A stretch of 64,000 nucleotides of DNA from Sedimentibacter sp. GTDB lineage: Bacteria > Bacillota > Clostridia > Tissierellales > Sedimentibacteraceae. This document shows positions 1 to 64,000 of this stretch, one piece after another. The translations under genes were made by a program, and so were the position numbers. Numbering within the stretch: the first letter of the stretch is position 1; every line of letters starts with the position of its first letter. A model generated the notes under the pieces. It worked only from the letters and a program-made list of their open reading frames with translations, ran no database searches and was not told the origin of the DNA. The DNA lies in assembly GCA_018436705.1 (NCBI GenBank), contig JAHDLA010000014.1:1-64000 (forward strand), given 5' to 3'.

Positions 1-181
1 AAAGATATTGGGAAGACCGTCCGGATTTAAAATAACAATCAGAGATATAACAATATCGGCGGGAGCAGGATTTTTAGTTGCAATGACAGGAGATATAATG
101 AAGATGCCTGGGCTTCCTAAGGTTCCTGCTGCGGAAAACATCGATGTGGATGTTGACGGACGAATTAAGGGATTGTTCTAA
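1..181 (+). CDS. fhs: formate--tetrahydrofolate ligase, C-terminal end only
   Basis: Open reading frame entering from the left edge; the first complete codon is at position 2 and the stop is TAA at 179-181, giving the last 59 residues. The tail contains [20 protein letters not shown], then PAAENIDVD and a terminal GLF, which matches the conserved end of formyltetrahydrofolate synthetase. This enzyme makes 10-formyl-THF from formate, THF and ATP in one-carbon or Wood-Ljungdahl metabolism. The formate/nitrite channel gene follows 92 bp later on the same strand, which fits formate supply or export. The rest of the gene lies outside the window. Confidence 0.9.
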
Positions 182-273
182 GTATCTATAATTATGAATA
201 AACTGATATTGGCGACATGCCGGCATCGAGTGTGTCGGCTGTGTTATATAAAAAATAAAAGGGGATTAAAAAA

Positions 274-1014
274 TTGAGTTCTATATGCTTAACACCAAAA
301 GAAACTACAGACACGCTTGTACAATCATCAATAAAAAAAGCATCTTTTCCTATAGTAAAAAGAATGTTGCTAAGCATTATGGCAGGAGCATATATATCAT
401 TGGGAGCCCAAGGTTTTTTGGCTGCGTACGGGAATTCATTCATAAGGGCTTCAGTGTTTCCGGTAGGGTTAATGATGATTGTTCTTGTGGGTGGAGAGCT
501 TTTTACAGGGAATTGCCTTATGACCTTTGGGCTGATAAAAAAAGAAATAACATTAAAAGATTATATAAGTACATTAATTCAGGTTATTGTTGGAAATTTT
601 TTGGGAGCATTGTTTATTGCAGTATTGCTGTATATGGGCGGAATGTATAAAAAGCCAGAATTGGCGGAAGCAGCGATTACTGTGGCTAAATCAAAGGCTT
701 CAATACCGTTTGTTCAGGTTTTATGCAGAGGAATACTGTGCAATGTGCTTGTAACGTTGGCAGTGTGGTTTGCTTCTACATCAAAGGACACAATGGGCAA
801 GCTGTTCGGATGCTGGTTTCCTGTTATGTTGTTTGTACTTTGTGGTTATGAGCACGTTGTAGCAAATATGTTTTTCCTTCCTGTAGGAATGATGTTGGAT
901 TCTTCTGTGTCAATGGCAGGGGCTGCCAGTAACCTTGTTGCATCTGCTATTGGGAATTACATAGGAGGGGGTATTCTTATACCTTTTATTTATAATCATA
1001 TATACTATAATTGA
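274..1014 (+). CDS. formate/nitrite transporter (FNT) family channel
   Basis: 246-residue integral membrane protein of the FocA/NirC family, which form pentameric channels for formate, nitrite or hydrosulfide. The start is TTG at 274, preceded by an AAAAGGGGA ribosome binding site. About six hydrophobic helices are visible, with the family-type stretches MAGAYISLGA, GGELFTGNCLM and an N-terminal half ending in a broken helix. Position directly behind fhs supports formate as the physiological substrate (inference). Nitrite or HS- transport is not excluded, because selectivity cannot be read from sequence alone. Confidence 0.88.
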   Translation: MSSICLTPKETTDTLVQSSIKKASFPIVKRMLLSIMAGAYISLGAQGFLAAYGNSFIRASVFPVGLMMIVLVGGELFTGNCLMTFGLIKKEITLKDYISTLIQVIVGNFLGALFIAVLLYMGGMYKKPELAEAAITVAKSKASIPFVQVLCRGILCNVLVTLAVWFASTSKDTMGKLFGCWFPVMLFVLCGYEHVVANMFFLPVGMMLDSSVSMAGAASNLVASAIGNYIGGGILIPFIYNHIYYN

Positions 1015-1059
1015 TATATTAAGTGAAAAAAATATAAAAGAAAAAAGCTGATAATTGTT

Positions 1060-1815
1060 CTATCTCTTATCAGCTTTCAACATATTCGTGGTTGGAGTAC
1101 CTGAAGTTATCTCTTCTGCAGCTCCTTCAGGAAGATCTGTATAGCATACGTACCAAAACGGACATTCCACACCGTCATCGCCAGCAGTATCAACCCTATT
1201 TATGAGGTCGCTATACGTTCGGGGAGAAGGTTCTACAACGGGCTCCCACTGCGTCCAGTCTGCGGGAGTGTATAAGTTATATTTTTCAGTAATTTGAAGG
1301 GAATCAAGTATTCTTATCAATTCTCTTCCGTTTCTTCCGCAAGATATAGGAAGAGTAAAAACTGCTCTTATTCTACCATACGGGTTTATAATAAATGTAT
1401 CTCTTACCGTTTCTCCGTATAATCTGTTAGGATTTAACATTCCGTATTGTTCAGATACCCTAAGGTCTGCATCTCCTATTATTGGAAATGGGATCGTTAT
1501 TCCTGTTTTTTGATAAATATCATATACCCATGATAGATTGGAGTATATGTTGTCTGTAGTTAAGCCTATAATTTCAGCATTTCGTTCTTGTAACAAAGGA
1601 TATATTCTTGCGGCATCGATAAGTTCGGTAGTAGCAACTGATGTAAAGGCCATGGGCTGGCTTGCCAATACAACCCATTTGCCTCTGTAATCAGATAATC
1701 TGATATATCCCTGTGTTGTAAGTGCCATAAAGTTTGGAGCTAATGTTCCTAAAGTGATGCATTCAGTTTGTTCGGTCTGATTCAAATTATTATTTAAATT
1801 GTTGTATGAAATCAT
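1060..1815 (-). CDS. peroxiredoxin-fold protein lacking the peroxidatic cysteine
   Basis: 251-residue cytosolic protein with an AhpC/Prx6-like redoxin fold: LGTLAPNFMALTTQG, LSDYRGKWVVLASQP, a DNIYSNLSWVYDI helix region, and NPYGRIRAVF. In active peroxiredoxins the motif is PxxxTxxC. Here it reads PMAFTSVA, with Ala61 (codon GCT, 1633-1635) in place of the peroxidatic Cys. The partner Arg survives in SCGRN. Other cysteines remain at residue 19, in SCGRN and in the C-terminal ECPFWYVCY. The start at 1815 has an AAGGAGAGAG site. It cannot use the normal mechanism. It may be a structural or sensor paralogue, or use another thiol. The fold assignment is firm, the function unknown. Confidence 0.82.
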   Translation of the reverse strand: MISYNNLNNNLNQTEQTECITLGTLAPNFMALTTQGYIRLSDYRGKWVVLASQPMAFTSVATTELIDAARIYPLLQERNAEIIGLTTDNIYSNLSWVYDIYQKTGITIPFPIIGDADLRVSEQYGMLNPNRLYGETVRDTFIINPYGRIRAVFTLPISCGRNGRELIRILDSLQITEKYNLYTPADWTQWEPVVEPSPRTYSDLINRVDTAGDDGVECPFWYVCYTDLPEGAAEEITSGTPTTNMLKADKR

Positions 1816-2025
1816 ACTCTCTCCTTAAAATAATTTATAACATTATTTTATGTATGACAAATAATAATGTTATAAATCTTTACTATTAATTATATTTCGG
1901 ACATTTAATTTATTTCATATTGAAATCGGGATAAATACAGGAGTTTTGAAAATAACAGACTAAAAGTTTCAGTATTTTACGAGTAGTTTTGTCCTTGCAA
2001 TTGTTTAGATATTGTACAAAATGTA

Positions 2026-2054
2026 TGGACAAAAGTGTATTAATTAGATATAAT
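2026..2054 (+). promoter_or_regulatory. sigma-A promoter of the aminotransferase gene
   Basis: TGGACA (2026-2031), 17-bp spacer, TATAAT (2049-2054). It drives the gene at 2128. The remainder of the 1816-2127 gap is AT-rich and shows no other feature to me. Confidence 0.7.
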
Positions 2055-2127
2055 GATAATTGAGTGGAAACATGCAAATACATACATCAACAACTCAATA
2101 ATTATAATTTTAGGAGGGTTTTTATAA

Positions 2128-3444
2128 ATGAATAAACCAATTTTGTCGGCACATTTTGAATCAAGAATGCCTTCGGACGTAAGACTGGCGCAAATGAAGT
2201 ATGCAGAGCGTAAAGTTAAACCGGAAGCGGTAATTAACGTAGGTATAGGGAATGTTTCACTTCCGACAAATCCTGCAATGATGAAAAGAATGTTTAATTT
2301 AGACGCACCGGAAAGTCCATTTAATAAGGGAGTAATCCGATATACTGCAACGGGTGGCTTTGATGAAACTCAAGATGCTTTTAGAAATATACTTAAATGT
2401 GAAGGATTTGATACAAGTAAATTATTAGTAACAGTAACTGACGGCGGTTCAACAAGTATGGAGTTGTTTCTTCTTGGAATTTGCGGACCGGCAGGTACTG
2501 CTGAGAAACCTCTTATGATGATAGATCCGGCTTATACAAACTATATTTCTTTTGCTGAAAGGATAGGACGTAAAACAGTTACAATAAAACGCCAATTAAA
2601 TGAAGACGGAAAATTCAGTCTTCCTGAACTTGATGAAATAGAAGAAATGATAAAAGCTAATAAACCTGGAGCACTTCTTGTTATTCCATATGACAACCCA
2701 ACAGGACAGCTTTATGATAAAGAAGCACTTAAGGATCTTGCAAAACTTTGTGTAAAATATAATATGTGGATGGCAAGTGATGAGGCTTATCGTGAGCTAT
2801 ACTATGTTGAAGGCAGTGAATTGGTTAGTATCTGGGGAATTACAGACAAAGATGTTCCTGGAATAGAAGGAAGAAGAATAAGTATTGAAACTGCATCAAA
2901 AGTTTGGAATGCATGCGGATTAAGAATAGGCGCACTTATTACAGACAGCCCTGAATTTAATAATCGTGCTACAGCTGAATATACTGCAAATCTTTGTGCT
3001 AATGCTATAGGCCAGTATATATTTGGAGCTTTAGCTCACGAAAGCAAGGAACAAATTTCAGAGTGGTGCAAAGGCCTTCGCGATTACTACAAAGATTTAA
3101 TTTTTAAAACAACAAAAGGTCTTAAAGATTTAGAACCGGGTCTTATAGTTTCAAGCCCTGATGCATCAATTTATACTGTAGTTGATGTTAGAAATGTAGT
3201 TAAACCTGGTTTTGACGCAATTGATTTTGTATTATACTGTGCTGGAGAAGGCGCTGTAGATATAGATGGCGTTCAAAGTACTTTGTTGGTTGCACCAATG
3301 AAGGGATTCTATGATGTTGAAAAAGGTGGAAGCAACCCAGGAAGCACTCAGTTCCGTATGTCATATGTTGAAACTCCAGAAAATATGGCTAAGGTTCCTG
3401 AACTGTTTGTAAAACTTTTAAGACAGTTTGAAGAAAGCAGATAA
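2128..3444 (+). CDS. class I/II PLP-dependent aminotransferase
   Basis: 438-residue fold-type I aminotransferase. Recognisable elements are a pyrophosphate-anchoring TDGGSTSMELFL segment, the NPTG motif in IPYDNPTGQ, the SDEAYREL aspartate that contacts the pyridine nitrogen, the Schiff-base Lys in IETASKVWNACGLRIG, and the substrate-carboxylate Arg in QFRMSYVE near the end. ATG at 2128 follows AGGAGGG. It stands alone between a consensus promoter and an intrinsic terminator, so it is probably monocistronic. The amino-acid substrate cannot be inferred; aspartate/alanine-type activity is the most generic guess. Confidence 0.85.
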   Translation: MNKPILSAHFESRMPSDVRLAQMKYAERKVKPEAVINVGIGNVSLPTNPAMMKRMFNLDAPESPFNKGVIRYTATGGFDETQDAFRNILKCEGFDTSKLLVTVTDGGSTSMELFLLGICGPAGTAEKPLMMIDPAYTNYISFAERIGRKTVTIKRQLNEDGKFSLPELDEIEEMIKANKPGALLVIPYDNPTGQLYDKEALKDLAKLCVKYNMWMASDEAYRELYYVEGSELVSIWGITDKDVPGIEGRRISIETASKVWNACGLRIGALITDSPEFNNRATAEYTANLCANAIGQYIFGALAHESKEQISEWCKGLRDYYKDLIFKTTKGLKDLEPGLIVSSPDASIYTVVDVRNVVKPGFDAIDFVLYCAGEGAVDIDGVQSTLLVAPMKGFYDVEKGGSNPGSTQFRMSYVETPENMAKVPELFVKLLRQFEESR

Positions 3445-3460
3445 TTAGGATATTAATTTT

Positions 3461-3490
3461 AAAGCAGCCTGCATTATGTAGGCTGCTTTT
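3461..3490 (+). terminator. intrinsic terminator after the aminotransferase gene
   Basis: AAAGCAGCCT / AGGCTGCTTT hairpin followed by T residues; the complementary A-run upstream lets it also serve the convergent gene ending at 3504. Confidence 0.8.
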
Positions 3491-3503
3491 GTATGCAGTA
3501 AAA

Positions 3504-5420
3504 TTATTTTATGGTTTGTATGCTGAACGGATTTTCTATGGCGTTTATGGCGGCACTCTTGGATAATTTAATTAAATTTTTTGTGCTTTCACCTGTAATA
3601 GGGCAAAACTTAACATCATCGTATAAATTCTTGTCTATATTTTTTTCTTTCATTATGGATTCAAATACTGTCAGCCCTGCAATGTATCTTCCGACTTCTG
3701 CGTTCAAATGATATCCGTCACTTGTGAGCTCATTTCCTATAGCTTTTAAATACTTGTTAGTCCTAGCATTTTGTATTGCAGTTCCACAGGGGATTAGTAT
3801 GTCAATATTTGTTTCATCAACAGCCTGCCTGTAGGAATCAACAATTGAATTATACATTGTTTTTTGATTGTAGTTGTAATGAATAAAGTCTTCTTTAATA
3901 CTTCTGCTTGAATATGACCATGTCATGTTTAATGCAAATTGTACCTCGGGGTTTGATGCTGTTTTATATACATAATTAATTAATTCATTCAAGTATGGCT
4001 GGTATGTAGAATATATACCGGAATTCCCTGACGATTGTTGAAATGTTATGTAATCCCATTTTTCATCTGTCAATACACTTTTCATTGTAGAAGAGCTTAA
4101 AGCTGTCATACCTTCGTTGGACCATTTATAATACGTATATGCTTTTTCGTTGTTAATTGCATAGTTAAGATGCCTTTCAAGGGAGCATCCGCTGCTATAA
4201 AGATTACCTACAATAATGTTAATTTGCGCTGATTGTGCTATTTCATACAGGTAAAACAACGTATCCTGCGAGAATGAATTTCCTATTGACAATATCTTTA
4301 TTGTTTCTTTTGAGGGATCTTTTACTTCAATTTCGCATATTTCGTTTTTCTTGCCTGCTGTTGTGTATGATATTACTGCAATTCCTGGATTTTCTGCATA
4401 TATTGTACTGCCGGACTTTATAGAAGCCACAGATTTATCGTTTGATAACAATCTTGTTTTTTTGTCAGCCTGTAAGCTTATTGATGAACCAGCATACATG
4501 GATATTCTTTCAAGTCCGCCGTTTTTAAACTTATTTTGCTCTATTATAACATCCGATTTAATAGATGCTGATTCAACGTTAGATTTCCCTTCGAACAGAA
4601 ATCTTATAGTGCCGTTCGCCTTACTAGCAACTAGCTGATTAACGGATGAGTCAACAATTCTGATTGAGTTTTCTCCCCCGCCTTCTACGAAAAGCTTTCC
4701 GGTTATAGTAACATTTTTTAATGTTACTTCGCCTTCACCTACATCCTTTGTTATATGTAAGTTTCTTACAGTTCTGTTTTCAATCTCAGTACCGGCATCA
4801 GTTATAACAAGATCAGAAGAGTTAAACTTTTGCAATGTTCTGTTTAAGATTTCAACTGCTTCCGCTCTTTTTACAGGATGTTGAGGATAAAAACAATTGC
4901 TTTCATACCCATTAATAATTCCTTCTTGGACTGCAGCTGAGACGCTGTCAAATGCCCAATGAGAAATATCGCTGCTGTCATTGAATTTAAGCTTTGAGGA
5001 GGATGGTGCAAGTTTTAGCGCCTCAGATGCTATTACAACGGACTCTTCTCTTGTGATATAGGAATCAGGTAAAAATTCATTTGTGGATATCCACGATAAA
5101 ATTCCTGCTTTATACGCTTTTTGTATTTCTTCGTAATACCAGTGGTCTTTTGTTACGTCGGTAAAAAATATTTCAGATTTATCGTTATAACCTAATAATG
5201 AATTTATTATTTTAATAAATTCTGCTCTGGTTACAAATGCTTCAGGTTTAAAAGAGCCGTCAGGATATCCTTTGATATATCCTTTATCAAGCCATTCTGT
5301 TATTGTATTTTCCGCCCAATGCCCGTAATAGTCTGGTTCTGGTTCATAAGCATACACAGTAACTGTCGATGTTAATATCATTATTAATATTAAAAAAAAT
5401 GATGTGAACTTTTTAATCAT
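3504..5420 (-). CDS. S-layer-homology surface protein with SGNH-like DUF4886 domain
   Basis: 638 residues. An N-terminal signal peptide (KKFTSFFLILIMILTS, residues ~3-24) is followed by three SLH repeats (about residues 30-75, 85-135 and 145-195; TRAEFIKII, TREESVVIA and KRAEAVEIL mark their ends), which bind pyruvylated wall polymers. A beta-rich linker (~205-365) leads to a DUF4886 domain (~370-620). It has an SGNH-hydrolase look: ILSIGNSFSQDT carries the nucleophile Ser block and SDGYHLNAEVG the Asp-x-x-His block. It is probably a cell-surface esterase or deacylase acting on a glycan (inference). The start at 5420 is the first Met before the signal peptide. Confidence 0.82.
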   Translation of the reverse strand: MIKKFTSFFLILIMILTSTVTVYAYEPEPDYYGHWAENTITEWLDKGYIKGYPDGSFKPEAFVTRAEFIKIINSLLGYNDKSEIFFTDVTKDHWYYEEIQKAYKAGILSWISTNEFLPDSYITREESVVIASEALKLAPSSSKLKFNDSSDISHWAFDSVSAAVQEGIINGYESNCFYPQHPVKRAEAVEILNRTLQKFNSSDLVITDAGTEIENRTVRNLHITKDVGEGEVTLKNVTITGKLFVEGGGENSIRIVDSSVNQLVASKANGTIRFLFEGKSNVESASIKSDVIIEQNKFKNGGLERISMYAGSSISLQADKKTRLLSNDKSVASIKSGSTIYAENPGIAVISYTTAGKKNEICEIEVKDPSKETIKILSIGNSFSQDTLFYLYEIAQSAQINIIVGNLYSSGCSLERHLNYAINNEKAYTYYKWSNEGMTALSSSTMKSVLTDEKWDYITFQQSSGNSGIYSTYQPYLNELINYVYKTASNPEVQFALNMTWSYSSRSIKEDFIHYNYNQKTMYNSIVDSYRQAVDETNIDILIPCGTAIQNARTNKYLKAIGNELTSDGYHLNAEVGRYIAGLTVFESIMKEKNIDKNLYDDVKFCPITGESTKNLIKLSKSAAINAIENPFSIQTIK

Positions 5421-5531
5421 TATGTCATCCCCCTTATATTGTTATTATATTTCAAAAAAGTACTTTTTTCAACAATCGTTTATTATTAACAATTGCGTAA
5501 GGGGCATGATTTTGCTGGAAAGCACTTAGGC

Positions 5532-5560
5532 TTGATTATAAAATATACATGTTATATAAT
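5532..5560 (+). promoter_or_regulatory. promoter of the lipoate ligase gene
   Basis: TTGATT (5532-5537), 17-bp spacer, TATAAT (5555-5560). It lies about 200 bp before the chosen start, so the mRNA has a long leader. Confidence 0.65.
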
Positions 5561-5566
5561 TATAAA

Positions 5567-5762
5567 AGTTATTTAAGTATGTGTAATGAGCATTATATTT
5601 GAGACTGAAATAAGAGAAAACGTATTGATAAAAGCAGCAGAAAAATGATACAGCTGCTAAGGCAGCTTAAATATTGGGCTTTTGCAGATTTGAAAAGCTA
5701 TGAAAGAAAATCAAAGCACTATAGTGCTTTTGACAGAAAAAATATATATAAAGGAGCAGAAA
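5567..5762 (+). other. ~195-nt leader before lplA with potential hairpins
   Basis: The leader holds AGCAGC...GCTGCT pairing around 5634-5666 and a small hairpin AAAGCAC-TATA-GTGCTTT near 5715-5733 followed by a T, ending about 30 nt before the start codon. It matches no riboswitch class that I recognise. A short open frame from 5700 is continuous with lplA but lacks a good ribosome binding site. Confidence 0.35.
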
Positions 5763-6755
5763 ATGAAATTTATAGAAAATACGTCAATTGATCCTCACTA
5801 TAATCTTGCTTTTGAAGAGTATGTATTTAAAAAGCTTGACTATGACGAAGAATTTGTACTGCTGTGGAGAAACGGACCATCCATTATTGTTGGAAAAAAC
5901 CAAAACACAGTTGAAGAAATAAATATGGAATACGTTAAAAATAACAATATAAATGTTGTAAGGAGGGTAACTGGAGGCGGTGCGGTATATCATGATTTAG
6001 GTAATCTTAATTTTTCTTTTATAGTAAAGTCAGGCAGCAATGAAAAAATAGATTTTAAGACATATAATATTCCGATAATAAATGCGTTGGGGAAAATTGG
6101 AGTGAATTGCGAACTGTCAGGAAGAAACGATTTGGTTATTGACGGAAAGAAATTTTCTGGTATTGCTCAAAGCATAAATAAGCAAAGAGTGCTTAATCAC
6201 GGAACGCTTTTGTTTGATTCAAAGTTGGACACATTATCCAAGGTTTTGAATGTAAAAAGAGATAAAATTGAATCCAAGGGTGTCAAATCTGTTTCAAGCA
6301 GGGTTACAAACATAAAACCTTATGTAAATGATGATATTGATGTTTTAGAATTTAAGCAAGTGCTGTTAAGAAATATATTTGAATATTTTAATCAGCCTAT
6401 TGAAGTGTTTGAATTGTCTAATAATGATAAAAATAATATTCAGAAGATGGTTGATGAAAGATACGGTACATGGGAATGGAATTACGGAAGATCTCCTAAA
6501 TTCAATTATAAGGGATACGGCAGGTTTGCTGGAGGTTGTGTAGAAGCTAAACTTCAGGTTGAAAATGGATTTATTGAAAGCTGTAAAATATACGGAGATT
6601 TCTTTGGCAAGAGCGATGTTAAAGAATTAGAGCATAGACTTCAAGGTGTGAGATATGATGAAGATGAAGTGAAAAATGCATTTAAGGATATATCTGTAGA
6701 GGAATATCTCGGACGAATTTCAAAAGAAGAATTTTTTCAATGTTTGTTTAACTAA
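5763..6755 (+). CDS. lplA: lipoate--protein ligase
   Basis: 330 residues from ATG 5763, preferred over the in-frame upstream ATG at 5700 because AAAGGAGCAG precedes it and the family begins MKFIENTSIDPHYNLAFEE. It activates free lipoate as lipoyl-AMP and transfers it to a lysine of lipoyl domains (2-oxoacid dehydrogenases, GcvH). The BPL/LPL catalytic block is present: RRVTGGGAVYHDLGNLNFSF, and the Lys in DLVIDGKKFSGIAQ. A C-terminal accessory domain follows (~250-330). It is flanked by its own promoter and terminator. No lipoylated enzyme lies in the window. Confidence 0.92.
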   Translation: MKFIENTSIDPHYNLAFEEYVFKKLDYDEEFVLLWRNGPSIIVGKNQNTVEEINMEYVKNNNINVVRRVTGGGAVYHDLGNLNFSFIVKSGSNEKIDFKTYNIPIINALGKIGVNCELSGRNDLVIDGKKFSGIAQSINKQRVLNHGTLLFDSKLDTLSKVLNVKRDKIESKGVKSVSSRVTNIKPYVNDDIDVLEFKQVLLRNIFEYFNQPIEVFELSNNDKNNIQKMVDERYGTWEWNYGRSPKFNYKGYGRFAGGCVEAKLQVENGFIESCKIYGDFFGKSDVKELEHRLQGVRYDEDEVKNAFKDISVEEYLGRISKEEFFQCLFN

Positions 6756-6768
6756 TGGAGAATAATAT

Positions 6769-6808
6769 TAATGCCGACATTTTTATGTGTCGGCATTAAC
6801 ATTTTTTT
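6769..6808 (+). terminator. bidirectional intrinsic terminator between lplA and uspA-like gene
   Basis: TAATGCCGACA / TGTCGGCATTA hairpin with a T-rich tail, serving lplA and the convergent gene that ends at 6811. Confidence 0.8.
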
Positions 6809-6810
6809 GT

Positions 6811-7263
6811 TTATGCATTTATAACCATTACCGGGCATGTAGAAGAAGCAAGTACCTTTTGAGTTATTGAGCCTATGAAGAGTCTTTCGAAGTTTGAAAA
6901 ACCGCGTCTTCCCATGACTATGAAATCAAAGCTTTCACTTTCAGCAAGCTTAAGAATTTCTTCAGCAGCTTTTCCGACAACTATTTTTTTTGTAATATTT
7001 AAGCCTTCACAGTCGAGTCGTCGTACAATTATATCAAGCATTTTTGTCTCTTCTTGGATTAGGTCTTGCATCATTTTGTTTCTGTTTACAATAAAGGCAT
7101 TTTCTGTGCTCATGCCAAAATATGAATATTTGTCTTCTGAAGGAAGGTTTACAACAGTTACAAATGTGATTTCCGCATTTATAAGCCTTCCAATTTCCAC
7201 AGCTTTTTGTGCTGATTTTTGAGAAGCTTCCGAGCCGTCTACAGGTACTAATATTTTTTTCAT
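6811..7263 (-). CDS. universal stress protein UspA family
   Basis: 150 residues from the ATG at 7263, which follows AAAGGAGGAAAA; an upstream in-frame ATG at 7287 lacks this spacing. One complete Usp domain: KKILVPVDGSEASQKSA at the start and the nucleotide-binding signature GRRGFSNFERLFIGSITQKV (G-x2-G-x9-G-S) near the end, typical of the ATP-binding subclass. These cytosolic homodimers respond to starvation or stress; the specific role is unknown. Monocistronic by context. Confidence 0.9.
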   Translation of the reverse strand: MKKILVPVDGSEASQKSAQKAVEIGRLINAEITFVTVVNLPSEDKYSYFGMSTENAFIVNRNKMMQDLIQEETKMLDIIVRRLDCEGLNITKKIVVGKAAEEILKLAESESFDFIVMGRRGFSNFERLFIGSITQKVLASSTCPVMVINA

Positions 7264-7408
7264 TTTTCCTCCTTTTACAATTAGCATAAATAAAAATTGC
7301 TCTTTTTATCATTATACCTAAAATTACTAAGCATAAACAGAATTGTACTAATAAATATATATTTGAAAGAATATGCTACTTAGCAGAAGTCGCTGTAAAT
7401 TAAAACCG

Positions 7409-7437
7409 TTGTTCCTGTTAGTGCGATATGATATAAT
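7409..7437 (+). promoter_or_regulatory. promoter of the pcrA-ligA operon
   Basis: TTGTTC (7409-7414), 17-bp spacer, TATAAT (7432-7437), about 50 bp before the pcrA start. Confidence 0.6.
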
Positions 7438-7488
7438 TTATAGAATCAAAATTGGAATTGTACACTTACATATTCAATGGAGGGAATT

Positions 7489-9738
7489 ATGGAATTATTA
7501 AATAAATTAAATAAAAAGCAAAGAGAGGCGGCTTCACATGACAAAGGTCCCATACTCGTTATAGCAGGAGCTGGTACGGGCAAAACTCGTGTGCTTACGC
7601 ATAGGATAGCATATCTTATTGAAGAAGGAAAAGCAATGCCATGGGAAATACTTGCTATTACGTTTACTAATAAGGCTGCGAATGAAATGAAGGAAAGAAT
7701 TGCCCAGCTTATTGATTATGAAATTGACAGAATGTGGATTGGAACTTTTCACTCAGTGTGTGTGAGAATATTAAGAAAAAATATTGAAAGACTAGGATAT
7801 GATAGTAATTTTGTCATTTATGATACAAACGATCAGAAAATTATAATAAAAGACTGCATAAAGGAATTAGATATTGACTCTAAGAAGTATAATGTTAATT
7901 CAATTAAAGCAATAATAAGTGCTGAAAAGAATAACAGGAAACTTCCTGATAAATTTATAGCGGAAAACTATACAGATTTCTATAAAAGGAATGTTGGAGA
8001 GGTATATTCGCTTTATGAGAAAAAACTGAAGAAAGCAAATGCGCTGGATTTTGATGACCTTCTTATAAAAACTCTAAAACTTATAGAAACAGAGCCGGAT
8101 ATAAAAAAATACTATCAGGAGAGATTTAAGTACATTCTTGTTGACGAGTACCAAGATACTAATTTAATTCAGTACAGCCTAGTTAAAATTCTAGGACAGA
8201 AACCAGGTGGTGAAAGCAATATATTTGTGGTAGGTGATGAGGATCAGTCCATATATGGATGGAGAGGGGCGGATATTAACAATATCCTTAATTTTGAAAA
8301 GGACTTTGCGGGAGCAAAGGTTGTAAAGCTCGAAAAAAATTATCGTTCCACAAATATTATACTGAATGTTGCAAATGGAGTCATAAAAAATAATTGCCAG
8401 AGGAAGGGCAAAAATTTGTTTACCGATTGCAACGATGGGAATCTTGTAAAGATCATAGAAACTGATAATGAAAAGGATGAAGCATTTACAGTTGCTGCAC
8501 TAATGAGAAAAGAAAGAAGAGATAACAGTATCAGTTATGCTCAAATGGCTGTTTTATACAGAACAAATGCACAGTCGAGAGCTCTTGAAGAAGGATTGAT
8601 TCGTGAGGGCATACCGTACAAAATTGTTGGAGGACTTAAATTCTACGAAAGAAAAGAAATTAAGGATATAATGGCGTACTTGATGCTTATTTACAATCAA
8701 AAGGATGACATAAGTTTTGACAGAATAATTAATGTACCAAGAAGAAAAATCGGCGCGAAAACTGTAGAACTAATAACACAGCATTCATATAATGCAGGCG
8801 TTTCAAAATTTGAAGCATGTTTTGATACGGATCTGCTAAATTTATCTGCATCTGCTGAAAAAAGCGTAGAAGGCTTTGTTTCCATGATTGAAATGCTTAT
8901 GATAAAAAAAGATGTAATTTCTGTTTCGGAATTTATACAAGAAATATACGAATCAACAGGATATAAATCTATGCTTGAGGAAGATGACAGTGTTGAAGGA
9001 AGAAGCAGAATCGAAAATATAGATGAATTTTTGTCTGCCGCTAAGGACTTTGAGGAAAGGTATGAGGAAAACAGTATTGAAGATTTCCTGTCTCACGTTT
9101 CTTTGCTGGCTGATGTAGATAAGACAGATGAAACAAAAGTAGACACGGTAACACTGATGACCGTGCATGCTGCCAAGGGCCTGGAATTTGATACTGTATT
9201 TGTAACTGGGCTTGAGGAGGGAACTTTCCCTATTATTCACCAAGACGAATTAGATGATGATTTGGAAGAGGAGAGAAGGTTGTTCTACGTTGCGGTTACC
9301 AGAGCAAAAAGAATGCTGTATATAACTCATGCAGATGACAGAATGCGTTTTGGAAATCACGAAATGAAAATGGGCTCTAGATTTTTAAAAGAAATACCTG
9401 AAGATTGCATAGAAGAAAGTGATCCGCGAACTTTTGCCGCAAGGAAGGTTGAAAAATTAGAAAATGAGAATTTTTCTGTTAATCCCAGCAAACAACAATC
9501 CCACTTTACTAAAAATAAATTTTTTAAAGGTGGATTTGATATAGGGAAAAAGGAAGATAAACCGAAATTAAAATCAGATAAAATTATGCCTGGAGATAGG
9601 GTTATGCATAAGGCATGGGGAATAGGAACTGTTGTTCAGATTAAAGATGATGGCGATAGTAAAGTAATAGTTATAGCGTTTGAAAACAAGGGATTAAAAA
9701 ATTTGAACTTGGAATACGCACCGATAGAAAAAATATAA
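7489..9738 (+). CDS. pcrA: ATP-dependent 3'-5' DNA helicase PcrA/UvrD
   Basis: 749 residues from ATG 7489 (GGAGGG just upstream; the ATG at 7477 overlaps that site). Superfamily 1A helicase for repair and replication-fork clearance. Motifs run in order: QxxA-type NKKQREAASHDKGPILV, Walker A GAGTGKTRVL, ITFTNKAANEMKERI (Ia), DEYQDTN (II), GDEDQSIYGWRGAD (III), KNYRST (IV), VTLMTVHAAKGLEFD (V) and YVAVTRAKRML (VI). A C-terminal Tudor-like tail (GDRVMHKAWGIGTVV) resembles the RNA-polymerase-binding domain of PcrA. It is followed 18 bp later by ligA, a pairing common in Firmicutes. Confidence 0.96.
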   Translation: MELLNKLNKKQREAASHDKGPILVIAGAGTGKTRVLTHRIAYLIEEGKAMPWEILAITFTNKAANEMKERIAQLIDYEIDRMWIGTFHSVCVRILRKNIERLGYDSNFVIYDTNDQKIIIKDCIKELDIDSKKYNVNSIKAIISAEKNNRKLPDKFIAENYTDFYKRNVGEVYSLYEKKLKKANALDFDDLLIKTLKLIETEPDIKKYYQERFKYILVDEYQDTNLIQYSLVKILGQKPGGESNIFVVGDEDQSIYGWRGADINNILNFEKDFAGAKVVKLEKNYRSTNIILNVANGVIKNNCQRKGKNLFTDCNDGNLVKIIETDNEKDEAFTVAALMRKERRDNSISYAQMAVLYRTNAQSRALEEGLIREGIPYKIVGGLKFYERKEIKDIMAYLMLIYNQKDDISFDRIINVPRRKIGAKTVELITQHSYNAGVSKFEACFDTDLLNLSASAEKSVEGFVSMIEMLMIKKDVISVSEFIQEIYESTGYKSMLEEDDSVEGRSRIENIDEFLSAAKDFEERYEENSIEDFLSHVSLLADVDKTDETKVDTVTLMTVHAAKGLEFDTVFVTGLEEGTFPIIHQDELDDDLEEERRLFYVAVTRAKRMLYITHADDRMRFGNHEMKMGSRFLKEIPEDCIEESDPRTFAARKVEKLENENFSVNPSKQQSHFTKNKFFKGGFDIGKKEDKPKLKSDKIMPGDRVMHKAWGIGTVVQIKDDGDSKVIVIAFENKGLKNLNLEYAPIEKI

Positions 9739-9756
9739 GCGGGAAGGGAATAAATT

Positions 9757-11730
9757 ATGGATGATAAGCTTTTGTTGATGAAGGAAAAAATAAGTTTGTT
9801 AAACAAAGCCAATAAGGCATATTATCAGGAGAATGCAGAAATAATGTCCAACTATGAATACGACAAGCTTTATGATGAGCTTTTGCAGTTGGAAAAAGAA
9901 ACCGGCATAGTGCTATCCAACAGCCCATCAATTAATGTGGGATATGAACTGCTTACAAGCCTGCCAAAAGAGCCGCACGAGAAACCAATGCTTTCATTGG
10001 ATAAGACAAAAAATGCTGCTGCATTGAAGGAATGGCTTGGCACAAACGAAGGATTGCTGTCATGGAAGCTAGACGGACTGACAATAGTTATGACATATAT
10101 GGGAGGAAATCTTGTTAAAGCTGTTACTAGAGGCAATGGAGAGGTTGGGGAGGTAATAACGAATAATGCAAGAGTATTCATCAATATACCTCTGAATATA
10201 AGCTACAAGGGGACATTGGTTTTGAGAGGAGAAGCTGTAATAAGCTATTCTGATTTTACAAAAATTAATAGTGAGATACATGAGGCGGAAGCAAAATATA
10301 AAAATCCCAGAAATTTATGCAGTGGCTCTGTAAGGCAGCTGAACAACAGAATAACAGCAGAAAGAAATGTACAGTTTTATGGATTTTCTGTTGTAAAGGC
10401 AGAAGGAATAGACTTCCATAATTCAAGAGAAGAACAGTTGCATTGGCTTAGCAATCTGGGTTTTTCTGTAGTAGAACACAAAAAGGTGGATTCAGCAGAT
10501 ATATTAGATGCGGTTAATTGGTTTGAAGAACACATAACTGAAAATGACCTGCCTTCCGATGGACTGGTTCTGACATATAATAATATTGAGTACGGCGAAT
10601 CGCTGGGATCAACAGCTAAATTTCCCAGAGATTCCATAGCCTTTAAATGGAGTGACGAAATTAAAGAAACCGTACTATTGGAAATTGAGTGGAGTGCTTC
10701 AAGAACGGGGTTGATTAATCCAATTGCTGTGTTTGAACCGGTGGAGCTTGAGGGAACAACTGTCAGCCGTGCAAGCGTGCATAATTTAAGCATTATGGAA
10801 AATCTTGAATTGGGTGTGGGCGATACCATAAGGGTGTACAAGGCAAATATGATAATTCCTCAAATATCTGATAATCTTACAAGAAGCGGAAATGCAAAAA
10901 TTCCGCACAGCTGTCCTGTATGCGGAGGAGAAACCAAAATTAAGGATGAAAATGAAATAAAAACTCTTTATTGCATGAACGAAAATTGTCTTGCAAAGCA
11001 GATAAAGTCTTTCACTCATTTTGTGAGCAGAGATGCAATAAATATTGAAGGATTGTCGGAGGCTACAATAGAGAAGCTGATTGCAAAAGGTATGATAAAA
11101 GAATTGGCGGATATATTTCATATAGGTAATTTTAAGACTACAATAGTTCAAATGGAAGGCTTTGGCGAAAAGTCTTTTGAAAATTTAGTTAAGTCTGTAA
11201 ATAATGCAAGGAAAACCACAGCGGCAAGACTTTTGTACAGCCTGGGTATAGCTAATATAGGGCTTTCAAATGCCAGACTCATATGCAGGAAATTTAATGA
11301 TGATTGGCATAGAATTGAAAATGCGGAGTTAGAAGAGTTGACTGGAATTCCAGGCGTAGGAGGGGTTATGGCTGCCAATTATATTAAGTTTTTTAATGAT
11401 GAGAACAAGAGGCAGATTGTAAAAGATATTCTTAAGGAAGTTGTGCTGGAAAAGTCTGAAAAAAGTAAATTTGAACAGATATTTGAAAATATAAACTTTG
11501 TTATAACAGGTTCGGTTGAGAGGTTTAAAAACAGAGATGAATTGAAAGCCTTAATTGAAAAACATGGAGGTAAAGTTACGGGTTCGGTTACTACAAAAAC
11601 AAATTATCTTATAAATAATGACAATACATCTAATTCTTCTAAAAATAAAAAAGCCAAGGAACTGGAAATACCTATAATTACCGAAAATGAGTTCATTGAA
11701 AGGTTTAATGTCGGTGTTGAGCCTAAGTAA
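9757..11730 (+). CDS. ligA: NAD-dependent DNA ligase, divergent
   Basis: 657 residues. Domains: Ia (YYQENAEIMSNYEYDKLYDEL), adenylation domain with catalytic Lys104 in SWKLDGLTI, OB fold, a four-Cys zinc finger (CPVCGG...CMNENC), helix-hairpin-helix repeats (TGIPGVGGVMAANYI) and a C-terminal BRCT domain (INFVITGSVERFKNRDELK). It seals nicks in replication and repair. Oddities: canonical ligases usually have E two residues before the Lys (ExKxDG) and GED in TRGDGxxGED; here these read SWK and GNGEVGEVI. Function is probably retained, but the sequence is a divergent clade or a paralogue. RBS GGGAAGGGA. Confidence 0.93.
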   Translation: MDDKLLLMKEKISLLNKANKAYYQENAEIMSNYEYDKLYDELLQLEKETGIVLSNSPSINVGYELLTSLPKEPHEKPMLSLDKTKNAAALKEWLGTNEGLLSWKLDGLTIVMTYMGGNLVKAVTRGNGEVGEVITNNARVFINIPLNISYKGTLVLRGEAVISYSDFTKINSEIHEAEAKYKNPRNLCSGSVRQLNNRITAERNVQFYGFSVVKAEGIDFHNSREEQLHWLSNLGFSVVEHKKVDSADILDAVNWFEEHITENDLPSDGLVLTYNNIEYGESLGSTAKFPRDSIAFKWSDEIKETVLLEIEWSASRTGLINPIAVFEPVELEGTTVSRASVHNLSIMENLELGVGDTIRVYKANMIIPQISDNLTRSGNAKIPHSCPVCGGETKIKDENEIKTLYCMNENCLAKQIKSFTHFVSRDAINIEGLSEATIEKLIAKGMIKELADIFHIGNFKTTIVQMEGFGEKSFENLVKSVNNARKTTAARLLYSLGIANIGLSNARLICRKFNDDWHRIENAELEELTGIPGVGGVMAANYIKFFNDENKRQIVKDILKEVVLEKSEKSKFEQIFENINFVITGSVERFKNRDELKALIEKHGGKVTGSVTTKTNYLINNDNTSNSSKNKKAKELEIPIITENEFIERFNVGVEPK

Positions 11731-11878
11731 CCGGCTTTACGAAACAGTTGTTATATGTTAAGCTATATAGAATAGACGCCGTGCTTGCACCGATATTCGT
11801 GAGGCTAATGGCATGGCTTGTGCTTGGCTTTACTATATCAATTATAAACTCAAATAGTAATCATAAGGAGTATCAAGT

Positions 11879-12508
11879 ATGACAAGAATATATTTAACGA
11901 GACACGGGGAAACCGAATGGAACAGACAAAGAAGATTTCAGGGGAGCAAAAACTCCGAACTCACGGAGAAGGGTATTCTAGGGGCAGAACTCTTAGCATC
12001 AAGGGTTGAGGACATAGAGTTTGACTGCATAGTTTCCAGCCCTCTTAAAAGGGCATACCACACAGCTGAAATCGTAAGGGGAAAAAGAGATATAGACATT
12101 ATAAAAAATGAAGGTTTTAAGGAAATTAACCTCGGCGATTTTGAGGGTATGCGATGGGATGAGATTGAACAACTTCACGGTGATATTCTTTATAGAATTT
12201 CTGAAGATCCGTTAAACAACAGATATCCTAACGGAGAAAATTTGTCCGAATTTTACAGCCGCGTCGAAAAGGCTTTTAAAGAAGTAATAGACAAGTGCAG
12301 GAATAAAAGCGTATTGATAGTAGCTCACGGCGGTACAATAAAGTGTATAGAGTCATATATCAGAAAATTTAAAATAAGTAAGGACTGGATGGGGAATGTA
12401 GTACAAAATTGCAGTCTTTCATGCGTAGATGTGGATGATAATAATGATGTCAAAGAAATTCTATACAATGATACAGAGCACTTAAATGGAAATGTTGCTT
12501 TTGGCTAG
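11879..12508 (+). CDS. histidine phosphatase (phosphoglycerate mutase-like)
   Basis: 209 residues of the branch-1 histidine phosphatase family. The phospho-acceptor block is TRHGETEWNRQRRFQG, followed by SSPLKRAYHTAE and the second histidine in VAHGGTIKCI. The family covers cofactor-dependent phosphoglycerate mutase, broad phosphatases such as PhoE and alpha-ribazole phosphatase (CobC). The length fits PhoE/CobC better than GpmA. A cobalamin pathway lies 18 kb away but there is no close linkage, so CobC remains only a possibility. RBS AAGGAG. The 148 bp upstream hold two direct copies of GTGCTTG and nothing else that I recognise. Confidence 0.85.
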   Translation: MTRIYLTRHGETEWNRQRRFQGSKNSELTEKGILGAELLASRVEDIEFDCIVSSPLKRAYHTAEIVRGKRDIDIIKNEGFKEINLGDFEGMRWDEIEQLHGDILYRISEDPLNNRYPNGENLSEFYSRVEKAFKEVIDKCRNKSVLIVAHGGTIKCIESYIRKFKISKDWMGNVVQNCSLSCVDVDDNNDVKEILYNDTEHLNGNVAFG

Positions 12509-12558
12509 ATGATGTTGAACAAATTAAGTAAAATATTAGTAAATAGTATGTCACATTT

Positions 12559-12598
12559 AATCAATTTGCTGTATAAATCAGGCGGATTGATTTTTTTT
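12559..12598 (+). terminator. intrinsic terminator after the histidine phosphatase gene
   Basis: AATCAATTTG / CGGATTGATT hairpin (two G-U pairs) followed by a long T-run. The remaining bases up to the pyc start are AT-rich; TATAAT at 12749-12754 may be a -10 box but lacks a clear -35. Confidence 0.75.
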
Positions 12599-12793
12599 AG
12601 AAATTATTGCATAATAATAAAAGGTAGAAAACGATACCACGAAGTATTTTACAAATCAAAACAAATAAAATAAAGTTTTTAATTAAAAAATTTAATTATA
12701 TAAAACAAACACCTTGTAAAACTAATAAAATGATGTTAAACTATTTTTTATAATGATATACATTGAATGTTGATGAGTGTTATGGAGGGACAG

Positions 12794-15700
12794 ATGAAAA
12801 ATTTCAAAAGAATTCTGGTAGCAAACCGCGGCGAAATTGCCATCAGGGTTTTCAGAGCATGTGAAGAGCTTGGCATAAGAAGTGTCGCAATTTATTCCGA
12901 AGAAGACAGAAACTCGCTTTTTAGAACAAAAGCCGATGAAGCGTATCAGATAGGTAAAAATAAAAAACCTGTTGATGCTTATCTTGGTATTGATGAAATA
13001 ATAAATCTTGCAAAATCTAAGGGCGTTGATGCTATACACCCAGGGTATGGATTTTTGTCAGAAAATGTAGAATTTGCACACAGATGTGAAGAAGAGGGCA
13101 TAGTATTCATAGGTCCTGATCATGTTATGATGAGCAAGTTGGGCGATAAAATTAAATCTAAGATAGTTGCAAATTCTGTTGGAGTTCCTACAATTCCAGG
13201 AATCGAAGAGGCTGTTAAATCAGAAAGTGACGCAAAGAAATTCGCTGATTTCTGTGGATATCCGGTAATTTTGAAAGCTTCAGCAGGTGGCGGCGGAAGA
13301 GGTATGCGAATAGCATGGCGTGAGGAAGACCTTTTAAGAGAATTTAGGAGTGCTCAGAGTGAAGCAAGAAAGGCATTTGGTATTGATGATATATTCATAG
13401 AAAAATATCTAGAAAGGCCAAAGCATATAGAAGTACAGGTGCTTGGAGATAATTACGGGAATATTGTTCACTTATTTGAAAGAGACTGTTCTATTCAAAG
13501 AAGACATCAAAAGGTGGTTGAATTTACACCTGCATTAAGCATAACGCCTGAGCAGAGAGAAGCTATATGCAGTGATGCATTGAAGCTTGCCGGCGCGGTA
13601 AATTACAGGAATGCAGGTACACTTGAGTTTTTAGTTGATAAACACGGTAATCACTATTTTATTGAGATGAATCCTAGAATTCAGGTCGAGCATACAGTTT
13701 CTGAAATGGTTACAGGTATAGATATTGTTCAATCACAAATTCTTATAGCACAGGGATGCAGATTGGATTCTGATGAAATAAATATTAAGTCTCAAGATGA
13801 TATAAAGCAAAACGGATATGCCATACAATGCAGGGTAACTACAGAAGACCCGGCAAACAACTTTGCTCCTGATACGGGCAAAATAGATGTATACAGAACA
13901 GGATCAGGATTTGGTATAAGGCTTGACGGAGGGAACGGTTTTACAGGGGCGGTTATAAGCCCATACTATGACAGCCTACTAGTTAAAGTTATTTCTCACG
14001 GAAGAACATTCAGCGATGCAGTTAATAAAAGTGCAAGAGCACTGAAAGAGCTTGAAATACACGGTGTCAAAACAAATATAGGGTTTCTTTTGAATGTGCT
14101 GAATCATGAAACATTTAAAAAGGGCCAGTGCGACACAGGATTCATAGCAGATAACCCGTCACTGCTAAATGTTAGAGGCGGAGAAGATAAAGAATTAAAG
14201 GTATTGAATTATATAGGAAATATTGTTGTCAATGAGACAAAGGGGTTGAAACCTCAGTTCGATGTACCAAGAGTTCCTGAACTGAAAAAAGACAATAAAT
14301 CAAAGCAAGGGTTGAAGCAACTTTTGGATACAAAAGGACCTAAGGAAGTTTCAAAATATGTCCTAAACCAAAAACGACTATTTTTAACAGATACGACAAT
14401 GCGAGATGCTCATCAATCACTTATGGCTACAAGGGTAAGAACTGTTGATATGGAGAAAATAGCTCCCGCTATGGATAATATGGCAAGCGACTTGTTTTCA
14501 GTTGAAATGTGGGGGGGAGCTACATTTGACGTTGCATATAGATTCTTGAAAGAAGATCCATGGGAAAGACTAAGGACATTGAGACAGAAAATGCCGAATA
14601 TTTTATTCCAGATGTTGTTAAGAGGAGCAAATGCGGTTGGGTATAAAAATTATCCTGACAATGTAATAAGAGAGTTCGTTAAGGCATCTGCAAAAGAAGG
14701 AATAGATGTGTATCGTATATTTGATTCTCTGAACTGGATTGAGGGTATGGAAGTGGCCATCGATGAGGTTCTTAACCAGAATAAAATAGTTGAAGCCAGC
14801 ATCTGTTATACAGGTGACATACTTGATGAAAAAAGAGATAAGTATACATTGAAATATTATGTGGATATGGCAAAGAAGCTTGAAAAAAGAGGAGCGCATG
14901 TGCTTGCAATAAAAGACATGTCTGCACTTTTAAAACCAATGGCTGCTGATAAGCTTATAAGAGCCTTAAAAAATGAATTGTCAATTCCCGTTCATCTCCA
15001 TACTCACGATACAAGCGGAAACGGAGTTGTAACAGTGTATTCTGCTGCTAATGCAGGAGTGGATATTGTTGATACTGCATTCAACTCAATGGCGGGGCTT
15101 ACAAGTCAGCCTCCTTTGAATTCTGTTATTGCAGCGTTGAACAATACAGAAAGAGATACTATGCTAGATTTGGATGATATGCAGAAAATTTCTGATTATT
15201 GGGAAGCTGTTCGACCTGTATACCATAAGTTTGAGTCCGGATTAAAAACAGGTACAGCGGAAATATACAAATATGAAATTCCCGGAGGACAATATTCGAA
15301 CCTTAAACCACAGGTTGAAAGCTTTGGTATGGGACACAGATTTGAAGAAGTCAAGGATATGTTTAAGACAGTCAATGAGATGCTTGGTGATATCGTAAAG
15401 GTTACACCGTCATCAAAAGCCGTAGGAGATATGGCTATATTTATGGTTCAAAATGAGCTGACTTCAGAAAATATTTATGAAAAAGCCAAAGATATGGATT
15501 TCCCAGACTCAATTGTATCATACTTCGAAGGCATGATGGGCCAGCCGGAGGGCGGTTTTCCAGAAAAACTTCAGAAGCTTGTTTTAAAGGGTAAGGAACC
15601 TATCAAATGCAGACCTGGTGAACTTCTGCCGCCGGAAGACTTTTATTTTATAAAAGGTATGCTGAGAGAAAAACACGGGCTTGAAGGTACTGATGAAGAA

Positions 15701-16225
15701 GCTCTGAGCTATGCACTGTATCCGAAAGTGTTTGAAGACTACATTAAAGACCAAAAAGAGCAGGGAAGTTTCAGACTTATGGGAAGTGATATTTTCTTCC
15801 ACGGTCTTGAAGAAGGAGAAACATGCGAGGTTAAAATCGCTGAAGGCCAGAAGCTTAGCATCAAGCTTGTGGAAGTAAAAGCAAATGATGACGGAACAAA
15901 GGATATTGCATTTGAAGCAAACGGAAACAGAAGAGTAATAACGGTAAAAGATAAAAATGCGGTTAATTTAAAATCTGCATCTATTGAGAAAGTTATGGCT
16001 GATACTGGTAATCAATACGAAATAGGAGCAAACATACCCGGAAATGTTTATAAAATTCTCGTGAAACAAGGTGATAAAGTTGAAGCGGGTCAGCCTGTTG
16101 CGGTATTGGAAGCAATGAAAATGGAAACAAATGTATTGGCGCCGTTGGCAGGAACAGTTGCAAAAATTCATGTCAAGGAAGGCCAGAGAGTAGTAGCAGG
16201 AGAGTTAATAGCAGAATTAGAATAA
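12794..16225 (+). CDS. pyc: pyruvate carboxylase
   Basis: 1143 residues from ATG 12794 (TATGGAGGGACAG upstream), preferred over ATG 12767. Full alpha4-type enzyme: biotin carboxylase (residues ~1-450; KILVANRGE-type start, ASAGGGGRGMR ATP grasp loop, FIEMNPRIQVEH), carboxyltransferase (~530-800; TDTTMRDAHQSLMATRVRT, metal site HLHTHDTSGN), the tetramerisation/allosteric region and a C-terminal biotinyl domain with the biotin Lys in EAMKMETN. It makes oxaloacetate from pyruvate and bicarbonate for anaplerosis. Monocistronic, with a terminator behind it. Confidence 0.97.
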   Translation: MKNFKRILVANRGEIAIRVFRACEELGIRSVAIYSEEDRNSLFRTKADEAYQIGKNKKPVDAYLGIDEIINLAKSKGVDAIHPGYGFLSENVEFAHRCEEEGIVFIGPDHVMMSKLGDKIKSKIVANSVGVPTIPGIEEAVKSESDAKKFADFCGYPVILKASAGGGGRGMRIAWREEDLLREFRSAQSEARKAFGIDDIFIEKYLERPKHIEVQVLGDNYGNIVHLFERDCSIQRRHQKVVEFTPALSITPEQREAICSDALKLAGAVNYRNAGTLEFLVDKHGNHYFIEMNPRIQVEHTVSEMVTGIDIVQSQILIAQGCRLDSDEINIKSQDDIKQNGYAIQCRVTTEDPANNFAPDTGKIDVYRTGSGFGIRLDGGNGFTGAVISPYYDSLLVKVISHGRTFSDAVNKSARALKELEIHGVKTNIGFLLNVLNHETFKKGQCDTGFIADNPSLLNVRGGEDKELKVLNYIGNIVVNETKGLKPQFDVPRVPELKKDNKSKQGLKQLLDTKGPKEVSKYVLNQKRLFLTDTTMRDAHQSLMATRVRTVDMEKIAPAMDNMASDLFSVEMWGGATFDVAYRFLKEDPWERLRTLRQKMPNILFQMLLRGANAVGYKNYPDNVIREFVKASAKEGIDVYRIFDSLNWIEGMEVAIDEVLNQNKIVEASICYTGDILDEKRDKYTLKYYVDMAKKLEKRGAHVLAIKDMSALLKPMAADKLIRALKNELSIPVHLHTHDTSGNGVVTVYSAANAGVDIVDTAFNSMAGLTSQPPLNSVIAALNNTERDTMLDLDDMQKISDYWEAVRPVYHKFESGLKTGTAEIYKYEIPGGQYSNLKPQVESFGMGHRFEEVKDMFKTVNEMLGDIVKVTPSSKAVGDMAIFMVQNELTSENIYEKAKDMDFPDSIVSYFEGMMGQPEGGFPEKLQKLVLKGKEPIKCRPGELLPPEDFYFIKGMLREKHGLEGTDEEALSYALYPKVFEDYIKDQKEQGSFRLMGSDIFFHGLEEGETCEVKIAEGQKLSIKLVEVKANDDGTKDIAFEANGNRRVITVKDKNAVNLKSASIEKVMADTGNQYEIGANIPGNVYKILVKQGDKVEAGQPVAVLEAMKMETNVLAPLAGTVAKIHVKEGQRVVAGELIAELE

Positions 16226-16238
16226 AATAGTTCATCAG

Positions 16239-16270
16239 AAAGGCAGCCTAGATTTTTGGCTGCCTTTCTA
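16239..16270 (+). terminator. bidirectional terminator between pyc and flavoprotein gene
   Basis: AAAGGCAGCC / GGCTGCCTTT hairpin with a T-rich tail; the convergent gene ends at 16300. Confidence 0.8.
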
Positions 16271-16299
16271 TAATTTAGTTTACTTATATTAAATGACTT

Positions 16300-18066
16300 T
16301 TATTTTACAAAAGTTGATGCACTTGCTCCTGCTATTCTTCCGAAAATGGTTATATCTGCTACCGCATTACCGCCAATTCTATTGCCTCCGTGTATTCCGC
16401 CTGTTACTTCGCCGGCTGCAAAGAGTCCCGGTATTATATCACCTGAATTATTTATAACCTCAGTATTTGTATTAATTTTCAAACCGCCCATGGTGTGATG
16501 TATGGCCGGAGCAACCTCTACGTAGTAGTAAGGGGCTTGAGTAAGCTCTACATCCAGGGAAGTTCTGCCGAATTCTGTATCGGATTTTCCTGTCACGTAT
16601 ACGTTGTAAGATTCAATTGTATTTTTAAGTTCCGAAGAATCTACATCCATCATTTGCGCAAGTTCTTCAATTGAAGCTGCCTCCTTCAAAAGTCCCTGAT
16701 TTTTATATTTTTCATAAGTAGAGGCTTTTTCAAAAACCTGATTGTCAAGAACAATAAATGCAGTTGCGCCTTCCTGAGATAATATAGCCTCTGATACAAC
16801 ATCTCTGGTTTCAAGCTCATTTATAAATCTTTTGCCTGTGTGGTTTACTAAAATTGCACCATCGCCACGTATTCCTTCCGTAATCATTTCATTAATCACA
16901 GGTACAACAGTGGGATGTGTCTGTATTTGGTCAATATCTGCAAGCGCCACGTCTAATTTCTCTGCCATTGCCAGCGCATCGCCGGTTGCGCCGGGCTGAT
17001 TTGTAGTTCCAAATCCCTTAAGCTCTGGGTTATATTTTTCCACCAACTGAGCATTTGCACCGAAGCCGCCCGTTGCAATTATTACCGCCTTAGCATTTAT
17101 ATTGTAAGTATTACCGTCCTCATTTTCAACCTTTATTCCGACAGCTGAACCGGTGTCGTCGGTTAATATTTCGATTGCTTTTGTGTTCAATCTTATTTCA
17201 ATGCCCAAATTATCTGCCTGAGTTTGAAATACGTCCATTAGGTGAGAGCCAATAGGCATTCCTTGAGGCGCTTTGTGCAGTCTGTCAACACTTTGACCTC
17301 CAGATCTGCCGACTTCGGATAAATCTGCTCCAAGGCTTTCCAGCCAGTCTAATGTTTCGGCTGATTTTTCTGTGAATACTTTCAACAATTCTGGGTCATT
17401 AAGGTCATGCCCTCCCTTCATCGTATCTTCATAAAAAAGCTCCGGGCTGTCTTCGATGCCTTTTTCTTCCTGATACTTGGTGCCGGCGGCGTTCATACCG
17501 CCTGTAGCATAGTTTGTATTTCCTCCTATGAAGGCGTTTTTTTCAATTACAATTACATTAGAACCTTGGTTTGTGGCTTCAATTGCTGCGGTCATGCCGG
17601 CGCCTCCAGCACCTACAATTACTATATCTGTTGATGCATCCTCAGCAGGTTCAATTTCTTTAACAACATTTTTTGCCGTTAAAGTAACATTTGCCTGATT
17701 TACTGCATCACTAACTGCTCTTATTAGCGCGCCGCTTGTTAAGGTTGCTCCTGTAACTGTGTCTGCATCTGTAGAATTTGTCTCTATCATGTGTGTTATT
17801 ATGTTATCGACAACAGTATTGGTGTATCCTGAATCTGAATTTTCCAAAATATTTATACCCTTGATTTCGGAGTTTTCGATTACTACTTCAACCTTTATAG
17901 GGCCATACTTTCCTTGCGATTCCCCTTGCACAGTTGTATTAACCAAATTTTCTTGTTCTTCTTCGGGGGTCTGGTTGTTATCCGGTTGGTTATTCTGGCA
18001 TGATCCCAAAGAAAATATCATTATAACTGATAACAAAATAGAAATAATCTTATAGTAATTTTTCAT
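16300..18066 (-). CDS. secreted lipoprotein flavocytochrome-type reductase (FMN-bind + FAD domain)
   Basis: 588 residues. A lipoprotein signal (IISILLSVIMIFSLGSCQNN, lipobox LGSC) places it on the outer face of the membrane. Residues ~45-130 are an FMN_bind domain with DADTVTGATLTS, where the final Thr of TGAT is the site that ApbE flavinylates. Residues ~145-588 are a fumarate reductase/succinate dehydrogenase-type FAD domain (VIVGAGGAGMTAAIEA, GTTNQPGATGDALAMA, active-site RGDGAILVN and HHTMGGL). No heme motifs are present. It probably reduces an extracellular enoate-like acceptor (fumarate, urocanate, acrylate-like); the substrate is not deducible. RBS AGGAGCG. Confidence 0.88.
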   Translation of the reverse strand: MKNYYKIISILLSVIMIFSLGSCQNNQPDNNQTPEEEQENLVNTTVQGESQGKYGPIKVEVVIENSEIKGINILENSDSGYTNTVVDNIITHMIETNSTDADTVTGATLTSGALIRAVSDAVNQANVTLTAKNVVKEIEPAEDASTDIVIVGAGGAGMTAAIEATNQGSNVIVIEKNAFIGGNTNYATGGMNAAGTKYQEEKGIEDSPELFYEDTMKGGHDLNDPELLKVFTEKSAETLDWLESLGADLSEVGRSGGQSVDRLHKAPQGMPIGSHLMDVFQTQADNLGIEIRLNTKAIEILTDDTGSAVGIKVENEDGNTYNINAKAVIIATGGFGANAQLVEKYNPELKGFGTTNQPGATGDALAMAEKLDVALADIDQIQTHPTVVPVINEMITEGIRGDGAILVNHTGKRFINELETRDVVSEAILSQEGATAFIVLDNQVFEKASTYEKYKNQGLLKEAASIEELAQMMDVDSSELKNTIESYNVYVTGKSDTEFGRTSLDVELTQAPYYYVEVAPAIHHTMGGLKINTNTEVINNSGDIIPGLFAAGEVTGGIHGGNRIGGNAVADITIFGRIAGASASTFVK

Positions 18067-18145
18067 TTTGCGCTCCTTTTCGATTTATTTATAAATATAA
18101 TTACCAAGGATTGAAAATTTATACTGAAGATAGCGTATGAGGCAC

Positions 18146-18174
18146 TTGTAAACGATATCTATATGAATTATAAT
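18146..18174 (+). promoter_or_regulatory. promoter of the carbon-nitrogen hydrolase gene
   Basis: TTGTAA (18146-18151), 17-bp spacer, TATAAT (18169-18174), 25 bp before the start codon. Confidence 0.6.
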
Positions 18175-18199
18175 AAATAAAAATAAGTGGAGGTATATC

Positions 18200-19024
18200 A
18201 TGGGTAAATTTAATGCGGCCTTACTGCAGATGAAGGTTTACGATAATAAAGAGAAAAACATTAAAAATGCAGTGGATTTAATTGAAAAAGTTTCAAGAGA
18301 AGGTGCTGATTTGGCTGTGCTGCCGGAAATGTTTTGCTGCCCCTACGATAGTTTATATTTTAAAAAATTCAGTGAAGAACAGGGAGGACCTGCCTACGAA
18401 GCTTTGAGAGCAGCAGCAGATCGTTCTGGGATATATGTGGTGGCAGGAACCATACCTGAATTGGAAAAATATAAAATATATAATACCTCATATGTTTTTG
18501 ACGGAAGTGGAAAACAAATAGCAAAGCATAGGAAGATGCATTTATTTGATATAGATGTAAAGGGAGGGCAGTATTTCAAAGAATCAGATACATTTACGCC
18601 GGGAAAAGATGTGACAATCTTTGATACAAAATTTTGCAAAATAGGGCTTGCTGTATGTTACGATATAAGATTTCCGGAGTTGAGCAGGTTAATTGCTGCG
18701 GAAGAAGCTGAGGTGATAATTTACCCTGCGGCATTTAATATGACAACAGGGCCGGCTCACTGGGAGCTTAATTTCAGGTCGCGGGCTCTGGACAATCAAG
18801 TATATACAATAGGTGTTGCACCGGCAAGAGATATGGAGTCATCATATCATTCATACGGAAATTCCTTAGTTGTGTCGCCGTGGGGCAATGTTTTAAACAG
18901 GATGGATGAAAAAGAGGGATACATAATTCAGGAAATTGATTTGGATTATGTAAAAAAGGTGAGAAGTGAACTTCCGCTATTAAAGCATGTAAGGAATGAT
19001 ATTTACTCACTCAAGAAAATTTAG
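18200..19024 (+). CDS. carbon-nitrogen hydrolase (omega-amidase/nitrilase superfamily)
   Basis: 274 residues. The nitrilase-fold catalytic triad is visible: Glu in LAVLPEMFCCPY, Lys in AKHRKMHLFDID and Cys in IGLAVCYDIRFPEL. The motif spacing and HLFDID wording resemble omega-amidase (Nit2), which hydrolyses alpha-ketoglutaramate or alpha-ketosuccinamate left by transamination. Cytosolic, with no signal peptide. RBS GTGGAGG. It could alternatively be a general deaminated-glutathione amidase (Nit1-like). Confidence 0.88.
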   Translation: MGKFNAALLQMKVYDNKEKNIKNAVDLIEKVSREGADLAVLPEMFCCPYDSLYFKKFSEEQGGPAYEALRAAADRSGIYVVAGTIPELEKYKIYNTSYVFDGSGKQIAKHRKMHLFDIDVKGGQYFKESDTFTPGKDVTIFDTKFCKIGLAVCYDIRFPELSRLIAAEEAEVIIYPAAFNMTTGPAHWELNFRSRALDNQVYTIGVAPARDMESSYHSYGNSLVVSPWGNVLNRMDEKEGYIIQEIDLDYVKKVRSELPLLKHVRNDIYSLKKI

Positions 19025-19168
19025 GAAAAAACAAGTTTATAACTTAAGCTGCAATATTAATTAAACCTTAGGCACCACTATTAAGAGAAATAAAATAGTA
19101 AAATTTCTGATATTACTTTAACATTTAAATGTAATAGGTCATAATTTAAATATAAAAGGAGATTTTTC

Positions 19169-19627
19169 ATGCGAATCATTATAGATGGAGATGCATGTCC
19201 ACAGCGTGTAAAGGAAATATGCGAAGAGGCAGCTAGGGAATTTGGAATTGAACTTATTATTGTTGTAGATATTGATCATTACATTGTAAGTGATTACCAG
19301 GTTTTTGTAGTAGAGCAGGGAAGAGAATCCGTGGATTATAAGATAGTTCAAATTTTCAAGGAGGATGATATTCTTGTTACTCAGGATTACGGACTTTCAA
19401 GTCTTGTATTGGGGAAGGCATCAGCAGTAATCCATACAGCAGGTTTTTTTATAAATAAGAATAACATAGACAGCTTGCTTCAATCCAGATACATCAGCGC
19501 TAGAATAAGGAAGCAAGGCGGAAAAACAAAGGGGCCATCAAAAAGAACTAAAGAGCAAGATGAAAATTTCAAAAAATGTCTTTATAAAGTTCTCCGTGAG
19601 AAAATTGGGAAAAATAAACATAAATAA
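19169..19627 (+). CDS. YaiI/YqxD family (DUF188) protein
   Basis: 152 residues. Starts MRIIIDGDACPQRVKEICEE, the signature of the UPF0178/DUF188 family, then DDILVTQDYGLSSLVLGKA and a basic tail GGKTKGPSKRTKEQD. The fold is PIN/NYN-like, with clustered Asp residues that suggest a metal-dependent nuclease, but no function is established for the family. RBS AAAAGGAG. A weak hairpin GAGCC-TATTT-GGCTC follows at about 19633. Confidence 0.9.
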   Translation: MRIIIDGDACPQRVKEICEEAAREFGIELIIVVDIDHYIVSDYQVFVVEQGRESVDYKIVQIFKEDDILVTQDYGLSSLVLGKASAVIHTAGFFINKNNIDSLLQSRYISARIRKQGGKTKGPSKRTKEQDENFKKCLYKVLREKIGKNKHK

Positions 19628-19750
19628 TAGTGAGCCTATTTGGCTCCTTGTGTTTGTTAATGCAAAAATAATTTGGCAATTCAAAAAATGTATTGATAAA
19701 TTCGAAAAACCTAGTTTAAAAAGAAAAGTATAAAAATGGAAGGTGATATT

Positions 19751-20953
19751 ATGTCTAAATTTGCAAAACGCATTTCAAACATGGAAAGTTCGGCAGCAGT
19801 AGTAAAAAGATTGTTTGGAGCTATGAATGATCCTGAAATTATATCTTTCGGCGGAGGAGCGCCTGCCAAAGAAGCACTTCCTGTTGATATTATAAGAGAA
19901 ATAACAAATGATATAATGAGAACAGAGAAAAGAGGAATTGAAGCACTGCAGTACGGACCTGTACTTGGCATATCAGATTTGAGGGATGTTGTAGTGAATG
20001 ATTTGCTGGCACCTAAAGGAGTAAACGCAAAATCTGACAATATAGTTATAACCAGCGGCGGAATGGAAGCCATAAATATGCTTTGTCAGCTTTACATCAA
20101 TCCGGGAGACATAATATTAGTTGAATCACCAAGCTTTGTACATTCCATAGAAGTTTTTGAAATGTTTCAGGCGAATTGCATCGCTGTAGGTATGGATGAG
20201 AAAGGGATGGATACTGAGGATTTGGAAGCTAAAATTATTAAATACAATCCAAAGATGATTTACGTGATACCTACATTCCAAAATCCCACAGGTATTACAT
20301 TAGCATTGGAAAGAAGAAAAAAAATCGCAGAACTTGGAAGTAAGTATGATGTTATAATTTTGGAGGATGATCCATACCGCGATATAAGATACAGCGGCAG
20401 TGACTTGCTTCCTATAAAAGCATTTGATCGAGATGGACATACAATATTGGCTAATAGTTTCTCAAAGATTTTTTCTGCAGGAAGCAGGCTTGGATACATA
20501 TTGGCTGATGATGAAGTAGTAAATAAATTATTTGACATTAAGACAGCTACAAATTCACACACTTCTATGCTTCCCCAGATTTTATGTGCAGAGTTTTTTA
20601 ATAGAGGTTTTTATTCTGCACATCATAAAATGATATGTGATTTGTATCGTGAAAGAAGAGATACAATGATGGAATGCATTGATAAATATTTTCCTGAGGG
20701 TACAAAAAGAACTACTCCTGATGGAGGGCTATTTATGTGGGTTGAGCTGCCAAAAGGCATAAATACTACAGAACTGCTAGCTGAATCTGTAGCTGATGCT
20801 AAGGTAGCATATGTAGCAGGCGAAGGATTCTATGTGGAAAGAGGAGGCAAGGGAAATAATTGTATGAGGATAAGCTTTGGTAGTGTTGCTCCTGAGAAAA
20901 TCAGAATTGGTACTGAACGTCTGGGCAAGTTAATATGTTCTAAATTAGGATAG
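19751..20953 (+). CDS. PLP-dependent aminotransferase (LysN/MocR-domain type)
   Basis: 400 residues from ATG 19751 (GGAAGGTGAT upstream). Fold-type I aminotransferase of the 2-aminoadipate/aromatic aminotransferase group: FGGGAPAKEALP near the start, TSGGMEAINMLCQLY, VIPTFQNPTGITLALERR, LEDDPYRDIRYSG, catalytic Lys in NSFSKIFSAGSRLGY, and Arg in CMRISFGSVAPEKI. There is no N-terminal GntR domain, so this is an enzyme and not a MocR regulator. Substrate uncertain (branched-chain, aromatic or 2-aminoadipate). Confidence 0.88.
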   Translation: MSKFAKRISNMESSAAVVKRLFGAMNDPEIISFGGGAPAKEALPVDIIREITNDIMRTEKRGIEALQYGPVLGISDLRDVVVNDLLAPKGVNAKSDNIVITSGGMEAINMLCQLYINPGDIILVESPSFVHSIEVFEMFQANCIAVGMDEKGMDTEDLEAKIIKYNPKMIYVIPTFQNPTGITLALERRKKIAELGSKYDVIILEDDPYRDIRYSGSDLLPIKAFDRDGHTILANSFSKIFSAGSRLGYILADDEVVNKLFDIKTATNSHTSMLPQILCAEFFNRGFYSAHHKMICDLYRERRDTMMECIDKYFPEGTKRTTPDGGLFMWVELPKGINTTELLAESVADAKVAYVAGEGFYVERGGKGNNCMRISFGSVAPEKIRIGTERLGKLICSKLG

Positions 20954-20970
20954 AATAAAAATAAATACAT

Positions 20971-21019
20971 TTGAACGCGGCGGAAGAAATTTTTATTATA
21001 ATTTTTACACCGCGTTCAA
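20971..21019 (+). repeat. inverted repeat between convergent genes
   Basis: TTGAACGCGG (20971-20980) pairs perfectly with CCGCGTTCAA (21010-21019) across a 29-nt AT-rich loop containing A- and T-runs. It probably acts as a terminator for both flanking genes, although the T-run lies in the loop and not after the stem. Confidence 0.45.
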
Positions 21020-21035
21020 GATTAAAGAAATCTTT

Positions 21036-22133
21036 CTACTTTTCTATACTTTCAACTACATCATCGACTATTTTTATGGATGATGCTTTTGTGTGCATTT
21101 TCTTCATGTTCTTTTTCATTGCATTAAGCAATGAAGGGTTTTTAATTAATTCAATAGTGCTGTCAATAATCTGATATGAATTGTTTGCTATAATAGCTGC
21201 CCCTTTTTTTTCAAAGTATAATGCATTTTCCTTTTCCTGACCCGGAACAGGCTTAATTATTATTAAAGGAATTTGTACAGCCAATGCTTCGCTTAAAGTA
21301 ATTCCACCGGATTTTGTAATCATGCAGCATGAAATTTTATATAAATCGTCGATATTTTCAATAAAGCCAAACACTTTTAGATTTCTGAGCCCAAGTGATT
21401 CAAGTTTTGCCTTCTGAATTTTGTTATTCCCGCATACAACAGCAACCTGAATCATTTTATTTTTACAAAGTTCTATGCATACCTTTTTAATGTTTTTAAA
21501 CACTCCAAATGCGCCAGAGTTTATTAGAACAATTTTTTTCCCTCTTTTAAAGTTATACTTTTTGTAAAGCATGGAAATGCTTTCGGCTTCCTCAAAGGCA
21601 TCTCTTATAGGAATGCCTGACACCACAGTTTTTTCAACGGGAATATTCAATTTTTTAAGTTCTTCCTGAAGTTCTTCCGTAGCAATGTAAAATTTGTCTA
21701 TCTCTTCACTCAGCCAGAGTTTGTGAGCATAGAAGTCTGTTACTATGTTAAATACGGGGATATTTTCGCCAAGCTGATTTTTTATCTTCAATGAAGCCAG
21801 TATGGGGAATGTATTTATAATTACATCCGGTTTAAACTGACTGGCTATTTCGTTCAATTTTTTATACCCAAAGTTTCGATATAATTCAATAACTTTTTTA
21901 TCGGTAAGTTTTTCAGAGCCGTAATACAATATAGAATAAGCTTCTCCGAATTCATAGCTTCTAATGTATGCTTTTTTTATTGTTTCGGTTATTTTAGGAT
22001 GAGCTTCCGTAAAAAGATCAACAATGAAAACATTGTTGTAACCTTTGTTAATAAATGCATTTTTTAATGCTGTAGCTACCATTTTGTGTCCGTTTCCGAA
22101 GGGCGCGGTAGTAATTAATATATTTAAATTCAT
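21036..22133 (-). CDS. processive diacylglycerol glycosyltransferase (UgtP/MGDG synthase family)
   Basis: 365 residues, GT28-type GT-B fold. The N-terminal MGDG-synthase domain starts NILITTAPFGNGHKMVATAL; the C-terminal nucleotide-sugar domain contains IENIDDLYKISCCMITKSGG and PLIIIKPVPGQEKENA. It transfers sugar from UDP-glucose or UDP-galactose to diacylglycerol at the inner membrane face, giving glycolipids and possibly a lipoteichoic-acid anchor. No membrane helix, as expected for a peripheral enzyme. RBS CGGAGG. Confidence 0.85.
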   Translation of the reverse strand: MNLNILITTAPFGNGHKMVATALKNAFINKGYNNVFIVDLFTEAHPKITETIKKAYIRSYEFGEAYSILYYGSEKLTDKKVIELYRNFGYKKLNEIASQFKPDVIINTFPILASLKIKNQLGENIPVFNIVTDFYAHKLWLSEEIDKFYIATEELQEELKKLNIPVEKTVVSGIPIRDAFEEAESISMLYKKYNFKRGKKIVLINSGAFGVFKNIKKVCIELCKNKMIQVAVVCGNNKIQKAKLESLGLRNLKVFGFIENIDDLYKISCCMITKSGGITLSEALAVQIPLIIIKPVPGQEKENALYFEKKGAAIIANNSYQIIDSTIELIKNPSLLNAMKKNMKKMHTKASSIKIVDDVVESIEK

Positions 22134-22254
22134 AATGCCTCCGTGAAAATCATTAATTTATGTTCTGTTTATACTTGTTATCAAATATTATAATATATGG
22201 CGCGGATTTATTAAAGAAAATTATGTAAAAAAATATATTTGGGGGGTAAATATA

Positions 22255-22803
22255 TTGGGAGAGGGATTAGAAGCATTTGTTCTGGTATTTGTAGCCGAGG
22301 TTGGAGATAAAACACAGCTAATGCTAATGACACTTGCTGCAAAATACACAGTAATGCAGATGCTTTTAGGCATATTTCTCGGTGTTACTGTTAATCACGG
22401 AGCAGCCGTAGCCATAGGTTGCTGTCTGTCAAATGTAATTCAAGGAAAATTGCTTCAGTTATTTGCAGGTTTTATATTTGTTGTGTTTGGTATAATAACA
22501 ATTTTATATGATGAGGAAGATGGAAAAAAAACAAACTATAAATTTGGACCGATAATTACGACTGCTATGACATTTTTACTGGGAGAAATGGGAGACAAAA
22601 CACAACTTACTGCTATGACACTTGCAATGGAAGCTCAGTATCCTTACATGGTGCTTGCAGGCTCTGTTGCCGGGATGATGGTCATAGGCATGATTGGAAT
22701 AATTATTGGAACGGCATTGACTAAACATATCCCATCTAATATAATAAAAACAGTATCAGGGTTAGTATTTATAATATTTGGGTTAATGAGGTTTATTGAA
22801 TAG
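22255..22803 (+). CDS. GDT1/TMEM165 family cation transporter (probable Mn2+ exporter)
   Basis: 182 residues with a TTG start at 22255 after GGGGGG. Six hydrophobic helices arranged as two homologous halves, each with the family signature: EVGDKTQLMLMTLA (~residues 15-28) and EMGDKTQLTAMTLA (~residues 110-123). The acidic E-x-G-D-K-T motifs line the ion path. UPF0016 proteins export Mn2+ in other bacteria and transport Ca2+/Mn2+ in eukaryotes; Mn2+ is the likeliest substrate here. The stop codon is directly followed by the ATG of the NUDIX gene, which implies translational coupling. Confidence 0.88.
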   Translation: MGEGLEAFVLVFVAEVGDKTQLMLMTLAAKYTVMQMLLGIFLGVTVNHGAAVAIGCCLSNVIQGKLLQLFAGFIFVVFGIITILYDEEDGKKTNYKFGPIITTAMTFLLGEMGDKTQLTAMTLAMEAQYPYMVLAGSVAGMMVIGMIGIIIGTALTKHIPSNIIKTVSGLVFIIFGLMRFIE

Positions 22804-23418
22804 ATGGAATTGAACGAAATAAAAAGCAAAATAAAAAAGGTTATTCCGCGGCCGATGGATGACGATTTGAGATTTTCGGTGCTTGTGCCTTTAATTGAAA
22901 TAGAAGGCGAGCTGCACATCATTTATGAGGTTAGATCGAAATACGTAAAGCAGCCGGGAGAAGTATCTTTTCCGGGAGGAAAAATAGAAGAAAATGAGAG
23001 CCCGGAGTATGCGGCAGTGAGAGAAACTTGCGAGGAACTGGGAATAGATGAGTCCCGTGTTGAAATAATTAGCGAGCTGGATTATGCTACGAGTAAAAGC
23101 GGCTCTTTTGTTTATACTTTTTTAGGACATATTAAAAATGTGGATTTACAAAGAATTGAATTCAATCGGGATGAGGTTGATAAATTATTTTTTGTTCCTT
23201 TTTCATTTTTTTTAAATAATGAACCTGAAAAATATTATATGAACTATTTTCCGAGGGCAGATGATGATTTTCCTTATCACATGGTTAACAACGGAGAAAA
23301 ATATGATTGGGAAAGTATAAGATATCCCGTTTATTTTTATGACTATAAAGGGCATATAATATGGGGCCTTACTGCTAAGGTTACGTACAATTTGGTTAGA
23401 AAATTAAAATATAATTAG
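22804..23418 (+). CDS. NUDIX hydrolase, CoA pyrophosphatase-like
   Basis: 204 residues, starting immediately after the preceding stop with no gap. The complete NUDIX box is GGKIEENESPEYAAVRETC followed by EELGI. The preceding EVRSKYVKQPGEVSFPG matches the UPF0035 extension of CoA pyrophosphatases (NudL/YeaB type), which cleave CoA to 3',5'-ADP and phosphopantetheine. Mg2+ or Mn2+ is the cofactor of NUDIX enzymes, which may explain coupling to a Mn transporter (inference). Substrate identity is moderately sure. Confidence 0.87.
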   Translation: MELNEIKSKIKKVIPRPMDDDLRFSVLVPLIEIEGELHIIYEVRSKYVKQPGEVSFPGGKIEENESPEYAAVRETCEELGIDESRVEIISELDYATSKSGSFVYTFLGHIKNVDLQRIEFNRDEVDKLFFVPFSFFLNNEPEKYYMNYFPRADDDFPYHMVNNGEKYDWESIRYPVYFYDYKGHIIWGLTAKVTYNLVRKLKYN

Positions 23419-23449
23419 AAAACACGTGGAAAAAATTTTAAAAAAACAG

Positions 23450-23478
23450 TTGCATTTTTTATATTATTATAATATAAT
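23450..23478 (+). promoter_or_regulatory. promoter of the cysK-cysE operon
   Basis: TTGCAT (23450-23455), 17-bp spacer, TATAAT (23473-23478). Transcription would start near 23485 at the 5' end of the T-box leader. Confidence 0.7.
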
Positions 23479-23484
23479 GAGTAA

Positions 23485-23767
23485 AAAATATACCCAACTA
23501 AATTAGTAGGAAATACAATGAAGAAGGAAAGTAGTATATATTGAATTTTCAGAGAGAGCATCTCAAGGCTGAAAAGATGCTTACAGGATGTATGTATGAA
23601 GTGCCCTTTGGAGTACAGCACCGAAATCTGTAACAGAGTAGGCTGCTGCGGAGCATATCCGTTATCGTATAATAGCATGATGGTGCTAGCACAAGGTGGG
23701 CAGTATGCCAAAAAGAGTGGAACCGCGGATAACTCCGTCTCTATATAGAGAGGGAGTTTTTTTGTAT
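23485..23767 (+). promoter_or_regulatory. T-box leader, cysteine-specific
   Basis: Complete T-box. Stem I ends with GAAG-TGC-CCTTTGGAGTA, which makes UGC (Cys) at 23602-23604 the specifier codon. The antiterminator core GAGTGGAACCGCGG is at 23715-23728, and the competing terminator AACTCC...GGGAGTT plus T-run at ~23731-23767. Uncharged tRNA-Cys should stabilise the antiterminator and switch on the cysteine genes. The same position gives Val and Tyr codons in the two other T-boxes of this window, which supports the reading. Confidence 0.93.
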
Positions 23768-23834
23768 TTATATCTGCATGCATTAGCTATTAAGAATATT
23801 TTCTAGTTTATGGGTTCAAAAAGGATGGGATGAT

Positions 23835-24728
23835 ATGAATAATTTTACAACATTAAATTTAATTGGAAATACCCCTGTGGTAAAACTTCCGGAAGAGAAT
23901 ATTTTTGTTAAAATGGAGAAATTTAACCCCGGAGGTAGCATCAAGGACAGGGCGGCATTAGGGATGATACTGGATGCGGAAGAAAAGGGATATTTAAAAA
24001 AGAACAGTATAATCGTCGAGCCTACCAGCGGAAATACGGGAATAGGCTTAGCATTGATAGGAAGACTTAAGGGATACAAAGTAATTATAGTAATGCCTGA
24101 ATCAATGAGTGCGGAAAGAAGAGCAATGATATCCTCTTATGGAGCAACACTGATATTGACAGAGGCTCAAAAAGGTATGTCAGGAGCTATTGAAAGGGCT
24201 AATGAAATTTTGAAGAAGGATAAAAATAATTTTATGCCGGATCAATTTAACAATCCTGCTAATCCGATGATTCATTATAAAACAACTGCAGAGGAAATAA
24301 TCCGCCAATTGAATGATATAGATATATTTACCGCGTCTGTAGGCAGCGGAGGAACATTGACAGGTGTATCTAAACGCTTAAAGGAATATAACAGCAAAAT
24401 AATAACGGCGGGAGCAGAGCCTTCAAAATCTGCGGTTATATCAGGAGGAAGCCCGTCAGCTCACAAAATACAGGGCATTGGAGCGGGATTTATTCCAAAA
24501 ACCTACAGTGGAGAAAATGTAGATGAGGTGTTGACCGTAACTGATGAGGAAGCCATAGACACGGCAATTGAGGTTTCAGCCAAAACAGGTATACTGGTAG
24601 GCATATCTACGGGAGCCAATGTTGCAGCTGCAAGAAAAATGGCTGAAAAATACGGAAGTAACAAAAAAATATTGACTGTTTCACCTGACGGCGGCGAAAA
24701 GTATATGTCGATGGTCAAATATTACTAA
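23835..24728 (+). CDS. cysK: cysteine synthase (O-acetylserine sulfhydrylase)
   Basis: 297 residues, fold-type II PLP enzyme. The PLP Lys lies in [14 protein letters not shown] (~residues 35-48), phosphate binding in [15 protein letters not shown] and [15 protein letters not shown], and the C-terminal [11 protein letters not shown] loop. It converts O-acetylserine and sulfide to cysteine and acetate. First gene of the T-box operon; cysE follows 16 bp later, supplying O-acetylserine. The order cysK-cysE under a Cys T-box means the pathway responds to tRNA-Cys charging. Confidence 0.95.
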
Positions 24729-24744
24729 AAGGGGGAATGACGTT

Positions 24745-25302
24745 ATGATAAAGTTTATTAATTCGATAATCGAAGATATAGATTCTGTATTTGATAGGGA
24801 TCCGGCAGCAAGAAATAGAATAGAAGTGCTGTTTTTGTATCCCCACATAAAAGCATTGATAGCATACAAAATTTCTCACAGCCTGTATTTGAAGGAAAAA
24901 TTCTTTCTGGCAAGGTGGGTTTCAAATATAGGAAGAAGAATGACGGGAATTGAAATACACCCAGGAGCAACAATAGGAAAAGGGCTGTTTATAGATCATG
25001 GCATGGGTGTTGTAATTGGTGAGACGGCAATCATCGGAAACAATGTTAAAATGTTCCATGGATCAACTTTAGGAGGAACAGGAAACGAAAAAGGTAAAAG
25101 GCACCCGACTGTTGGAGACAATGTAATTATAGGAAGTTCTGCAAAAATTCTCGGAAATATATATATAGCGTCTGGAACGAAGGTTGGAGCCAATGCTGTG
25201 GTTCTTCATGATACCAGGCCTAACTCCACAGTAGTTGGAATTCCTGCTAAAGAAGTTAAAAAAGGCAGTAAAATTATTTATTTAAATGAGTATGCAATAT
25301 AA
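24745..25302 (+). CDS. cysE: serine O-acetyltransferase
   Basis: 185 residues, short Gram-positive type. An N-terminal helical part ([15 protein letters not shown]) precedes a left-handed parallel beta helix built of hexapeptide repeats: [55 protein letters not shown]. The catalytic His lies in [11 protein letters not shown]. It acetylates serine with acetyl-CoA, the step before CysK. Preceded by GGGGG in AAAAGGGGGAATG. Confidence 0.95.
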
Positions 25303-25326
25303 AAGTGAGGTTCAGCCTGCAATTTG

Positions 25327-25350
25327 AAACGAGGCTAAGCCTCGTTTTTT
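25327..25350 (+). terminator. intrinsic terminator of the cysK-cysE operon
   Basis: AAACGAGGC-TAA-GCCTCGTTT hairpin followed by T residues; it overlaps the stop codon of the convergent gene at 25349. Confidence 0.8.
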
Positions 25351-26374
25351 ATTCATCAATTTTTGTATTGCTGTAATCAACCGATAACGGTTCTCCTTCC
25401 TCAAGAACTATGTGCCCCGATTCATAAGAGCCTCCTTCAATTGTAAGATATATATTATGAGTGTTGTAGTAGGTTCCAAGAGTATTTGCAATACAGGTTA
25501 GTATCTTTTCTTCAAACCCGGCGCCTGAATTCATTTCAGTTACAAATTCCTTAGATAAGTCAAGGTGGACGCTGTTTTCTTCAAGGCTGTAATAAAGTTC
25601 ATTTATTTTTGTGTTGGGGCTGAATATTTCGTAAGCAGACAAATCCTTTAAGGTTTTTTCAATTACATCCTTAGGTTCATCATTGGTGTTAAAAGATACA
25701 GGGACGTCGACAGTATTTAAATTTATGCCATTTATATCAGGATAAAATAGTGTTACAGTTTGGATGAAAGGAACATTGCTTTCAATATCGGACAATGTTG
25801 AAACAGTTTCATAGCCTTCTCCCGTAGTTACGGTTTTAACGAGTCCCTTATTTTTGGCATAGTATTCAATTACGGTTTCATTGTTGTTTTTTATTGTTAC
25901 CTCGATAGCTTCTAAGTTTCCTTGAGTAGTTACAACTTTTTTGGAAATATTAGTTATTGTGGCTTCGGAATTTTCTCCGGATAACCAGCTGTTTCCTTCT
26001 TTTAAAGGTTCTTTAAGAAGAATTTTTCCTCCTTCATATTCGTCATCTGTAAAATTTTCACGAAAGTATGTCTCGCCTCGAAAGAATACTTCTTTTAGCT
26101 GTCCGTCTTTTAATTCTAGAATTTTAACATACTCGGACCCTCCGTTATTGGTTCTCGTCTGTACTCTGCTGTCGGTTTTATAATCTATGAAGACCGTATA
26201 TGACGTAAATTCGTTTCCTACACCTTCATATATGTACTTAGTGTTTTCAGTTAAAGGGTAAAAATCTTCAATTCTATATTCATCAGATATATTGGATTCT
26301 TCAGCGATGTTGCCGTTATCGCATGCGGTTAAAATTAGCATGAGTATCAAGGCAGCAATAAGTATTTTTTTCAT
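25349..26374 (-). CDS. GerMN-domain lipoprotein
   Basis: 341 residues from the ATG at 26374; the ATG two codons upstream overlaps the AAGGAG site, so the second is chosen. Lipoprotein signal KKILIAALILMLILTACDNG (lipobox LTAC). The middle ~25-200 is beta-rich and resembles no family that I recognise. The C-terminal GerMN domain (~210-335: VTLFYPDINGINL, DVIEKTLKDL, SVHLDLSKEFVTEMNSGAG, IANTLGTYYNTHNIYLTIEG) is found in GerM and other spore or envelope proteins. Anchored to the outer membrane face; a role in sporulation or germination is plausible but unproven. Confidence 0.82.
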   Translation of the reverse strand: MKKILIAALILMLILTACDNGNIAEESNISDEYRIEDFYPLTENTKYIYEGVGNEFTSYTVFIDYKTDSRVQTRTNNGGSEYVKILELKDGQLKEVFFRGETYFRENFTDDEYEGGKILLKEPLKEGNSWLSGENSEATITNISKKVVTTQGNLEAIEVTIKNNNETVIEYYAKNKGLVKTVTTGEGYETVSTLSDIESNVPFIQTVTLFYPDINGINLNTVDVPVSFNTNDEPKDVIEKTLKDLSAYEIFSPNTKINELYYSLEENSVHLDLSKEFVTEMNSGAGFEEKILTCIANTLGTYYNTHNIYLTIEGGSYESGHIVLEEGEPLSVDYSNTKIDE

Positions 26375-26507
26375 AGGCATCTCCTTATATACATAAACTA
26401 TATTTTTTATATTATGCCCAAAAAAAGAATATATAAAAATTAAGTAATTAAATAAGGAATTGCTGTTATTTTATTTATTGATAAATAGAATTGGTATTTA
26501 GCGCTTT

Positions 26508-27272
26508 TTAAAAGCTTTCCCAATATTTTAAAGATTTAATCATATAGCTTGCTACATCCATATCGTATACGTCATTAATTGTTTTCGAAGAAATTATATC
26601 CTCAGCTCTTCCATAGGCAGCTATGTTACCGTTTTTAAGAAGAAGCACGTTATCTGCAAGCTTCATGGCCAAATTCAAATCGTGAAGTACTCCTATAACT
26701 GCATGGCCTTTTTGCTTGGACCAAACTTTTAAAAAATCTATAAGCTCAGCCTGATTTTTAAGGTCAAGGTGGTTTGTCGGTTCATCAAGAAGTATGATAC
26801 TTGGCTCTTGTGCTAGAGCTCTTGCAAGATATACTCTTTGAAGCTGTCCTCCGGATAGTGTGTTAATTTGCTTGTTTTTCAGGTTTAAAAGATCGACGGC
26901 TTTCAGGCATTTTTCTGTATATTCTCTGTCTATGGCAGAAGGTTCCTTAAATGTTCTTTCTTTCATATGAAGATATCTGCCCAAAAGTACAGTTTCATAT
27001 ACTGTATAGGAAAAATAAATACTGGATATTTGGTTCATAACTGCTATTTTTTTTGCTATTTCTGTTCTTTTCATTAAGGATATTTCTCTGCCGTCTATTT
27101 TTATGAAGCCTTTGTGAGGTATAATACCGGCTATCGTCTTTATAAGGGTTGTTTTTCCGCATCCATTTGGTCCTAAAACGCAGAGACTTTCACCTTCCGA
27201 GATATGTAAATCTATATTTTTCACTATGTCATAACCGTTATATCCTGAAGAAACATTTGATAAAGTTAGCAT
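26508..27272 (-). CDS. btuD: corrinoid ABC transporter, ATP-binding protein
   Basis: 254 residues, FecE/BtuD-type ATPase: Walker A LGPNGCGKTTLIKTIAG, signature TLSGGQLQRVYLARALA, Walker B IILLDEPTNHLDL, switch His in VLHDLNLAM. Last gene of a three-gene importer; its ATG directly follows the permease stop. The cobalamin riboswitch upstream of the operon makes cobalamin or cobinamide the probable cargo, as opposed to a ferric siderophore, which uses the same protein family. Confidence 0.88.
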   Translation of the reverse strand: MLTLSNVSSGYNGYDIVKNIDLHISEGESLCVLGPNGCGKTTLIKTIAGIIPHKGFIKIDGREISLMKRTEIAKKIAVMNQISSIYFSYTVYETVLLGRYLHMKERTFKEPSAIDREYTEKCLKAVDLLNLKNKQINTLSGGQLQRVYLARALAQEPSIILLDEPTNHLDLKNQAELIDFLKVWSKQKGHAVIGVLHDLNLAMKLADNVLLLKNGNIAAYGRAEDIISSKTINDVYDMDVASYMIKSLKYWESF

Positions 27273-28295
27273 CTATAATTCCTTTCTTTTAGAAAAATAT
27301 ACATAAGCAAAAAATGGTGCGCCGATCAGTGCGGTTATGCTTCCCACAGGCAGCTCTGAAGGAGATATGATTGTACGAGCAATTAGATCACATATTACCA
27401 TGAAGGAGCCTCCAAAAATCCAGGACATAGGAATCACAACTTTGTGCGCGGAGCCAAAAATTTTTCTTACAACATGGGGAGCGACCAAGTCAATAAATCC
27501 TATAACACCTGTAAAGGATATTGCACTACCGGTCAGGGCAGCCGATAAACCGAGTAAAATCCATTTGATTTTGAAGACGTCTACTCCCATTGTAAAAGCT
27601 TGTTCTTCTCCAAATGTCATTATATCCATTTCCTTTGAATAAAAAGCAATAATAATAACACCGACAAGAACGATAGGAAATAGTATAAAAATGCTAGACC
27701 AATCCTTGAGCGCAAATGAACCCATTTGCCAGAAGGTAAGCTGCTTAATATGATCTCCTGACATGGAAGTAATAAGTGTCAATATTGCATTTACAAATAA
27801 TGAAAAAACCATTCCTGTTAATATGATGGTGTTGTTTTCTAAGTTTTTATCCATTTTTGAAGCGAATTTCACAGCCAAAAAAACAGTAAGCAATCCGCAT
27901 GACAGCCCTGCTGCAGGCAATGTGAACATTTTCAGAAACGGAATGCTAAACCCTGTTACTATAATAAAAGCTGCACCCAATGATGCTCCTGATGATACAC
28001 CTAGAGTATAGGACGAAGCTAAGGGGTTTTTCAGTACTGATTGCATTACGGCTCCGCTTACAGCAAGAGCGCCTCCAACGATGAAGGCGAGAATGGCTCG
28101 TGGAAGCCTGAGATCCCATACTATTGATACAAAAACATCTGGTATGCTTGAGGGTAACTCTGTTGAAAAGAGCTTGCTTGAAACTATTGCCGCAATATCC
28201 CCCGGCGGCACATATATGCTTCCTAAAGCCACTCCAATTAGCAATACTAATAAACCTAATAAATAATAAACTATTATTTTTATACTTAATTTCAT
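27273..28295 (-). CDS. btuC: corrinoid ABC transporter, permease (FecCD/BtuC family)
   Basis: 340 residues with about ten hydrophobic helices. Family stretches: WDLRLPRAILAFIVGGALAV, GAVMQSVLKNPLASSYTLGV, SSGASLGAAFI, and GVIGFIDLVAPHVVRKIFG near the ATPase coupling region. It forms a membrane dimer with BtuD. The start ATG at 28295 overlaps the TGA of the binding-protein gene (ATGA), so translation is coupled. Confidence 0.9.
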   Translation of the reverse strand: MKLSIKIIVYYLLGLLVLLIGVALGSIYVPPGDIAAIVSSKLFSTELPSSIPDVFVSIVWDLRLPRAILAFIVGGALAVSGAVMQSVLKNPLASSYTLGVSSGASLGAAFIIVTGFSIPFLKMFTLPAAGLSCGLLTVFLAVKFASKMDKNLENNTIILTGMVFSLFVNAILTLITSMSGDHIKQLTFWQMGSFALKDWSSIFILFPIVLVGVIIIAFYSKEMDIMTFGEEQAFTMGVDVFKIKWILLGLSAALTGSAISFTGVIGFIDLVAPHVVRKIFGSAHKVVIPMSWIFGGSFMVICDLIARTIISPSELPVGSITALIGAPFFAYVYFSKRKEL

Positions 28296-29245
28296 TTTTT
28301 ATAAACTTCCGGATATATTGCTATGGACATTTGTTCCAGCGCTTTAATTATGTTTTGATTGGACAATGAGCTGAAATTATTGTCAATATAATATACATTA
28401 CCGTTTTTAACAGCAGTTATATTTTCCCACCCAGTGCGGTTTTTGATTTCATCAACAGCATTTTCTATATAGTTTACATTTGTGAGTATTATGTCGGGAT
28501 TAGACGCTACTATTACTTCATCTGATATAGAGACCCATTTTTCCTGATCTTTCAAAATATTTTCAGCTCCAAGCAATTCAATCATTTCATTTAAGAACAC
28601 TCCGCTGCCAAAGCTGTATAAATTGGGAGCTGCAGCAATTTCAAAGTATACCTTTTTTTTGTTTTCAATAGTTGTGCTAATTTTTTTGAATCTAGCTATT
28701 TCAGTTTTCATGTTGTCTACAATCTCTCTGCCCTTTTCACCGGCTTGAAGAGAGTCAGCTATAAAGATTATGTCTTTGTAAATTCCCTCTATACTGTCAC
28801 TTGACGGTATGTATGCAACAGTTATTCCAAGATCTTTAATGGTTTTGAAAGGATCATTTCCGTCACTCATGCTCATTCCTGTGGCATAAATTATATCAGG
28901 CTCCAGTGCTACAAGCTGCTCAACATCAGGGTTCATAATGTCAAAAAAAGGCACGTCATCTGGAACTCCATCTATATTTTCTGAATATTTGTCAACTGCA
29001 ATAAGTTTATCTCCATGTCCTAAAGCAACTATCATTTCTGTGTTGGCAGGTGATATAGATATAATTCTATCAATTTCAGAAGGGATATCAATTTTGTTTC
29101 CTGCCCTGTCTTCGGTGATAGGCTGGGCATTTTGATCTAAATTTTCATCTAGCGGTTGGTCGGGCTGTGCTTGTTCACTTGTACATGCCGACAGAGATAA
29201 TACAATAATCAATGCAAAAATAGGTAAATACAATCTTTTTTTCAT
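28292..29245 (-). CDS. btuF: corrinoid ABC transporter, substrate-binding lipoprotein
   Basis: 317 residues from the ATG at 29245, preceded by GGAGGAAAAC; an in-frame ATG 10 codons upstream is not needed. Lipoprotein signal LIIVLSLSACTSEQ. Class III periplasmic-binding fold: RAGNKIDIPSEIDRIISISP, NTEMIVALGHGDKLIAVDKY, VEQLVALEPDIIYATG, and the C-terminal lobe SDEVIVASNPDIILTNVNYI. First gene behind the minus-strand cobalamin riboswitch, which points to vitamin B12 or its precursors as ligand. Confidence 0.88.
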   Translation of the reverse strand: MKKRLYLPIFALIIVLSLSACTSEQAQPDQPLDENLDQNAQPITEDRAGNKIDIPSEIDRIISISPANTEMIVALGHGDKLIAVDKYSENIDGVPDDVPFFDIMNPDVEQLVALEPDIIYATGMSMSDGNDPFKTIKDLGITVAYIPSSDSIEGIYKDIIFIADSLQAGEKGREIVDNMKTEIARFKKISTTIENKKKVYFEIAAAPNLYSFGSGVFLNEMIELLGAENILKDQEKWVSISDEVIVASNPDIILTNVNYIENAVDEIKNRTGWENITAVKNGNVYYIDNNFSSLSNQNIIKALEQMSIAIYPEVYKK

Positions 29246-29313
29246 TGTTTTCCTCCAATTAATCAATTCATGCAACAGTGTATTTGTTGTTTAATTAATA
29301 AGTATGCAGACAT

Positions 29314-29605
29314 AAAAAAACGTCTCGACAAATTACCGAAACGTAAAATCCACAATGCTTTTAATATGTTCAGATTATTAATACAGCCATTGTTCTTTTC
29401 TCCTGAAGAATATGGCACTTGCAGTATTTACGCAAATAATATCGGCAGGTTTTCCGACTCAGAGGTCACAGCAAATTTTTAACCTTCCCGGGTATCCAGT
29501 GGCTGGCTGAACCTTAAAAATTGCTCTCTCATTACGGCAGCAGGACTGTTTAGGATTTTAACCTAATTCCCTATTATCGCAAGGCGCACCAATATTATAG
29601 TTTTT
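29314..29605 (-). promoter_or_regulatory. cobalamin riboswitch with intrinsic terminator, controlling btuFCD
   Basis: Minus-strand reading shows the conserved aptamer blocks in order: GGTGCGCC near 29590, GGGAA...GGTTAAAATCC, ACAGTCCTGCCGCTGTAATG, GCCAGCCACTGG, GGGAAGG and GAGTCGGAAAACCTGCC (29440-29460). The expression platform is the hairpin CGTTTCG...CGAGACG plus T-run at 29314-29343. Bound adenosylcobalamin is expected to favour termination and lower import. Confidence 0.93.
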
Positions 29606-29615
29606 AATTAGTTTA

Positions 29616-29644
29616 AGTATAGTATATTATATTTTAATTGTCAA
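29616..29644 (-). promoter_or_regulatory. promoter for the btuFCD riboswitch transcript
   Basis: Minus-strand TTGACA (29644-29639), 17-bp spacer, TATACT (29621-29616). The transcript starts just before the aptamer. Confidence 0.8.
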
Positions 29645-29710
29645 TAAATACGCTTGGGAGAGTCAGCATAAAAAGTAAGAAGAGGTGGTTCTATTATGAC
29701 CTATAATTTA

Positions 29711-29739
29711 TTGACAATGGCTAATGCGTATTATATAAT
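29711..29739 (+). promoter_or_regulatory. promoter for the cbi operon riboswitch transcript
   Basis: Perfect consensus TTGACA (29711-29716), 17-bp spacer, TATAAT (29734-29739). Confidence 0.85.
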
Positions 29740-29754
29740 TAATTGAACCGAATA

Positions 29755-30010
29755 TTATGTCTTGGTAACTTTTGTTTTAAAAGGGAAAACAGTAAAAGCT
29801 GTTACAGCCCCCGCTACTGTGAAAGGTGATAATGCTTGATACCACTGTGTTTGCACATGGGAAGGTGTGTGTTAGATGATCCGAAAGTCAGGAGACCTGC
29901 CAGATATATATTTGTAGATTTTCGGGAGGATTATCTAAAATTAGGACATATTTTAGAGTATGGACATTTATTGTTATTTAGAACTTCCGTAAAAACGGAA
30001 GTTCTTTTGG
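29755..30010 (+). promoter_or_regulatory. cobalamin riboswitch with intrinsic terminator, controlling the cbi operon
   Basis: Plus-strand aptamer: TCTTGGTAACTTTTG, AAGGGAAAACAG, ACAGCCCCCGCTACTGTGA, ATACCACTGTG, TGGGAAGGTG and AAGTCAGGAGACCTGCC (to ~29905). The terminator hairpin GAACTTCCGT-AAAA-ACGGAAGTTC plus T-run is at 29980-30008, directly before cbiD. Adenosylcobalamin should repress the synthesis operon. Confidence 0.95.
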
Positions 30011-30039
30011 TGCTTGTAAAATATGTTAAAGAGGTGCGT

Positions 30040-31128
30040 ATGGAAAAGTATATGGTTGTAAACGGAAAAAAGTTAAGATGTGGGTTTACCACAGGAACAT
30101 GTGCTACAGCTGCGGCAACTGCCGGAGCATTGATGATATTTACAGGCGAAACTGTAGATAAGGTGTCAGTCAGGCTTCCAAGAGGCGAGATATTAATTAT
30201 CGATATTAAGACTCCGGTTTTCAGCGTGCATGGAGTGAGATGTTGTGTTAAAAAAGATAGCGGAGATGACCCTGATTCCACGGATGGTATTTTAATTTAT
30301 GCCGATGTTAGTTTGGATGATTCGGGAAAAATAAATATCATTGGAGGAAAAGGTGTTGGAAAAGTGACTCAGAAAGGTCTGGATTGTTCTGTTGGAGAAC
30401 CTGCTATTAATTCTGTTCCCAGAAAAATGATAACTGAAAATGTTCAGAGAATTTGCAGTCAATATGGGTATAGCGGCGGAGTTAATATAGTGATATCTGT
30501 CCCCGAAGGGGAAGAGGTTGCAAAAAAGACTTTTAATCCGCAGCTTGGAATTGTAGGAGGTATTTCTATAATAGGAACTACGGGCATAGTGGAACCTATG
30601 AGCGAAAAAGCTCTTATTGACAGCCTTAAGATTGAAATGCAGGTAATAAGAGAAAGAGGATACAATACGCTTTTGGCGTTTCCGGGAAACTATGCAGAAA
30701 ACTTTATAGACAAAACCTTGGGAATAAAAGGTGAAAACAGTCTTAAATTCAGCAACTATTTGGGAGAAGTGCTGGATTATGCCTTGGAGCTTGATTATAA
30801 GGAAATACTCATTGTAGGGCATATAGGCAAATTGGTTAAAGTAGCCGGAGGTATGATGAATACACATTCCAATACCGGTGATTTTAGAATGGAAATGCTA
30901 GGTTGCTATGCTGGTCTATACGGTGCGGGAAGTAACGTTATATCTCAGATTTTATCAAGTGTTACGACTGAGCAGGCAATAGATATATTAAAGAAGGAAA
31001 AATTGGATAAAAAAGTAATTAAAAAAATATATGAAAGAGCCCTTTATTATATAAACAGAAGAGCAGGAGACAGAATTAACATTAAGCTTATAATGTATTC
31101 AAATAAGCATGGGCTCTTGAATTGGTAG
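30040..31128 (+). CDS. cbiD: cobalt-precorrin-5B (C1)-methyltransferase
   Basis: 362 residues from ATG 30040 (GAGGTGCG upstream). The same frame stays open back to 29836, but that stretch is the riboswitch and terminator, so it is not coding. The CbiD signature KLRCGFTTGTCATAAATAGA opens the protein; GGKGVGKVTQKGLDCSVGEP follows. It methylates C1 after ring contraction in the anaerobic cobalamin pathway. First gene of the nine-gene cbi cluster (D-F-J-ET-A-G-C-L-H), all on the same strand with gaps of 36 bp or less or overlaps. Confidence 0.95.
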   Translation: MEKYMVVNGKKLRCGFTTGTCATAAATAGALMIFTGETVDKVSVRLPRGEILIIDIKTPVFSVHGVRCCVKKDSGDDPDSTDGILIYADVSLDDSGKINIIGGKGVGKVTQKGLDCSVGEPAINSVPRKMITENVQRICSQYGYSGGVNIVISVPEGEEVAKKTFNPQLGIVGGISIIGTTGIVEPMSEKALIDSLKIEMQVIRERGYNTLLAFPGNYAENFIDKTLGIKGENSLKFSNYLGEVLDYALELDYKEILIVGHIGKLVKVAGGMMNTHSNTGDFRMEMLGCYAGLYGAGSNVISQILSSVTTEQAIDILKKEKLDKKVIKKIYERALYYINRRAGDRINIKLIMYSNKHGLLNW

Positions 31129-31138
31129 GAGAAAACAT

Positions 31139-31894
31139 ATGGTGAATTTTGTAGGGGCAGGACCCGGAGCTGCAGATTTAATAACATTAAGAGGGCATAA
31201 ACTTTTGTCCGAAGCAGATGTTATTATATATGCAGGGTCTCTTGTAAACAAGGAATTATTAAAATATGCAAAGGAAGAAGCGGAAATTCACAACAGCGCT
31301 CATATGACCCTTGAAGAGGTAATTGAGGTTGTGAAAAAGGCGGAAAAGGAAGGCAAAAGCACGGTTAGGCTTCATACCGGTGATTCAAGCATTTACGGTG
31401 CAATAAGAGAACAGATTGATATTTTGAAGTCCTATGGAATTTCATATGATGTGGTTCCAGGTGTCAGTTCATTTTGCGGTGCGGCAGCATCTCTTAAAGC
31501 TGAATACACTTTGCCGGATGTGAGCCAATCTGTAATAATAACAAGGATGGAGGGAAGAACTCCCGTTCCGGAACGAGAAAGCATACGTTCTTTTGCCGCT
31601 CACAATGCGACAATGGTATTGTTTTTAAGCTCAGGGTTGACTGAGGAATTGTCCCGGGAGTTAATTGCAGGAGGGTACGGCGAAGAAACTCCTGTCGCAG
31701 TCGTTTACAAGGCCACATGGCCAGATGAAAAAATATTTAGATGTACTGTGAAAACTCTGCCTGAAACAATGAAAAAAAATAATATAACTAAGACTGCACT
31801 TATTCTTGTGGGAAATTTTCTCGGCGATAGCTATGAGAGAAGTGAATTGTATAATCCGAAATTTACTCACGAGTTTAGGAAGGGGACTCACTAA
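31139..31894 (+). CDS. cbiF: cobalt-precorrin-4 (C11)-methyltransferase
   Basis: 251 residues; tetrapyrrole methylase fold with SAM loop VNFVGAGPGAADLITLRGHK, IYAGSLVNKELL, RLHTGDSSIYGAIREQID and PGVSSFCGAAASL. The sequence group is CbiF/CobM. It adds the C11 methyl from SAM. It starts 10 bp after cbiD with GGAG, and its terminal base overlaps the cbiJ start. Confidence 0.95.
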   Translation: MVNFVGAGPGAADLITLRGHKLLSEADVIIYAGSLVNKELLKYAKEEAEIHNSAHMTLEEVIEVVKKAEKEGKSTVRLHTGDSSIYGAIREQIDILKSYGISYDVVPGVSSFCGAAASLKAEYTLPDVSQSVIITRMEGRTPVPERESIRSFAAHNATMVLFLSSGLTEELSRELIAGGYGEETPVAVVYKATWPDEKIFRCTVKTLPETMKKNNITKTALILVGNFLGDSYERSELYNPKFTHEFRKGTH

Positions 31895-32637
31895 TGCATG
31901 TTTGTATTTTCGGAGGCACGACAGAGGGCAGACTTTTGACCGAATTTCTGAATGGCATTGGTGTAAGCGTTAGATTGTTTATAGCTACGGATTACGGCGA
32001 GCAATTTATAAAAGATATGAACAATGTTACAGTTTACTGTGAGAGGCTTGATAAAAAAGAAATGATTGAGCTGTTTGAAAGGAATCAATTTGATTTTGTG
32101 ATTGATGCAACTCATCCGTTTGCAACTGAAGTTTCCAAAAATGTGAGAGAGGCAGCAGAATTCTGCAGACTTAATTACATAAGGATAGTAAGAGAAGCAT
32201 GTGAAAATTCCCATTGCTTATATTTTGACAGTATTAATGAAATTGTTTCATATTTGAACAACAAAGAAGGAAATATTCTTCTTGCTACAGGAAGCAAAGA
32301 CTTAGATAAATTTACACGTGTACGTAATTATGCGCAAAGAATTTTTGTCAGAATTCTCCCTATGACGAGCTCTTTAGAAAGGGCATTGATGCTTGGATTC
32401 TCAAATAAAAATATTATCTGCATGCAGGGGCCTTTCAGTGAGGAATTGAATACTGCAATGATTAATTCAGTTGGTGCTAGGTTTGTTGTTACAAAAGAAA
32501 GTTCATCATCGGGAGGCTTTGAGGAAAAGGCATCTGCATGCGCCAAAACCGGTGCAGAATGTCTTGTATTAAAGAAACCATATGAAGAGGGAATCACGCT
32601 GGAGAAATTCAAAGAGCTTATTAGAGGTATTATATGA
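31894..32637 (+). CDS. cbiJ: cobalt-precorrin-6A reductase
   Basis: 247 residues of the CbiJ/CobK family: MHVCIFGGTTEGRLLTEFL (nucleotide-binding start), FVIDATHPFATEVSKNVREA, and KESSSSGGFEEKASACAKTG in the second half. It reduces the macrocycle with NAD(P)H. Start and end overlap both neighbours by 1-4 nt, typical of translational coupling in this operon. Confidence 0.93.
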   Translation: MHVCIFGGTTEGRLLTEFLNGIGVSVRLFIATDYGEQFIKDMNNVTVYCERLDKKEMIELFERNQFDFVIDATHPFATEVSKNVREAAEFCRLNYIRIVREACENSHCLYFDSINEIVSYLNNKEGNILLATGSKDLDKFTRVRNYAQRIFVRILPMTSSLERALMLGFSNKNIICMQGPFSEELNTAMINSVGARFVVTKESSSSGGFEEKASACAKTGAECLVLKKPYEEGITLEKFKELIRGII

Positions 32638-33860
32638 AAAAAGTTTATATTATAGGTCTTGGTGTAGGAAATTTAAGCTACATGCATAAAAAATCAGAGG
32701 AAGCTGTAAATGATTCAGAGTGTCTGATAGGCGCTGGGAGAATGCTTAAAAGCTTTGTGGGTTCAGGTAAAACAACTTATGAAAGTTCTAATGCAGAAAA
32801 TATATGCAAGTATATAGAGCAAAGTCGCTTTAATTCATATGGAATTATGGTATCGGGAGATTCGGGATTTTACAGCCTGTCAAAAAAAATTACTGAAATT
32901 ATTGCCAGAAAAAATGAAATTATTGTTGAAAACATTCCGGCAATAAGTTCACTTCAGTATTTTACAGCTAAGTTAAACATTCCTTGGGACGATATAAACT
33001 ATTTGAGTGCCCACGGGAGAAGTATCAATGTAGTATCCCATGTAATTTTCAACGAGAAGACGTTCATTCTCACAGGAAGTGATTTTGGGCCGGGGGCAAT
33101 ATGTGAGCTTTTGACAAACAAGGGGCTGGGGCATCTAAAAGTAAGCGTAGGAGAAAATCTGTCATATGAAAATGAGAGAATAGTTGAATCTGAAGCGGAA
33201 AAAATTGCAGGCATGAAGTTTGAAAGCCTATCAGTAATGTTAATTCATAATAATGATTTTATATCAAAGGATGAAGGACTTCGTTCAATAAAGGATGAGG
33301 AATTTATAACAGGCAGAGCTCCTATGACTAAAAGTGAAGTAAGGTCATTGAGCGTGGGAAAACTGAAACTGAAAAGCAATTATACAGTATATGACATTGG
33401 TGCGGGCACAGGTTCGGTATCAGTGGAGGCAGCTTTAAAATTGCATGGTGGAACAGTGTACGCTGTGGAAAAAAATTCCCAGGCAGCAGAACTCATATAT
33501 AAAAATATTCAGAAATTTAAAACGCGCAATATCGAGGTTGTAAAAGGTTCAGCTCCATTGGCAATAGAAAGTCTTCCGAAGCCGGATGCTTGTTTCGTAG
33601 GAGGAAGTTCCGGCAATATGGAACAAATCATCAAAATAGTCTTGGCAAAAAATCCAAATGTTAATATTGTTGTAAATACAATAACTCTTCAGAGTTTAAA
33701 TGAAGCCTTGAGCTGTATAGAAAAATATAAATTTGAAAATGTGGAAATTATAAATGCTTCTGTGTCTAAGTCAAAAAAAGTAGGAAAGTATGACATGATG
33801 ATAGGGCAAAATCCAATTTACATAATAAGCGGAAATGGAAGTGGTGTACTGTGGGGTTAA
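32634..33860 (+). CDS. cbiET: cobalt-precorrin-7 (C5)-methyltransferase / cobalt-precorrin-6B (C15)-methyltransferase, fused
   Basis: 408 residues, a fusion of CbiE (residues ~1-200: YIIGLGVGNLSYMHKKSEEA, MVSGDSGFYSLSKKI) and CbiT (~215-400: class I SAM fold, VYDIGAGTGSVSVEAALK, and the decarboxylation-domain stretch PDACFVGGSSGNMEQI). The fused form is equivalent to CobL. It methylates C5 and C15 and decarboxylates the C12 side chain. Overlaps cbiJ by 4 nt and cbiA by 10 nt. Confidence 0.94.
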   Translation: MKKVYIIGLGVGNLSYMHKKSEEAVNDSECLIGAGRMLKSFVGSGKTTYESSNAENICKYIEQSRFNSYGIMVSGDSGFYSLSKKITEIIARKNEIIVENIPAISSLQYFTAKLNIPWDDINYLSAHGRSINVVSHVIFNEKTFILTGSDFGPGAICELLTNKGLGHLKVSVGENLSYENERIVESEAEKIAGMKFESLSVMLIHNNDFISKDEGLRSIKDEEFITGRAPMTKSEVRSLSVGKLKLKSNYTVYDIGAGTGSVSVEAALKLHGGTVYAVEKNSQAAELIYKNIQKFKTRNIEVVKGSAPLAIESLPKPDACFVGGSSGNMEQIIKIVLAKNPNVNIVVNTITLQSLNEALSCIEKYKFENVEIINASVSKSKKVGKYDMMIGQNPIYIISGNGSGVLWG

Positions 33861-35263
33861 AAGTTCCCAGAATAATGATTTCGGCCGCAGGAAGCAATAG
33901 CGGAAAAACAACCGTAACAGCAGCAATTTTAAAAGCACTAATGCTAAGAGGCAAAAGGCCTGCTTCATTTAAAGCGGGCCCAGATTATATTGATCCTATG
34001 TTTCATTCAAAAGTCATAAAAGTTCCTTCCAGAAATTTAGATAAATTTATGGTTGGTGAAAATAATTGTAAATATATATTAGGAAAAAACAGTATTAATT
34101 CGGATATTTCAATTATAGAAGGGGTCATGGGATATTACGACGGAATTGGCTATGGCACGTCGTCTAGTTCATATGATTTGGCGTTGTCATTAAGCTGTCC
34201 GGTGATTCTCGTCATTAACCCTGACGGGATGGCTGCTTCAGTGTGTGCAATAATTGAAGGATTTAAGACTTTTAGAAAGAACAGTAACATTTGTGGAGTA
34301 ATACTAAATAATGTTTCTAAGGCAATGTATAATTATTATAAAAAAATTATTGAAATGAATGCGGATGCAAAAGTTTATGGATATATGCCACACTTGAATG
34401 ATTGCATGTTGGAAAGCAGGCATTTGGGACTGGTGACTGCTGAAGAAGTAGGGAATCTTCAAGAAATAGTCGATGACCTTGGAAGGCAGGCGCTTTGCAC
34501 AGTTGATTTGGAAGGCCTGATTGAACTGGCCGAAAATTCTGACTGCTTGGAGTATGAGGAACCTGGAATAAGCTTTATAGGAAAAACAAAAATTGCTGTT
34601 GCCAATGACAAGGCATTTTGCTTTTATTATCAGGATAATTTGGACTTGCTTAAGCAGATGGGTGCTGAAATTGTAAGTTTCAGCCCAATGAACGATAAAA
34701 AGCTTCCTGATGGCATTGGGGGACTGTATATAGGAGGAGGATATCCTGAGCTGCATATTGAGGAACTATCTGTGAACAAATCAATGCTCTGGGATATAAA
34801 TAGAAAAATTAATTCAGGTCTTCCTGTATTTGCGGAATGCGGAGGATACATGTATCTTATGGAAAGTTTCACAAATATGGATGGAAAATCATACAACCTC
34901 GTGGGAGCAGTGAAAGGAAACAGCTATATGACCGAATCTCTCAGAAGGTTTGGATATATTACATTGACCAGCCGCAATAAAAATTTAATGTGCGGTATTG
35001 GAGAATCTATAAACGGCCATGAGTTTCACTATTCAGACAGTACGAATACAGGTGATGCCTTCTGTGCGATTAAGCCTGAATCTACCAGAAGCTGGGACAC
35101 TATAATAGCAGACGATACAAAATTTATGGGATATCCCCACATCAATTTCTTAGGTAATCTAAAGTTTGCTGAAAATTTTATCAAAAAATCAAGCATGTAC
35201 AGTGGTCAGTACTCAGATGCAAAATCTGAACGTTTACAAGAGGCGTGGAAATATGAAGATTGA
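33851..35263 (+). CDS. cbiA: cobyrinate a,c-diamide synthase
   Basis: 470 residues, GTG start at 33851 inside the end of cbiET. N-terminal dethiobiotin-synthetase-like ATPase (ISAAGSNSGKTTVTAAILKA, FKAGPDYIDPMFHS, IEGVMGYYDGIG) and C-terminal class I-like glutamine amidotransferase (GGLYIGGGYPELHIEEL, nucleophile Cys in VFAECGGYMYLMES, NGHEFHYS). It amidates the a and c carboxylates using glutamine and ATP. Confidence 0.95.
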   Translation: MGLKVPRIMISAAGSNSGKTTVTAAILKALMLRGKRPASFKAGPDYIDPMFHSKVIKVPSRNLDKFMVGENNCKYILGKNSINSDISIIEGVMGYYDGIGYGTSSSSYDLALSLSCPVILVINPDGMAASVCAIIEGFKTFRKNSNICGVILNNVSKAMYNYYKKIIEMNADAKVYGYMPHLNDCMLESRHLGLVTAEEVGNLQEIVDDLGRQALCTVDLEGLIELAENSDCLEYEEPGISFIGKTKIAVANDKAFCFYYQDNLDLLKQMGAEIVSFSPMNDKKLPDGIGGLYIGGGYPELHIEELSVNKSMLWDINRKINSGLPVFAECGGYMYLMESFTNMDGKSYNLVGAVKGNSYMTESLRRFGYITLTSRNKNLMCGIGESINGHEFHYSDSTNTGDAFCAIKPESTRSWDTIIADDTKFMGYPHINFLGNLKFAENFIKKSSMYSGQYSDAKSERLQEAWKYED

Positions 35264-36287
35264 CATATATGCATTTTCAAAAAATGGTGCAAAGCTATGC
35301 GATAAACTGATTGAAAATTTAATTAAATACTCGGTGAATGCCTACGTTCCTGAAAAGTATGCCGATTCATCTAAGTTTGCTAAGCCTCGTGAAGAGAATT
35401 TATACAAGGCAGTTGAAAAGTCATTTAGTGATGCAGACTGCATAATTTTTATAGGTGCAGCAGGCATTGCTGTAAGGGCGGTTGCACCTTTTGTAAGAAG
35501 TAAAAAAAGCGATCCTGCCGTAGTATGTATGGATGAGAAGGGGATAAATGTAGTTTCTCTTTTAAGTGGGCATATAGGAGGGGCAAACAGGTTGACAATA
35601 AAAATAGCAGATATTGTAGGAGGCAATCCAATTATTACAACTGCTACAGATGTAAACGGGAAATTTGCTGTTGACGAATGGGCGCACAGAAAGAATCTTC
35701 ATATTATTAGCTTAAAAAAAGCTAGAGATATAGCTGCAGAGATACTAGATAATAAAAAAATAGGATTTGAATCAGATTATAAAGTCATAGGAGACTTTCC
35801 GCTTGAGATAGATTGTGGAGAAAAAGAAACAGGAATATGCATAGCACTTGATTCCGGCAGACGACCTTTTAAAAACACACTAAACCTTATCCCGCGAATT
35901 GTTTCCATAGGAGTTGGATGCAGAAAGGGAGCGGATTTTAAGGACGTTTATGCTGCAGTTAAGAAAGTCCTCAACGAACATGGTATTTCACATTTTGCAG
36001 TTAGCTCCATAAATTCCATAGATTTAAAAAAAGATGAATACGGAATAAAAAAAGCGGCAGATATTTTTAAAGTTCCCTTTCACACATATTCTAAGGATGA
36101 GCTTAACAGTCTTCATGGGGAGTTTACCAACTCTGATTTTGTAAAAAGTATCGCCGGTGTAGACAGTGTATGTGAAAGATCCGCAATTATGGGAAGCAAG
36201 AATGGAAGGCTGTTCATAAATAAGACTGTGGTTAATTCTGTTACAGTTGCGGCATCTATTGATGATTATGAAGTTAACTTTGAATAA
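35253..36287 (+). CDS. cbiG: cobalt-precorrin-5A hydrolase
   Basis: 344 residues from ATG 35253, overlapping the cbiA end by 11 nt; the frame is open further upstream, but only inside cbiA. Three parts: N-terminal CbiG_N (IDIYAFSKNGAKLC, IIFIGAAGIAVRAVAPFV, VVSLLSGHIGGANRLT), a middle segment, and CbiG_C (VSIGVGCRKGADFKDVYAAV, INSIDLKKDE, SVCERSAI). It opens the delta-lactone and releases acetaldehyde during ring contraction. Confidence 0.93.
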   Translation: MKIDIYAFSKNGAKLCDKLIENLIKYSVNAYVPEKYADSSKFAKPREENLYKAVEKSFSDADCIIFIGAAGIAVRAVAPFVRSKKSDPAVVCMDEKGINVVSLLSGHIGGANRLTIKIADIVGGNPIITTATDVNGKFAVDEWAHRKNLHIISLKKARDIAAEILDNKKIGFESDYKVIGDFPLEIDCGEKETGICIALDSGRRPFKNTLNLIPRIVSIGVGCRKGADFKDVYAAVKKVLNEHGISHFAVSSINSIDLKKDEYGIKKAADIFKVPFHTYSKDELNSLHGEFTNSDFVKSIAGVDSVCERSAIMGSKNGRLFINKTVVNSVTVAASIDDYEVNFE

Positions 36288-36323
36288 ATTTGATGTAAAA
36301 AACCTTTATGAACAGGAGAAATA

Positions 36324-36965
36324 ATGGAAAATATTAAATTTGTAGAACCGCATAATATTGAAAAAAGAAGTTTTGAAATAATTCAGAGTGAAATGGGTGA
36401 TGTTGTTCTTGAAAAAGAAATTGAACCCATAGTTAAAAGAGTAATTCATACTACAGCGGATTTTGATTATTTGAGGAGTATGTGTTTTTCTCAGAATGCT
36501 GTTAAAAAAGCAAAAGAAGCTCTAAAAAATGGGGCTACAATAGTTACGGACACTAATATGGCACGATCCGGAATAAACAAAAATGCTGCCGAAAAATACG
36601 GAGTTGAAGTGCGCTGTTTTATGGCGGAGGAAGATGTAGCCGCAGAGGCCAAGGAAAGAGGAGAAACGAGAGCAACTGTTTCCATGGAAAGGGCTTGTAA
36701 TATAAGTGGACCAATTATATTTGCAATAGGGAATGCACCGACGGCTTTGATAAAACTTTACAAACTTATTAAGGCAAATAAAATAAAGCCCGAGGTAATA
36801 ATAGGAGTTCCAGTAGGATTTGTAAATGTTGTAGAGGCTAAGGAGCTTATAATGACGCTTGAAGATACGGAATATATAGTTGCAAGTGGAAGAAAGGGAG
36901 GCAGCAATGTGGCTGCTGCTATATGCAATGCTCTGTTGTACAATATAGAGGAGCGTAAGCAATGA
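36324..36965 (+). CDS. cbiC: cobalt-precorrin-8 methylmutase
   Basis: 213 residues. CbiC/CobH family: HNIEKRSFEIIQSEMG, the catalytic His in RVIHTTADFDY, TDTNMARSGINKN, and GVPVGFVNVVEAKELIM. It moves the methyl group from C11 to C12 to give cobyrinate. A 36-bp gap with AGGAG separates it from cbiG; ATGA overlap with cbiL. Confidence 0.95.
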   Translation: MENIKFVEPHNIEKRSFEIIQSEMGDVVLEKEIEPIVKRVIHTTADFDYLRSMCFSQNAVKKAKEALKNGATIVTDTNMARSGINKNAAEKYGVEVRCFMAEEDVAAEAKERGETRATVSMERACNISGPIIFAIGNAPTALIKLYKLIKANKIKPEVIIGVPVGFVNVVEAKELIMTLEDTEYIVASGRKGGSNVAAAICNALLYNIEERKQ

Positions 36966-37687
36966 TGGATAAATATACAGAAGGAATATTTTACGGCATA
37001 GGAGTTGGAGTCGGTGACAGTGGCCATGTTACCAAAAGAGCTGTTGATGTTATTAAGACTCTAAATGTGCTTTATGTTCCAACTGCAAAAGAGGAAGAAA
37101 AATTCAGCACGGCATATAGAATTATTAAAGATTACGTAGATGAAAAAACAGTTATAAAGAGCAGGCATTTTCCTATGAATTATGATACCTTAGAGCTTCA
37201 AAAAGCTTGGGAAAGTATTGTTCTTGAGGTTGAAAAGGATGTTTCCAACAACATGAAGGTTGGCTTTGTAACCATAGGAGATCCCATGGTTTACAGCACA
37301 TACATATATCTTTTAAGAATATTAAAGAACAAGGTTACTGTGGTGACCGTACCTGGGATTGCATCTTTTTTGGATATTGCATCCAATAACAATTTTCCCC
37401 TTGTTGAAGGAAATGATCCGCTGGTAATTTTGCCTGCTACAATAGATGAGGAAAAACTTAGAAGTTATATTAAAAATGAAAATTCTATTGTGCTCATGAA
37501 GGTGTATAGCAATTTTGACAAAATCGTATCCATGCTTGTGGACGAAAATTTGAGCAGACATGCTATAATTGTGAGCAATTCGTCAAAAGATGAGGAAGTT
37601 ATTTATAAAAATATTGAGCAGATAAAAAAAGAAGATGTTTCTTATTTTACAACCATATTAATAAACAAAAGGTGGGAGCTGTCATGA
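36962..37687 (+). CDS. cbiL: cobalt-precorrin-2 (C20)-methyltransferase
   Basis: 241 residues, tetrapyrrole methylase fold: FYGIGVGVGDSGHVTKRAVD, LYVPTAKEEEKFSTAY (the CbiL/CobI type insertion), VGFVTIGDPMVYSTYIYLLR and VPGIASFLDIAS. It adds the C20 methyl. Start ATG overlaps the cbiC stop; its own stop overlaps the cbiH start. Confidence 0.94.
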   Translation: MMDKYTEGIFYGIGVGVGDSGHVTKRAVDVIKTLNVLYVPTAKEEEKFSTAYRIIKDYVDEKTVIKSRHFPMNYDTLELQKAWESIVLEVEKDVSNNMKVGFVTIGDPMVYSTYIYLLRILKNKVTVVTVPGIASFLDIASNNNFPLVEGNDPLVILPATIDEEKLRSYIKNENSIVLMKVYSNFDKIVSMLVDENLSRHAIIVSNSSKDEEVIYKNIEQIKKEDVSYFTTILINKRWELS

Positions 37688-38403
37688 TATATGCAGTAGG
37701 AATAGGCCCGGGAAAAAGAGAAGGCATGACTGGCGAAGCTCTAGAGGCCATAAAAAAATCAGATGTTATAGTGGGCTATAAAACATACATTGATTTTATA
37801 AAGGAACTTATAAAAGATAAGGAAGTAATTTCAAACGGAATGAAGCAGGAGGTCGACAGGGTAAAAAAAGCTGTTGAGATTTCAAAAACAGGCAGAACTG
37901 TTGCGCTTATTAGTTCGGGAGATGCTGGCGTGTACGGAATGGCAGGACTTGTGCTGGAGTATTCCGACGGCGAAGATGTTAAAATTATCAGCGGTGTTAC
38001 AGCATCAACTGCAGCTGCAGCTGTGCTGGGAGCACCACTTATGCATGATTTTTGTCATATCAGTTTAAGTGATTTACTTACTTCTCTGGATTTGATTTAC
38101 AAAAGAATTAATCTTGCATCAGAAGGTGACTTCATAATATGCATATACAATCCGAGAAGCAAGGGAAGACCTGATTATCTGAAAAAGGCGTTTGAAATTA
38201 TGAAAAACCACAAATCAGGTACAACTCCCGTGGGCATTGTTAAAAATGCCGGAAGAGAAAATCAGGAGATACGTGTATGTACTATAGATACCATAGACTA
38301 TGAATATGTGGATATGCTGAGCATTGTAATAGTTGGGAATAGTTCAACTTATGTAAAAGATAACAAGATTATAACAAAAAGAGGCTATGATAAAAAGTAT
38401 TAA
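37684..38403 (+). CDS. cbiH: cobalt-precorrin-3B (C17)-methyltransferase
   Basis: 239 residues from ATG 37684, which overlaps the cbiL stop as ATGA; a GTG 12 nt upstream is less likely. CbiH/CobJ group: IYAVGIGPGKREGMTGEALE, LISSGDAGVYGMAGLVLE, HISLSDLLTS, CIYNPRSKGRPDYL. It methylates C17 and triggers ring contraction. Last cbi gene; only 15 bp with AAAGGAGG separate it from nrdD, with no terminator. Confidence 0.94.
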   Translation: MIYAVGIGPGKREGMTGEALEAIKKSDVIVGYKTYIDFIKELIKDKEVISNGMKQEVDRVKKAVEISKTGRTVALISSGDAGVYGMAGLVLEYSDGEDVKIISGVTASTAAAAVLGAPLMHDFCHISLSDLLTSLDLIYKRINLASEGDFIICIYNPRSKGRPDYLKKAFEIMKNHKSGTTPVGIVKNAGRENQEIRVCTIDTIDYEYVDMLSIVIVGNSSTYVKDNKIITKRGYDKKY

Positions 38404-38418
38404 TAAAGGAGGTATGAA

Positions 38419-40620
38419 ATGAATGTAATAAAAAGAGACGGAAGACTGATAGAGTTTGACAAAAGTAAAATATCCGATGCGATACTAAAGGCTATGAATC
38501 ATACCGCTGCGGGACAGGATATTGCACTTGCAAAGCAAATAGCACAGGAAATCACTGATGAAACCAAAGAGACAATATCTGTTGAGGATATACAGGACTT
38601 GGTTGAAAAGAAGCTTATGGCAAGTATGCGAAAGGATGTTGCAAAGGAATATATAATATACAGAAACAAAAGGAATATAGCTCGGGGCAGAAAAAAGTAC
38701 GATATATATATGGACATAGTTAATGCAGTCCCCAACGATGTTACCAGAGAGAATGCAAATATGAATGCGGACACACCGGCGGGAATGATGATGAAGTTTG
38801 CAAGTGAGTCATCCAAGCCTTTTGTGGATGACTGTCTTTTATCAGAGCAGTCAAAGCAGTATGTGGAAAACAATTATATTCATATACATGATAAGGATTA
38901 TTATCCTACAAAATCACTTACATGCCTTCAGCATCCGCTGGATTACATTCTTAAAAACGGCTTTAGGGCAGGGCACGGATCAAGCAGGCCTGCAAAAAGA
39001 ATAGAAACAGCATCAATTATTGGATGTATTTCAATGGAGCAGATACAAAATGAAATGCACGGTGGACAGGCAATTCCCGCATTTGATTTTTATCTTGCTC
39101 CATATGTAAGGCTGACGTATAAGGAAGAAATTAAAAAAATTGAGCAACTCCTGGATATTGACCTTGAAGGGCTTTATGATATTGAAATTGACGATTACAT
39201 GGAAATGCCGCTTAACGGGCTTAAAAGCAATGATAGATATATGCAGCAGGCAATAAACAATACTGTAAAAAGAGTTCATCAGTCCATGGAAGCATTTATT
39301 CATAATATGAATACCATACATTCCAGAGGAGGCAATCAGGTGGTGTTCAGCTCTATAAACTACGGTACGGATACAAGTGCTGAGGGAAGATGCATAATCA
39401 GGGAAATCCTTGCTTCTACATACAGAGGAGTGGGAAATGGTGAGACCCCTATTTTTCCCATACAGATATGGAAGAAAAAACGTGGTGTAAACTATCTGAC
39501 GGAGGATAGAAATTACGATCTATTTAAAATGTCGTGCATGGTTACTGCCAAAAGATTTTTTCCTAACTATCTTAATTTAGATGCTACTTTTAATCAACAC
39601 GAGGATTGGAATGGGGATGATCCGCGAAGATTTGAAAAAGAAGTTGCAACAATGGGGTGTAGAACCAGAGTCTTTGAAAACAGGCACGGCGAAAAGACAT
39701 CCATAGGCAGAGGAAATTTATCATTTACAACCATAAACATAGTAAAACTTGCGCTGGAGTGCATGAAAATAGAAAAGCCTGAGGACAGAAAAAGAGAGTT
39801 TTTTAAGAAGCTTCAAAAATGTATAGATGCTGCAGCGGAACAATTGCATGACAGATATGTATTCCAAAGTACAGCTATTAAAAAGCAGTTTCCCATGCTA
39901 ATGAACGGAATGTGGATTGACAGTGAAAAGATGGAATCAAATGACAGCGTTGAAAGTGTTTTGAAGCATGGAACATTAGGGATAGGCTTTATTGGCCTCG
40001 CTGAAGCACTGATAGCATTAACGGGTAAACATCACGGAGAAAACGAAAAAGCTCAGGAACTAGGGCTTGAAATAGTAAGGTTCATGAATTCCAAGATAAA
40101 AGAAAAGGCTGAATACTACAATTTGAATTATAGCTTGCTGGCAACTCCTGCGGAAGGGCTTAGCGGAAGATTTATAAAAAAAGACAGGAAGCAGTTTGGA
40201 AGCATTCCTCACATAACTGATAAAGAATATTATACGAATAGCTCGCACGTTCCCGTTTGGTATAAATGCTCAATAGAGCACAAAGCCAAGATAGAAGCGC
40301 CTTACCATGATTATGAAAGAGGTGGGCATATATTCTATGTGGAGCTTGATGGTGACGCAGTTCATAATCCTTCAGCTGTGCTTCAAACTGTTGACCTTAT
40401 GGATCGATATAACATGGGATATGGTTCTGTAAACCATACTCGAAATAGATGCAAAAGCTGCGGTTATGAAGATGCTTCAGAAAAGTTAGAATTGTGTCCA
40501 GAGTGCGGAAGCAGTGACATTGATACCATTCAAAGGATAACCGGATATCTTGTTGGAGGAGTTGACAGCTGGAATGATGCCAAAAAGGCTGAATTAAGGG
40601 ACAGAGTGTGTCACAGCTGA
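38419..40620 (+). CDS. nrdD: anaerobic ribonucleoside-triphosphate reductase (class III)
   Basis: 733 residues. An ATP-cone domain (residues ~1-90; NVIKRDGRLIEFDKSKIS) is followed by the ten-stranded barrel with HIHDKDYYPTKSLTCLQHPL and RGGNQVVFSSINYG. The C-terminal zinc site is CKSCGYEDASEKLELCPECG, and the glycyl-radical motif RITGYLVGGVDSWNDAKKAE lies near the end. It makes dNTPs without oxygen, using formate or thioredoxin-type reductant. It follows cbiH by 15 bp with no terminator, so it may be co-transcribed with the B12 genes. Confidence 0.96.
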   Translation: MNVIKRDGRLIEFDKSKISDAILKAMNHTAAGQDIALAKQIAQEITDETKETISVEDIQDLVEKKLMASMRKDVAKEYIIYRNKRNIARGRKKYDIYMDIVNAVPNDVTRENANMNADTPAGMMMKFASESSKPFVDDCLLSEQSKQYVENNYIHIHDKDYYPTKSLTCLQHPLDYILKNGFRAGHGSSRPAKRIETASIIGCISMEQIQNEMHGGQAIPAFDFYLAPYVRLTYKEEIKKIEQLLDIDLEGLYDIEIDDYMEMPLNGLKSNDRYMQQAINNTVKRVHQSMEAFIHNMNTIHSRGGNQVVFSSINYGTDTSAEGRCIIREILASTYRGVGNGETPIFPIQIWKKKRGVNYLTEDRNYDLFKMSCMVTAKRFFPNYLNLDATFNQHEDWNGDDPRRFEKEVATMGCRTRVFENRHGEKTSIGRGNLSFTTINIVKLALECMKIEKPEDRKREFFKKLQKCIDAAAEQLHDRYVFQSTAIKKQFPMLMNGMWIDSEKMESNDSVESVLKHGTLGIGFIGLAEALIALTGKHHGENEKAQELGLEIVRFMNSKIKEKAEYYNLNYSLLATPAEGLSGRFIKKDRKQFGSIPHITDKEYYTNSSHVPVWYKCSIEHKAKIEAPYHDYERGGHIFYVELDGDAVHNPSAVLQTVDLMDRYNMGYGSVNHTRNRCKSCGYEDASEKLELCPECGSSDIDTIQRITGYLVGGVDSWNDAKKAELRDRVCHS

Positions 40621-41138
40621 TGGATAAATTTCTTTATGTGGCAGATATAGTTCCCAATACTATAGTGGACGGAATTGGATTCAGAACTTCTCTGTACCTA
40701 AGTGGCTGTGACATTTGCTGCGAAGGTTGTCACAACAGAGATTTATGGGACATAAAATCCGGAAAAAAAATGAAAATAGATGATGTATATAAAAAAATTA
40801 CCGAAGAATTTACGGATATTACATTTATAGGCGGTGAACCAATGATGCAGGCAGAATCACTGGCTGTGCTAGCTAAAATGGTAAAACAAAACACAGATAA
40901 AAATATATGGATTTATAGCGGTCATAGATATGAAGAAATAATTTCAAATAAGGTGCAATTTGGTTTGCTAGAATTATGCGATGTTTTGGTTGACGGAAAA
41001 TATGAGGAAGAGTTTTTTAAAAACAATCTCAGATTTAGAGGATCTTCTAACCAAAGAATAATAGATATTAAAAAATCACTGAAGAATGACAAAGTTGTTT
41101 TGTGGAAGGATGATTTTAATTTTGGTTTGTGTCTATAA
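40620..41138 (+). CDS. nrdG: anaerobic ribonucleotide reductase activating protein
   Basis: 172 residues from ATG 40620, overlapping the nrdD stop (TGATG). Radical SAM enzyme with the CxxxCxxC cluster motif in LSGCDICCEGCHNRDLWD, the GGEP motif in FIGGEPMMQAESLA and WIYSGHRYEE. It generates the glycyl radical on NrdD using SAM and a [4Fe-4S] cluster. A GTG four codons upstream is an alternative start inside nrdD. Confidence 0.95.
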   Translation: MDKFLYVADIVPNTIVDGIGFRTSLYLSGCDICCEGCHNRDLWDIKSGKKMKIDDVYKKITEEFTDITFIGGEPMMQAESLAVLAKMVKQNTDKNIWIYSGHRYEEIISNKVQFGLLELCDVLVDGKYEEEFFKNNLRFRGSSNQRIIDIKKSLKNDKVVLWKDDFNFGLCL

Positions 41139-41152
41139 TGTTAAAAAAAACA

Positions 41153-41181
41153 TTGACAAAGATATTATTTTTTAATATTAT
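41153..41181 (+). promoter_or_regulatory. promoter of the valS T-box transcript
   Basis: TTGACA (41153-41158), 17-bp spacer, TATTAT (41176-41181). The overlapping AATGTT...AACATT pair just upstream may weakly terminate the nrdG transcript. Confidence 0.8.
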
Positions 41182-41187
41182 GGTAGG

Positions 41188-41424
41188 TAATTAAATAAAT
41201 TGCTATGAAAAAGAGGAGTATGCGCATAAACTTTACAGAGATTGAAACCCAGCGGTTGAAAGGTTTCATAAGTCGATTTGTGCTGAAGGTAGCTTTGGAG
41301 CATTTAATCCGAAACAGTAGTAGGATTAAACGGTGTGACCGTTATAAATTTTAAGAGCCAGTAATGGAAATTAGGTGGTACCGCGGGTTTTCTCGTCCTT
41401 ATGACGAAGAATTCCCGCTTTTTG
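41188..41424 (+). promoter_or_regulatory. T-box leader, valine-specific
   Basis: The stem I specifier region reads GAAG-GTA-GCTTTGGAGC, giving GUA (Val) at 41289-41291. Antiterminator core AGGTGGTACCGCGG at 41373-41386; terminator GCGGG...CCCGC plus T-run at ~41383-41424. Uncharged tRNA-Val should allow read-through into valS. Confidence 0.94.
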
Positions 41425-41477
41425 TTATTTAAAATTAATTTTCACTTATAATATTTTCAGAAGGAAGGAATGATAGT

Positions 41478-44129
41478 ATGAATAATATACCTAGCAAGTA
41501 TAATCCAAAAGAATTTGAAGAGAAAATTTATGATACCTGGATAAAAGAAGATTGCTTTAAGGCTGAAGTAAACTATGATAAAAAACCATTTACAATTGTG
41601 ATGCCTCCTCCAAATATTACAGGACAGTTGCACATGGGGCATGCCCTTGATATGACTCTTCAGGATGTACTTACCAGATGGAAAAGGATGGAGGGTTATG
41701 AAGCATTGTGGCTTCCGGGTTCTGACCATGCAAGCATTGCAACTGAGGTTAAGGTAGTTGAAAAAATAAGAAAAGAAGAAGGAAAATCTAAAGAAGATAT
41801 CGGAAGAGAAGAATTCCTGAAACGAGCTTGGAAATGGAAAGAAGAGTATGGCGGAAGAATAGTTGAGCAGGTTAAAAAACTTGGAAATTCCTGTGACTGG
41901 TCCAGAGAAAGATTTACTATGGATGAAGGATGTAACGAGGCAGTAAAGGAATTTTTTGTAAATTTGTATAACAAAGGTCTCATATACAAAGGAAACAGAA
42001 TAATTAACTGGTGCCCGGACTGCCATACAACACTTTCAGATGCCGAAGTTGAGCACGAAGATACGCCGGGCAATTATTACTATGTTAAGTATCCATATGC
42101 AGATAACCAGGACGAATACTTCGTTGTAGCAACAACAAGGCCTGAGACAATGTTTGGGGACGTTGCAATAGCTGCTCATCCGGACGATGACAGATACAAG
42201 CACCTTATAGGTAAAAAGGTTATAGTTCCTCTTGTAGGGCGAGAAATCCCTATAATAGCAGATGAATATCCTGATATAGATAAAGGAACCGGAGCTTTAA
42301 AAATTACTCCGTGTCATGATCCGAACGACTTTGAAATTGGTCTTCGCCATGACTTGGAGCAGATAAACTGCATGAATGAGGATGGAACAATGAATGCTGA
42401 GGCTGGTAAGTACAACGGCATGGACCGTTATGAGTGCAGGAAGGCATTTGTAAAAGATCTGGAAGAAAGTGGATTTATGCTTAAAATAGAAAAAACTGAT
42501 CACAATGTAGGAACATGCTACAGGTGCCACAACATAATAGAGCCAAGAGTGTCAGACCAATGGTTCGTAAGCATGAAAAAGCTTGCGGAACCAGCCCTCA
42601 AAGCCAGCAAGGAAAAGAATGTTGAATTTGTTCCGGAACGTTTTACTAAAATATACACCCATTGGCTTGAAAACATAAGAGACTGGTGTATATCTAGGCA
42701 GCTTTGGTGGGGACACAGAATTCCGGCATATTATTGTCAGGAATGTGGAGAATTAATGGTTTCCAAGGAAACTCCAGATAAATGTTCAAAATGCGGCAGC
42801 ACAAACATCAAGCAAGATGAAGATGTTCTTGATACGTGGTTCTCGTCGGGATTGTGGCCGTTTTCAACACTTGGGTGGCCGAATAATACAGAAGATCTGA
42901 AATACTTCTACCCAACGGATGTTTTGGTAACCGGATATGACATAATATTTTTCTGGGTTGTTCGTATGGTGTTTTCAGCTTTAGAAGCCACGGAGGAATC
43001 ACCGTTTAAGCATGTGTTTATACATGGACTTGTGAGAGATGCTGAAGGAAGAAAAATGAGCAAATCTTTAGGAAATGGAATTGATCCTTTGGAGGTTATA
43101 GACCAGTTTGGAGCCGATGCTCTCAGGTTCATGCTTATGACTGGAATCTCTCCTGGAAATGATACGAGATTTAATAATGACAAACTTGAATCAAGCCGTA
43201 ATTTTGCCAATAAACTTTGGAATGCGTCAAGGTTTGTTCTCATGAACATTGAAGGAGAATTAATCGGCAAAGAAGAGGCAGAGAAAAACTACGGAATGGA
43301 AGATAAGTGGATAATCTCCAGAGCGAACAAAGCTGCTAAAGAGGTAAAGGAAAATCTTGATAAGTTTGAGCTTGGCCTTGCAGCTCAAAGAGTGTATGAT
43401 TTTATTTGGAACGAATACTGTGATTGGTACATTGAGATTGTTAAGCCAAGGCTGTACGGAGATGAAGGCTCTGATAAGGATACTGCGAGATTTGTTCTCA
43501 TAAAAGTATTAAAGGATATGCTTAAACTACTGCATCCGTTTATGCCTTTTATAACAGAAGAGATATGGTCATACCTTCCAGATACAAATACGAGACTTGT
43601 AAAGTCAGAATGGCCGCTGTATAAAGAGGAAGAAAACTTTGAAGAAGCGGAAGCAGCCATGGAATTTATTATGGAAGCTGTAAGAAGTATAAGAAACACA
43701 AGAGCTGAGATGAATGTTGCACCTTCAAAAAAGGCAAGAGCTATTTTCGTACCAAACAAGGATCGCGCAGATGAATTTATACAGTTAGGATCACAGCACT
43801 TTGCTACACTGGCAAATATAACAGAAATCAAAATAGTTGATGACAAATCATTAATAGAAGAAGATACTTCCTCTTCAGTAATAGATGGAACTGAAATATA
43901 CTTGCCACTTTCTGATCTTATAGATTATGAAAAAGAAATAGAAAGGCTCGAAAAGGAAAAATCAAAGCTTGAAGGCGAGTTGAAAAGAGTTTATAATAAA
44001 CTCAGTAACGATAAATTTATCAGTAAAGCGCCTGAGAATGTAGTAAACGAAGAAAAAGAAAAACAGACAAAGTATCAGTCAATGATGGAAAAAGTAGTTG
44101 AAAGACTTGAACAGTTGAAAAACAAATAA
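41478..44129 (+). CDS. valS: valyl-tRNA synthetase
   Basis: 883 residues, class I synthetase. HIGH-type [16 protein letters not shown] (~residues 37-52), the editing domain with [12 protein letters not shown], two zinc-type Cys pairs ([25 protein letters not shown]), KMSKS in [13 protein letters not shown], the anticodon-binding domain, and a C-terminal coiled-coil arm ([20 protein letters not shown]), which distinguishes ValRS from IleRS. RBS GGAAGGAATG. Regulated by the preceding Val T-box. Confidence 0.97.
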
Positions 44130-44144
44130 GAAAATTATATTAAG

Positions 44145-44178
44145 ACGGTTCTATATTTTAAATTATAGAACCGTTTTT
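44145..44178 (+). terminator. intrinsic terminator after valS
   Basis: ACGGTTCTATA / TATAGAACCGT hairpin followed by TTTT; it ends just before the ribosome binding site of the next gene. Confidence 0.75.
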
Positions 44179-44191
44179 GGAAGGAGAATGT

Positions 44192-45208
44192 ATGACATAT
44201 CAGGAATTATTGGAAAAAGCTAGGGCGAGGATGGCACCACAGTGCAGAGTATGTAAGGAATGCAACGGTGTTGTGTGCAAAGGGGAAATTCCGGGAACCG
44301 GTGGAAAGGGAAGTGGCGCCGCATTTAAAAATTGTATAGAATTTTTGTCATCAGTAAAAATTAAAATGGATACAATTTATGAAAATAAAGGGCAGGATAC
44401 TTCTTTTTTAATGTTTGGAAAAAAATTTAAATACCCTATGTTTGTGGCTCCTATCGGAGGGATGAACTTGAACTACAACGGTGCTATTACTGAAGAAGAG
44501 TATGATGATGCAGTTGTGTTTGGTGCATTAAATGCGGGGGTTGCTGCTTTTACCGGTGATGGTCCCAATGACAGTTTATTTTTGGACAGCTTACCGATAA
44601 TTAAAAAAGCAGGTGGGATAGCAGTACCGACAGTGAAACCTTGGAAGAACAATAATGTTATAGAAAAAGTAAGGCTTCTTGAAAAGGCCGATGCTATGGC
44701 GTTTGCAATGGACATTGATTCTGCAGGGCTGATTAATCTGGCATTGGCAGGCAAGCCTGTATCAGCTAAAAGTGTGGAAGAACTTTCCGAAATTACGGCT
44801 TCCACAAAAGTTCCATTTATTGTAAAAGGCATAATGACTGTAGAAGGGGCACAGAAAGCATTAGAAGCGGGAGCATACGGTATAGTGGTTTCATCCCACG
44901 GAGGCAGAGTTTTAGAGCATGCTCCGGCAACTTGTTCAATGCTTCCTGAAATCAGAAAATCCGTTGGTAATAAGCTTAAAATATTTGTTGACGGAGGAAT
45001 ACGATCCGGAGCAGACGTGTTTAAAGCGATTGCTTTAGGAGCAGATGCTGTATTGATCGGAAGACCGTATGTAATAGCAGCATTCGGAGGAGGATCGGAA
45101 GGCGTTGAACTGTATACTGAGAAAATCGGTGCTGAGCTGAGAGATATAATGGTTATGACAGGCTGCAAAAATTTAAAAGATATAACTATAGATAAAATAA
45201 TACTGTAA
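44192..45208 (+). CDS. FMN-dependent alpha-hydroxy-acid dehydrogenase/oxidase
   Basis: 338 residues from ATG 44192 (GGAAGGAGAATGT upstream). TIM-barrel of the lactate oxidase/glycolate oxidase/FMN_dh group: MFVAPIGGMNLNY, the catalytic His block VSSHGGRVLEHAPA, FMN-phosphate loop VDGGIRSGADVFKAIALGAD, IGRPYVIAAFGG. Before the barrel is a four-cysteine cluster CRVCKECNGVVC (residues ~18-29), absent from classical lactate oxidases; it could bind a metal or Fe-S centre. In an anaerobe it more likely acts as a dehydrogenase with an unknown acceptor. Substrate unknown. Confidence 0.85.
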   Translation: MTYQELLEKARARMAPQCRVCKECNGVVCKGEIPGTGGKGSGAAFKNCIEFLSSVKIKMDTIYENKGQDTSFLMFGKKFKYPMFVAPIGGMNLNYNGAITEEEYDDAVVFGALNAGVAAFTGDGPNDSLFLDSLPIIKKAGGIAVPTVKPWKNNNVIEKVRLLEKADAMAFAMDIDSAGLINLALAGKPVSAKSVEELSEITASTKVPFIVKGIMTVEGAQKALEAGAYGIVVSSHGGRVLEHAPATCSMLPEIRKSVGNKLKIFVDGGIRSGADVFKAIALGADAVLIGRPYVIAAFGGGSEGVELYTEKIGAELRDIMVMTGCKNLKDITIDKIIL

Positions 45209-45315
45209 AGCCGTTGAAAAATAATTTTTATATCTAAGGGGTATGTCTATTGGTGAAAGTGTTCTCAGAATCTACTTAACAAGTGTTTAGAAGTATAATC
45301 TAAGAGTTTTATATA

Positions 45316-45358
45316 AATAAAAAGCGGAAGAATCAACTGGATGCTTCCGCTTTTTATT
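45316..45358. terminator. bidirectional intrinsic terminator
   Basis: AATAAAAAGCGGAAG / CTTCCGCTTTTTATT hairpin with A- and T-runs on both sides, between convergent transcripts. Confidence 0.8.
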
Positions 45359-45380
45359 GAGTATAATTTTTTTCGCTCAT
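45354..45380 (-). other. eight-codon mini-ORF with a copied translation start region
   Basis: Minus-strand ATG at 45380, reading MSEKNYTQ then TAA. Its start context GGTGTTATTATGAGCG differs in one base from GGTATTATTATGAGCG at the start of the gene just upstream (45550). It looks like the remnant of a tandem copy, or a very small peptide. Confidence 0.3.
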
Positions 45381-45397
45381 AATAACACCTTATTTCA

Positions 45398-45550
45398 TTA
45401 GTCTTCTTCTTTTCTTAATCCTCTTTCGTGCAATTCACATTCATTCTGTATGCACTTGCTGTCTACATTGTATATGCAAGTTATAGTTCCGCATTTTCTA
45501 AAAGTCATTTTTGCAACAACATCTCTGATATCTTTCACTGCTACGCTCAT
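45398..45550 (-). CDS. small four-cysteine protein, DUF1540-like
   Basis: 50 residues from the ATG at 45550, preceded by GGAGG; the frame is open further upstream but has no ribosome binding site there. Sequence core: CGTITCIYNVDSKCIQNEC, i.e. C-x4-C-x7-C-x4-C including a C-x-YN element as in DUF1540 proteins. It probably binds a metal (zinc likely), role unknown. The N-terminal part (SVAVKDIRDVVAKMTF) shows no signal peptide. Confidence 0.65.
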   Translation of the reverse strand: MSVAVKDIRDVVAKMTFRKCGTITCIYNVDSKCIQNECELHERGLRKEED

Positions 45551-45808
45551 AATAATACCTCCATTTTTTATTTGATAATTTATTATATCATGTAAAATGC
45601 AATTTGTAAACAATAAAATGCAGAAAAATATAAAAAAAAATTAGGAAAACAATTTCATATGCAATTTTTGCATGATTTTGTTCAATAAATGCAGGAATGC
45701 AGGATAAAAAATTGTTGAACTTTGAAATGTAAATTGCAAGTAAATTATTTTGTGCTTCAAAACAAGTACAAGTATGGTTATTTTTATCTATTGCATGAGT
45801 ATAAATGC
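45551..45808. other. intergenic AT-rich stretch with no gene found
   Basis: Between the DUF1540-like gene and the terminator at 45809. Several TGCA-containing AT-rich segments but no ribosome binding site with a plausible frame and no riboswitch signature that I recognise. Confidence 0.5.
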
Positions 45809-45846
45809 AAAAAATCGACACAGCTTAGATATATGTCGATTTTTTT
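45809..45846. terminator. bidirectional terminator at the end of the purine permease gene
   Basis: AAAAAATCGACA / TGTCGATTTTTT perfect hairpin; it ends about 55 bp beyond the stop of the minus-strand gene at 45902. Confidence 0.8.
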
Positions 45847-45901
45847 ATAAATATTTACTTGCGTTCTATCGCTTAAGAATGTTTCTTATAATGGCGGGGT
45901 G

Positions 45902-47362
45902 CTAAATAATTGCAAGCACTACAAAGTTTAATAGGAACAGCAGCGTTGAAATAAACAAAATAGGATGTATGTCTTTGAATTGACCTTTGCATATCTTTAC
46001 TATACAGTAGAAAATGAAGCCTGCGGCGATTCCGTAGGAAATGCTGTAGCCGAATCCCATAAATACGGATGCAAAGAATGCAGGTATTGCTTCGTCCAGG
46101 TTTTCCCAGTCAATTTTTGTAAATGATGACATCATCATTACGCCTACGATTATAAGTACAGGAGATGTGGCTGCAGATGGAACTATTCCAGCAATTGGTG
46201 CTATTAACATACATGCTATAAATAACAATGCTGTTACAACGCTGGTTAGTCCTGTTCGCCCTCCGGCGCCTATACCTGCGGCACTTTCAACGTACGTTGT
46301 TGTGTTTGAAGTTCCAAATACTGCACCAATAGATGTTGCTATTGCATCAGCGAATAAAGCCTTATCCATTTTAGATTTAAAACCTGTGCTTGTTTCCAAG
46401 GCATGTTGATCTTCTTCGCTGAAAATTCCGCTTCTTCTTCCTGTTCCTATGAATGTACCTATTGTATCAAATGTATCTGACAAGCTAAATGCAAATATTG
46501 TCATTAAAACAAGAGGTATTCGTGAGGCGTCTGCAAAAAGTGACTGCATTCCATTAGGACCGAATGCTGCTCCGAATGTTACCTTAAGTTCCGCAAAAGA
46601 GGATGCCAGGCTTCCTGAAGTTAGAGTTATTTGTGATAGATCGACAACCTTAAAAGGTATTCCAATTAAGGTTGTAGCTATAATACTTATAAGGACTGCT
46701 CCCTTTATTTTAAGAACAAGGAGGATAACCAGCAGTACAAGACCTATGAGTGCCAGCTGTGTTGCAGGATTTGTGAAATCAACTAAAGACGGAACAATTC
46801 CACCATTTGTAACAACAGAAAAAATATTATTATACGTTTCGTTTGCAGCAAATGCCTGATTATTTATTGAAATAATGTTTGCACCTTCGGAAGTAAACTC
46901 TACAATATTTGCTCCCTTAATTCCTATGTATGCTATAAATATGCCGATTCCGCCGCTGATAGCATTTTGCAAATTTTCAGGAATAGCTTTTATTATACTC
47001 TTCCTAATTTTTGTAATCGTAATAAATATATTCAATAAACCACACACAAACACAAGTGCCAATGCCTGTTCCCATGTGAAACCCAGAGCAAATACAACGG
47101 TGTATGTAAAAAAAGCATTAAGTCCCATTCCGGGAGCTTGAGCGTAAGGAACATTTGCAAACAGGCCCATTACTAGAGTGCCAATTGCAGCAGCTATAAT
47201 TGTAGCCAAAAATACCGCTTGCGATGGCATACCTGTTGCTGATAAAATTGCCGGGTTAACAAATATAATGTATGACATTGCAAAAAAAGTGGTGAATCCG
47301 GCCATAATTTCCGTTGACACATTTGTGCCATTTTCTTTTAGTTTAAAAAAGTTATCCATCAT
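45902..47362 (-). CDS. guanine/hypoxanthine permease (AzgA-type NCS2)
   Basis: 486 residues with about 12-14 hydrophobic segments. AzgA-group features: STEIMAGFTTFFAMSYIIFV, GLFANVPYAQAPGMGLNAFF, FSLSDTFDTIGTFIGTGRR, GTSNTTTYVESAAGIGAGGR. Proton-coupled uptake of guanine, hypoxanthine or adenine. Preceded by a purine riboswitch of the guanine type, which supports guanine/hypoxanthine over uracil. The first of two adjacent Met codons is taken as start, with GGAGG upstream. Confidence 0.92.
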   Translation of the reverse strand: MMDNFFKLKENGTNVSTEIMAGFTTFFAMSYIIFVNPAILSATGMPSQAVFLATIIAAAIGTLVMGLFANVPYAQAPGMGLNAFFTYTVVFALGFTWEQALALVFVCGLLNIFITITKIRKSIIKAIPENLQNAISGGIGIFIAYIGIKGANIVEFTSEGANIISINNQAFAANETYNNIFSVVTNGGIVPSLVDFTNPATQLALIGLVLLVILLVLKIKGAVLISIIATTLIGIPFKVVDLSQITLTSGSLASSFAELKVTFGAAFGPNGMQSLFADASRIPLVLMTIFAFSLSDTFDTIGTFIGTGRRSGIFSEEDQHALETSTGFKSKMDKALFADAIATSIGAVFGTSNTTTYVESAAGIGAGGRTGLTSVVTALLFIACMLIAPIAGIVPSAATSPVLIIVGVMMMSSFTKIDWENLDEAIPAFFASVFMGFGYSISYGIAAGFIFYCIVKICKGQFKDIHPILFISTLLFLLNFVVLAII

Positions 47363-47440
47363 TCCTCCAAAATAAATTCATTTTATCTTAAATATTAACT
47401 GAGTTTACTATTTCCAAATTGAGAAGTAATATTATAAATC

Positions 47441-47558
47441 AAAAAAGCGAATAAACATATTCGCATCATTAAATCAGAAAAAATAAACTTATTCAATAGT
47501 CAAACAATTTAAGGTTGCTTGGTAGAAACTCTGGAACCGTATTATCCATATTATATTG
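47441..47558 (-). promoter_or_regulatory. purine (guanine-type) riboswitch and terminator
   Basis: Minus-strand aptamer 47558-47494: P1 CAATA...TATTG, the TATAAT junction, GGATAATACGG loop L2, GTTTCTACC (J2/3), P3 AAGCAA-CCTTAAA-TTGTTT and GACTATTG. The specificity base is C (GAC, position 47499), as in guanine/hypoxanthine sensors, not U as in adenine sensors. P2 is short (TGGA/TCCA). A terminator GCGAAT...ATTCGC plus T-run follows at 47464-47441. Guanine should turn off the permease. Confidence 0.92.
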
Positions 47559-47587
47559 ATGCTTTAATATTTAATTTTGACATATGT

Positions 47588-47616
47588 ATTATATATTAAT
47601 TCAAAATATTAGGCAA
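47588..47616 (-). promoter_or_regulatory. promoter of the purine permease transcript
   Basis: Minus-strand TTGCCT (47616-47611), 17-bp spacer, TATAAT (47593-47588). Confidence 0.65.
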
Positions 47617-47720
47617 ATGTATTTTATACTATAAAATCAAAATTCATATCTAGCTCAGAAGTCTAGTATTCGTATTTGTTTATATTGCATTATATGTGCG
47701 GTTATGAACAATCAAATAAT

Positions 47721-47757
47721 AAAAAAGACGATTCCTGTTCAATGCAGAAATCATCTT
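47721..47757 (-). terminator. terminator of the MacAB-like operon
   Basis: Minus strand AAGATGATT / AATCGTCTT hairpin (one G-U pair) followed by TTTT, 25 bp after the permease stop. Confidence 0.7.
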
Positions 47758-47781
47758 CTTATTTCTTAATTCTATTTTTTA

Positions 47782-48945
47782 TCACTCATACCGCAATGCA
47801 TCTACAGGTTTTAATTTTGAGGCTTTGTTTGCGGGATATAGTCCGAAAAATACACCGACTGCAAGTGAAAAGACAAATGCTATTACAATTACAGGTATGT
47901 TGATTGAATATGTAATATCCATAACGTTGGATATTACATAGGATGCTGAGATCCCTGAAAGTACACCGATAATGCCTCCCATGCCGCTCATAACAGAGGA
48001 TTCAATTAGAAACTGTATTAGAATGTTTGCTCTGCCTGCGCCAATTGCCTTACGTACGCCTATTTCCTTTGTCCTTTCAGTTACAGTAACAAGCATTATG
48101 TTCATTATGCCTATCCCTCCTACCAGCAGAGAAATACCGGCTATTCCACCCAGCATTGCAGTAAGCATTGCTGTTGTTTCGCTCAGAACTTCCAGCATTT
48201 CATCCTGGCTAAATACATTGTAGTAATCTTCGTCTCCAAAGTATTCGAGGAGATAATTTTCGATATTTTCCTTTGCAATGGAAGAGTCTTCCGCGGAATT
48301 TGCCTGTACGGTTATGCTGCTTACTTCACTAGTATTGTTTTGTCTCATTAGTGAAGTTACGGGAACTATTACTATATCGTTGCTGTCGCCTGAAGAAGAG
48401 GAGCTTTTTTCTTTAAGAATCCCGACGACAGTATATTTTTCACCTCCCACTGAAATTTCCTTTTCTAAAGGTTCATCTTTGCCAAATAAGTCTTCAGCGG
48501 TAGTAGATCCTATAATGGCAATTTTGTTTCTGTATTTTACATCAACGGGAGTAATCGGCCTTCCCGATTCAACTTCATAATTATTTATACTCAAATAGTT
48601 TTCGTTTCCGCCCATTATGCTTACATCCGTTGTTTCAATATCATATTTTACAGTTGAACTTGAGGAGTAAACAGGGGTTGCGCTTTTTACTCCTTCAAGC
48701 ACCTCTATGTCGTATGTATCATTATATTTAAGAGCTGATCTTCTTCCTCTTATATTAACGTTTATAATATTTGAGCCCATACTGGAAATGCTGTCTGCAA
48801 CACCTGAAGTAGCTCCTTGGCCTATGGAAATAAGGACTACAACGGAAAACACTCCTATTATTATGCCCAGCATTGTCAGGAAGGTTCTCATTTTATTAGA
48901 TAAAATAGACTGAAAGGCCATTTTTGTTACGCTTTTAATGTTCAT
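47782..48945 (-). CDS. MacB-type ABC transporter permease
   Basis: 387 residues: one N-terminal helix (FLTMLGIIIGVFSVVVLISIG), a large extracytoplasmic MacB_PCD domain (~45-245), and three C-terminal helices with the FtsX signature (GIAGISLLVGGIGIMNIMLV, TERTKEIGVRKAIGAGRANI). Such permeases pair with LolD-like ATPases for efflux of peptides or lipids, or for envelope signalling. Third gene of the adaptor-ATPase-permease operon, 15 bp behind the ATPase. Substrate unknown. Confidence 0.9.
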   Translation of the reverse strand: MNIKSVTKMAFQSILSNKMRTFLTMLGIIIGVFSVVVLISIGQGATSGVADSISSMGSNIINVNIRGRRSALKYNDTYDIEVLEGVKSATPVYSSSSTVKYDIETTDVSIMGGNENYLSINNYEVESGRPITPVDVKYRNKIAIIGSTTAEDLFGKDEPLEKEISVGGEKYTVVGILKEKSSSSSGDSNDIVIVPVTSLMRQNNTSEVSSITVQANSAEDSSIAKENIENYLLEYFGDEDYYNVFSQDEMLEVLSETTAMLTAMLGGIAGISLLVGGIGIMNIMLVTVTERTKEIGVRKAIGAGRANILIQFLIESSVMSGMGGIIGVLSGISASYVISNVMDITYSINIPVIVIAFVFSLAVGVFFGLYPANKASKLKPVDALRYE

Positions 48946-48960
48946 ATCGGTCTCCTTTCC

Positions 48961-49644
48961 TTAGTCTGTCTGGGATGCCGGATTGTTAAGAAGCAGTCCG
49001 TCTTTGATTGTTATAGTACGCTTTGCTTCTTTTGCAACCTCGCTGTCATGTGTTATTAATACAATAGTCTTGCCATCTTTGCTCAGATTTCGTATTAGAT
49101 TCATAACCTCGCCTCCGGATTTGGAGTCAAGATTACCTGTGGGCTCATCTGCCAATAGGACAGGAGGATCGCCTGCCAATGCACGCGCTATAGCTACACG
49201 CTGCTGTTGTCCTCCGGATAGCTCTGTAGGTTTATGTTCCATTCTGTCACTTAACCCTACCTTATCTAGAGCGTCAAGGCTCCGTTGTTTTCTTTCCTTC
49301 GCATTCATACCTCTGTAAATAAGAGGCAGTTCAACATTCTCAAATGCTGTCAGTTTTGGAAGCAGGTTAAATTTCTGAAATATAAAGCCTATTTTTTGAT
49401 TTCTTATTTTTGAAAGCTGCTTTTCGTTATATGTGCTTATTTCTTTTCCGTCAAGATAATATTCTCCGGTTGTTGGAACATCCAGGCATCCGATCATGTT
49501 CATAAGAGTTGATTTCCCAGAGCCGGAAGGCCCTATTATTGAGAGAAATTCACTTTCCTTAACATGAAGAGTTATTCCTTTGAGAACCTGCACCTGCACA
49601 GAGCCCATATCATAAGTCTTGGTTATGTCTATAAGATTAATCAT
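48961..49644 (-). CDS. MacB/LolD-type ABC transporter ATP-binding protein
   Basis: 227 residues. Walker A IGPSGSGKSTLMNMIGCLD, the QKFNLLPKLTAFENVELPLI Q-loop region typical of LolD/MacB, signature ELSGGQQQRVAIARALAG, Walker B VLLADEPTGNLDSKSG and switch His ITHDSEVA. Its ATG overlaps the adaptor stop (ATGA). Energises the adjacent permease. Confidence 0.93.
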   Translation of the reverse strand: MINLIDITKTYDMGSVQVQVLKGITLHVKESEFLSIIGPSGSGKSTLMNMIGCLDVPTTGEYYLDGKEISTYNEKQLSKIRNQKIGFIFQKFNLLPKLTAFENVELPLIYRGMNAKERKQRSLDALDKVGLSDRMEHKPTELSGGQQQRVAIARALAGDPPVLLADEPTGNLDSKSGGEVMNLIRNLSKDGKTIVLITHDSEVAKEAKRTITIKDGLLLNNPASQTD

Positions 49645-51263
49645 GGCCTCGGTCCTCCGTCTTGTCCGCCGGGGCCTCCTGCTGGACCACCTTGAACTCC
49701 TCCGGTTATTCCGGGCATGCCCATGTTCATTGTATTTGTTGTTGCATTGTTGGATTTAACAACTGTGTAAACTATTGTATCGCCTTCATTAAGTCCGCTT
49801 AGGATTTCAACTTGATCGTCTGTAGCAATGCCCATTTCTACAACAACATCACTGGTGTTTCCGGATGAATCCTTTATTGTTACTATGTAGTTATTTTTCT
49901 GTCTGTGAACTGCTTCAACAGGGATAATCAAAGTATCTTCGCTTATTTCAGAGACTATCTCAACATCTACGTTCATTCCTGACATAAGACTTTTTCTGTC
50001 ATCAAGGTTAACAGTTACGTCATATGTTGTAACTCCGTTGGAGGTGGTTCCCTCCAATGATATTTTAGTTACGGTTCCTGTGAATTCCTCATCGGGATAT
50101 GTATCGCTAGATATATTTGCTTTTTGTCCTACTGCTATTTTATTGATATCGAGTTCATCAACTGCTATTACAACTTTCATGTCTTCCATATCAGCAATAG
50201 TCATCAATGCTGTTGATCTGTCAACTACCTCATCTTCTGAAACACTTATATTAAGAATAGTGCCTGTCATGGGAGAATATATAGTGTCTCCTTCTAGCAT
50301 ATCTTCAATTTGCGATTTATATTTTTTTATTGAATTTTGTTTTTCTGATATTTCAAATTCTAAGTCGGTTCCTTCTATAACTGCTATTAAATCGCCCTTA
50401 TTCACATATTTTCCGTTTTCTGTTTCAACGGATTTTATTTCTCCGCTAACCTTTGAAATAATTGATTCTTCTTTTACTTCGTCTATTTCACCGTTTTGCA
50501 TTGCTTGGTATGTACCTTGATTGTTACTTACGGAAACCTGAGCTGTATCTCCTACACTGAAGCCTCCGGGGTTGGTTATTTGTACTGTTACAAGATATCC
50601 AAATGTTCCGCCTCCCATCTGTACAGGTGTGCTGTCCTTTTCTGTCACAATTCCTTCATGTGTTGAGAAATATTTTGTCATAAATACAGAGGCAGCATCT
50701 CCAATGGATATTTTTTCAAACTGTTCCTTAGAAAAGTATACATTGATATAAGAATTGTCTGTATCCTTAATTGTGGCTATAGATGAATTGCTGTTTATAT
50801 TATCACCGGCTTCAATATCTAAATTTGATATAATGCCTGAAATGGGAGCGTAAATATTTAAATCTCCTTGGTTTTCGTATAAATCATTCAATTCCCTTTG
50901 AAGCTTTTCAATACTTAATTGAATACTGTTGATTTCTGTGCTTGTGTCGTCGTCAGTGTCAGATTTTAATGAAATGAGAACCTGGTCTGGCTCAACCACA
51001 TCTCCTTCAGTAACATAGATAGTATCTACTGTTCCATCAATTTCAGATTTAATAGATCTTTTGTCAGTTGGAGTAACAGTTCCGCTTTCTGAAACAGACA
51101 TTGATATGTCTCCACTTGCAACAGTGTACTCAACTTCTGTTGTTGATGACTCATCCGCAGAGGTTGATGCAGCTTTTTGCTTGGCAGCTACAAATACAGC
51201 TACAGCGGCAGCGGCAATAATGATTAGTATAACTACTGTCAATCTTGCTTTTTTACTTTTCAT
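49641..51263 (-). CDS. membrane-fusion (MacA/HlyD-type) adaptor with duplicated lipoyl modules
   Basis: 540 residues, longer than the ~350-420 usual for MacA-like proteins. One N-terminal membrane anchor (LTVVILIIIAAAAVAVFVA). Two successive biotinyl-lipoyl/hairpin sets: first ~70-165 (IDGTVDTIYVTEGDVVEPDQ; YAPISGIISNLDIEAGD), second ~270-360 (VSGEIKSVETENGKYVNKGD; YSPMTGTILNISVSEDEVVD), then the beta-barrel and membrane-proximal domains. The C-terminus is a Gly/Pro-rich tail (PGITGGVQGGPAGGPGG). It links the ABC exporter to the envelope or delivers substrate. First gene of the operon. Confidence 0.87.
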   Translation of the reverse strand: MKSKKARLTVVILIIIAAAAVAVFVAAKQKAASTSADESSTTEVEYTVASGDISMSVSESGTVTPTDKRSIKSEIDGTVDTIYVTEGDVVEPDQVLISLKSDTDDDTSTEINSIQLSIEKLQRELNDLYENQGDLNIYAPISGIISNLDIEAGDNINSNSSIATIKDTDNSYINVYFSKEQFEKISIGDAASVFMTKYFSTHEGIVTEKDSTPVQMGGGTFGYLVTVQITNPGGFSVGDTAQVSVSNNQGTYQAMQNGEIDEVKEESIISKVSGEIKSVETENGKYVNKGDLIAVIEGTDLEFEISEKQNSIKKYKSQIEDMLEGDTIYSPMTGTILNISVSEDEVVDRSTALMTIADMEDMKVVIAVDELDINKIAVGQKANISSDTYPDEEFTGTVTKISLEGTTSNGVTTYDVTVNLDDRKSLMSGMNVDVEIVSEISEDTLIIPVEAVHRQKNNYIVTIKDSSGNTSDVVVEMGIATDDQVEILSGLNEGDTIVYTVVKSNNATTNTMNMGMPGITGGVQGGPAGGPGGQDGGPRP

Positions 51264-51360
51264 AAATTATTCCTTTCTATAAAAACTATGTTGTATAATT
51301 AATAGTAGAGTTGGAATGTGATAAAAATGTGTTGATATAAAATATATTCAAAAAATAAAA

Positions 51361-51409
51361 TCAGGACGTTTCCTGATATCCAGATAGGATATAAGAGGAA
51401 ACGTCCTGA
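51361..51409 (-). terminator. terminator after the CAP-domain gene
   Basis: TCAGGACGTTTCCT / AGGAAACGTCCTGA perfect 14-bp inverted repeat; minus-strand reading ends in a T-rich tail. Confidence 0.8.
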
Positions 51410-51419
51410 TGTGATTATT

Positions 51420-52250
51420 TTAGTTAGTGAACATTTGTGTCCAGTAAGATGTTCCGTTAGAATTTGTTACGTAGCCAACTCCTATTTTTGAGAAGTTTGA
51501 TGAAAGAATATTAGCTCTGTGTCCTGCTGAGTTCATCCATGCAGTTACAACGGCTTCAGGTGTTTTTTGCCCGGATGCTATATTTTCACCCCAAGCTGAC
51601 CAATTTATACCGAATTTTGTAAGCATATTGCCGGCACTTCCGTAAGTAGGTGACTGATGTGCAAAATAGTTATTGTCAGCCATATCTTGAGACTTAATTC
51701 TTGCAACATTAGAGATGGCAGCGTCTAATGTAAGTGAAGGAAGACCTTCTTTTTGTCTTTCTATGTTTACAAGTTCTACCACTTTTTGCTCGTATGCTGA
51801 AACAGATGTAACTGTGTTTTCTGTTTCGGCAGGAGCCTTATCTTCAACTGTAGTAGTTGTTTCAGCCGGTGCTTCAGTTTCTGTCGGAGTTTCAGCAGGC
51901 GTTTGACTTTCAATTGGGGTAGTAGATTCAGATTCGGAAGAATTTTCAACCGGCACTTCTGTTTCTGCCTGAGTATCGGCAGGTGTATCAGTTTCAGTAG
52001 CAGGTATAGTGCATTTAGCAGTTTTTCTGCTAAATAAATTGCTGCAGTCAATTGAATTTAAATCTACAGTTTTTCCGTTAATTGTAAACTTATATTTTGC
52101 ATTTGAGTTTGAAAATTTGCATGAATAATTTTTCAAATTACTAAAATTATACTTAGCTGTGCTTGTACAATTTCTTTCTGCGGCAAAGGCAGTTATTGGC
52201 GAAAGAGCCAAAGCTGCTGTCAATGTTAATGCTAATACTTTTTTGTTCAT
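51420..52250 (-). CDS. secreted CAP/SCP-domain protein
   Basis: 276 residues from the ATG at 52250 (AGGAGTG upstream; an ATG six codons earlier overlaps that site). Signal peptide KKVLALTLTAALALSPITAFA. Residues ~22-75 are a Cys/Asn/Lys-rich segment, ~80-150 a Pro-Thr-Glu low-complexity linker with repeated (E/A)TPxET units, and ~155-276 a CAP (SCP/PR-1) domain: VVELVNIERQKEGLPSLTLD, NNYFAHQSPTYG, WGENIASGQKTPEAVVTAWM, SAGHRANILS. Extracellular; CAP proteins of this YkwD type occur in clostridial envelopes and spores. Function unknown. Confidence 0.87.
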   Translation of the reverse strand: MNKKVLALTLTAALALSPITAFAAERNCTSTAKYNFSNLKNYSCKFSNSNAKYKFTINGKTVDLNSIDCSNLFSRKTAKCTIPATETDTPADTQAETEVPVENSSESESTTPIESQTPAETPTETEAPAETTTTVEDKAPAETENTVTSVSAYEQKVVELVNIERQKEGLPSLTLDAAISNVARIKSQDMADNNYFAHQSPTYGSAGNMLTKFGINWSAWGENIASGQKTPEAVVTAWMNSAGHRANILSSNFSKIGVGYVTNSNGTSYWTQMFTN

Positions 52251-52345
52251 AAATTCACTCCTGTTCATTCTTTAAATTTTTGGGAAGCGGTTAGCCCTAG
52301 CTTCTTTGGAAACTTTAGAACTTTAATGAGCTTTCCTTCATGAAA
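52251..52345 (-). other. structured leader of the CAP-domain gene, class not recognised
   Basis: Minus strand from a TATACT box (~52350) to the start contains two consecutive hairpins: GGAAA...TTTCC and GAAGC-TAGGGCTAACC-GCTTC. The second ends about 40 nt before the start codon. I could not assign it to a known riboswitch. Bases 52346-52576 beyond it are AT-rich without a gene that I can see. Confidence 0.35.
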
Positions 52346-52576
52346 AGAGTATATCACCGGAAAAACAAAAAAAAAACGCACAATAATTACTCTAATTGTA
52401 AAATGTGACAAAAATATTACAACATATTCAAGTTGAAAAAGATAATTACAAAAATATTACAGATAACTTGTATTTATACAAAAACACTTAAGAAAGTATT
52501 AATTAGTTTAGCATTATTTATATAAACTCCATAATATTAACATTGGGATAATATATGCCAAAACGAGAATAATTCC

Positions 52577-52605
52577 TTGACAATACAATAATTTTATATT
52601 ATTAT
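52577..52605 (+). promoter_or_regulatory. promoter of the tyrS T-box transcript
   Basis: TTGACA (52577-52582), 17-bp spacer, TATTAT (52600-52605), the same layout as the valS promoter. Confidence 0.8.
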
Positions 52606-52611
52606 TCCTTT

Positions 52612-52842
52612 ATTACATATTATCATAACTGTGAAAGAAGATAAGTAACATTTTGGTTACAAAAAAAGAGAGGGGATCGGACGGTGCAAGATTCTCAGTA
52701 CAAAATGTGAAATACACTTCTGGAGTTACCATGGGAGACCATGCGGTTATCCGACCGATAAATCGGAGAGAGGCAATATTATTGCGAATTAAGGTGGTAC
52801 CGCGGGTTATCTCGTCCTTTTGGATAGATAGCTCTTTTTTTA
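52612..52842 (+). promoter_or_regulatory. T-box leader, tyrosine-specific
   Basis: Specifier region GAAA-TAC-ACTTCTGGAGTT gives UAC (Tyr) at 52713-52715. Antiterminator core AGGTGGTACCGCGG at 52792-52805; terminator TATCT..TCC-TTTT-GGA..AGATA plus T-run to ~52842. Responds to uncharged tRNA-Tyr. Confidence 0.94.
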
Positions 52843-52886
52843 TTAACTGCAAAAATTAATTGAAAACTATTAACGGAGGTATTGTT

Positions 52887-54119
52887 ATGAAGCAGGGAAA
52901 TGTATTTGATGTATTGAAAGAGAGAGGATATATCGAGCAATGCACGCATGAGGAAGAAATTCGTGAGCTGCTGGGGAAGGAGTCCGTTACATTTTATATA
53001 GGATTTGATCCAACGGCGGACAGTCTTCACATTGGCCATTTTATACAGGTAATGGTTATGTCAATAATGCAGCAGTACGGGCATAGACCTATTGCACTCC
53101 TTGGCGGAGGAACTACAATGATAGGTGATCCTAGCGATAGAACAGGCATGCGATCTATAATGACGCAGGAAATAATTGCAAATAACGCTGAGAATTTTAA
53201 AAAGGTATTTCAAAAATTCTTAGATTTTTCAGATGATAAGGCAATAATGGACAATAACGCTGAATGGTTGCTGCCGCTTAATTTTTTAGATTTCATGAGG
53301 GAAGTCGGCGTCCATTTTTCTGTAAACCGAATGCTTGCTGCAGAGTGCTATAAAAATAGAATGGAGCAGGGACTTACATTTTTTGAATTTGGATACATGC
53401 TAATGCAGAGCTATGATTTTTATATGTTGAATCAGAAATACAACTGTAAAATGCAGCTTGGCGGAAATGACCAATGGTCAAATATCATTGGGGGAATAGA
53501 GCTTACAAGAAGAAAAGCTAATAAACAGGTTTATGGAATGACATTTGCCCTCTTAACAAACAGTGAAGGAAAGAAAATGGGCAAGACAGAAAAAGGAGCA
53601 TTGTGGCTTGACAGAGACAAAACATCACCATATGAGTTCTACCAATACTGGAGAAATATTGATGATGCAGATGTGGAAAAATGTCTGGCATTATTAACAT
53701 TCTTACCTATGGAAGAGGTAAGAAGACTGGGGCGCTTAGAAGGCTCAGAAATAAACAAAGCTAAGGAAGTACTTGCTTATGAAGTTACAAAGCTAATACA
53801 TTCTGAGGGAGATGCCATTAAAGCACAGGAAGCTGCAAGAGCATTATTCGGGGCAGGAAAAGATTCTGAAAACATGCCTACAACAGAGCTAACAAAAGTT
53901 GAATTAGGAAGCGGCATAGCCGTTATAGACCTTATGATTAAGGCTGGATTGATTAAGAGCAAGAGCGAAGGAAGAAGATTAATTGAACAGTCGGGAGTTT
54001 CTATAAATGACAATGTTGTAGATGGTGTAAGCTCAGCAGTTACTGAAAAAGATTTTGAAGAAGGAAAGCTGATTATTAAAAAAGGAAAGAAAGTTTACCA
54101 CAGAATTAAATTGGTATAA
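52887..54119 (+). CDS. tyrS: tyrosyl-tRNA synthetase
   Basis: 410 residues from ATG 52887 (CGGAGG upstream), preferred over the in-frame upstream ATG at 52860. Class I synthetase of the TyrRS bacterial type: [20 protein letters not shown] (HIGH), the tyrosine-binding [18 protein letters not shown] and [16 protein letters not shown] counterpart [14 protein letters not shown], and a C-terminal S4 RNA-binding domain ([17 protein letters not shown]). Regulated by the Tyr T-box. Confidence 0.96.
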
Positions 54120-54132
54120 ATTGATATTAAAT

Positions 54133-54187
54133 GGACTGCTTAATTGAGGTTAGTTATAACCCTTTATATAGCAGTCCGTTTTTTTTT
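54133..54187 (+). terminator. intrinsic terminator after tyrS
   Basis: GGACTGCT / AGCAGTCC stem with a 29-nt loop, followed by a run of nine Ts. Confidence 0.8.
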
Positions 54188-54353
54188 ATGGATTTTTAGC
54201 GACATTTTTTTCAAAATTGTCTAAATTTTTATTCCTATTTATATTGTAAAATCATTAATCTATTTTCATTTTTATTTAAAAATAAAAATTATTAATACTT
54301 TAAGGAAAATATGGTAAAATATTAATAAATTATTTGAGAATAGGAGTGATTAT

Positions 54354-55745
54354 GTGTTAAACAAGCAAGTTATTGAAGACACATTAAATGCTGCACTTTC
54401 AACAGGCGGAGATTTTGCGGAAGTCTTTGTTGAAGACAGAACCAACAATGGCATTTTAATGATTGGAGGCAAGGTTGAAAGTACCATGTCGGGAAGGGAC
54501 TATGGAGTAGGTATAAGAATTTTCAAAGGCTTCAACAGCGTTTATGCATATACGAACAAATCAGATCACGACTCACTGATAGAAACTGCAAAAAAGGCAG
54601 CTGCTGCTATTGAAGGAACCCAAAATATAGTAACAATGAATCTAGAAAAGTCAAAAGTTAATAATATCAATAATATAATAATAAATCCTGAAACAATTGG
54701 GAAAACAAAAAAAGTTGATATTATGAGAAGGGCATATGATACAGCTTTCAATTACAGCGATCTTGTAACTCAGGTAACAGTAAACTATACAGACTATACA
54801 CAAAACATAATGGTTGCAAATACAGAAGGGTTGTGGAGAGAGGACACTAGAGTTCGGTCCCGCTTGGGAATATCTTCTGTTGCGTCAAAAGATGGAGAAA
54901 TGCAGTCAGGATTTTTCGGGCCTGGAGCAAGCAAGGGTTATGAATTTTTTGAAAACTTAGACATTGGCCACTATGCAAAAGAAGCTTCAAGAATTGCCGT
55001 GACAATGGTCAATGCAAAGTACAGCCCCAGCGGAAAAATGCCGGTAATAATAGATAACGGATTTGGAGGAGTTATATTTCATGAAGCATGTGGTCATGGA
55101 CTGGAAGCGACCTCTGTAGCTAAGGGGCTTTCAGTTTTTTCTGGAAAAATAGGGCAGCAGATAGCATCTCCTTTAGTAACGGCAATAGATGATGGCTCAA
55201 TTCCCGGAGAATGGGGCTCATACAATATAGATGATGAAGGAACAAAATCTCAGAGGAATGTTCTTATAGAAAATGGGATACTCAAAAGCTATATGGTTGA
55301 CAGGTTGAACGCAAGAAGGATGAACATGGATATTACAGGATCATCAAGAAGACAGGGTTACAGGTACGCTCCTACTTCTAGAATGTCCAACACTTTTATA
55401 GATAACGGAAAGTCTACTCCAGAAGAAATTATTTCTAATACTGAGAGAGGCATTTATGCGAAGCACATGGGAGGAGGCTCAGTAAATCCAAGTACAGGAG
55501 AATTTAATTTTGCAGTAATGGAAGGCTATATTATTGAAAACGGTAAAATAAAAGATCCAGTAAGAGGTGCAACACTCATAGGGAAGGGAACTGATATACT
55601 AACTAAAATTGATATGGTAGGAAATAATCTTATGCAAAGCCAAGGAATGTGTGGCTCGGTAAGTGGAAGTATTCCTGCAAATGTAGGGCAGCCTATGATA
55701 AGAGTCTCTGAAATAACAGTAGGTGGAAGGGAAGGTGAAAAATAG
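54354..55745 (+). CDS. tldD: TldD-family metalloprotease subunit
   Basis: 463 residues, GTG start at 54354 after AGGAGTG. The zinc motif HExxxH is present in VIFHEACGHGLEAT, with the family stretches GGDFAEVFVEDR, GIRIFKGFNSVYAYTN and GSINP-like GGGSVNPSTGEFNFAV. TldD pairs with TldE/PmbA in a heterodimeric protease that processes peptides such as microcin precursors and CcdA. Here it overlaps pmbA by one base. No obvious modified-peptide gene lies beside it, so a general peptide-turnover role is as likely. Confidence 0.94.
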   Translation: MLNKQVIEDTLNAALSTGGDFAEVFVEDRTNNGILMIGGKVESTMSGRDYGVGIRIFKGFNSVYAYTNKSDHDSLIETAKKAAAAIEGTQNIVTMNLEKSKVNNINNIIINPETIGKTKKVDIMRRAYDTAFNYSDLVTQVTVNYTDYTQNIMVANTEGLWREDTRVRSRLGISSVASKDGEMQSGFFGPGASKGYEFFENLDIGHYAKEASRIAVTMVNAKYSPSGKMPVIIDNGFGGVIFHEACGHGLEATSVAKGLSVFSGKIGQQIASPLVTAIDDGSIPGEWGSYNIDDEGTKSQRNVLIENGILKSYMVDRLNARRMNMDITGSSRRQGYRYAPTSRMSNTFIDNGKSTPEEIISNTERGIYAKHMGGGSVNPSTGEFNFAVMEGYIIENGKIKDPVRGATLIGKGTDILTKIDMVGNNLMQSQGMCGSVSGSIPANVGQPMIRVSEITVGGREGEK

Positions 55746-57097
55746 TGGATATTAAACCATTGATAGAAAAAATATTTCAAAAAGGCAGGCAAAATGGACT
55801 GGGAGATATGGAAGTTTATTATTCCGCGGGAAACAGTCTTTCACTTAAAGTGTTTCAAAAAGATCTTGACGGTTACAGCCTTTCAGAAAGTGAAGGATTA
55901 TCTTTGAGAGGGGTATATAAAGGGAAAATGGGATATTCCTATACAGAAAAGGTAGACGAATCCTCAATTGATTTATTAATCAAGAACGTTATTGAAAATG
56001 CTACTGTAATTGATTCTGACGATGAAGAGTTCATTTATGAGGGATCAAAGGAATATAAAAGTGTAAATACATATAATCCAAGTCTGGCGAAAGTATCTGA
56101 AGTTGATAAGATAAGCTTTGTTAAAAATCTTGAAGAGGAAGCCTTCAAAATGGATAAGAGAATTAATTCTGTTGAAACATGTGTCTATGGAGATGGGTAC
56201 GGGGAAACGGTTATGTCTAATACAAAAGGGTTGTATCTGCATGATAAAAGTAATATTGCTTATACATACGTTGTTGTAGTCGCAAAGGATGGCAATGATA
56301 TAAAGACAGGCATGGCATACCGAACGGGGAATGATTTTTCCAAGTTCAATGCAAAGGAAATATCAGGTGAGGCAGTGAAGGAAGCCGTATCGCTTTTAGG
56401 AGCTAAAACAGTAAAATCGAATGATTATCCAATTATTATTAGAAACAGTGCAGCTGCTGACTTACTGGAAGCATTCACAGGAATATTTTCGGCAGAAAAC
56501 ATTCAGAAAGATCTTTCTCTTTTAAAAGGAAAACTAAACCAGCAAATAGGAAGCGAAAAATTTACATTGATTGATGATCCTTTTATGGAAGGTGGTCTTG
56601 CTTCAAGGTCTTTTGACGGTGAAGGTGTGGCGTGTAAGTATAAAAAAATAATTGATAAAGGAACTTTAAAAACCTACTTGCATAATTTAAAAACTTCGAA
56701 GAAAGATAAAATTGACACAACGGGAAATGCAAGCAAGGGATCATATAAGTCTTCAATAGGAATATCGCCTTCAAACTTTTATATTGAAAAGGGAGATAAA
56801 ACATTGGATGAACTGATTTCATCAATGGCATCCGGAATTATGATTACTGAACTTCAGGGATTGCATTCCGGTTTGAATTCAATATCAGGAGATTTTTCTC
56901 TGGCGGCCTTGGGGTATGAAATAAAGAACGGAAAAGTTTTGGGACCTGTTGAACAGATAACAGTTGCAGGCAACTTTTTCGAGATGATTAAAAACATTGA
57001 AGAGGTTGGAGCAGATTTGAAGTTTGGTTTGCCGGGAGAAGCGTACATAGGCTCTCCATCCCTTAAAATAAAAAAGCTTGCAATAGCAGGAAAATAG
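55745..57097 (+). CDS. pmbA: PmbA/TldE-family protease subunit
   Basis: 450 residues, GTG start at 55745 overlapping the tldD stop. TldE-type partner that lacks the HExxxH motif, as normal for this subunit. Family regions: DMEVYYSAGNSLSLKVFQKD, GLSLRGVYKGKMGYSYTEK, and C-terminal LQGLHSGLNSISGDFSLAA. Forms a heterodimer with TldD. Confidence 0.93.
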   Translation: MDIKPLIEKIFQKGRQNGLGDMEVYYSAGNSLSLKVFQKDLDGYSLSESEGLSLRGVYKGKMGYSYTEKVDESSIDLLIKNVIENATVIDSDDEEFIYEGSKEYKSVNTYNPSLAKVSEVDKISFVKNLEEEAFKMDKRINSVETCVYGDGYGETVMSNTKGLYLHDKSNIAYTYVVVVAKDGNDIKTGMAYRTGNDFSKFNAKEISGEAVKEAVSLLGAKTVKSNDYPIIIRNSAAADLLEAFTGIFSAENIQKDLSLLKGKLNQQIGSEKFTLIDDPFMEGGLASRSFDGEGVACKYKKIIDKGTLKTYLHNLKTSKKDKIDTTGNASKGSYKSSIGISPSNFYIEKGDKTLDELISSMASGIMITELQGLHSGLNSISGDFSLAALGYEIKNGKVLGPVEQITVAGNFFEMIKNIEEVGADLKFGLPGEAYIGSPSLKIKKLAIAGK

Positions 57098-57123
57098 CAG
57101 GATAACAAAAAATGAACAAAGTA

Positions 57124-57151
57124 AAAAGACAATCCAATCGGATTGTCTTTT
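57124..57151. terminator. bidirectional terminator between pmbA and DUF378 gene
   Basis: AAAAGACAATCC-AATC-GGATTGTCTTTT perfect hairpin. Confidence 0.85.
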
Positions 57152-57163
57152 GAATTGGTAAAA

Positions 57164-57361
57164 TTAATCTATTCTTTCGCGTTCATTGAATAATAAGGTT
57201 ATACAGTATAAGCCTGCCAAACCCACAAGTCCATATACCAATCGGCTGAATATTGCAGTTTGGCCTCCAAATATAGCAGCTACAAGGTCGAACTGAAACA
57301 ACGCTATAAGACCCCAGTTTAAAGCTCCTATAATTACTAATACCAATGCAAATTTATCCAT
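57164..57361 (-). CDS. DUF378 family small membrane protein
   Basis: 65 residues with two hydrophobic helices: DKFALVLVIIGALNWGLIAL and LVYGLVGLAGLYCITLLF. The NWGL element is the DUF378 signature. RBS AGGAGG. Function of the family is unknown. Confidence 0.88.
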   Translation of the reverse strand: MDKFALVLVIIGALNWGLIALFQFDLVAAIFGGQTAIFSRLVYGLVGLAGLYCITLLFNERERID

Positions 57362-57516
57362 AGGTCAGAATCCTCCTTAAATTAATATATTTCTAGTGTT
57401 TCAATAAATTTCTATATTATGCACAAAATCAAAAATTAAAAGGAGTGTATTCAATTAACACATATATTTTTTGTGAATATAATAGCTTAAAATGTTATTT
57501 CATTAAGGAGGTTATC

Positions 57517-57771
57517 ATGGAAAATTTCGTACCTGAAGATATTGAAACAAATGAAGTAAAATCTCAGTGTGACTGTGACAGAATCGAAGGAAGAAGACAG
57601 GCACCGCCGTGCATAAAAGATGAAGTACTGGACTGTGCTTCAAATACAAATTTGTTATGGTTCTTTTTATTGTTAGTGGCAATTGTATGCCAAAGCAATT
57701 GTAACATAGATTTAAATACTCTGCTTTGGTTCTTCCTGCTTCTAGTTGTTATTTACAACAATTATTATTAA
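57517..57771 (+). CDS. small membrane protein with a duplicated LLWFFLLLV segment
   Basis: 84 residues from ATG 57517 (AAGGAGGTTATC upstream); the longer frame from 57445 has no such site. The acidic N-terminal half has several cysteines (QCDCDR, PPCIKDEVLDC). The C-terminal half has two near-identical hydrophobic segments, NLLWFFLLLVAIVCQSNC and TLLWFFLLLVVIYNNYY. I do not recognise the family. The Cys-rich acidic head with a double hairpin tail recalls small spore-coat or forespore membrane proteins (weak inference). Confidence 0.7.
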   Translation: MENFVPEDIETNEVKSQCDCDRIEGRRQAPPCIKDEVLDCASNTNLLWFFLLLVAIVCQSNCNIDLNTLLWFFLLLVVIYNNYY

Positions 57772-57778
57772 TTAGTTT

Positions 57779-57813
57779 AAAAAGTCTGCCTAACTTTATA
57801 CGGCAGACTTTTT
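57779..57813. terminator. bidirectional terminator overlapping the end of the minus-strand cluster
   Basis: AAAAAGTCTGCC / GGCAGACTTTTT perfect 12-bp hairpin. The last codons and stop (57796) of the minus-strand gene lie inside it. Confidence 0.85.
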
Positions 57814-58077
57814 ATCATCATCTAGCAATTCAATTTCAAGCTTATCAAAATCAACTTCATCAATGAAATCGTGAGGATAGAATGTTACATACTTAAATTT
57901 TGCAAATTCCAAGTCATGTTTTTTAAGCCATACAGGTACACTTAAATCAAGTTTCTGACATATTTCTTTTAGGCATTTATCCTTTTTTTCTGACATAGCT
58001 ACATCTTCTTTATTTTTAACTACAATTGAATCAACCAAACGATTTTTATTTATTATTTTTGCCCATAATTTATACAT
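57796..58077 (-). CDS. hypothetical 93-residue protein downstream of the selenoprotein genes
   Basis: 93 residues, ATG at 58077 with AAGGTGAG just upstream. Lys/Asp-rich and soluble, with no membrane segment; two cysteines in DKCLKEICQKLDL. I do not recognise the family. It begins 12 bp after the stop of the first HesB-like gene and ends in a terminator, so it is very probably the last gene of that operon. An interaction with the HesB-like proteins is a reasonable guess from position only. Confidence 0.7.
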   Translation of the reverse strand: MYKLWAKIINKNRLVDSIVVKNKEDVAMSEKKDKCLKEICQKLDLSVPVWLKKHDLEFAKFKYVTFYPHDFIDEVDFDKLEIELLDDDKKSAV

Positions 58078-58089
58078 GTCTCACCTTAT

Positions 58090-58359
58090 TTAATACTGCG
58101 GTGTTATAATAAAATTCTTGAACAAGAATCCACCGTAATTAATTTTTGCACCTCTTATTTTTTTCCTTAAATCATTAGGAACTATAATATTTATTCCGTC
58201 TACGTTGTATACATTATCACTTTTCGATTGTTTCGCCGAAACAATTTTATATGTGATTCCGCTTCATCCCACAGGGTAGCTTACAAGTTTTATAGGAATA
58301 TTTTTTTCTTGCATTAAAGATAGCTTTTCTTTTGCCTTATCTGTAATACTTATATTCAT
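58090..58359 (-). CDS. HesB-like selenoprotein (in-frame UGA at codon 32)
   Basis: 90 codons from the ATG at 58359 (AAGGAG with 5-nt spacing) to TAA at 58092-58090, interrupted only by TGA at 58266-58264 (codon 32). Read through as selenocysteine, the local sequence is YPVG-U-SGITYKIVS, where U occupies the place of the first ligand Cys of IscA/HesB proteins. The rest (DNVYNVDGINIIVPNDLR, GAKINYGGFLF) fits the HesB fold. The C-terminal CxC pair of IscA is missing. A hairpin starts 18 nt after the UGA. HesB-like selenoproteins are a described group; the role may be Fe-S or redox chemistry. The neighbour upstream is a paralogue. Confidence 0.82.
58227..58266 (-). promoter_or_regulatory. bacterial SECIS element of the downstream HesB-like gene
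   Basis: UGA followed after 18 nt by ATTGTTTC-GGC-GAAACAAT (58245-58227): eight base pairs with a three-base loop starting GG. The loop lies 26 nt after the UGA, inside the usual bSECIS range, and the loop G is the SelB contact position. Confidence 0.78.
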
Positions 58360-58368
58360 GACCGCTCC

Positions 58369-58644
58369 TTAGCTGAATTTTGGAATGACTTCAAATCCTT
58401 TTTTAAATATCCCGCTTGCGTAATTAATTTCTGCGCCTTTTATTGCACCATCAAGTTCATCTGATACAATTAAATCTATTCCGTCAACATCATAGATTTG
58501 GTCTTTATCTGATTGTTTCTCCGAAACAATGCCTATCTCGGCACCGCATCAGGAATAGCCTGTAATTTTTAATTTAATTGGCTGTTTATTATTTTTTAGC
58601 TCAGTCATTTTTTCTCTGGCTTTATCTGTTAATTTAAAATTCAT
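58369..58644 (-). CDS. HesB-like selenoprotein, second copy (in-frame UGA at codon 32)
   Basis: 92 codons from the ATG at 58644 (GGAGG upstream) to TAA at 58371-58369, with TGA at 58551-58549 as the only internal stop, also codon 32. Read through: KITGYS-U-CGAEIGIVSEKQ, then DQIYDVDGIDLIVSDEL and GAEINYASGIFKKGFEVIP. Unlike the other copy, a Cys directly follows the U, giving a possible selenenylsulfide pair. No C-terminal CxC. Its stop codon overlaps the ribosome binding site of the next HesB-like gene, so the two are co-translated. Same predicted SECIS at the same offset. Confidence 0.83.
58512..58551 (-). promoter_or_regulatory. bacterial SECIS element of the upstream HesB-like gene
   Basis: UGA followed after 18 nt by ATTGTTTC-GGA-GAAACAAT (58530-58512). 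It differs from the other copy only in the last loop base, while the codons between UGA and hairpin differ strongly, which points to selection on the RNA hairpin. Confidence 0.78.
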
Positions 58645-58703
58645 AATTTCCTCCACATCTACATTTATTTATTTAACTTTATAATTTATCTGGTAACAGT
58701 TCA

Positions 58704-58716
58704 GTGACTATGTCAC
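58704..58716. promoter_or_regulatory. palindrome upstream of the selenoprotein genes
   Basis: GTGAC-TAT-GTCAC perfect inverted repeat 60 bp before the first HesB-like start and 47 bp after the ABC ATPase stop. Possible operator; no T-run follows, so it is not a good terminator. Confidence 0.35.
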
Positions 58717-58762
58717 ACTCATTAGTTTATCTCATAATGATTTTTTTATGTTGTATATGATA

Positions 58763-59446
58763 TTATAATCTTGCCAAATTTTCAAGTAAATGAAAAATAT
58801 TTTCATGTTCTGTTTTTTCATCAAGAATTATTTTTTTAATAATTTCCACGGGTCTGCCTCTAAGCACATAAATATAGTCAGATAAATCAATTGCTTCGTT
58901 AATATCATGGGTTATAAACAGAACTGTTCTTTTGTTTTCATTCCATAAATTTCTAAAGATGTGAATGATATCATTTTTCATTTTTAAATCAAGTCCTTTA
59001 AAAGGTTCATCCAAAATTAAAAAGTCAGATGGGTATGCAAAAGCTCTGGCCAACGCTACTCTTTGGCACATTCCACCGCTTAGTTCACTTGGCCTTTGCA
59101 TTTCATATCCCTTTAGTCCTACCATGTCAATGTAGTTATGTATAATATTTTTCCTTTTTTCATCAGGATAAATATCTTTGAGGACAAAATCTATGTTGTC
59201 GTATACACTGTACCAAGGAAGAAGCCTGTGTTCTTGAAAAACATAGGAATACACTGTGTTTTCAATCCCGTTTACCATTCCGCTGTCAATATTTGTAAGG
59301 CGTGCAGCAACATTTGCTATTGTTGTTTTGCCTACGCCTGACGGGCCAAAAAGGCAGGTTATTTTATTTTCTTCGAAGGATAAGTTAAAATCCTTAAGAA
59401 TTTCAATATCTCCATATTTTTTACAAACATTTTTAAGATTGATCAT
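58763..59446 (-). CDS. NitT/TauT-family ABC transporter ATP-binding protein
   Basis: 227 residues: Walker A CLFGPSGVGKTTIANVAARL, Q-loop YVFQEHRLLPWYSVYDNIDF (the RLLPW wording is typical of SsuB/TauB/ThiZ-type ATPases), signature ELSGGMCQRVALARAFA, Walker B FLILDEPFKGLDL, switch His ITHDINEAID. Its start overlaps the permease end. Last ABC gene; 118 bp without an obvious terminator separate it from the selenoprotein genes. Confidence 0.92.
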   Translation of the reverse strand: MINLKNVCKKYGDIEILKDFNLSFEENKITCLFGPSGVGKTTIANVAARLTNIDSGMVNGIENTVYSYVFQEHRLLPWYSVYDNIDFVLKDIYPDEKRKNIIHNYIDMVGLKGYEMQRPSELSGGMCQRVALARAFAYPSDFLILDEPFKGLDLKMKNDIIHIFRNLWNENKRTVLFITHDINEAIDLSDYIYVLRGRPVEIIKKIILDEKTEHENIFHLLENLARL

Positions 59447-60188
59447 ATTTCCTCAAATTAAATAATTTTTTTAATATTGCTTCAAAAGTAATGCTTAATA
59501 TTATTATGATAATTGTCCATGCAAACAAATCAGGCATTTCAAGATAAACCTTGGAGTCGTAAAGAAAGCTTCCGATAGAGTACTTCGGAAGACTGAGCAC
59601 TTCAGCTGCCGATGTTACCTTCCAGCCTATTCCCAGAGCTGAAATCATAGCCGCTCTAATATAAGGAAAGGCAGAAAAAAGGTAAACGGAACAAATAATA
59701 CGCAACTTCCTAACTTTATATAACCGGCACATATCCAAGAGGTTTGAGTCGGCTGATTTTATTCCGGCTACCGTGTTCGTCCATATGATCGGAAAGCACA
59801 TTAAGAATGCTACAAATATGGGGACATTGGTGTCGCTGAACCACATAATTGCTATTATTATTATGGACATGACCGGAATTGTACGTATTGTTGATATAAA
59901 GGGATTGAATAAATTATGTATTGATTTGTTAATTCCGCATAAATAACCAAGCGGTATACCTGCTGCACAAGACAGAGCAAATCCTGCGAGAGTGCGGTAT
60001 GTACTGTAAAATATTGTTATGTAGGTGTCTTTATATTTCAAAAGATTTACTACGGCTTTAAAAGCTGAAAAAGGAGAAGGCAGGTAAATTTCCTGCCCTA
60101 TAGCCAAGGATAGTATCTCCCACATAGAAACCCAAAATAATACTATAAATATTTTTTGCTTACTGCTGTTCAAAATAAAATGCTTCAT
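59433..60188 (-). CDS. NitT/TauT-family ABC transporter permease
   Basis: 251 residues with about six helices and a BPD_transp_1 domain: LAGFALSCAAGIPLGYLCG, STIRTIPVMSIIIIAIMWFS, and the EAA-type loop near RLYKVRKLRIICSVYLFSA. Family transporters carry nitrate, sulfonates, thiamine precursors or other small organics. Overlaps the binding-protein gene by 29 nt and the ATPase gene by 14 nt. Confidence 0.9.
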   Translation of the reverse strand: MKHFILNSSKQKIFIVLFWVSMWEILSLAIGQEIYLPSPFSAFKAVVNLLKYKDTYITIFYSTYRTLAGFALSCAAGIPLGYLCGINKSIHNLFNPFISTIRTIPVMSIIIIAIMWFSDTNVPIFVAFLMCFPIIWTNTVAGIKSADSNLLDMCRLYKVRKLRIICSVYLFSAFPYIRAAMISALGIGWKVTSAAEVLSLPKYSIGSFLYDSKVYLEMPDLFAWTIIIIILSITFEAILKKLFNLRKYDQS

Positions 60189-61197
60189 CAGGTAAAATTC
60201 CTCCTACGGAAGCAGGATTAGAATCAAACAAAATCTTGTAGAAACCATCCAGACTTGATTTTATATCCTTTGCCGGGATAAAGGTTATTCCGCAATTTGG
60301 GATTGCTTTTTCAACCAGAGCTGCGCTTGGCATTATTTCATTTTTTTCAACTAAAACAGAAGCATCCTTTGGATTTTCATTAACCCAGTTGACAGATTCC
60401 TTGTATTGACTTAAAAATTCTTTAACAAAATCCGCATTGTTTTCTGCAAATTCTTTATTAACTACAACACAGCCAGTATACAATTCGCTGGAATCCAAAG
60501 ATGCCTTTTTCCACTCTTCATTTAAATCAAGCAGAATTTTAACATTATTATTCTTCATTGAAACCTGAGTTACAAACGGCTGCGGAAGAAGTGCGACTTT
60601 TGTGTCTTCAGCTATGACAGATTGTGCCAGAGTTGCATGATCTGTTGAATAATCCAGCTCAACTTTTTCATCAAGTTCATTTTGCTTAAGAATATAGTTC
60701 ATGGCAAAATCAGGAGTAGAACCTTTGGCACTCATACCGAGAGTTTTACCTGAAAGTTCCTCAATTGAAGAAATCTCTTCCGATCCTACAATGTATAGAT
60801 TTCCCACTGTGTTTACAGCCATAATTTGCACTTTGCCTTCTGTTTTATTATACAAGACAGATGCGAGATTTATAGGCAGAGAGGATATTTGCACGTCACC
60901 TTTTATGATTTTTGCTGTAAGTGCATCTGGTGCGCTTTCTGCTATATATTCTACGTTATATTTTTCGCTGTTTAAAGCTTTTCCATCAATTAGTTTTATC
61001 ATACCTATTGATGTAGGTCCTTTCAGGCCGGCTATCATTATATTTACAGGTTCGGAATTATGCTGGCTGTCCGGTTGGCTTTCTTCAGTTTCTTGAGATT
61101 CCGCAGGTTCAGAAGCCTGAGGCTGTGTATTATTTGCACATCCTGCCATTGCGGCAATAATTAAGACAATTGATAACAATAAACTTACCTTTTTCAT
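60160..61197 (-). CDS. NMT1/TauA-like ABC substrate-binding lipoprotein
   Basis: 345 residues from the ATG at 61197 (GGAGGAAAC upstream). Lipobox AAMAGCANN. Then an acidic linker and a two-lobed fold: NIMIAGLKGPTSIGMIKLID, AKIIKGDVQISSLPINLASV, LSGKTLGMSAKGSTPDFAMN, ALLPQPFVTQVSMKN. The GPTS/G-M segment at the N-lobe resembles the ligand site of the SsuA/ThiY-type group. The ligand cannot be read; the neighbouring regulator and selenoproteins suggest a selenium/sulfur- or metal-related compound (speculative). Confidence 0.87.
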   Translation of the reverse strand: MKKVSLLLSIVLIIAAMAGCANNTQPQASEPAESQETEESQPDSQHNSEPVNIMIAGLKGPTSIGMIKLIDGKALNSEKYNVEYIAESAPDALTAKIIKGDVQISSLPINLASVLYNKTEGKVQIMAVNTVGNLYIVGSEEISSIEELSGKTLGMSAKGSTPDFAMNYILKQNELDEKVELDYSTDHATLAQSVIAEDTKVALLPQPFVTQVSMKNNNVKILLDLNEEWKKASLDSSELYTGCVVVNKEFAENNADFVKEFLSQYKESVNWVNENPKDASVLVEKNEIMPSAALVEKAIPNCGITFIPAKDIKSSLDGFYKILFDSNPASVGGILPDEAFYFEQQ

Positions 61198-61220
61198 AGT
61201 TTCCTCCAAATAAATTTTTA

Positions 61221-61466
61221 TTATTTTTTTGACAATGCGCTTTTTACGCTTATGTTTTTTATTTTTCCTAGCTTTCCTGTCAAAGCACCAATTTCATCGG
61301 TGGTACCGTCTACAATAAGTGATATTACGTTTACACCTCTTTCTTTATACGGAATGCCCATCCTTCCTACAATAACGAAAGCAAATTGATGTAAGATTTC
61401 ATTTACCTCAAAGATATGCGTTAAATCCTCGATCACAATTCCTACTACACCTATTCTTTTATCCAT
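61221..61466 (-). CDS. TM1266-family (iron-only hydrogenase system) putative regulator
   Basis: 81 residues from the ATG at 61466 (AAGGAGG upstream). ACT/NikR-C-like small fold: RIGVVGIVIEDLTHIFEVNE, FVIVGRMGIPYKERGVNVIS, VDGTTDEIGALTGKLGKI. This family often accompanies [FeFe]-hydrogenase maturation genes and is suspected to be regulatory. Here no hydrogenase gene is near; instead it leads an ABC transporter operon, 23 bp before the binding-protein gene. Confidence 0.85.
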   Translation of the reverse strand: MDKRIGVVGIVIEDLTHIFEVNEILHQFAFVIVGRMGIPYKERGVNVISLIVDGTTDEIGALTGKLGKIKNISVKSALSKK

Positions 61467-61560
61467 AAGACCTCCTTGAAATAAAAAATTCCTTGCAGAC
61501 ACAAGGAATAAAAGCCATAATTAGTATGTACTTATGCTTTTTCCTTGCTCTCAGACAACC
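61467..61560 (-). promoter_or_regulatory. leader with mutually exclusive hairpins (attenuator) before the TM1266-like gene
   Basis: Minus strand carries CAAGGAA (61547-61541), TTCCTTG (61508-61502) and CAAGGAA (61495-61489). The middle copy can pair with the first in a long hairpin extended by AAAGC/GGCTTT and ATAA/TTAT, or with the third in a hairpin followed by a T-run. This is the standard antiterminator/terminator arrangement. Further upstream, GCTC...GAGAGC (61566-61544 region) could form the sensing element. Ligand or trigger unknown. Confidence 0.65.
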
Positions 61561-61589
61561 TTGAGCTTAGATTTATTTAGCTGAATATA

Positions 61590-61778
61590 TTAAATCAAAT
61601 CATCCTTAGAAATGTTAAAATATTGAGCAAAGCTTGCCAAATAGAATTCTGATGGCTGTTCTTCGCCACTTTCATATAGCTTTATTCTTTCTCTCGGCAC
61701 ATTAAGTGCAACACTCAGTTCTTGTTTGGTCATTTCCTTATCTTTACGGATTTGTCTCAACTTTTTACCTAATGTCAT
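61590..61778 (-). CDS. XRE-family transcriptional regulator
   Basis: 62 residues, a single Cro/C1-type helix-turn-helix: LRQIRKDKEMTKQELSVALN, VPRERIKLYESGEEQPSEFY. No effector domain. Its start at 61778 follows AGAGGTGG. It is the first gene of the minus-strand cluster, 123 bp before the TM1266-like gene, with an attenuator between. An inverted repeat over its own promoter suggests autoregulation. Confidence 0.88.
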   Translation of the reverse strand: MTLGKKLRQIRKDKEMTKQELSVALNVPRERIKLYESGEEQPSEFYLASFAQYFNISKDDLI

Positions 61779-61795
61779 TATGCCACCTCTTTGTA

Positions 61796-61835
61796 TTTGA
61801 TATATATATTATATCAAAATATGATAATTTTACAA
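61796..61835 (-). promoter_or_regulatory. XRE gene promoter with overlapping operator
   Basis: Minus strand TTGTAA (61835-61830), 16-bp spacer, TATAAT (61813-61808). An inverted repeat TTTGATATA-N5-TATATCAAA (61796-61818) covers the -10 box and start site, as expected for a repressor site. Confidence 0.6.
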
Positions 61836-61946
61836 ATATAATTTAATTATATAGCAATGTAAAAAATATCAATATATGAATGGCCTTTTTTATATGATAT
61901 ATAAATATTATAGAAAACTGTATAAATAGGTACTCAGGGATGAAAG

Positions 61947-61983
61947 AAAGCTTTGTTATATGTTAATAAACAAAGCTTTTTTT
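61947..61983 (+). terminator. stand-alone terminator-like hairpin
   Basis: AAAGCTTTGTT / AACAAAGCTTT stem followed by eight Ts on the plus strand. No plus-strand gene ends nearby, so it may close a short RNA starting near 61918, or act on leaky transcription towards the GNAT gene. Confidence 0.6.
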
Positions 61984-61993
61984 ATTGTATGTA

Positions 61994-62023
61994 TTGATTG
62001 ACTTTATATTGAAATGATATAAT
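61994..62023 (+). promoter_or_regulatory. promoter of the GNAT gene
   Basis: TTGATT (61994-61999), 18-bp spacer, TATAAT (62018-62023). Confidence 0.55.
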
Positions 62024-62049
62024 ATAAAAAACAAGTAGGGAGTGGCACT

Positions 62050-62484
62050 ATGATCTCAACAAGATGGTTTCAAGGAAAAAACAATATAAAAGATGCTGTA
62101 AGCTTAAGGCAAGAGATATTTGCCGGAGAATTAAAGTTGATCAATTATCCGGTACATGATATGTATGATGAATTTGCTTTTAATGTAGTCATATATGATG
62201 ATGTTCCTGCGGGCACAGGAAGGCTGCTGTTTAAAGAAGGCAGATATCATATAGACAATGTGTGCGTTGTGAAAAAATTCAGAGGGTTGCATTATGGTGA
62301 TTTGATTGTGAGGATGCTTGTCAGAAGAGCCGTAAACATGGGAGCGGATGAAACATATGCAGAAGTAGGAGAAGACTGTGTTAAATTGTTTAAAAATATA
62401 GGGTTTGAGACTGTTCAATCAGATTGTAGTAAATTTTTGATGGTAAAACGCGGAGATGTTGGAGGAAGCTGCTGTAAGCATTAA
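62050..62484 (+). CDS. GNAT-family N-acetyltransferase
   Basis: 144 residues. Acetyl-CoA-binding motif A region: NVCVVKKFRGLHYGDLIVRM, preceded by AGTGRLLFKEGRYHID and followed by VKLFKNIGFETVQSD. ElaA/YjcF-like size and layout. A Cys-rich end (GGSCCKH) is unusual. Target unknown. Monocistronic with its own promoter. Confidence 0.85.
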   Translation: MISTRWFQGKNNIKDAVSLRQEIFAGELKLINYPVHDMYDEFAFNVVIYDDVPAGTGRLLFKEGRYHIDNVCVVKKFRGLHYGDLIVRMLVRRAVNMGADETYAEVGEDCVKLFKNIGFETVQSDCSKFLMVKRGDVGGSCCKH

Positions 62485-62529
62485 TTATCAGATTTCACTG
62501 CTGTTGAAAAAATTAAAATGATAAACAGC

Positions 62530-62558
62530 TGGACAAAATAAATGGTGCAGTATATAAT
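62530..62558 (+). promoter_or_regulatory. promoter upstream of the tRNA-like element and gltX
   Basis: TGGACA (62530-62535), 17-bp spacer, TATAAT (62553-62558). Transcription would start near 62565, about 13 nt before the tRNA-like fold. Confidence 0.65.
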
Positions 62559-62577
62559 TATTTCATTAAATGCAATT

Positions 62578-62642
62578 ACTCATAGTTCAATGAACGCCAC
62601 CCTCTCAAGGTGGAAAGGGGTTCGAATTCCCAATGAGTACCA
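62578..62642 (+). ncRNA. tRNA-Glu-like element (anticodon CUC) in the gltX leader
   Basis: 65 nt that can form a cloverleaf: acceptor ACTCAT/ATGAGT (6 bp) ending A-CCA; D-like hairpin GTTC-AAT-GAAC with only a 3-nt loop; anticodon arm CCACC-CTCTCAA-GGTGG with CUC (62604-62606), the Glu GAG anticodon; T-like arm GGGG-TTCGAAT-TCCC with a G-U closing pair. Compared with normal tRNAs it lacks the D-loop GG, the 8-9 linker and a 5-bp T stem, so it is not an ordinary tRNA gene. A decayed tRNA is the alternative to a regulatory mimic. Confidence 0.6.
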
Positions 62643-62654
62643 TTAGATTTGAGG

Positions 62655-62679
62655 GACGGTTATATTTACCGTCTTTTTT
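62655..62679 (+). terminator. intrinsic terminator between tRNA-like element and gltX
   Basis: GACGGT-TATATTT-ACCGTC hairpin plus T-run, 35 bp before the gltX start. I see no good separate promoter between it and gltX, so read-through may be how gltX is expressed. Confidence 0.75.
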
Positions 62680-62713
62680 GTTCAGTACATAAGTACAATA
62701 AACGGAGGAAAAA

Positions 62714-64000
62714 ATGGATTATAAAAAGCTGGCTGAAATTTTGTTTCCAGATATACACGAAACTGTTGAATATTATGAAAACGAAGTTTTTCCAAAGAGG
62801 AACATACCTGAAGGTGCAAAGGTAACAAGGCTTGCTCCCAGTCCTACAGGTTTTATTCATTTGGGAAATCTGTACGGAGCATTTGTTGATGAAAGACTGG
62901 CTCACCAAAGTGGCGGAGCATTCATGTTGCGTATAGAAGATACGGATGAAAAGCGTAAAGTTGAAGGATCTGTTGAAATTATTATTTCATCCCTTAAATA
63001 TTTCGGGTTGAATTTTGACGAAGGTGCATTGCTGGATGGTGAGAAAGGAAACTATGGGCCATACTATCAAAGCAACAGAGGTAAAATTTATCAGTGTATT
63101 GCAAAGCATTTGGTTGAGCAGGGAAGAGCATACCCATGCTTCTGCACAGAGGAAGAACTGGAAGAAGTAAGAAAACGACAAACGGATGAAAATGTCAATA
63201 CAGGTTATTACGGTAAATGGGCAAAGGACAGGAGCCTGACTTTGGAAGAGGTACAGGAACACTTAGACAATAATGAAGAGTTTGTTGTAAGATTCAAGTC
63301 CATGGGTGCAGAAGAAGGAACTTTTGATATAGTTGACGCTATTAGAGGAAGTTTAACGATACACGAAAATTATCAAGATATTGTAATATTAAAAACAAAT
63401 GGTATACCTACATATCATTTTGCACATGTTGTGGATGATCACCTAATGAGAATTACTCACGTTGTAAGAGGTGAAGAGTGGCTTTCAACGCTTCCTATTC
63501 ATTATGAAATTTTTAATACTTTGGGATGGGAAACACCGACATACTGCCATACAGCACATTTGATGAAAATTGATAACGGGGCGAAAAGAAAACTTTCAAA
63601 GAGAAAAGATCCTGAGCTTGGACTGGGATTTTATATGGAATTGGGGTACCATCCGGCTGCAGTAAGAGAATATCTGCTGACAATTTTAAATTCTAATTAT
63701 GAAGAGTGGAGAATGGCGAATCCGGATACTCCATCTGAAGAATTTGAATTTACCCTTGAAAAAATGAGCAATTCCGGAGCCCTGTTTGATTTGGATAAAT
63801 TGAACAACATAAGTAAGGATGTAATGCTTAAAATATCTGAAGAAGAAATTTATGAGTTCTTGTTGAACTGGTCAAAAGAACATAAGACGGAAATTTCAGA
63901 AGCTCTTGAAAATAATAGAGAATCGGTAATCAAGCTGCTTTCAGTAGGAAGAATCGGCAAGAAGCCAAGAAAAGACCTTATGTATTGTAGGCAGATATTT
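62714..64000 (+). CDS. gltX: glutamyl-tRNA synthetase, 3' end cut by window
   Basis: 429 codons from ATG 62714 (CGGAGG upstream), open to the last base of the window. Class I synthetase: RLAPSPTGFIHLGNLYGAFV (HIGH counterpart), MLRIEDTDEKRKVEGSVEI, the DIVDAIRGSL and PTYHFAHVVDDHLMRITHV active-site parts, KMSKS counterpart KRKLSKRKD. An N-terminal extension of ~40 residues (ILFPDIHETVEYYENEVF) before the catalytic core is unlike standard GltX and marks a clostridial variant clade. It may charge tRNA-Glu only or also tRNA-Gln; this cannot be told here. Confidence 0.94.
   Translation, partial: MDYKKLAEILFPDIHETVEYYENEVFPKRNIPEGAKVTRLAPSPTGFIHLGNLYGAFVDERLAHQSGGAFMLRIEDTDEKRKVEGSVEIIISSLKYFGLNFDEGALLDGEKGNYGPYYQSNRGKIYQCIAKHLVEQGRAYPCFCTEEELEEVRKRQTDENVNTGYYGKWAKDRSLTLEEVQEHLDNNEEFVVRFKSMGAEEGTFDIVDAIRGSLTIHENYQDIVILKTNGIPTYHFAHVVDDHLMRITHVVRGEEWLSTLPIHYEIFNTLGWETPTYCHTAHLMKIDNGAKRKLSKRKDPELGLGFYMELGYHPAAVREYLLTILNSNYEEWRMANPDTPSEEFEFTLEKMSNSGALFDLDKLNNISKDVMLKISEEEIYEFLLNWSKEHKTEISEALENNRESVIKLLSVGRIGKKPRKDLMYCRQIF

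Follow-up and report, generated by a model that had tools for sequence, protein, structure and literature searches.

The locus raises two questions: do two adjacent small genes of Sedimentibacter sp., each interrupted by an in-frame UGA, encode selenoproteins, and what might these proteins do? We analyzed a window of 64,000 nucleotides, in which both genes lie on the reverse strand. Gene A (58369-58644; 91 codons) has its UGA at codon 32 (TGA at 58549-58551), followed by a codon for cysteine (Cys33). Gene B (58090-58359; 89 codons, ending in TAA) also has its UGA at codon 32 (58264-58266), and it encodes no cysteine at all. In each gene, an 8-bp stem-loop of the SECIS type lies exactly 18 nt after the UGA, at 58512-58530 with the loop GGA in gene A and at 58227-58245 with the loop GGC in gene B. 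The hairpin common to both genes is AUUGUUUC-GGC/GGA-GAAACAAU: in gene B, the TGA is followed by the 18 nt AGCGGAATCACATATAAA and then by ATTGTTTC GGC GAAACAAT, and in gene A, the TGA is followed by another 18 nt and then by ATTGTTTC GGA GAAACAAT. The stretch between UGA and hairpin encodes SGITYK in B and CGAEIG in A. The coordinates agree with a preliminary description of this DNA, which had reported the UGA at codon 32 of both genes, the same hairpin at the same distance with GGC or GGA as its loop, and different codons in between. When we allowed up to two mismatches, the hairpin motif matched the window at the A and B sites only (4 strand matches), as compared to 0.02 matches expected by chance, and none of 100 shuffled sequences reached 4 matches.

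Just 9 nt separate the TAA of gene A from the ATG of gene B, and 12 nt separate the end of gene B from the start of P93 (57796-58077, reverse strand), which encodes a 93-amino-acid protein that scores below threshold for every Pfam and NCBIfam model. Shine-Dalgarno-like sequences precede both A (GGAGG) and B (AGGAG). Given the short gaps, the three genes are probably on one message and translated together.

The genome contains the machinery to insert selenocysteine (Sec): SelB (398 bits; cutoff, 242), SelA (620 bits; cutoff, 268), and tRNA-Sec (68 bits; cutoff, 47) were all found, with their genes on one contig (C14). We searched for homologs of the A/B pair in 60 related genomes, most of which are draft assemblies. 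This gave 17 full-length A genes, 16 of them from Sedimentibacter (including that of the window) and one from a sister genus (G025). TGA is at the same place in all 17 of these, and 14 of 16 B genes have it too. Of the 25 Sedimentibacter genomes searched, many of which are drafts, 12 have the two genes side by side and intact, and both copies have kept their hairpins. The preliminary description had named frameshifts elsewhere in the pair, or a hairpin kept in just one copy, as signs against selenoproteins, and neither check speaks against this reading.

The hairpin is conserved at the level of nucleotides and not just of amino acids. In gene A, the hairpin codons GTT, TCG, GAG, and AAA are each present in 17/17 sequences and CAA in 16/17; in gene B, ATT, TCG, and CAA are each present in 14/14 of the UGA-bearing sequences. 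At other sites of gene A, these residues have different codons: TCG encodes the serine at +29 in just 1 of 17 sequences, and GAG encodes glutamate in 2/16 sequences at -17 and in 0/13 at +22. The preliminary description had suggested comparing the hairpin with the flanking codons, and we made this comparison: summed over pairs of sequences, the six codons of the hairpin have a pS of just 0.04 in A and 0.11 in B, as compared to 0.54 (A) and 0.80 (B) upstream of the UGA and 0.63 (A) and 0.74 (B) downstream of the hairpin. In the 6-codon spacer between UGA and hairpin, pS is 0.41 (A) and 0.77 (B). Past the hairpin, pN/pS is about 0.35, which implies that the region behind the UGA is translated and under selection. 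In the 14 UGA-bearing B genes, 98 of 98 helix cells can pair, including two compensatory changes, and pairing drops to 42-70% if the partner is slid by 1-3 columns. Evidence from covariation comes from gene B only, as the hairpin of gene A is nearly invariant.

The minimum-energy fold of the gene A stretch from RNAfold is not the 8-bp hairpin but a different, larger structure that takes in the UGA, so the case for the hairpin in gene A is one of conservation rather than of folding energy. In gene A, codons 0 to +6 (58531-58551, reverse strand) include an alanine codon at +3 that is GCC in 17/17 sequences and a glycine codon at +6 that is GGC in 15/17, and RNAfold pairs these two inside the larger structure. 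The hairpin does not account for the invariant GCC. Possibly, the larger fold is a second or alternative SECIS conformation that is specific to gene A.

The strongest evidence for decoding as Sec comes, at the level of sequence, from the two B genes that lack the UGA. In L036 (genome G016), the codon is TGC, for cysteine, and the hairpin is destroyed; in L032 (genome G013), the codon is TTA, for leucine, and a mismatch in the stem breaks the hairpin. In G016, which is 97% complete, neither SelA nor SelB scored over the cutoff. SelB was found in each of the 7 other genomes that we tested for it, 6 of them from Sedimentibacter and one from the sister genus, and SelA was found in nearly all of the genomes tested for SelA; G020, which is 87% complete, has no SelA match and no A or B gene. 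The stem-loops also have the features expected of a bacterial SECIS (PMC1088965): each lies just past the UGA and has a small apical loop that contains G. As is usual for selenoproteins, the conserved UGA aligns with cysteine in homologs without Sec, both in the Cys form of G016 and in the cysteine column of IscA, and SelA, SelB, and tRNA-Sec are present. Together, the comparisons across relatives indicate that both UGA codons are almost certainly decoded as Sec by means of the stem-loop 18 nt downstream. An Rfam scan of positions 50000-64000 gave a T-box and chance matches only, with no SECIS family. A scan of viral contigs matched the hairpin motif in 9 of them, but a 17-mer near-palindrome will turn up by chance in a collection of that size.

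Given that these are almost certainly Sec-containing proteins, to what family do they belong? Curated models detect the kinship (E values of 1e-4 to 1e-10), yet A and B fall under every cutoff. For TIGR01911 (HesB_rel_seleno; cutoff, 66.35 bits), A scored 21.2 bits and no match was listed for B, while two ordinary relatives, L040 and L041, scored 68.5 and 66.2 bits. For NF038090 (IscA_HesB_Se; cutoff, 85 bits), A and B scored 39.9 and 29.6 bits. The gathering score of Fe-S_biosyn (PF01521; 26.3 bits) was just missed, with 23.2 bits for A and 22.7 bits for B (E values of about 1e-4). In a phylogenetic tree, A and B form one clade (support, 100/95), apart from 25 other relatives, and the B group is itself well supported (100/99). 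We therefore place A and B in a diverged clade that is sister to the HesB-like selenoproteins, and do not count them as members of TIGR01911 or NF038090. Within this clade, they are tandem paralogs that arose by the tandem duplication of a gene for a HesB-like selenoprotein with the IscA fold.

This origin changes how the two SECIS elements should be read. In the ordinary HesB-like family, the hairpin has another sequence (GCTC-TGGAT-GAGC), but its codon offset is the same. Because hairpins at that offset are found throughout the family, the identical offset in A and B was inherited, and the near-identical sequence of their hairpins is due to the tandem duplication and subsequent conservation. 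An independent origin of the two elements can be rejected on the same grounds, as A and B are one clade and the offset is family-wide. The preliminary description had taken the two genes as independent copies whose UGA and hairpin argue strongly against sequencing errors or pseudogenes. The offset is real, and selection and pairing confirm that the genes are not errors or pseudogenes, but the copies are a tandem duplication, and their shared offset is not independent evidence in that sense. Nevertheless, the offset has been upheld separately in A and B across a large divergence (43% identity).

AlphaFold models of A and B have pLDDT values of 88-89, and their top structural matches are IscA (1r94 and 1s98) of E. 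coli, SufA (2d2a), and AQ_1857 (1nwb), with a TM score to 1r94 of up to 0.79. We are highly confident in the IscA/SufA fold that these models predict for both products. In a profile alignment, Sec32 falls on the conserved cysteine of IscA (Cys35 of E. coli IscA). The C-terminal ligands of IscA are Cys99 and Cys101. Of the three ligand positions (Cys35, Cys99, and Cys101), only the first is occupied in A and B, as Sec.

The inventory of Sec and cysteine is sparse. The only such residues of Sedimentibacter A are Sec32 and Cys33, and UGA-bearing B has Sec32 and no cysteine; in most relatives, B lacks histidine as well. The other Sec-bearing relatives have a cysteine in addition to Sec: it is at or next to the C terminus in 22 of 24 and elsewhere in the other 2. 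Both A and B stop short of the place where ordinary members of the HesB-like family have their C-terminal cysteine, so they cannot be classical A-type carriers with three cysteine ligands. The residue after Sec is invariably cysteine in the 16 full-length A proteins of Sedimentibacter (it is serine in A of G025), and it may be serine, alanine, or asparagine in B. The preliminary description had contrasted serine with cysteine at this position and suggested a division of labor. Only the cysteine is upheld as a conserved feature: a division of labor is plausible if it rests on Cys33 of A, but not if it rests on the serine of B.

Two other HesB-like selenoproteins without the C-terminal cysteine, L088 and L090, come from another family of the same order. 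They have UCGA or URGA at the Sec site, and the tree does not group them with A and B. The C-terminal tail may have been lost more than once, judging from these sequences. We treat L088, which has Sec in a UCGA motif and no C-terminal cysteine, as probable convergence; it is on a long branch, and its placement is unsure.

The two genes lie within a conserved cluster on the reverse strand. The first gene of this cluster encodes a putative regulator of the TM1266 family (61221-61502). It is followed by an ABC substrate-binding lipoprotein of the SsuA/NMT1 type (60160-61197), which is distantly similar to SaoX and whose nearest relative by sequence in the PDB is 3hn0; by the permease (59433-60188); and by an ATPase that resembles those of the NitT/TauT and Sao systems (58763-59446), which is upstream of A. 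The order TM1266-SBP-permease-ATPase-A-B-P93 is found in most relatives, with A and/or B present and often with P93. P93 is in the operon of most but not all relatives, is 57-77% identical within the genus, and is also present in G028, from another family of the order. Two single cases are hints of Fe-S or sulfur chemistry: in S. saalensis, a gene for a NifU/IscU-type scaffold lies shortly behind the pair, and in G025 (L067), mnmA is directly upstream of A. A ThiF/MoeB-looking gene accompanies the scaffold gene behind A-B-P93 in S. saalensis (L063, 9587-11412).

Several other features of the neighborhood were apparent. A gene pair similar to TldD/TldE (54354-57097, forward strand) is a conserved neighbor of the operon in most Sedimentibacter genomes. 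Near the operon, a GNAT-family protein (62050-62484, forward strand) has a conserved cysteine tail: in most relatives from Sedimentibacter, its C terminus reads GDVGG(S/H/G)CC. A T-box leader that scores over its gathering score (52622-52822, forward strand) lies upstream of a gene similar to tyrosyl-tRNA synthetases.

What might the two proteins do? We favor, with moderate confidence, the view that the locus has two coupled genes with UGA as Sec, whose products are selenolate ligand or carrier proteins with the IscA fold, tied to the ABC importer. In this proposal, Sec32 would hold a soft metal, a fragment of an Fe-S cluster, or an atom of sulfur or selenium on the A-type fold and would hand it on. 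In A, Sec32 and Cys33 could also form a reversible selenenyl-sulfide, while B, with its lone Sec, could provide no more than one ligand or one nucleophile, probably as a homo-oligomer or together with a partner. The cargo might be something that is imported by the NitT/TauT-type transporter. Two parts of this proposal seem evenly balanced to us. The first is the role as a ligand for a metal, a cluster, or a chalcogen, which is suggested by the fold together with the residue inventory. The second, a functional link to the transporter, might go either way: the constant position behind the ABC importer in Sedimentibacter suggests that A and B handle its cargo, but the link cannot be universal, as G017, which has neither A nor B, still has P93 next to the ABC genes, A of G025 is located elsewhere and not in the ABC cluster, and other families of the order have the same type of ABC unit without the Sec pair. 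The most specific version, in which B is an IscA-fold carrier with the selenolate as its sole such ligand and A and B are dedicated to carrying the transporter's substrate by selenium ligation, seems improbable; if true, it would be a natural selenolate-coordinated metal or Fe-S center on an A-type scaffold.

We considered four alternatives to this proposal. First, A and B might be small selenol oxidoreductases, or relays of electrons or sulfur, that use the IscA fold without carrying a metal. A would cycle between the selenenyl-sulfide of Sec32 and Cys33 and the reduced form, and B would be a reductant with one Sec. The vicinal Sec and Cys in 16/16 full-length Sedimentibacter A proteins, the lone Sec of B, and the loss of the C-terminal ligand of classical carriers would all fit, and a redox function is presumed for most uncharacterized selenoproteins (PMC13188914). 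However, the fold is that of metal or cluster carriers and is not thioredoxin-like, and the cluster has no gene for a redox partner. We view a redox role as a credible but minority explanation.

Second, the transporter might import or sense a metal-organic compound that the Sec proteins bind, as in the selenocysteine-assisted organometallic (SAO) system. The subunits of the transporter do resemble SaoA, SaoP, and SaoX in NCBIfam (142, 99, and 27 bits), and the Sec-Cys pair of A is reminiscent of the CU motifs found in SAO proteins (PMC13188914). However, these scores are far under the cutoffs (360, 295, and 300 bits, respectively), which leads us to reject membership in SAO itself, and the same ABC unit is found in other families without neighboring Sec proteins. 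An SAO-like role in handling soft metals or organometals is therefore decidedly improbable.

Third, the preliminary description had raised the idea of a heteromer. If A and B were obligate partners in a pseudosymmetric, IscA-like dimer or tetramer, then Sec32 and Cys33 of A and Sec32 of B might hold one center. The genes are adjacent, translationally coupled, and together in 12 genomes, and ISCA1 and ISCA2 do form heterocomplexes (PMC5437272). But obligate partners should disappear together, and B occurs without A in G005, G015, and G016 (the Cys form), while A occurs without B in G009, G011, G024, and the sister genus G025. The operon is contiguous across the place of the missing gene in G005, G015, G016, and G024; some of the other absences could be gaps in draft assemblies. 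Since some species have A alone or B alone, neither copy needs the other, and the gene content of these genomes leaves an obligate heteromer disfavored, with a low probability; occasional interaction is still compatible with the data. As a separate observation, G009 has two A-type copies (L069, 6861-7133, and L074, 3460-3714), both with the UGA and the hairpin.

Finally, there might be no recoding, and the genes might be pseudogenes, artifacts of sequencing, or plain peptides of 31 codons whose hairpin is fortuitous. This idea has virtually no probability and is already refuted at the sequence level: although an in-frame stop alone usually signals a pseudogene, and G010 has just a decayed remnant of A with TAG and TAA (L035), which is a loss and not the rule, it does not fit with purifying selection past the UGA, frozen hairpin codons, compensatory pairs, or the joint loss of TGA, hairpin, and SelA/SelB.

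Returning to our proposal of selenolate ligand or carrier proteins, HesB-like selenoproteins have been known for about 20 years without a function, and Sedimentibacter offers a natural simplification: one copy has only Sec and the other has only a Sec-Cys pair, both lack the C-terminal cysteine, and they are beside a conserved transporter. One species with Cys instead of Sec, and without SelA or SelB, adds a contrast. With these simplified copies and the Cys-form species, the role of selenium on this fold is directly testable. Annotation pipelines probably miss both genes, which are interrupted by UGA and are under every curated cutoff that we used, so that A and B, almost certainly with Sec, are a distinct variant within a known family of selenoproteins that is easy to overlook. 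We found no literature on Sedimentibacter selenoproteins or on tandem HesB selenoproteins; papers on SAO or on the neighborhoods of selenoproteins may mention the pair. What appears to be new is the combination of features: no C-terminal cysteine, a Sec-Cys pair in A, Sec as the sole chalcogen in B, scores under the cutoffs, and a position behind a conserved ABC transporter.

Among known systems, A and B are most usefully compared with four. Like the A-type carriers IscA, SufA, and ErpA, they have the predicted fold and an occupied first ligand position; unlike these carriers, that position has Sec instead of Cys, and both of the C-terminal cysteine ligands are missing. DsrR of Allochromatium vinosum (PDB 2k4z), which is among the structural matches, is an A-type member that also lacks the usual cysteine ligands. 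Unlike A and B, it has no Sec and is encoded in a gene cluster for sulfur oxidation. The SAO system resembles this locus in having selenoproteins beside a NitT/TauT-like ABC transporter, but no SAO family reaches its cutoff here, and the transporter components here lack Sec, while those of SAO can themselves carry it (PMC13188914). The closest comparison is with the HesB-like selenoproteins of TIGR01911. These also have the IscA/HesB fold, Sec in a UxG motif at the conserved cysteine position of HesB, and a SECIS hairpin that lies inside the coding sequence, the same number of codons from the UGA. They differ in that their motif is UxGP (PMC13188914), mostly UGGP or UAGP among the relatives, instead of UCGA (A) or USGI (B), and in that their hairpin is GCTC-TGGAT-GAGC instead of TTGTTTC-GGN-GAAACAA. 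A and B also lack the C-terminal cysteine, have a shorter segment after helix 1, form a tandem pair, and are far below the curated cutoffs. The nearest characterized relative of A and B is the HesB-like protein of Methanococcus maripaludis, which was seen by 75Se labeling and whose mutant is viable and still fixes nitrogen (PMC11097638).
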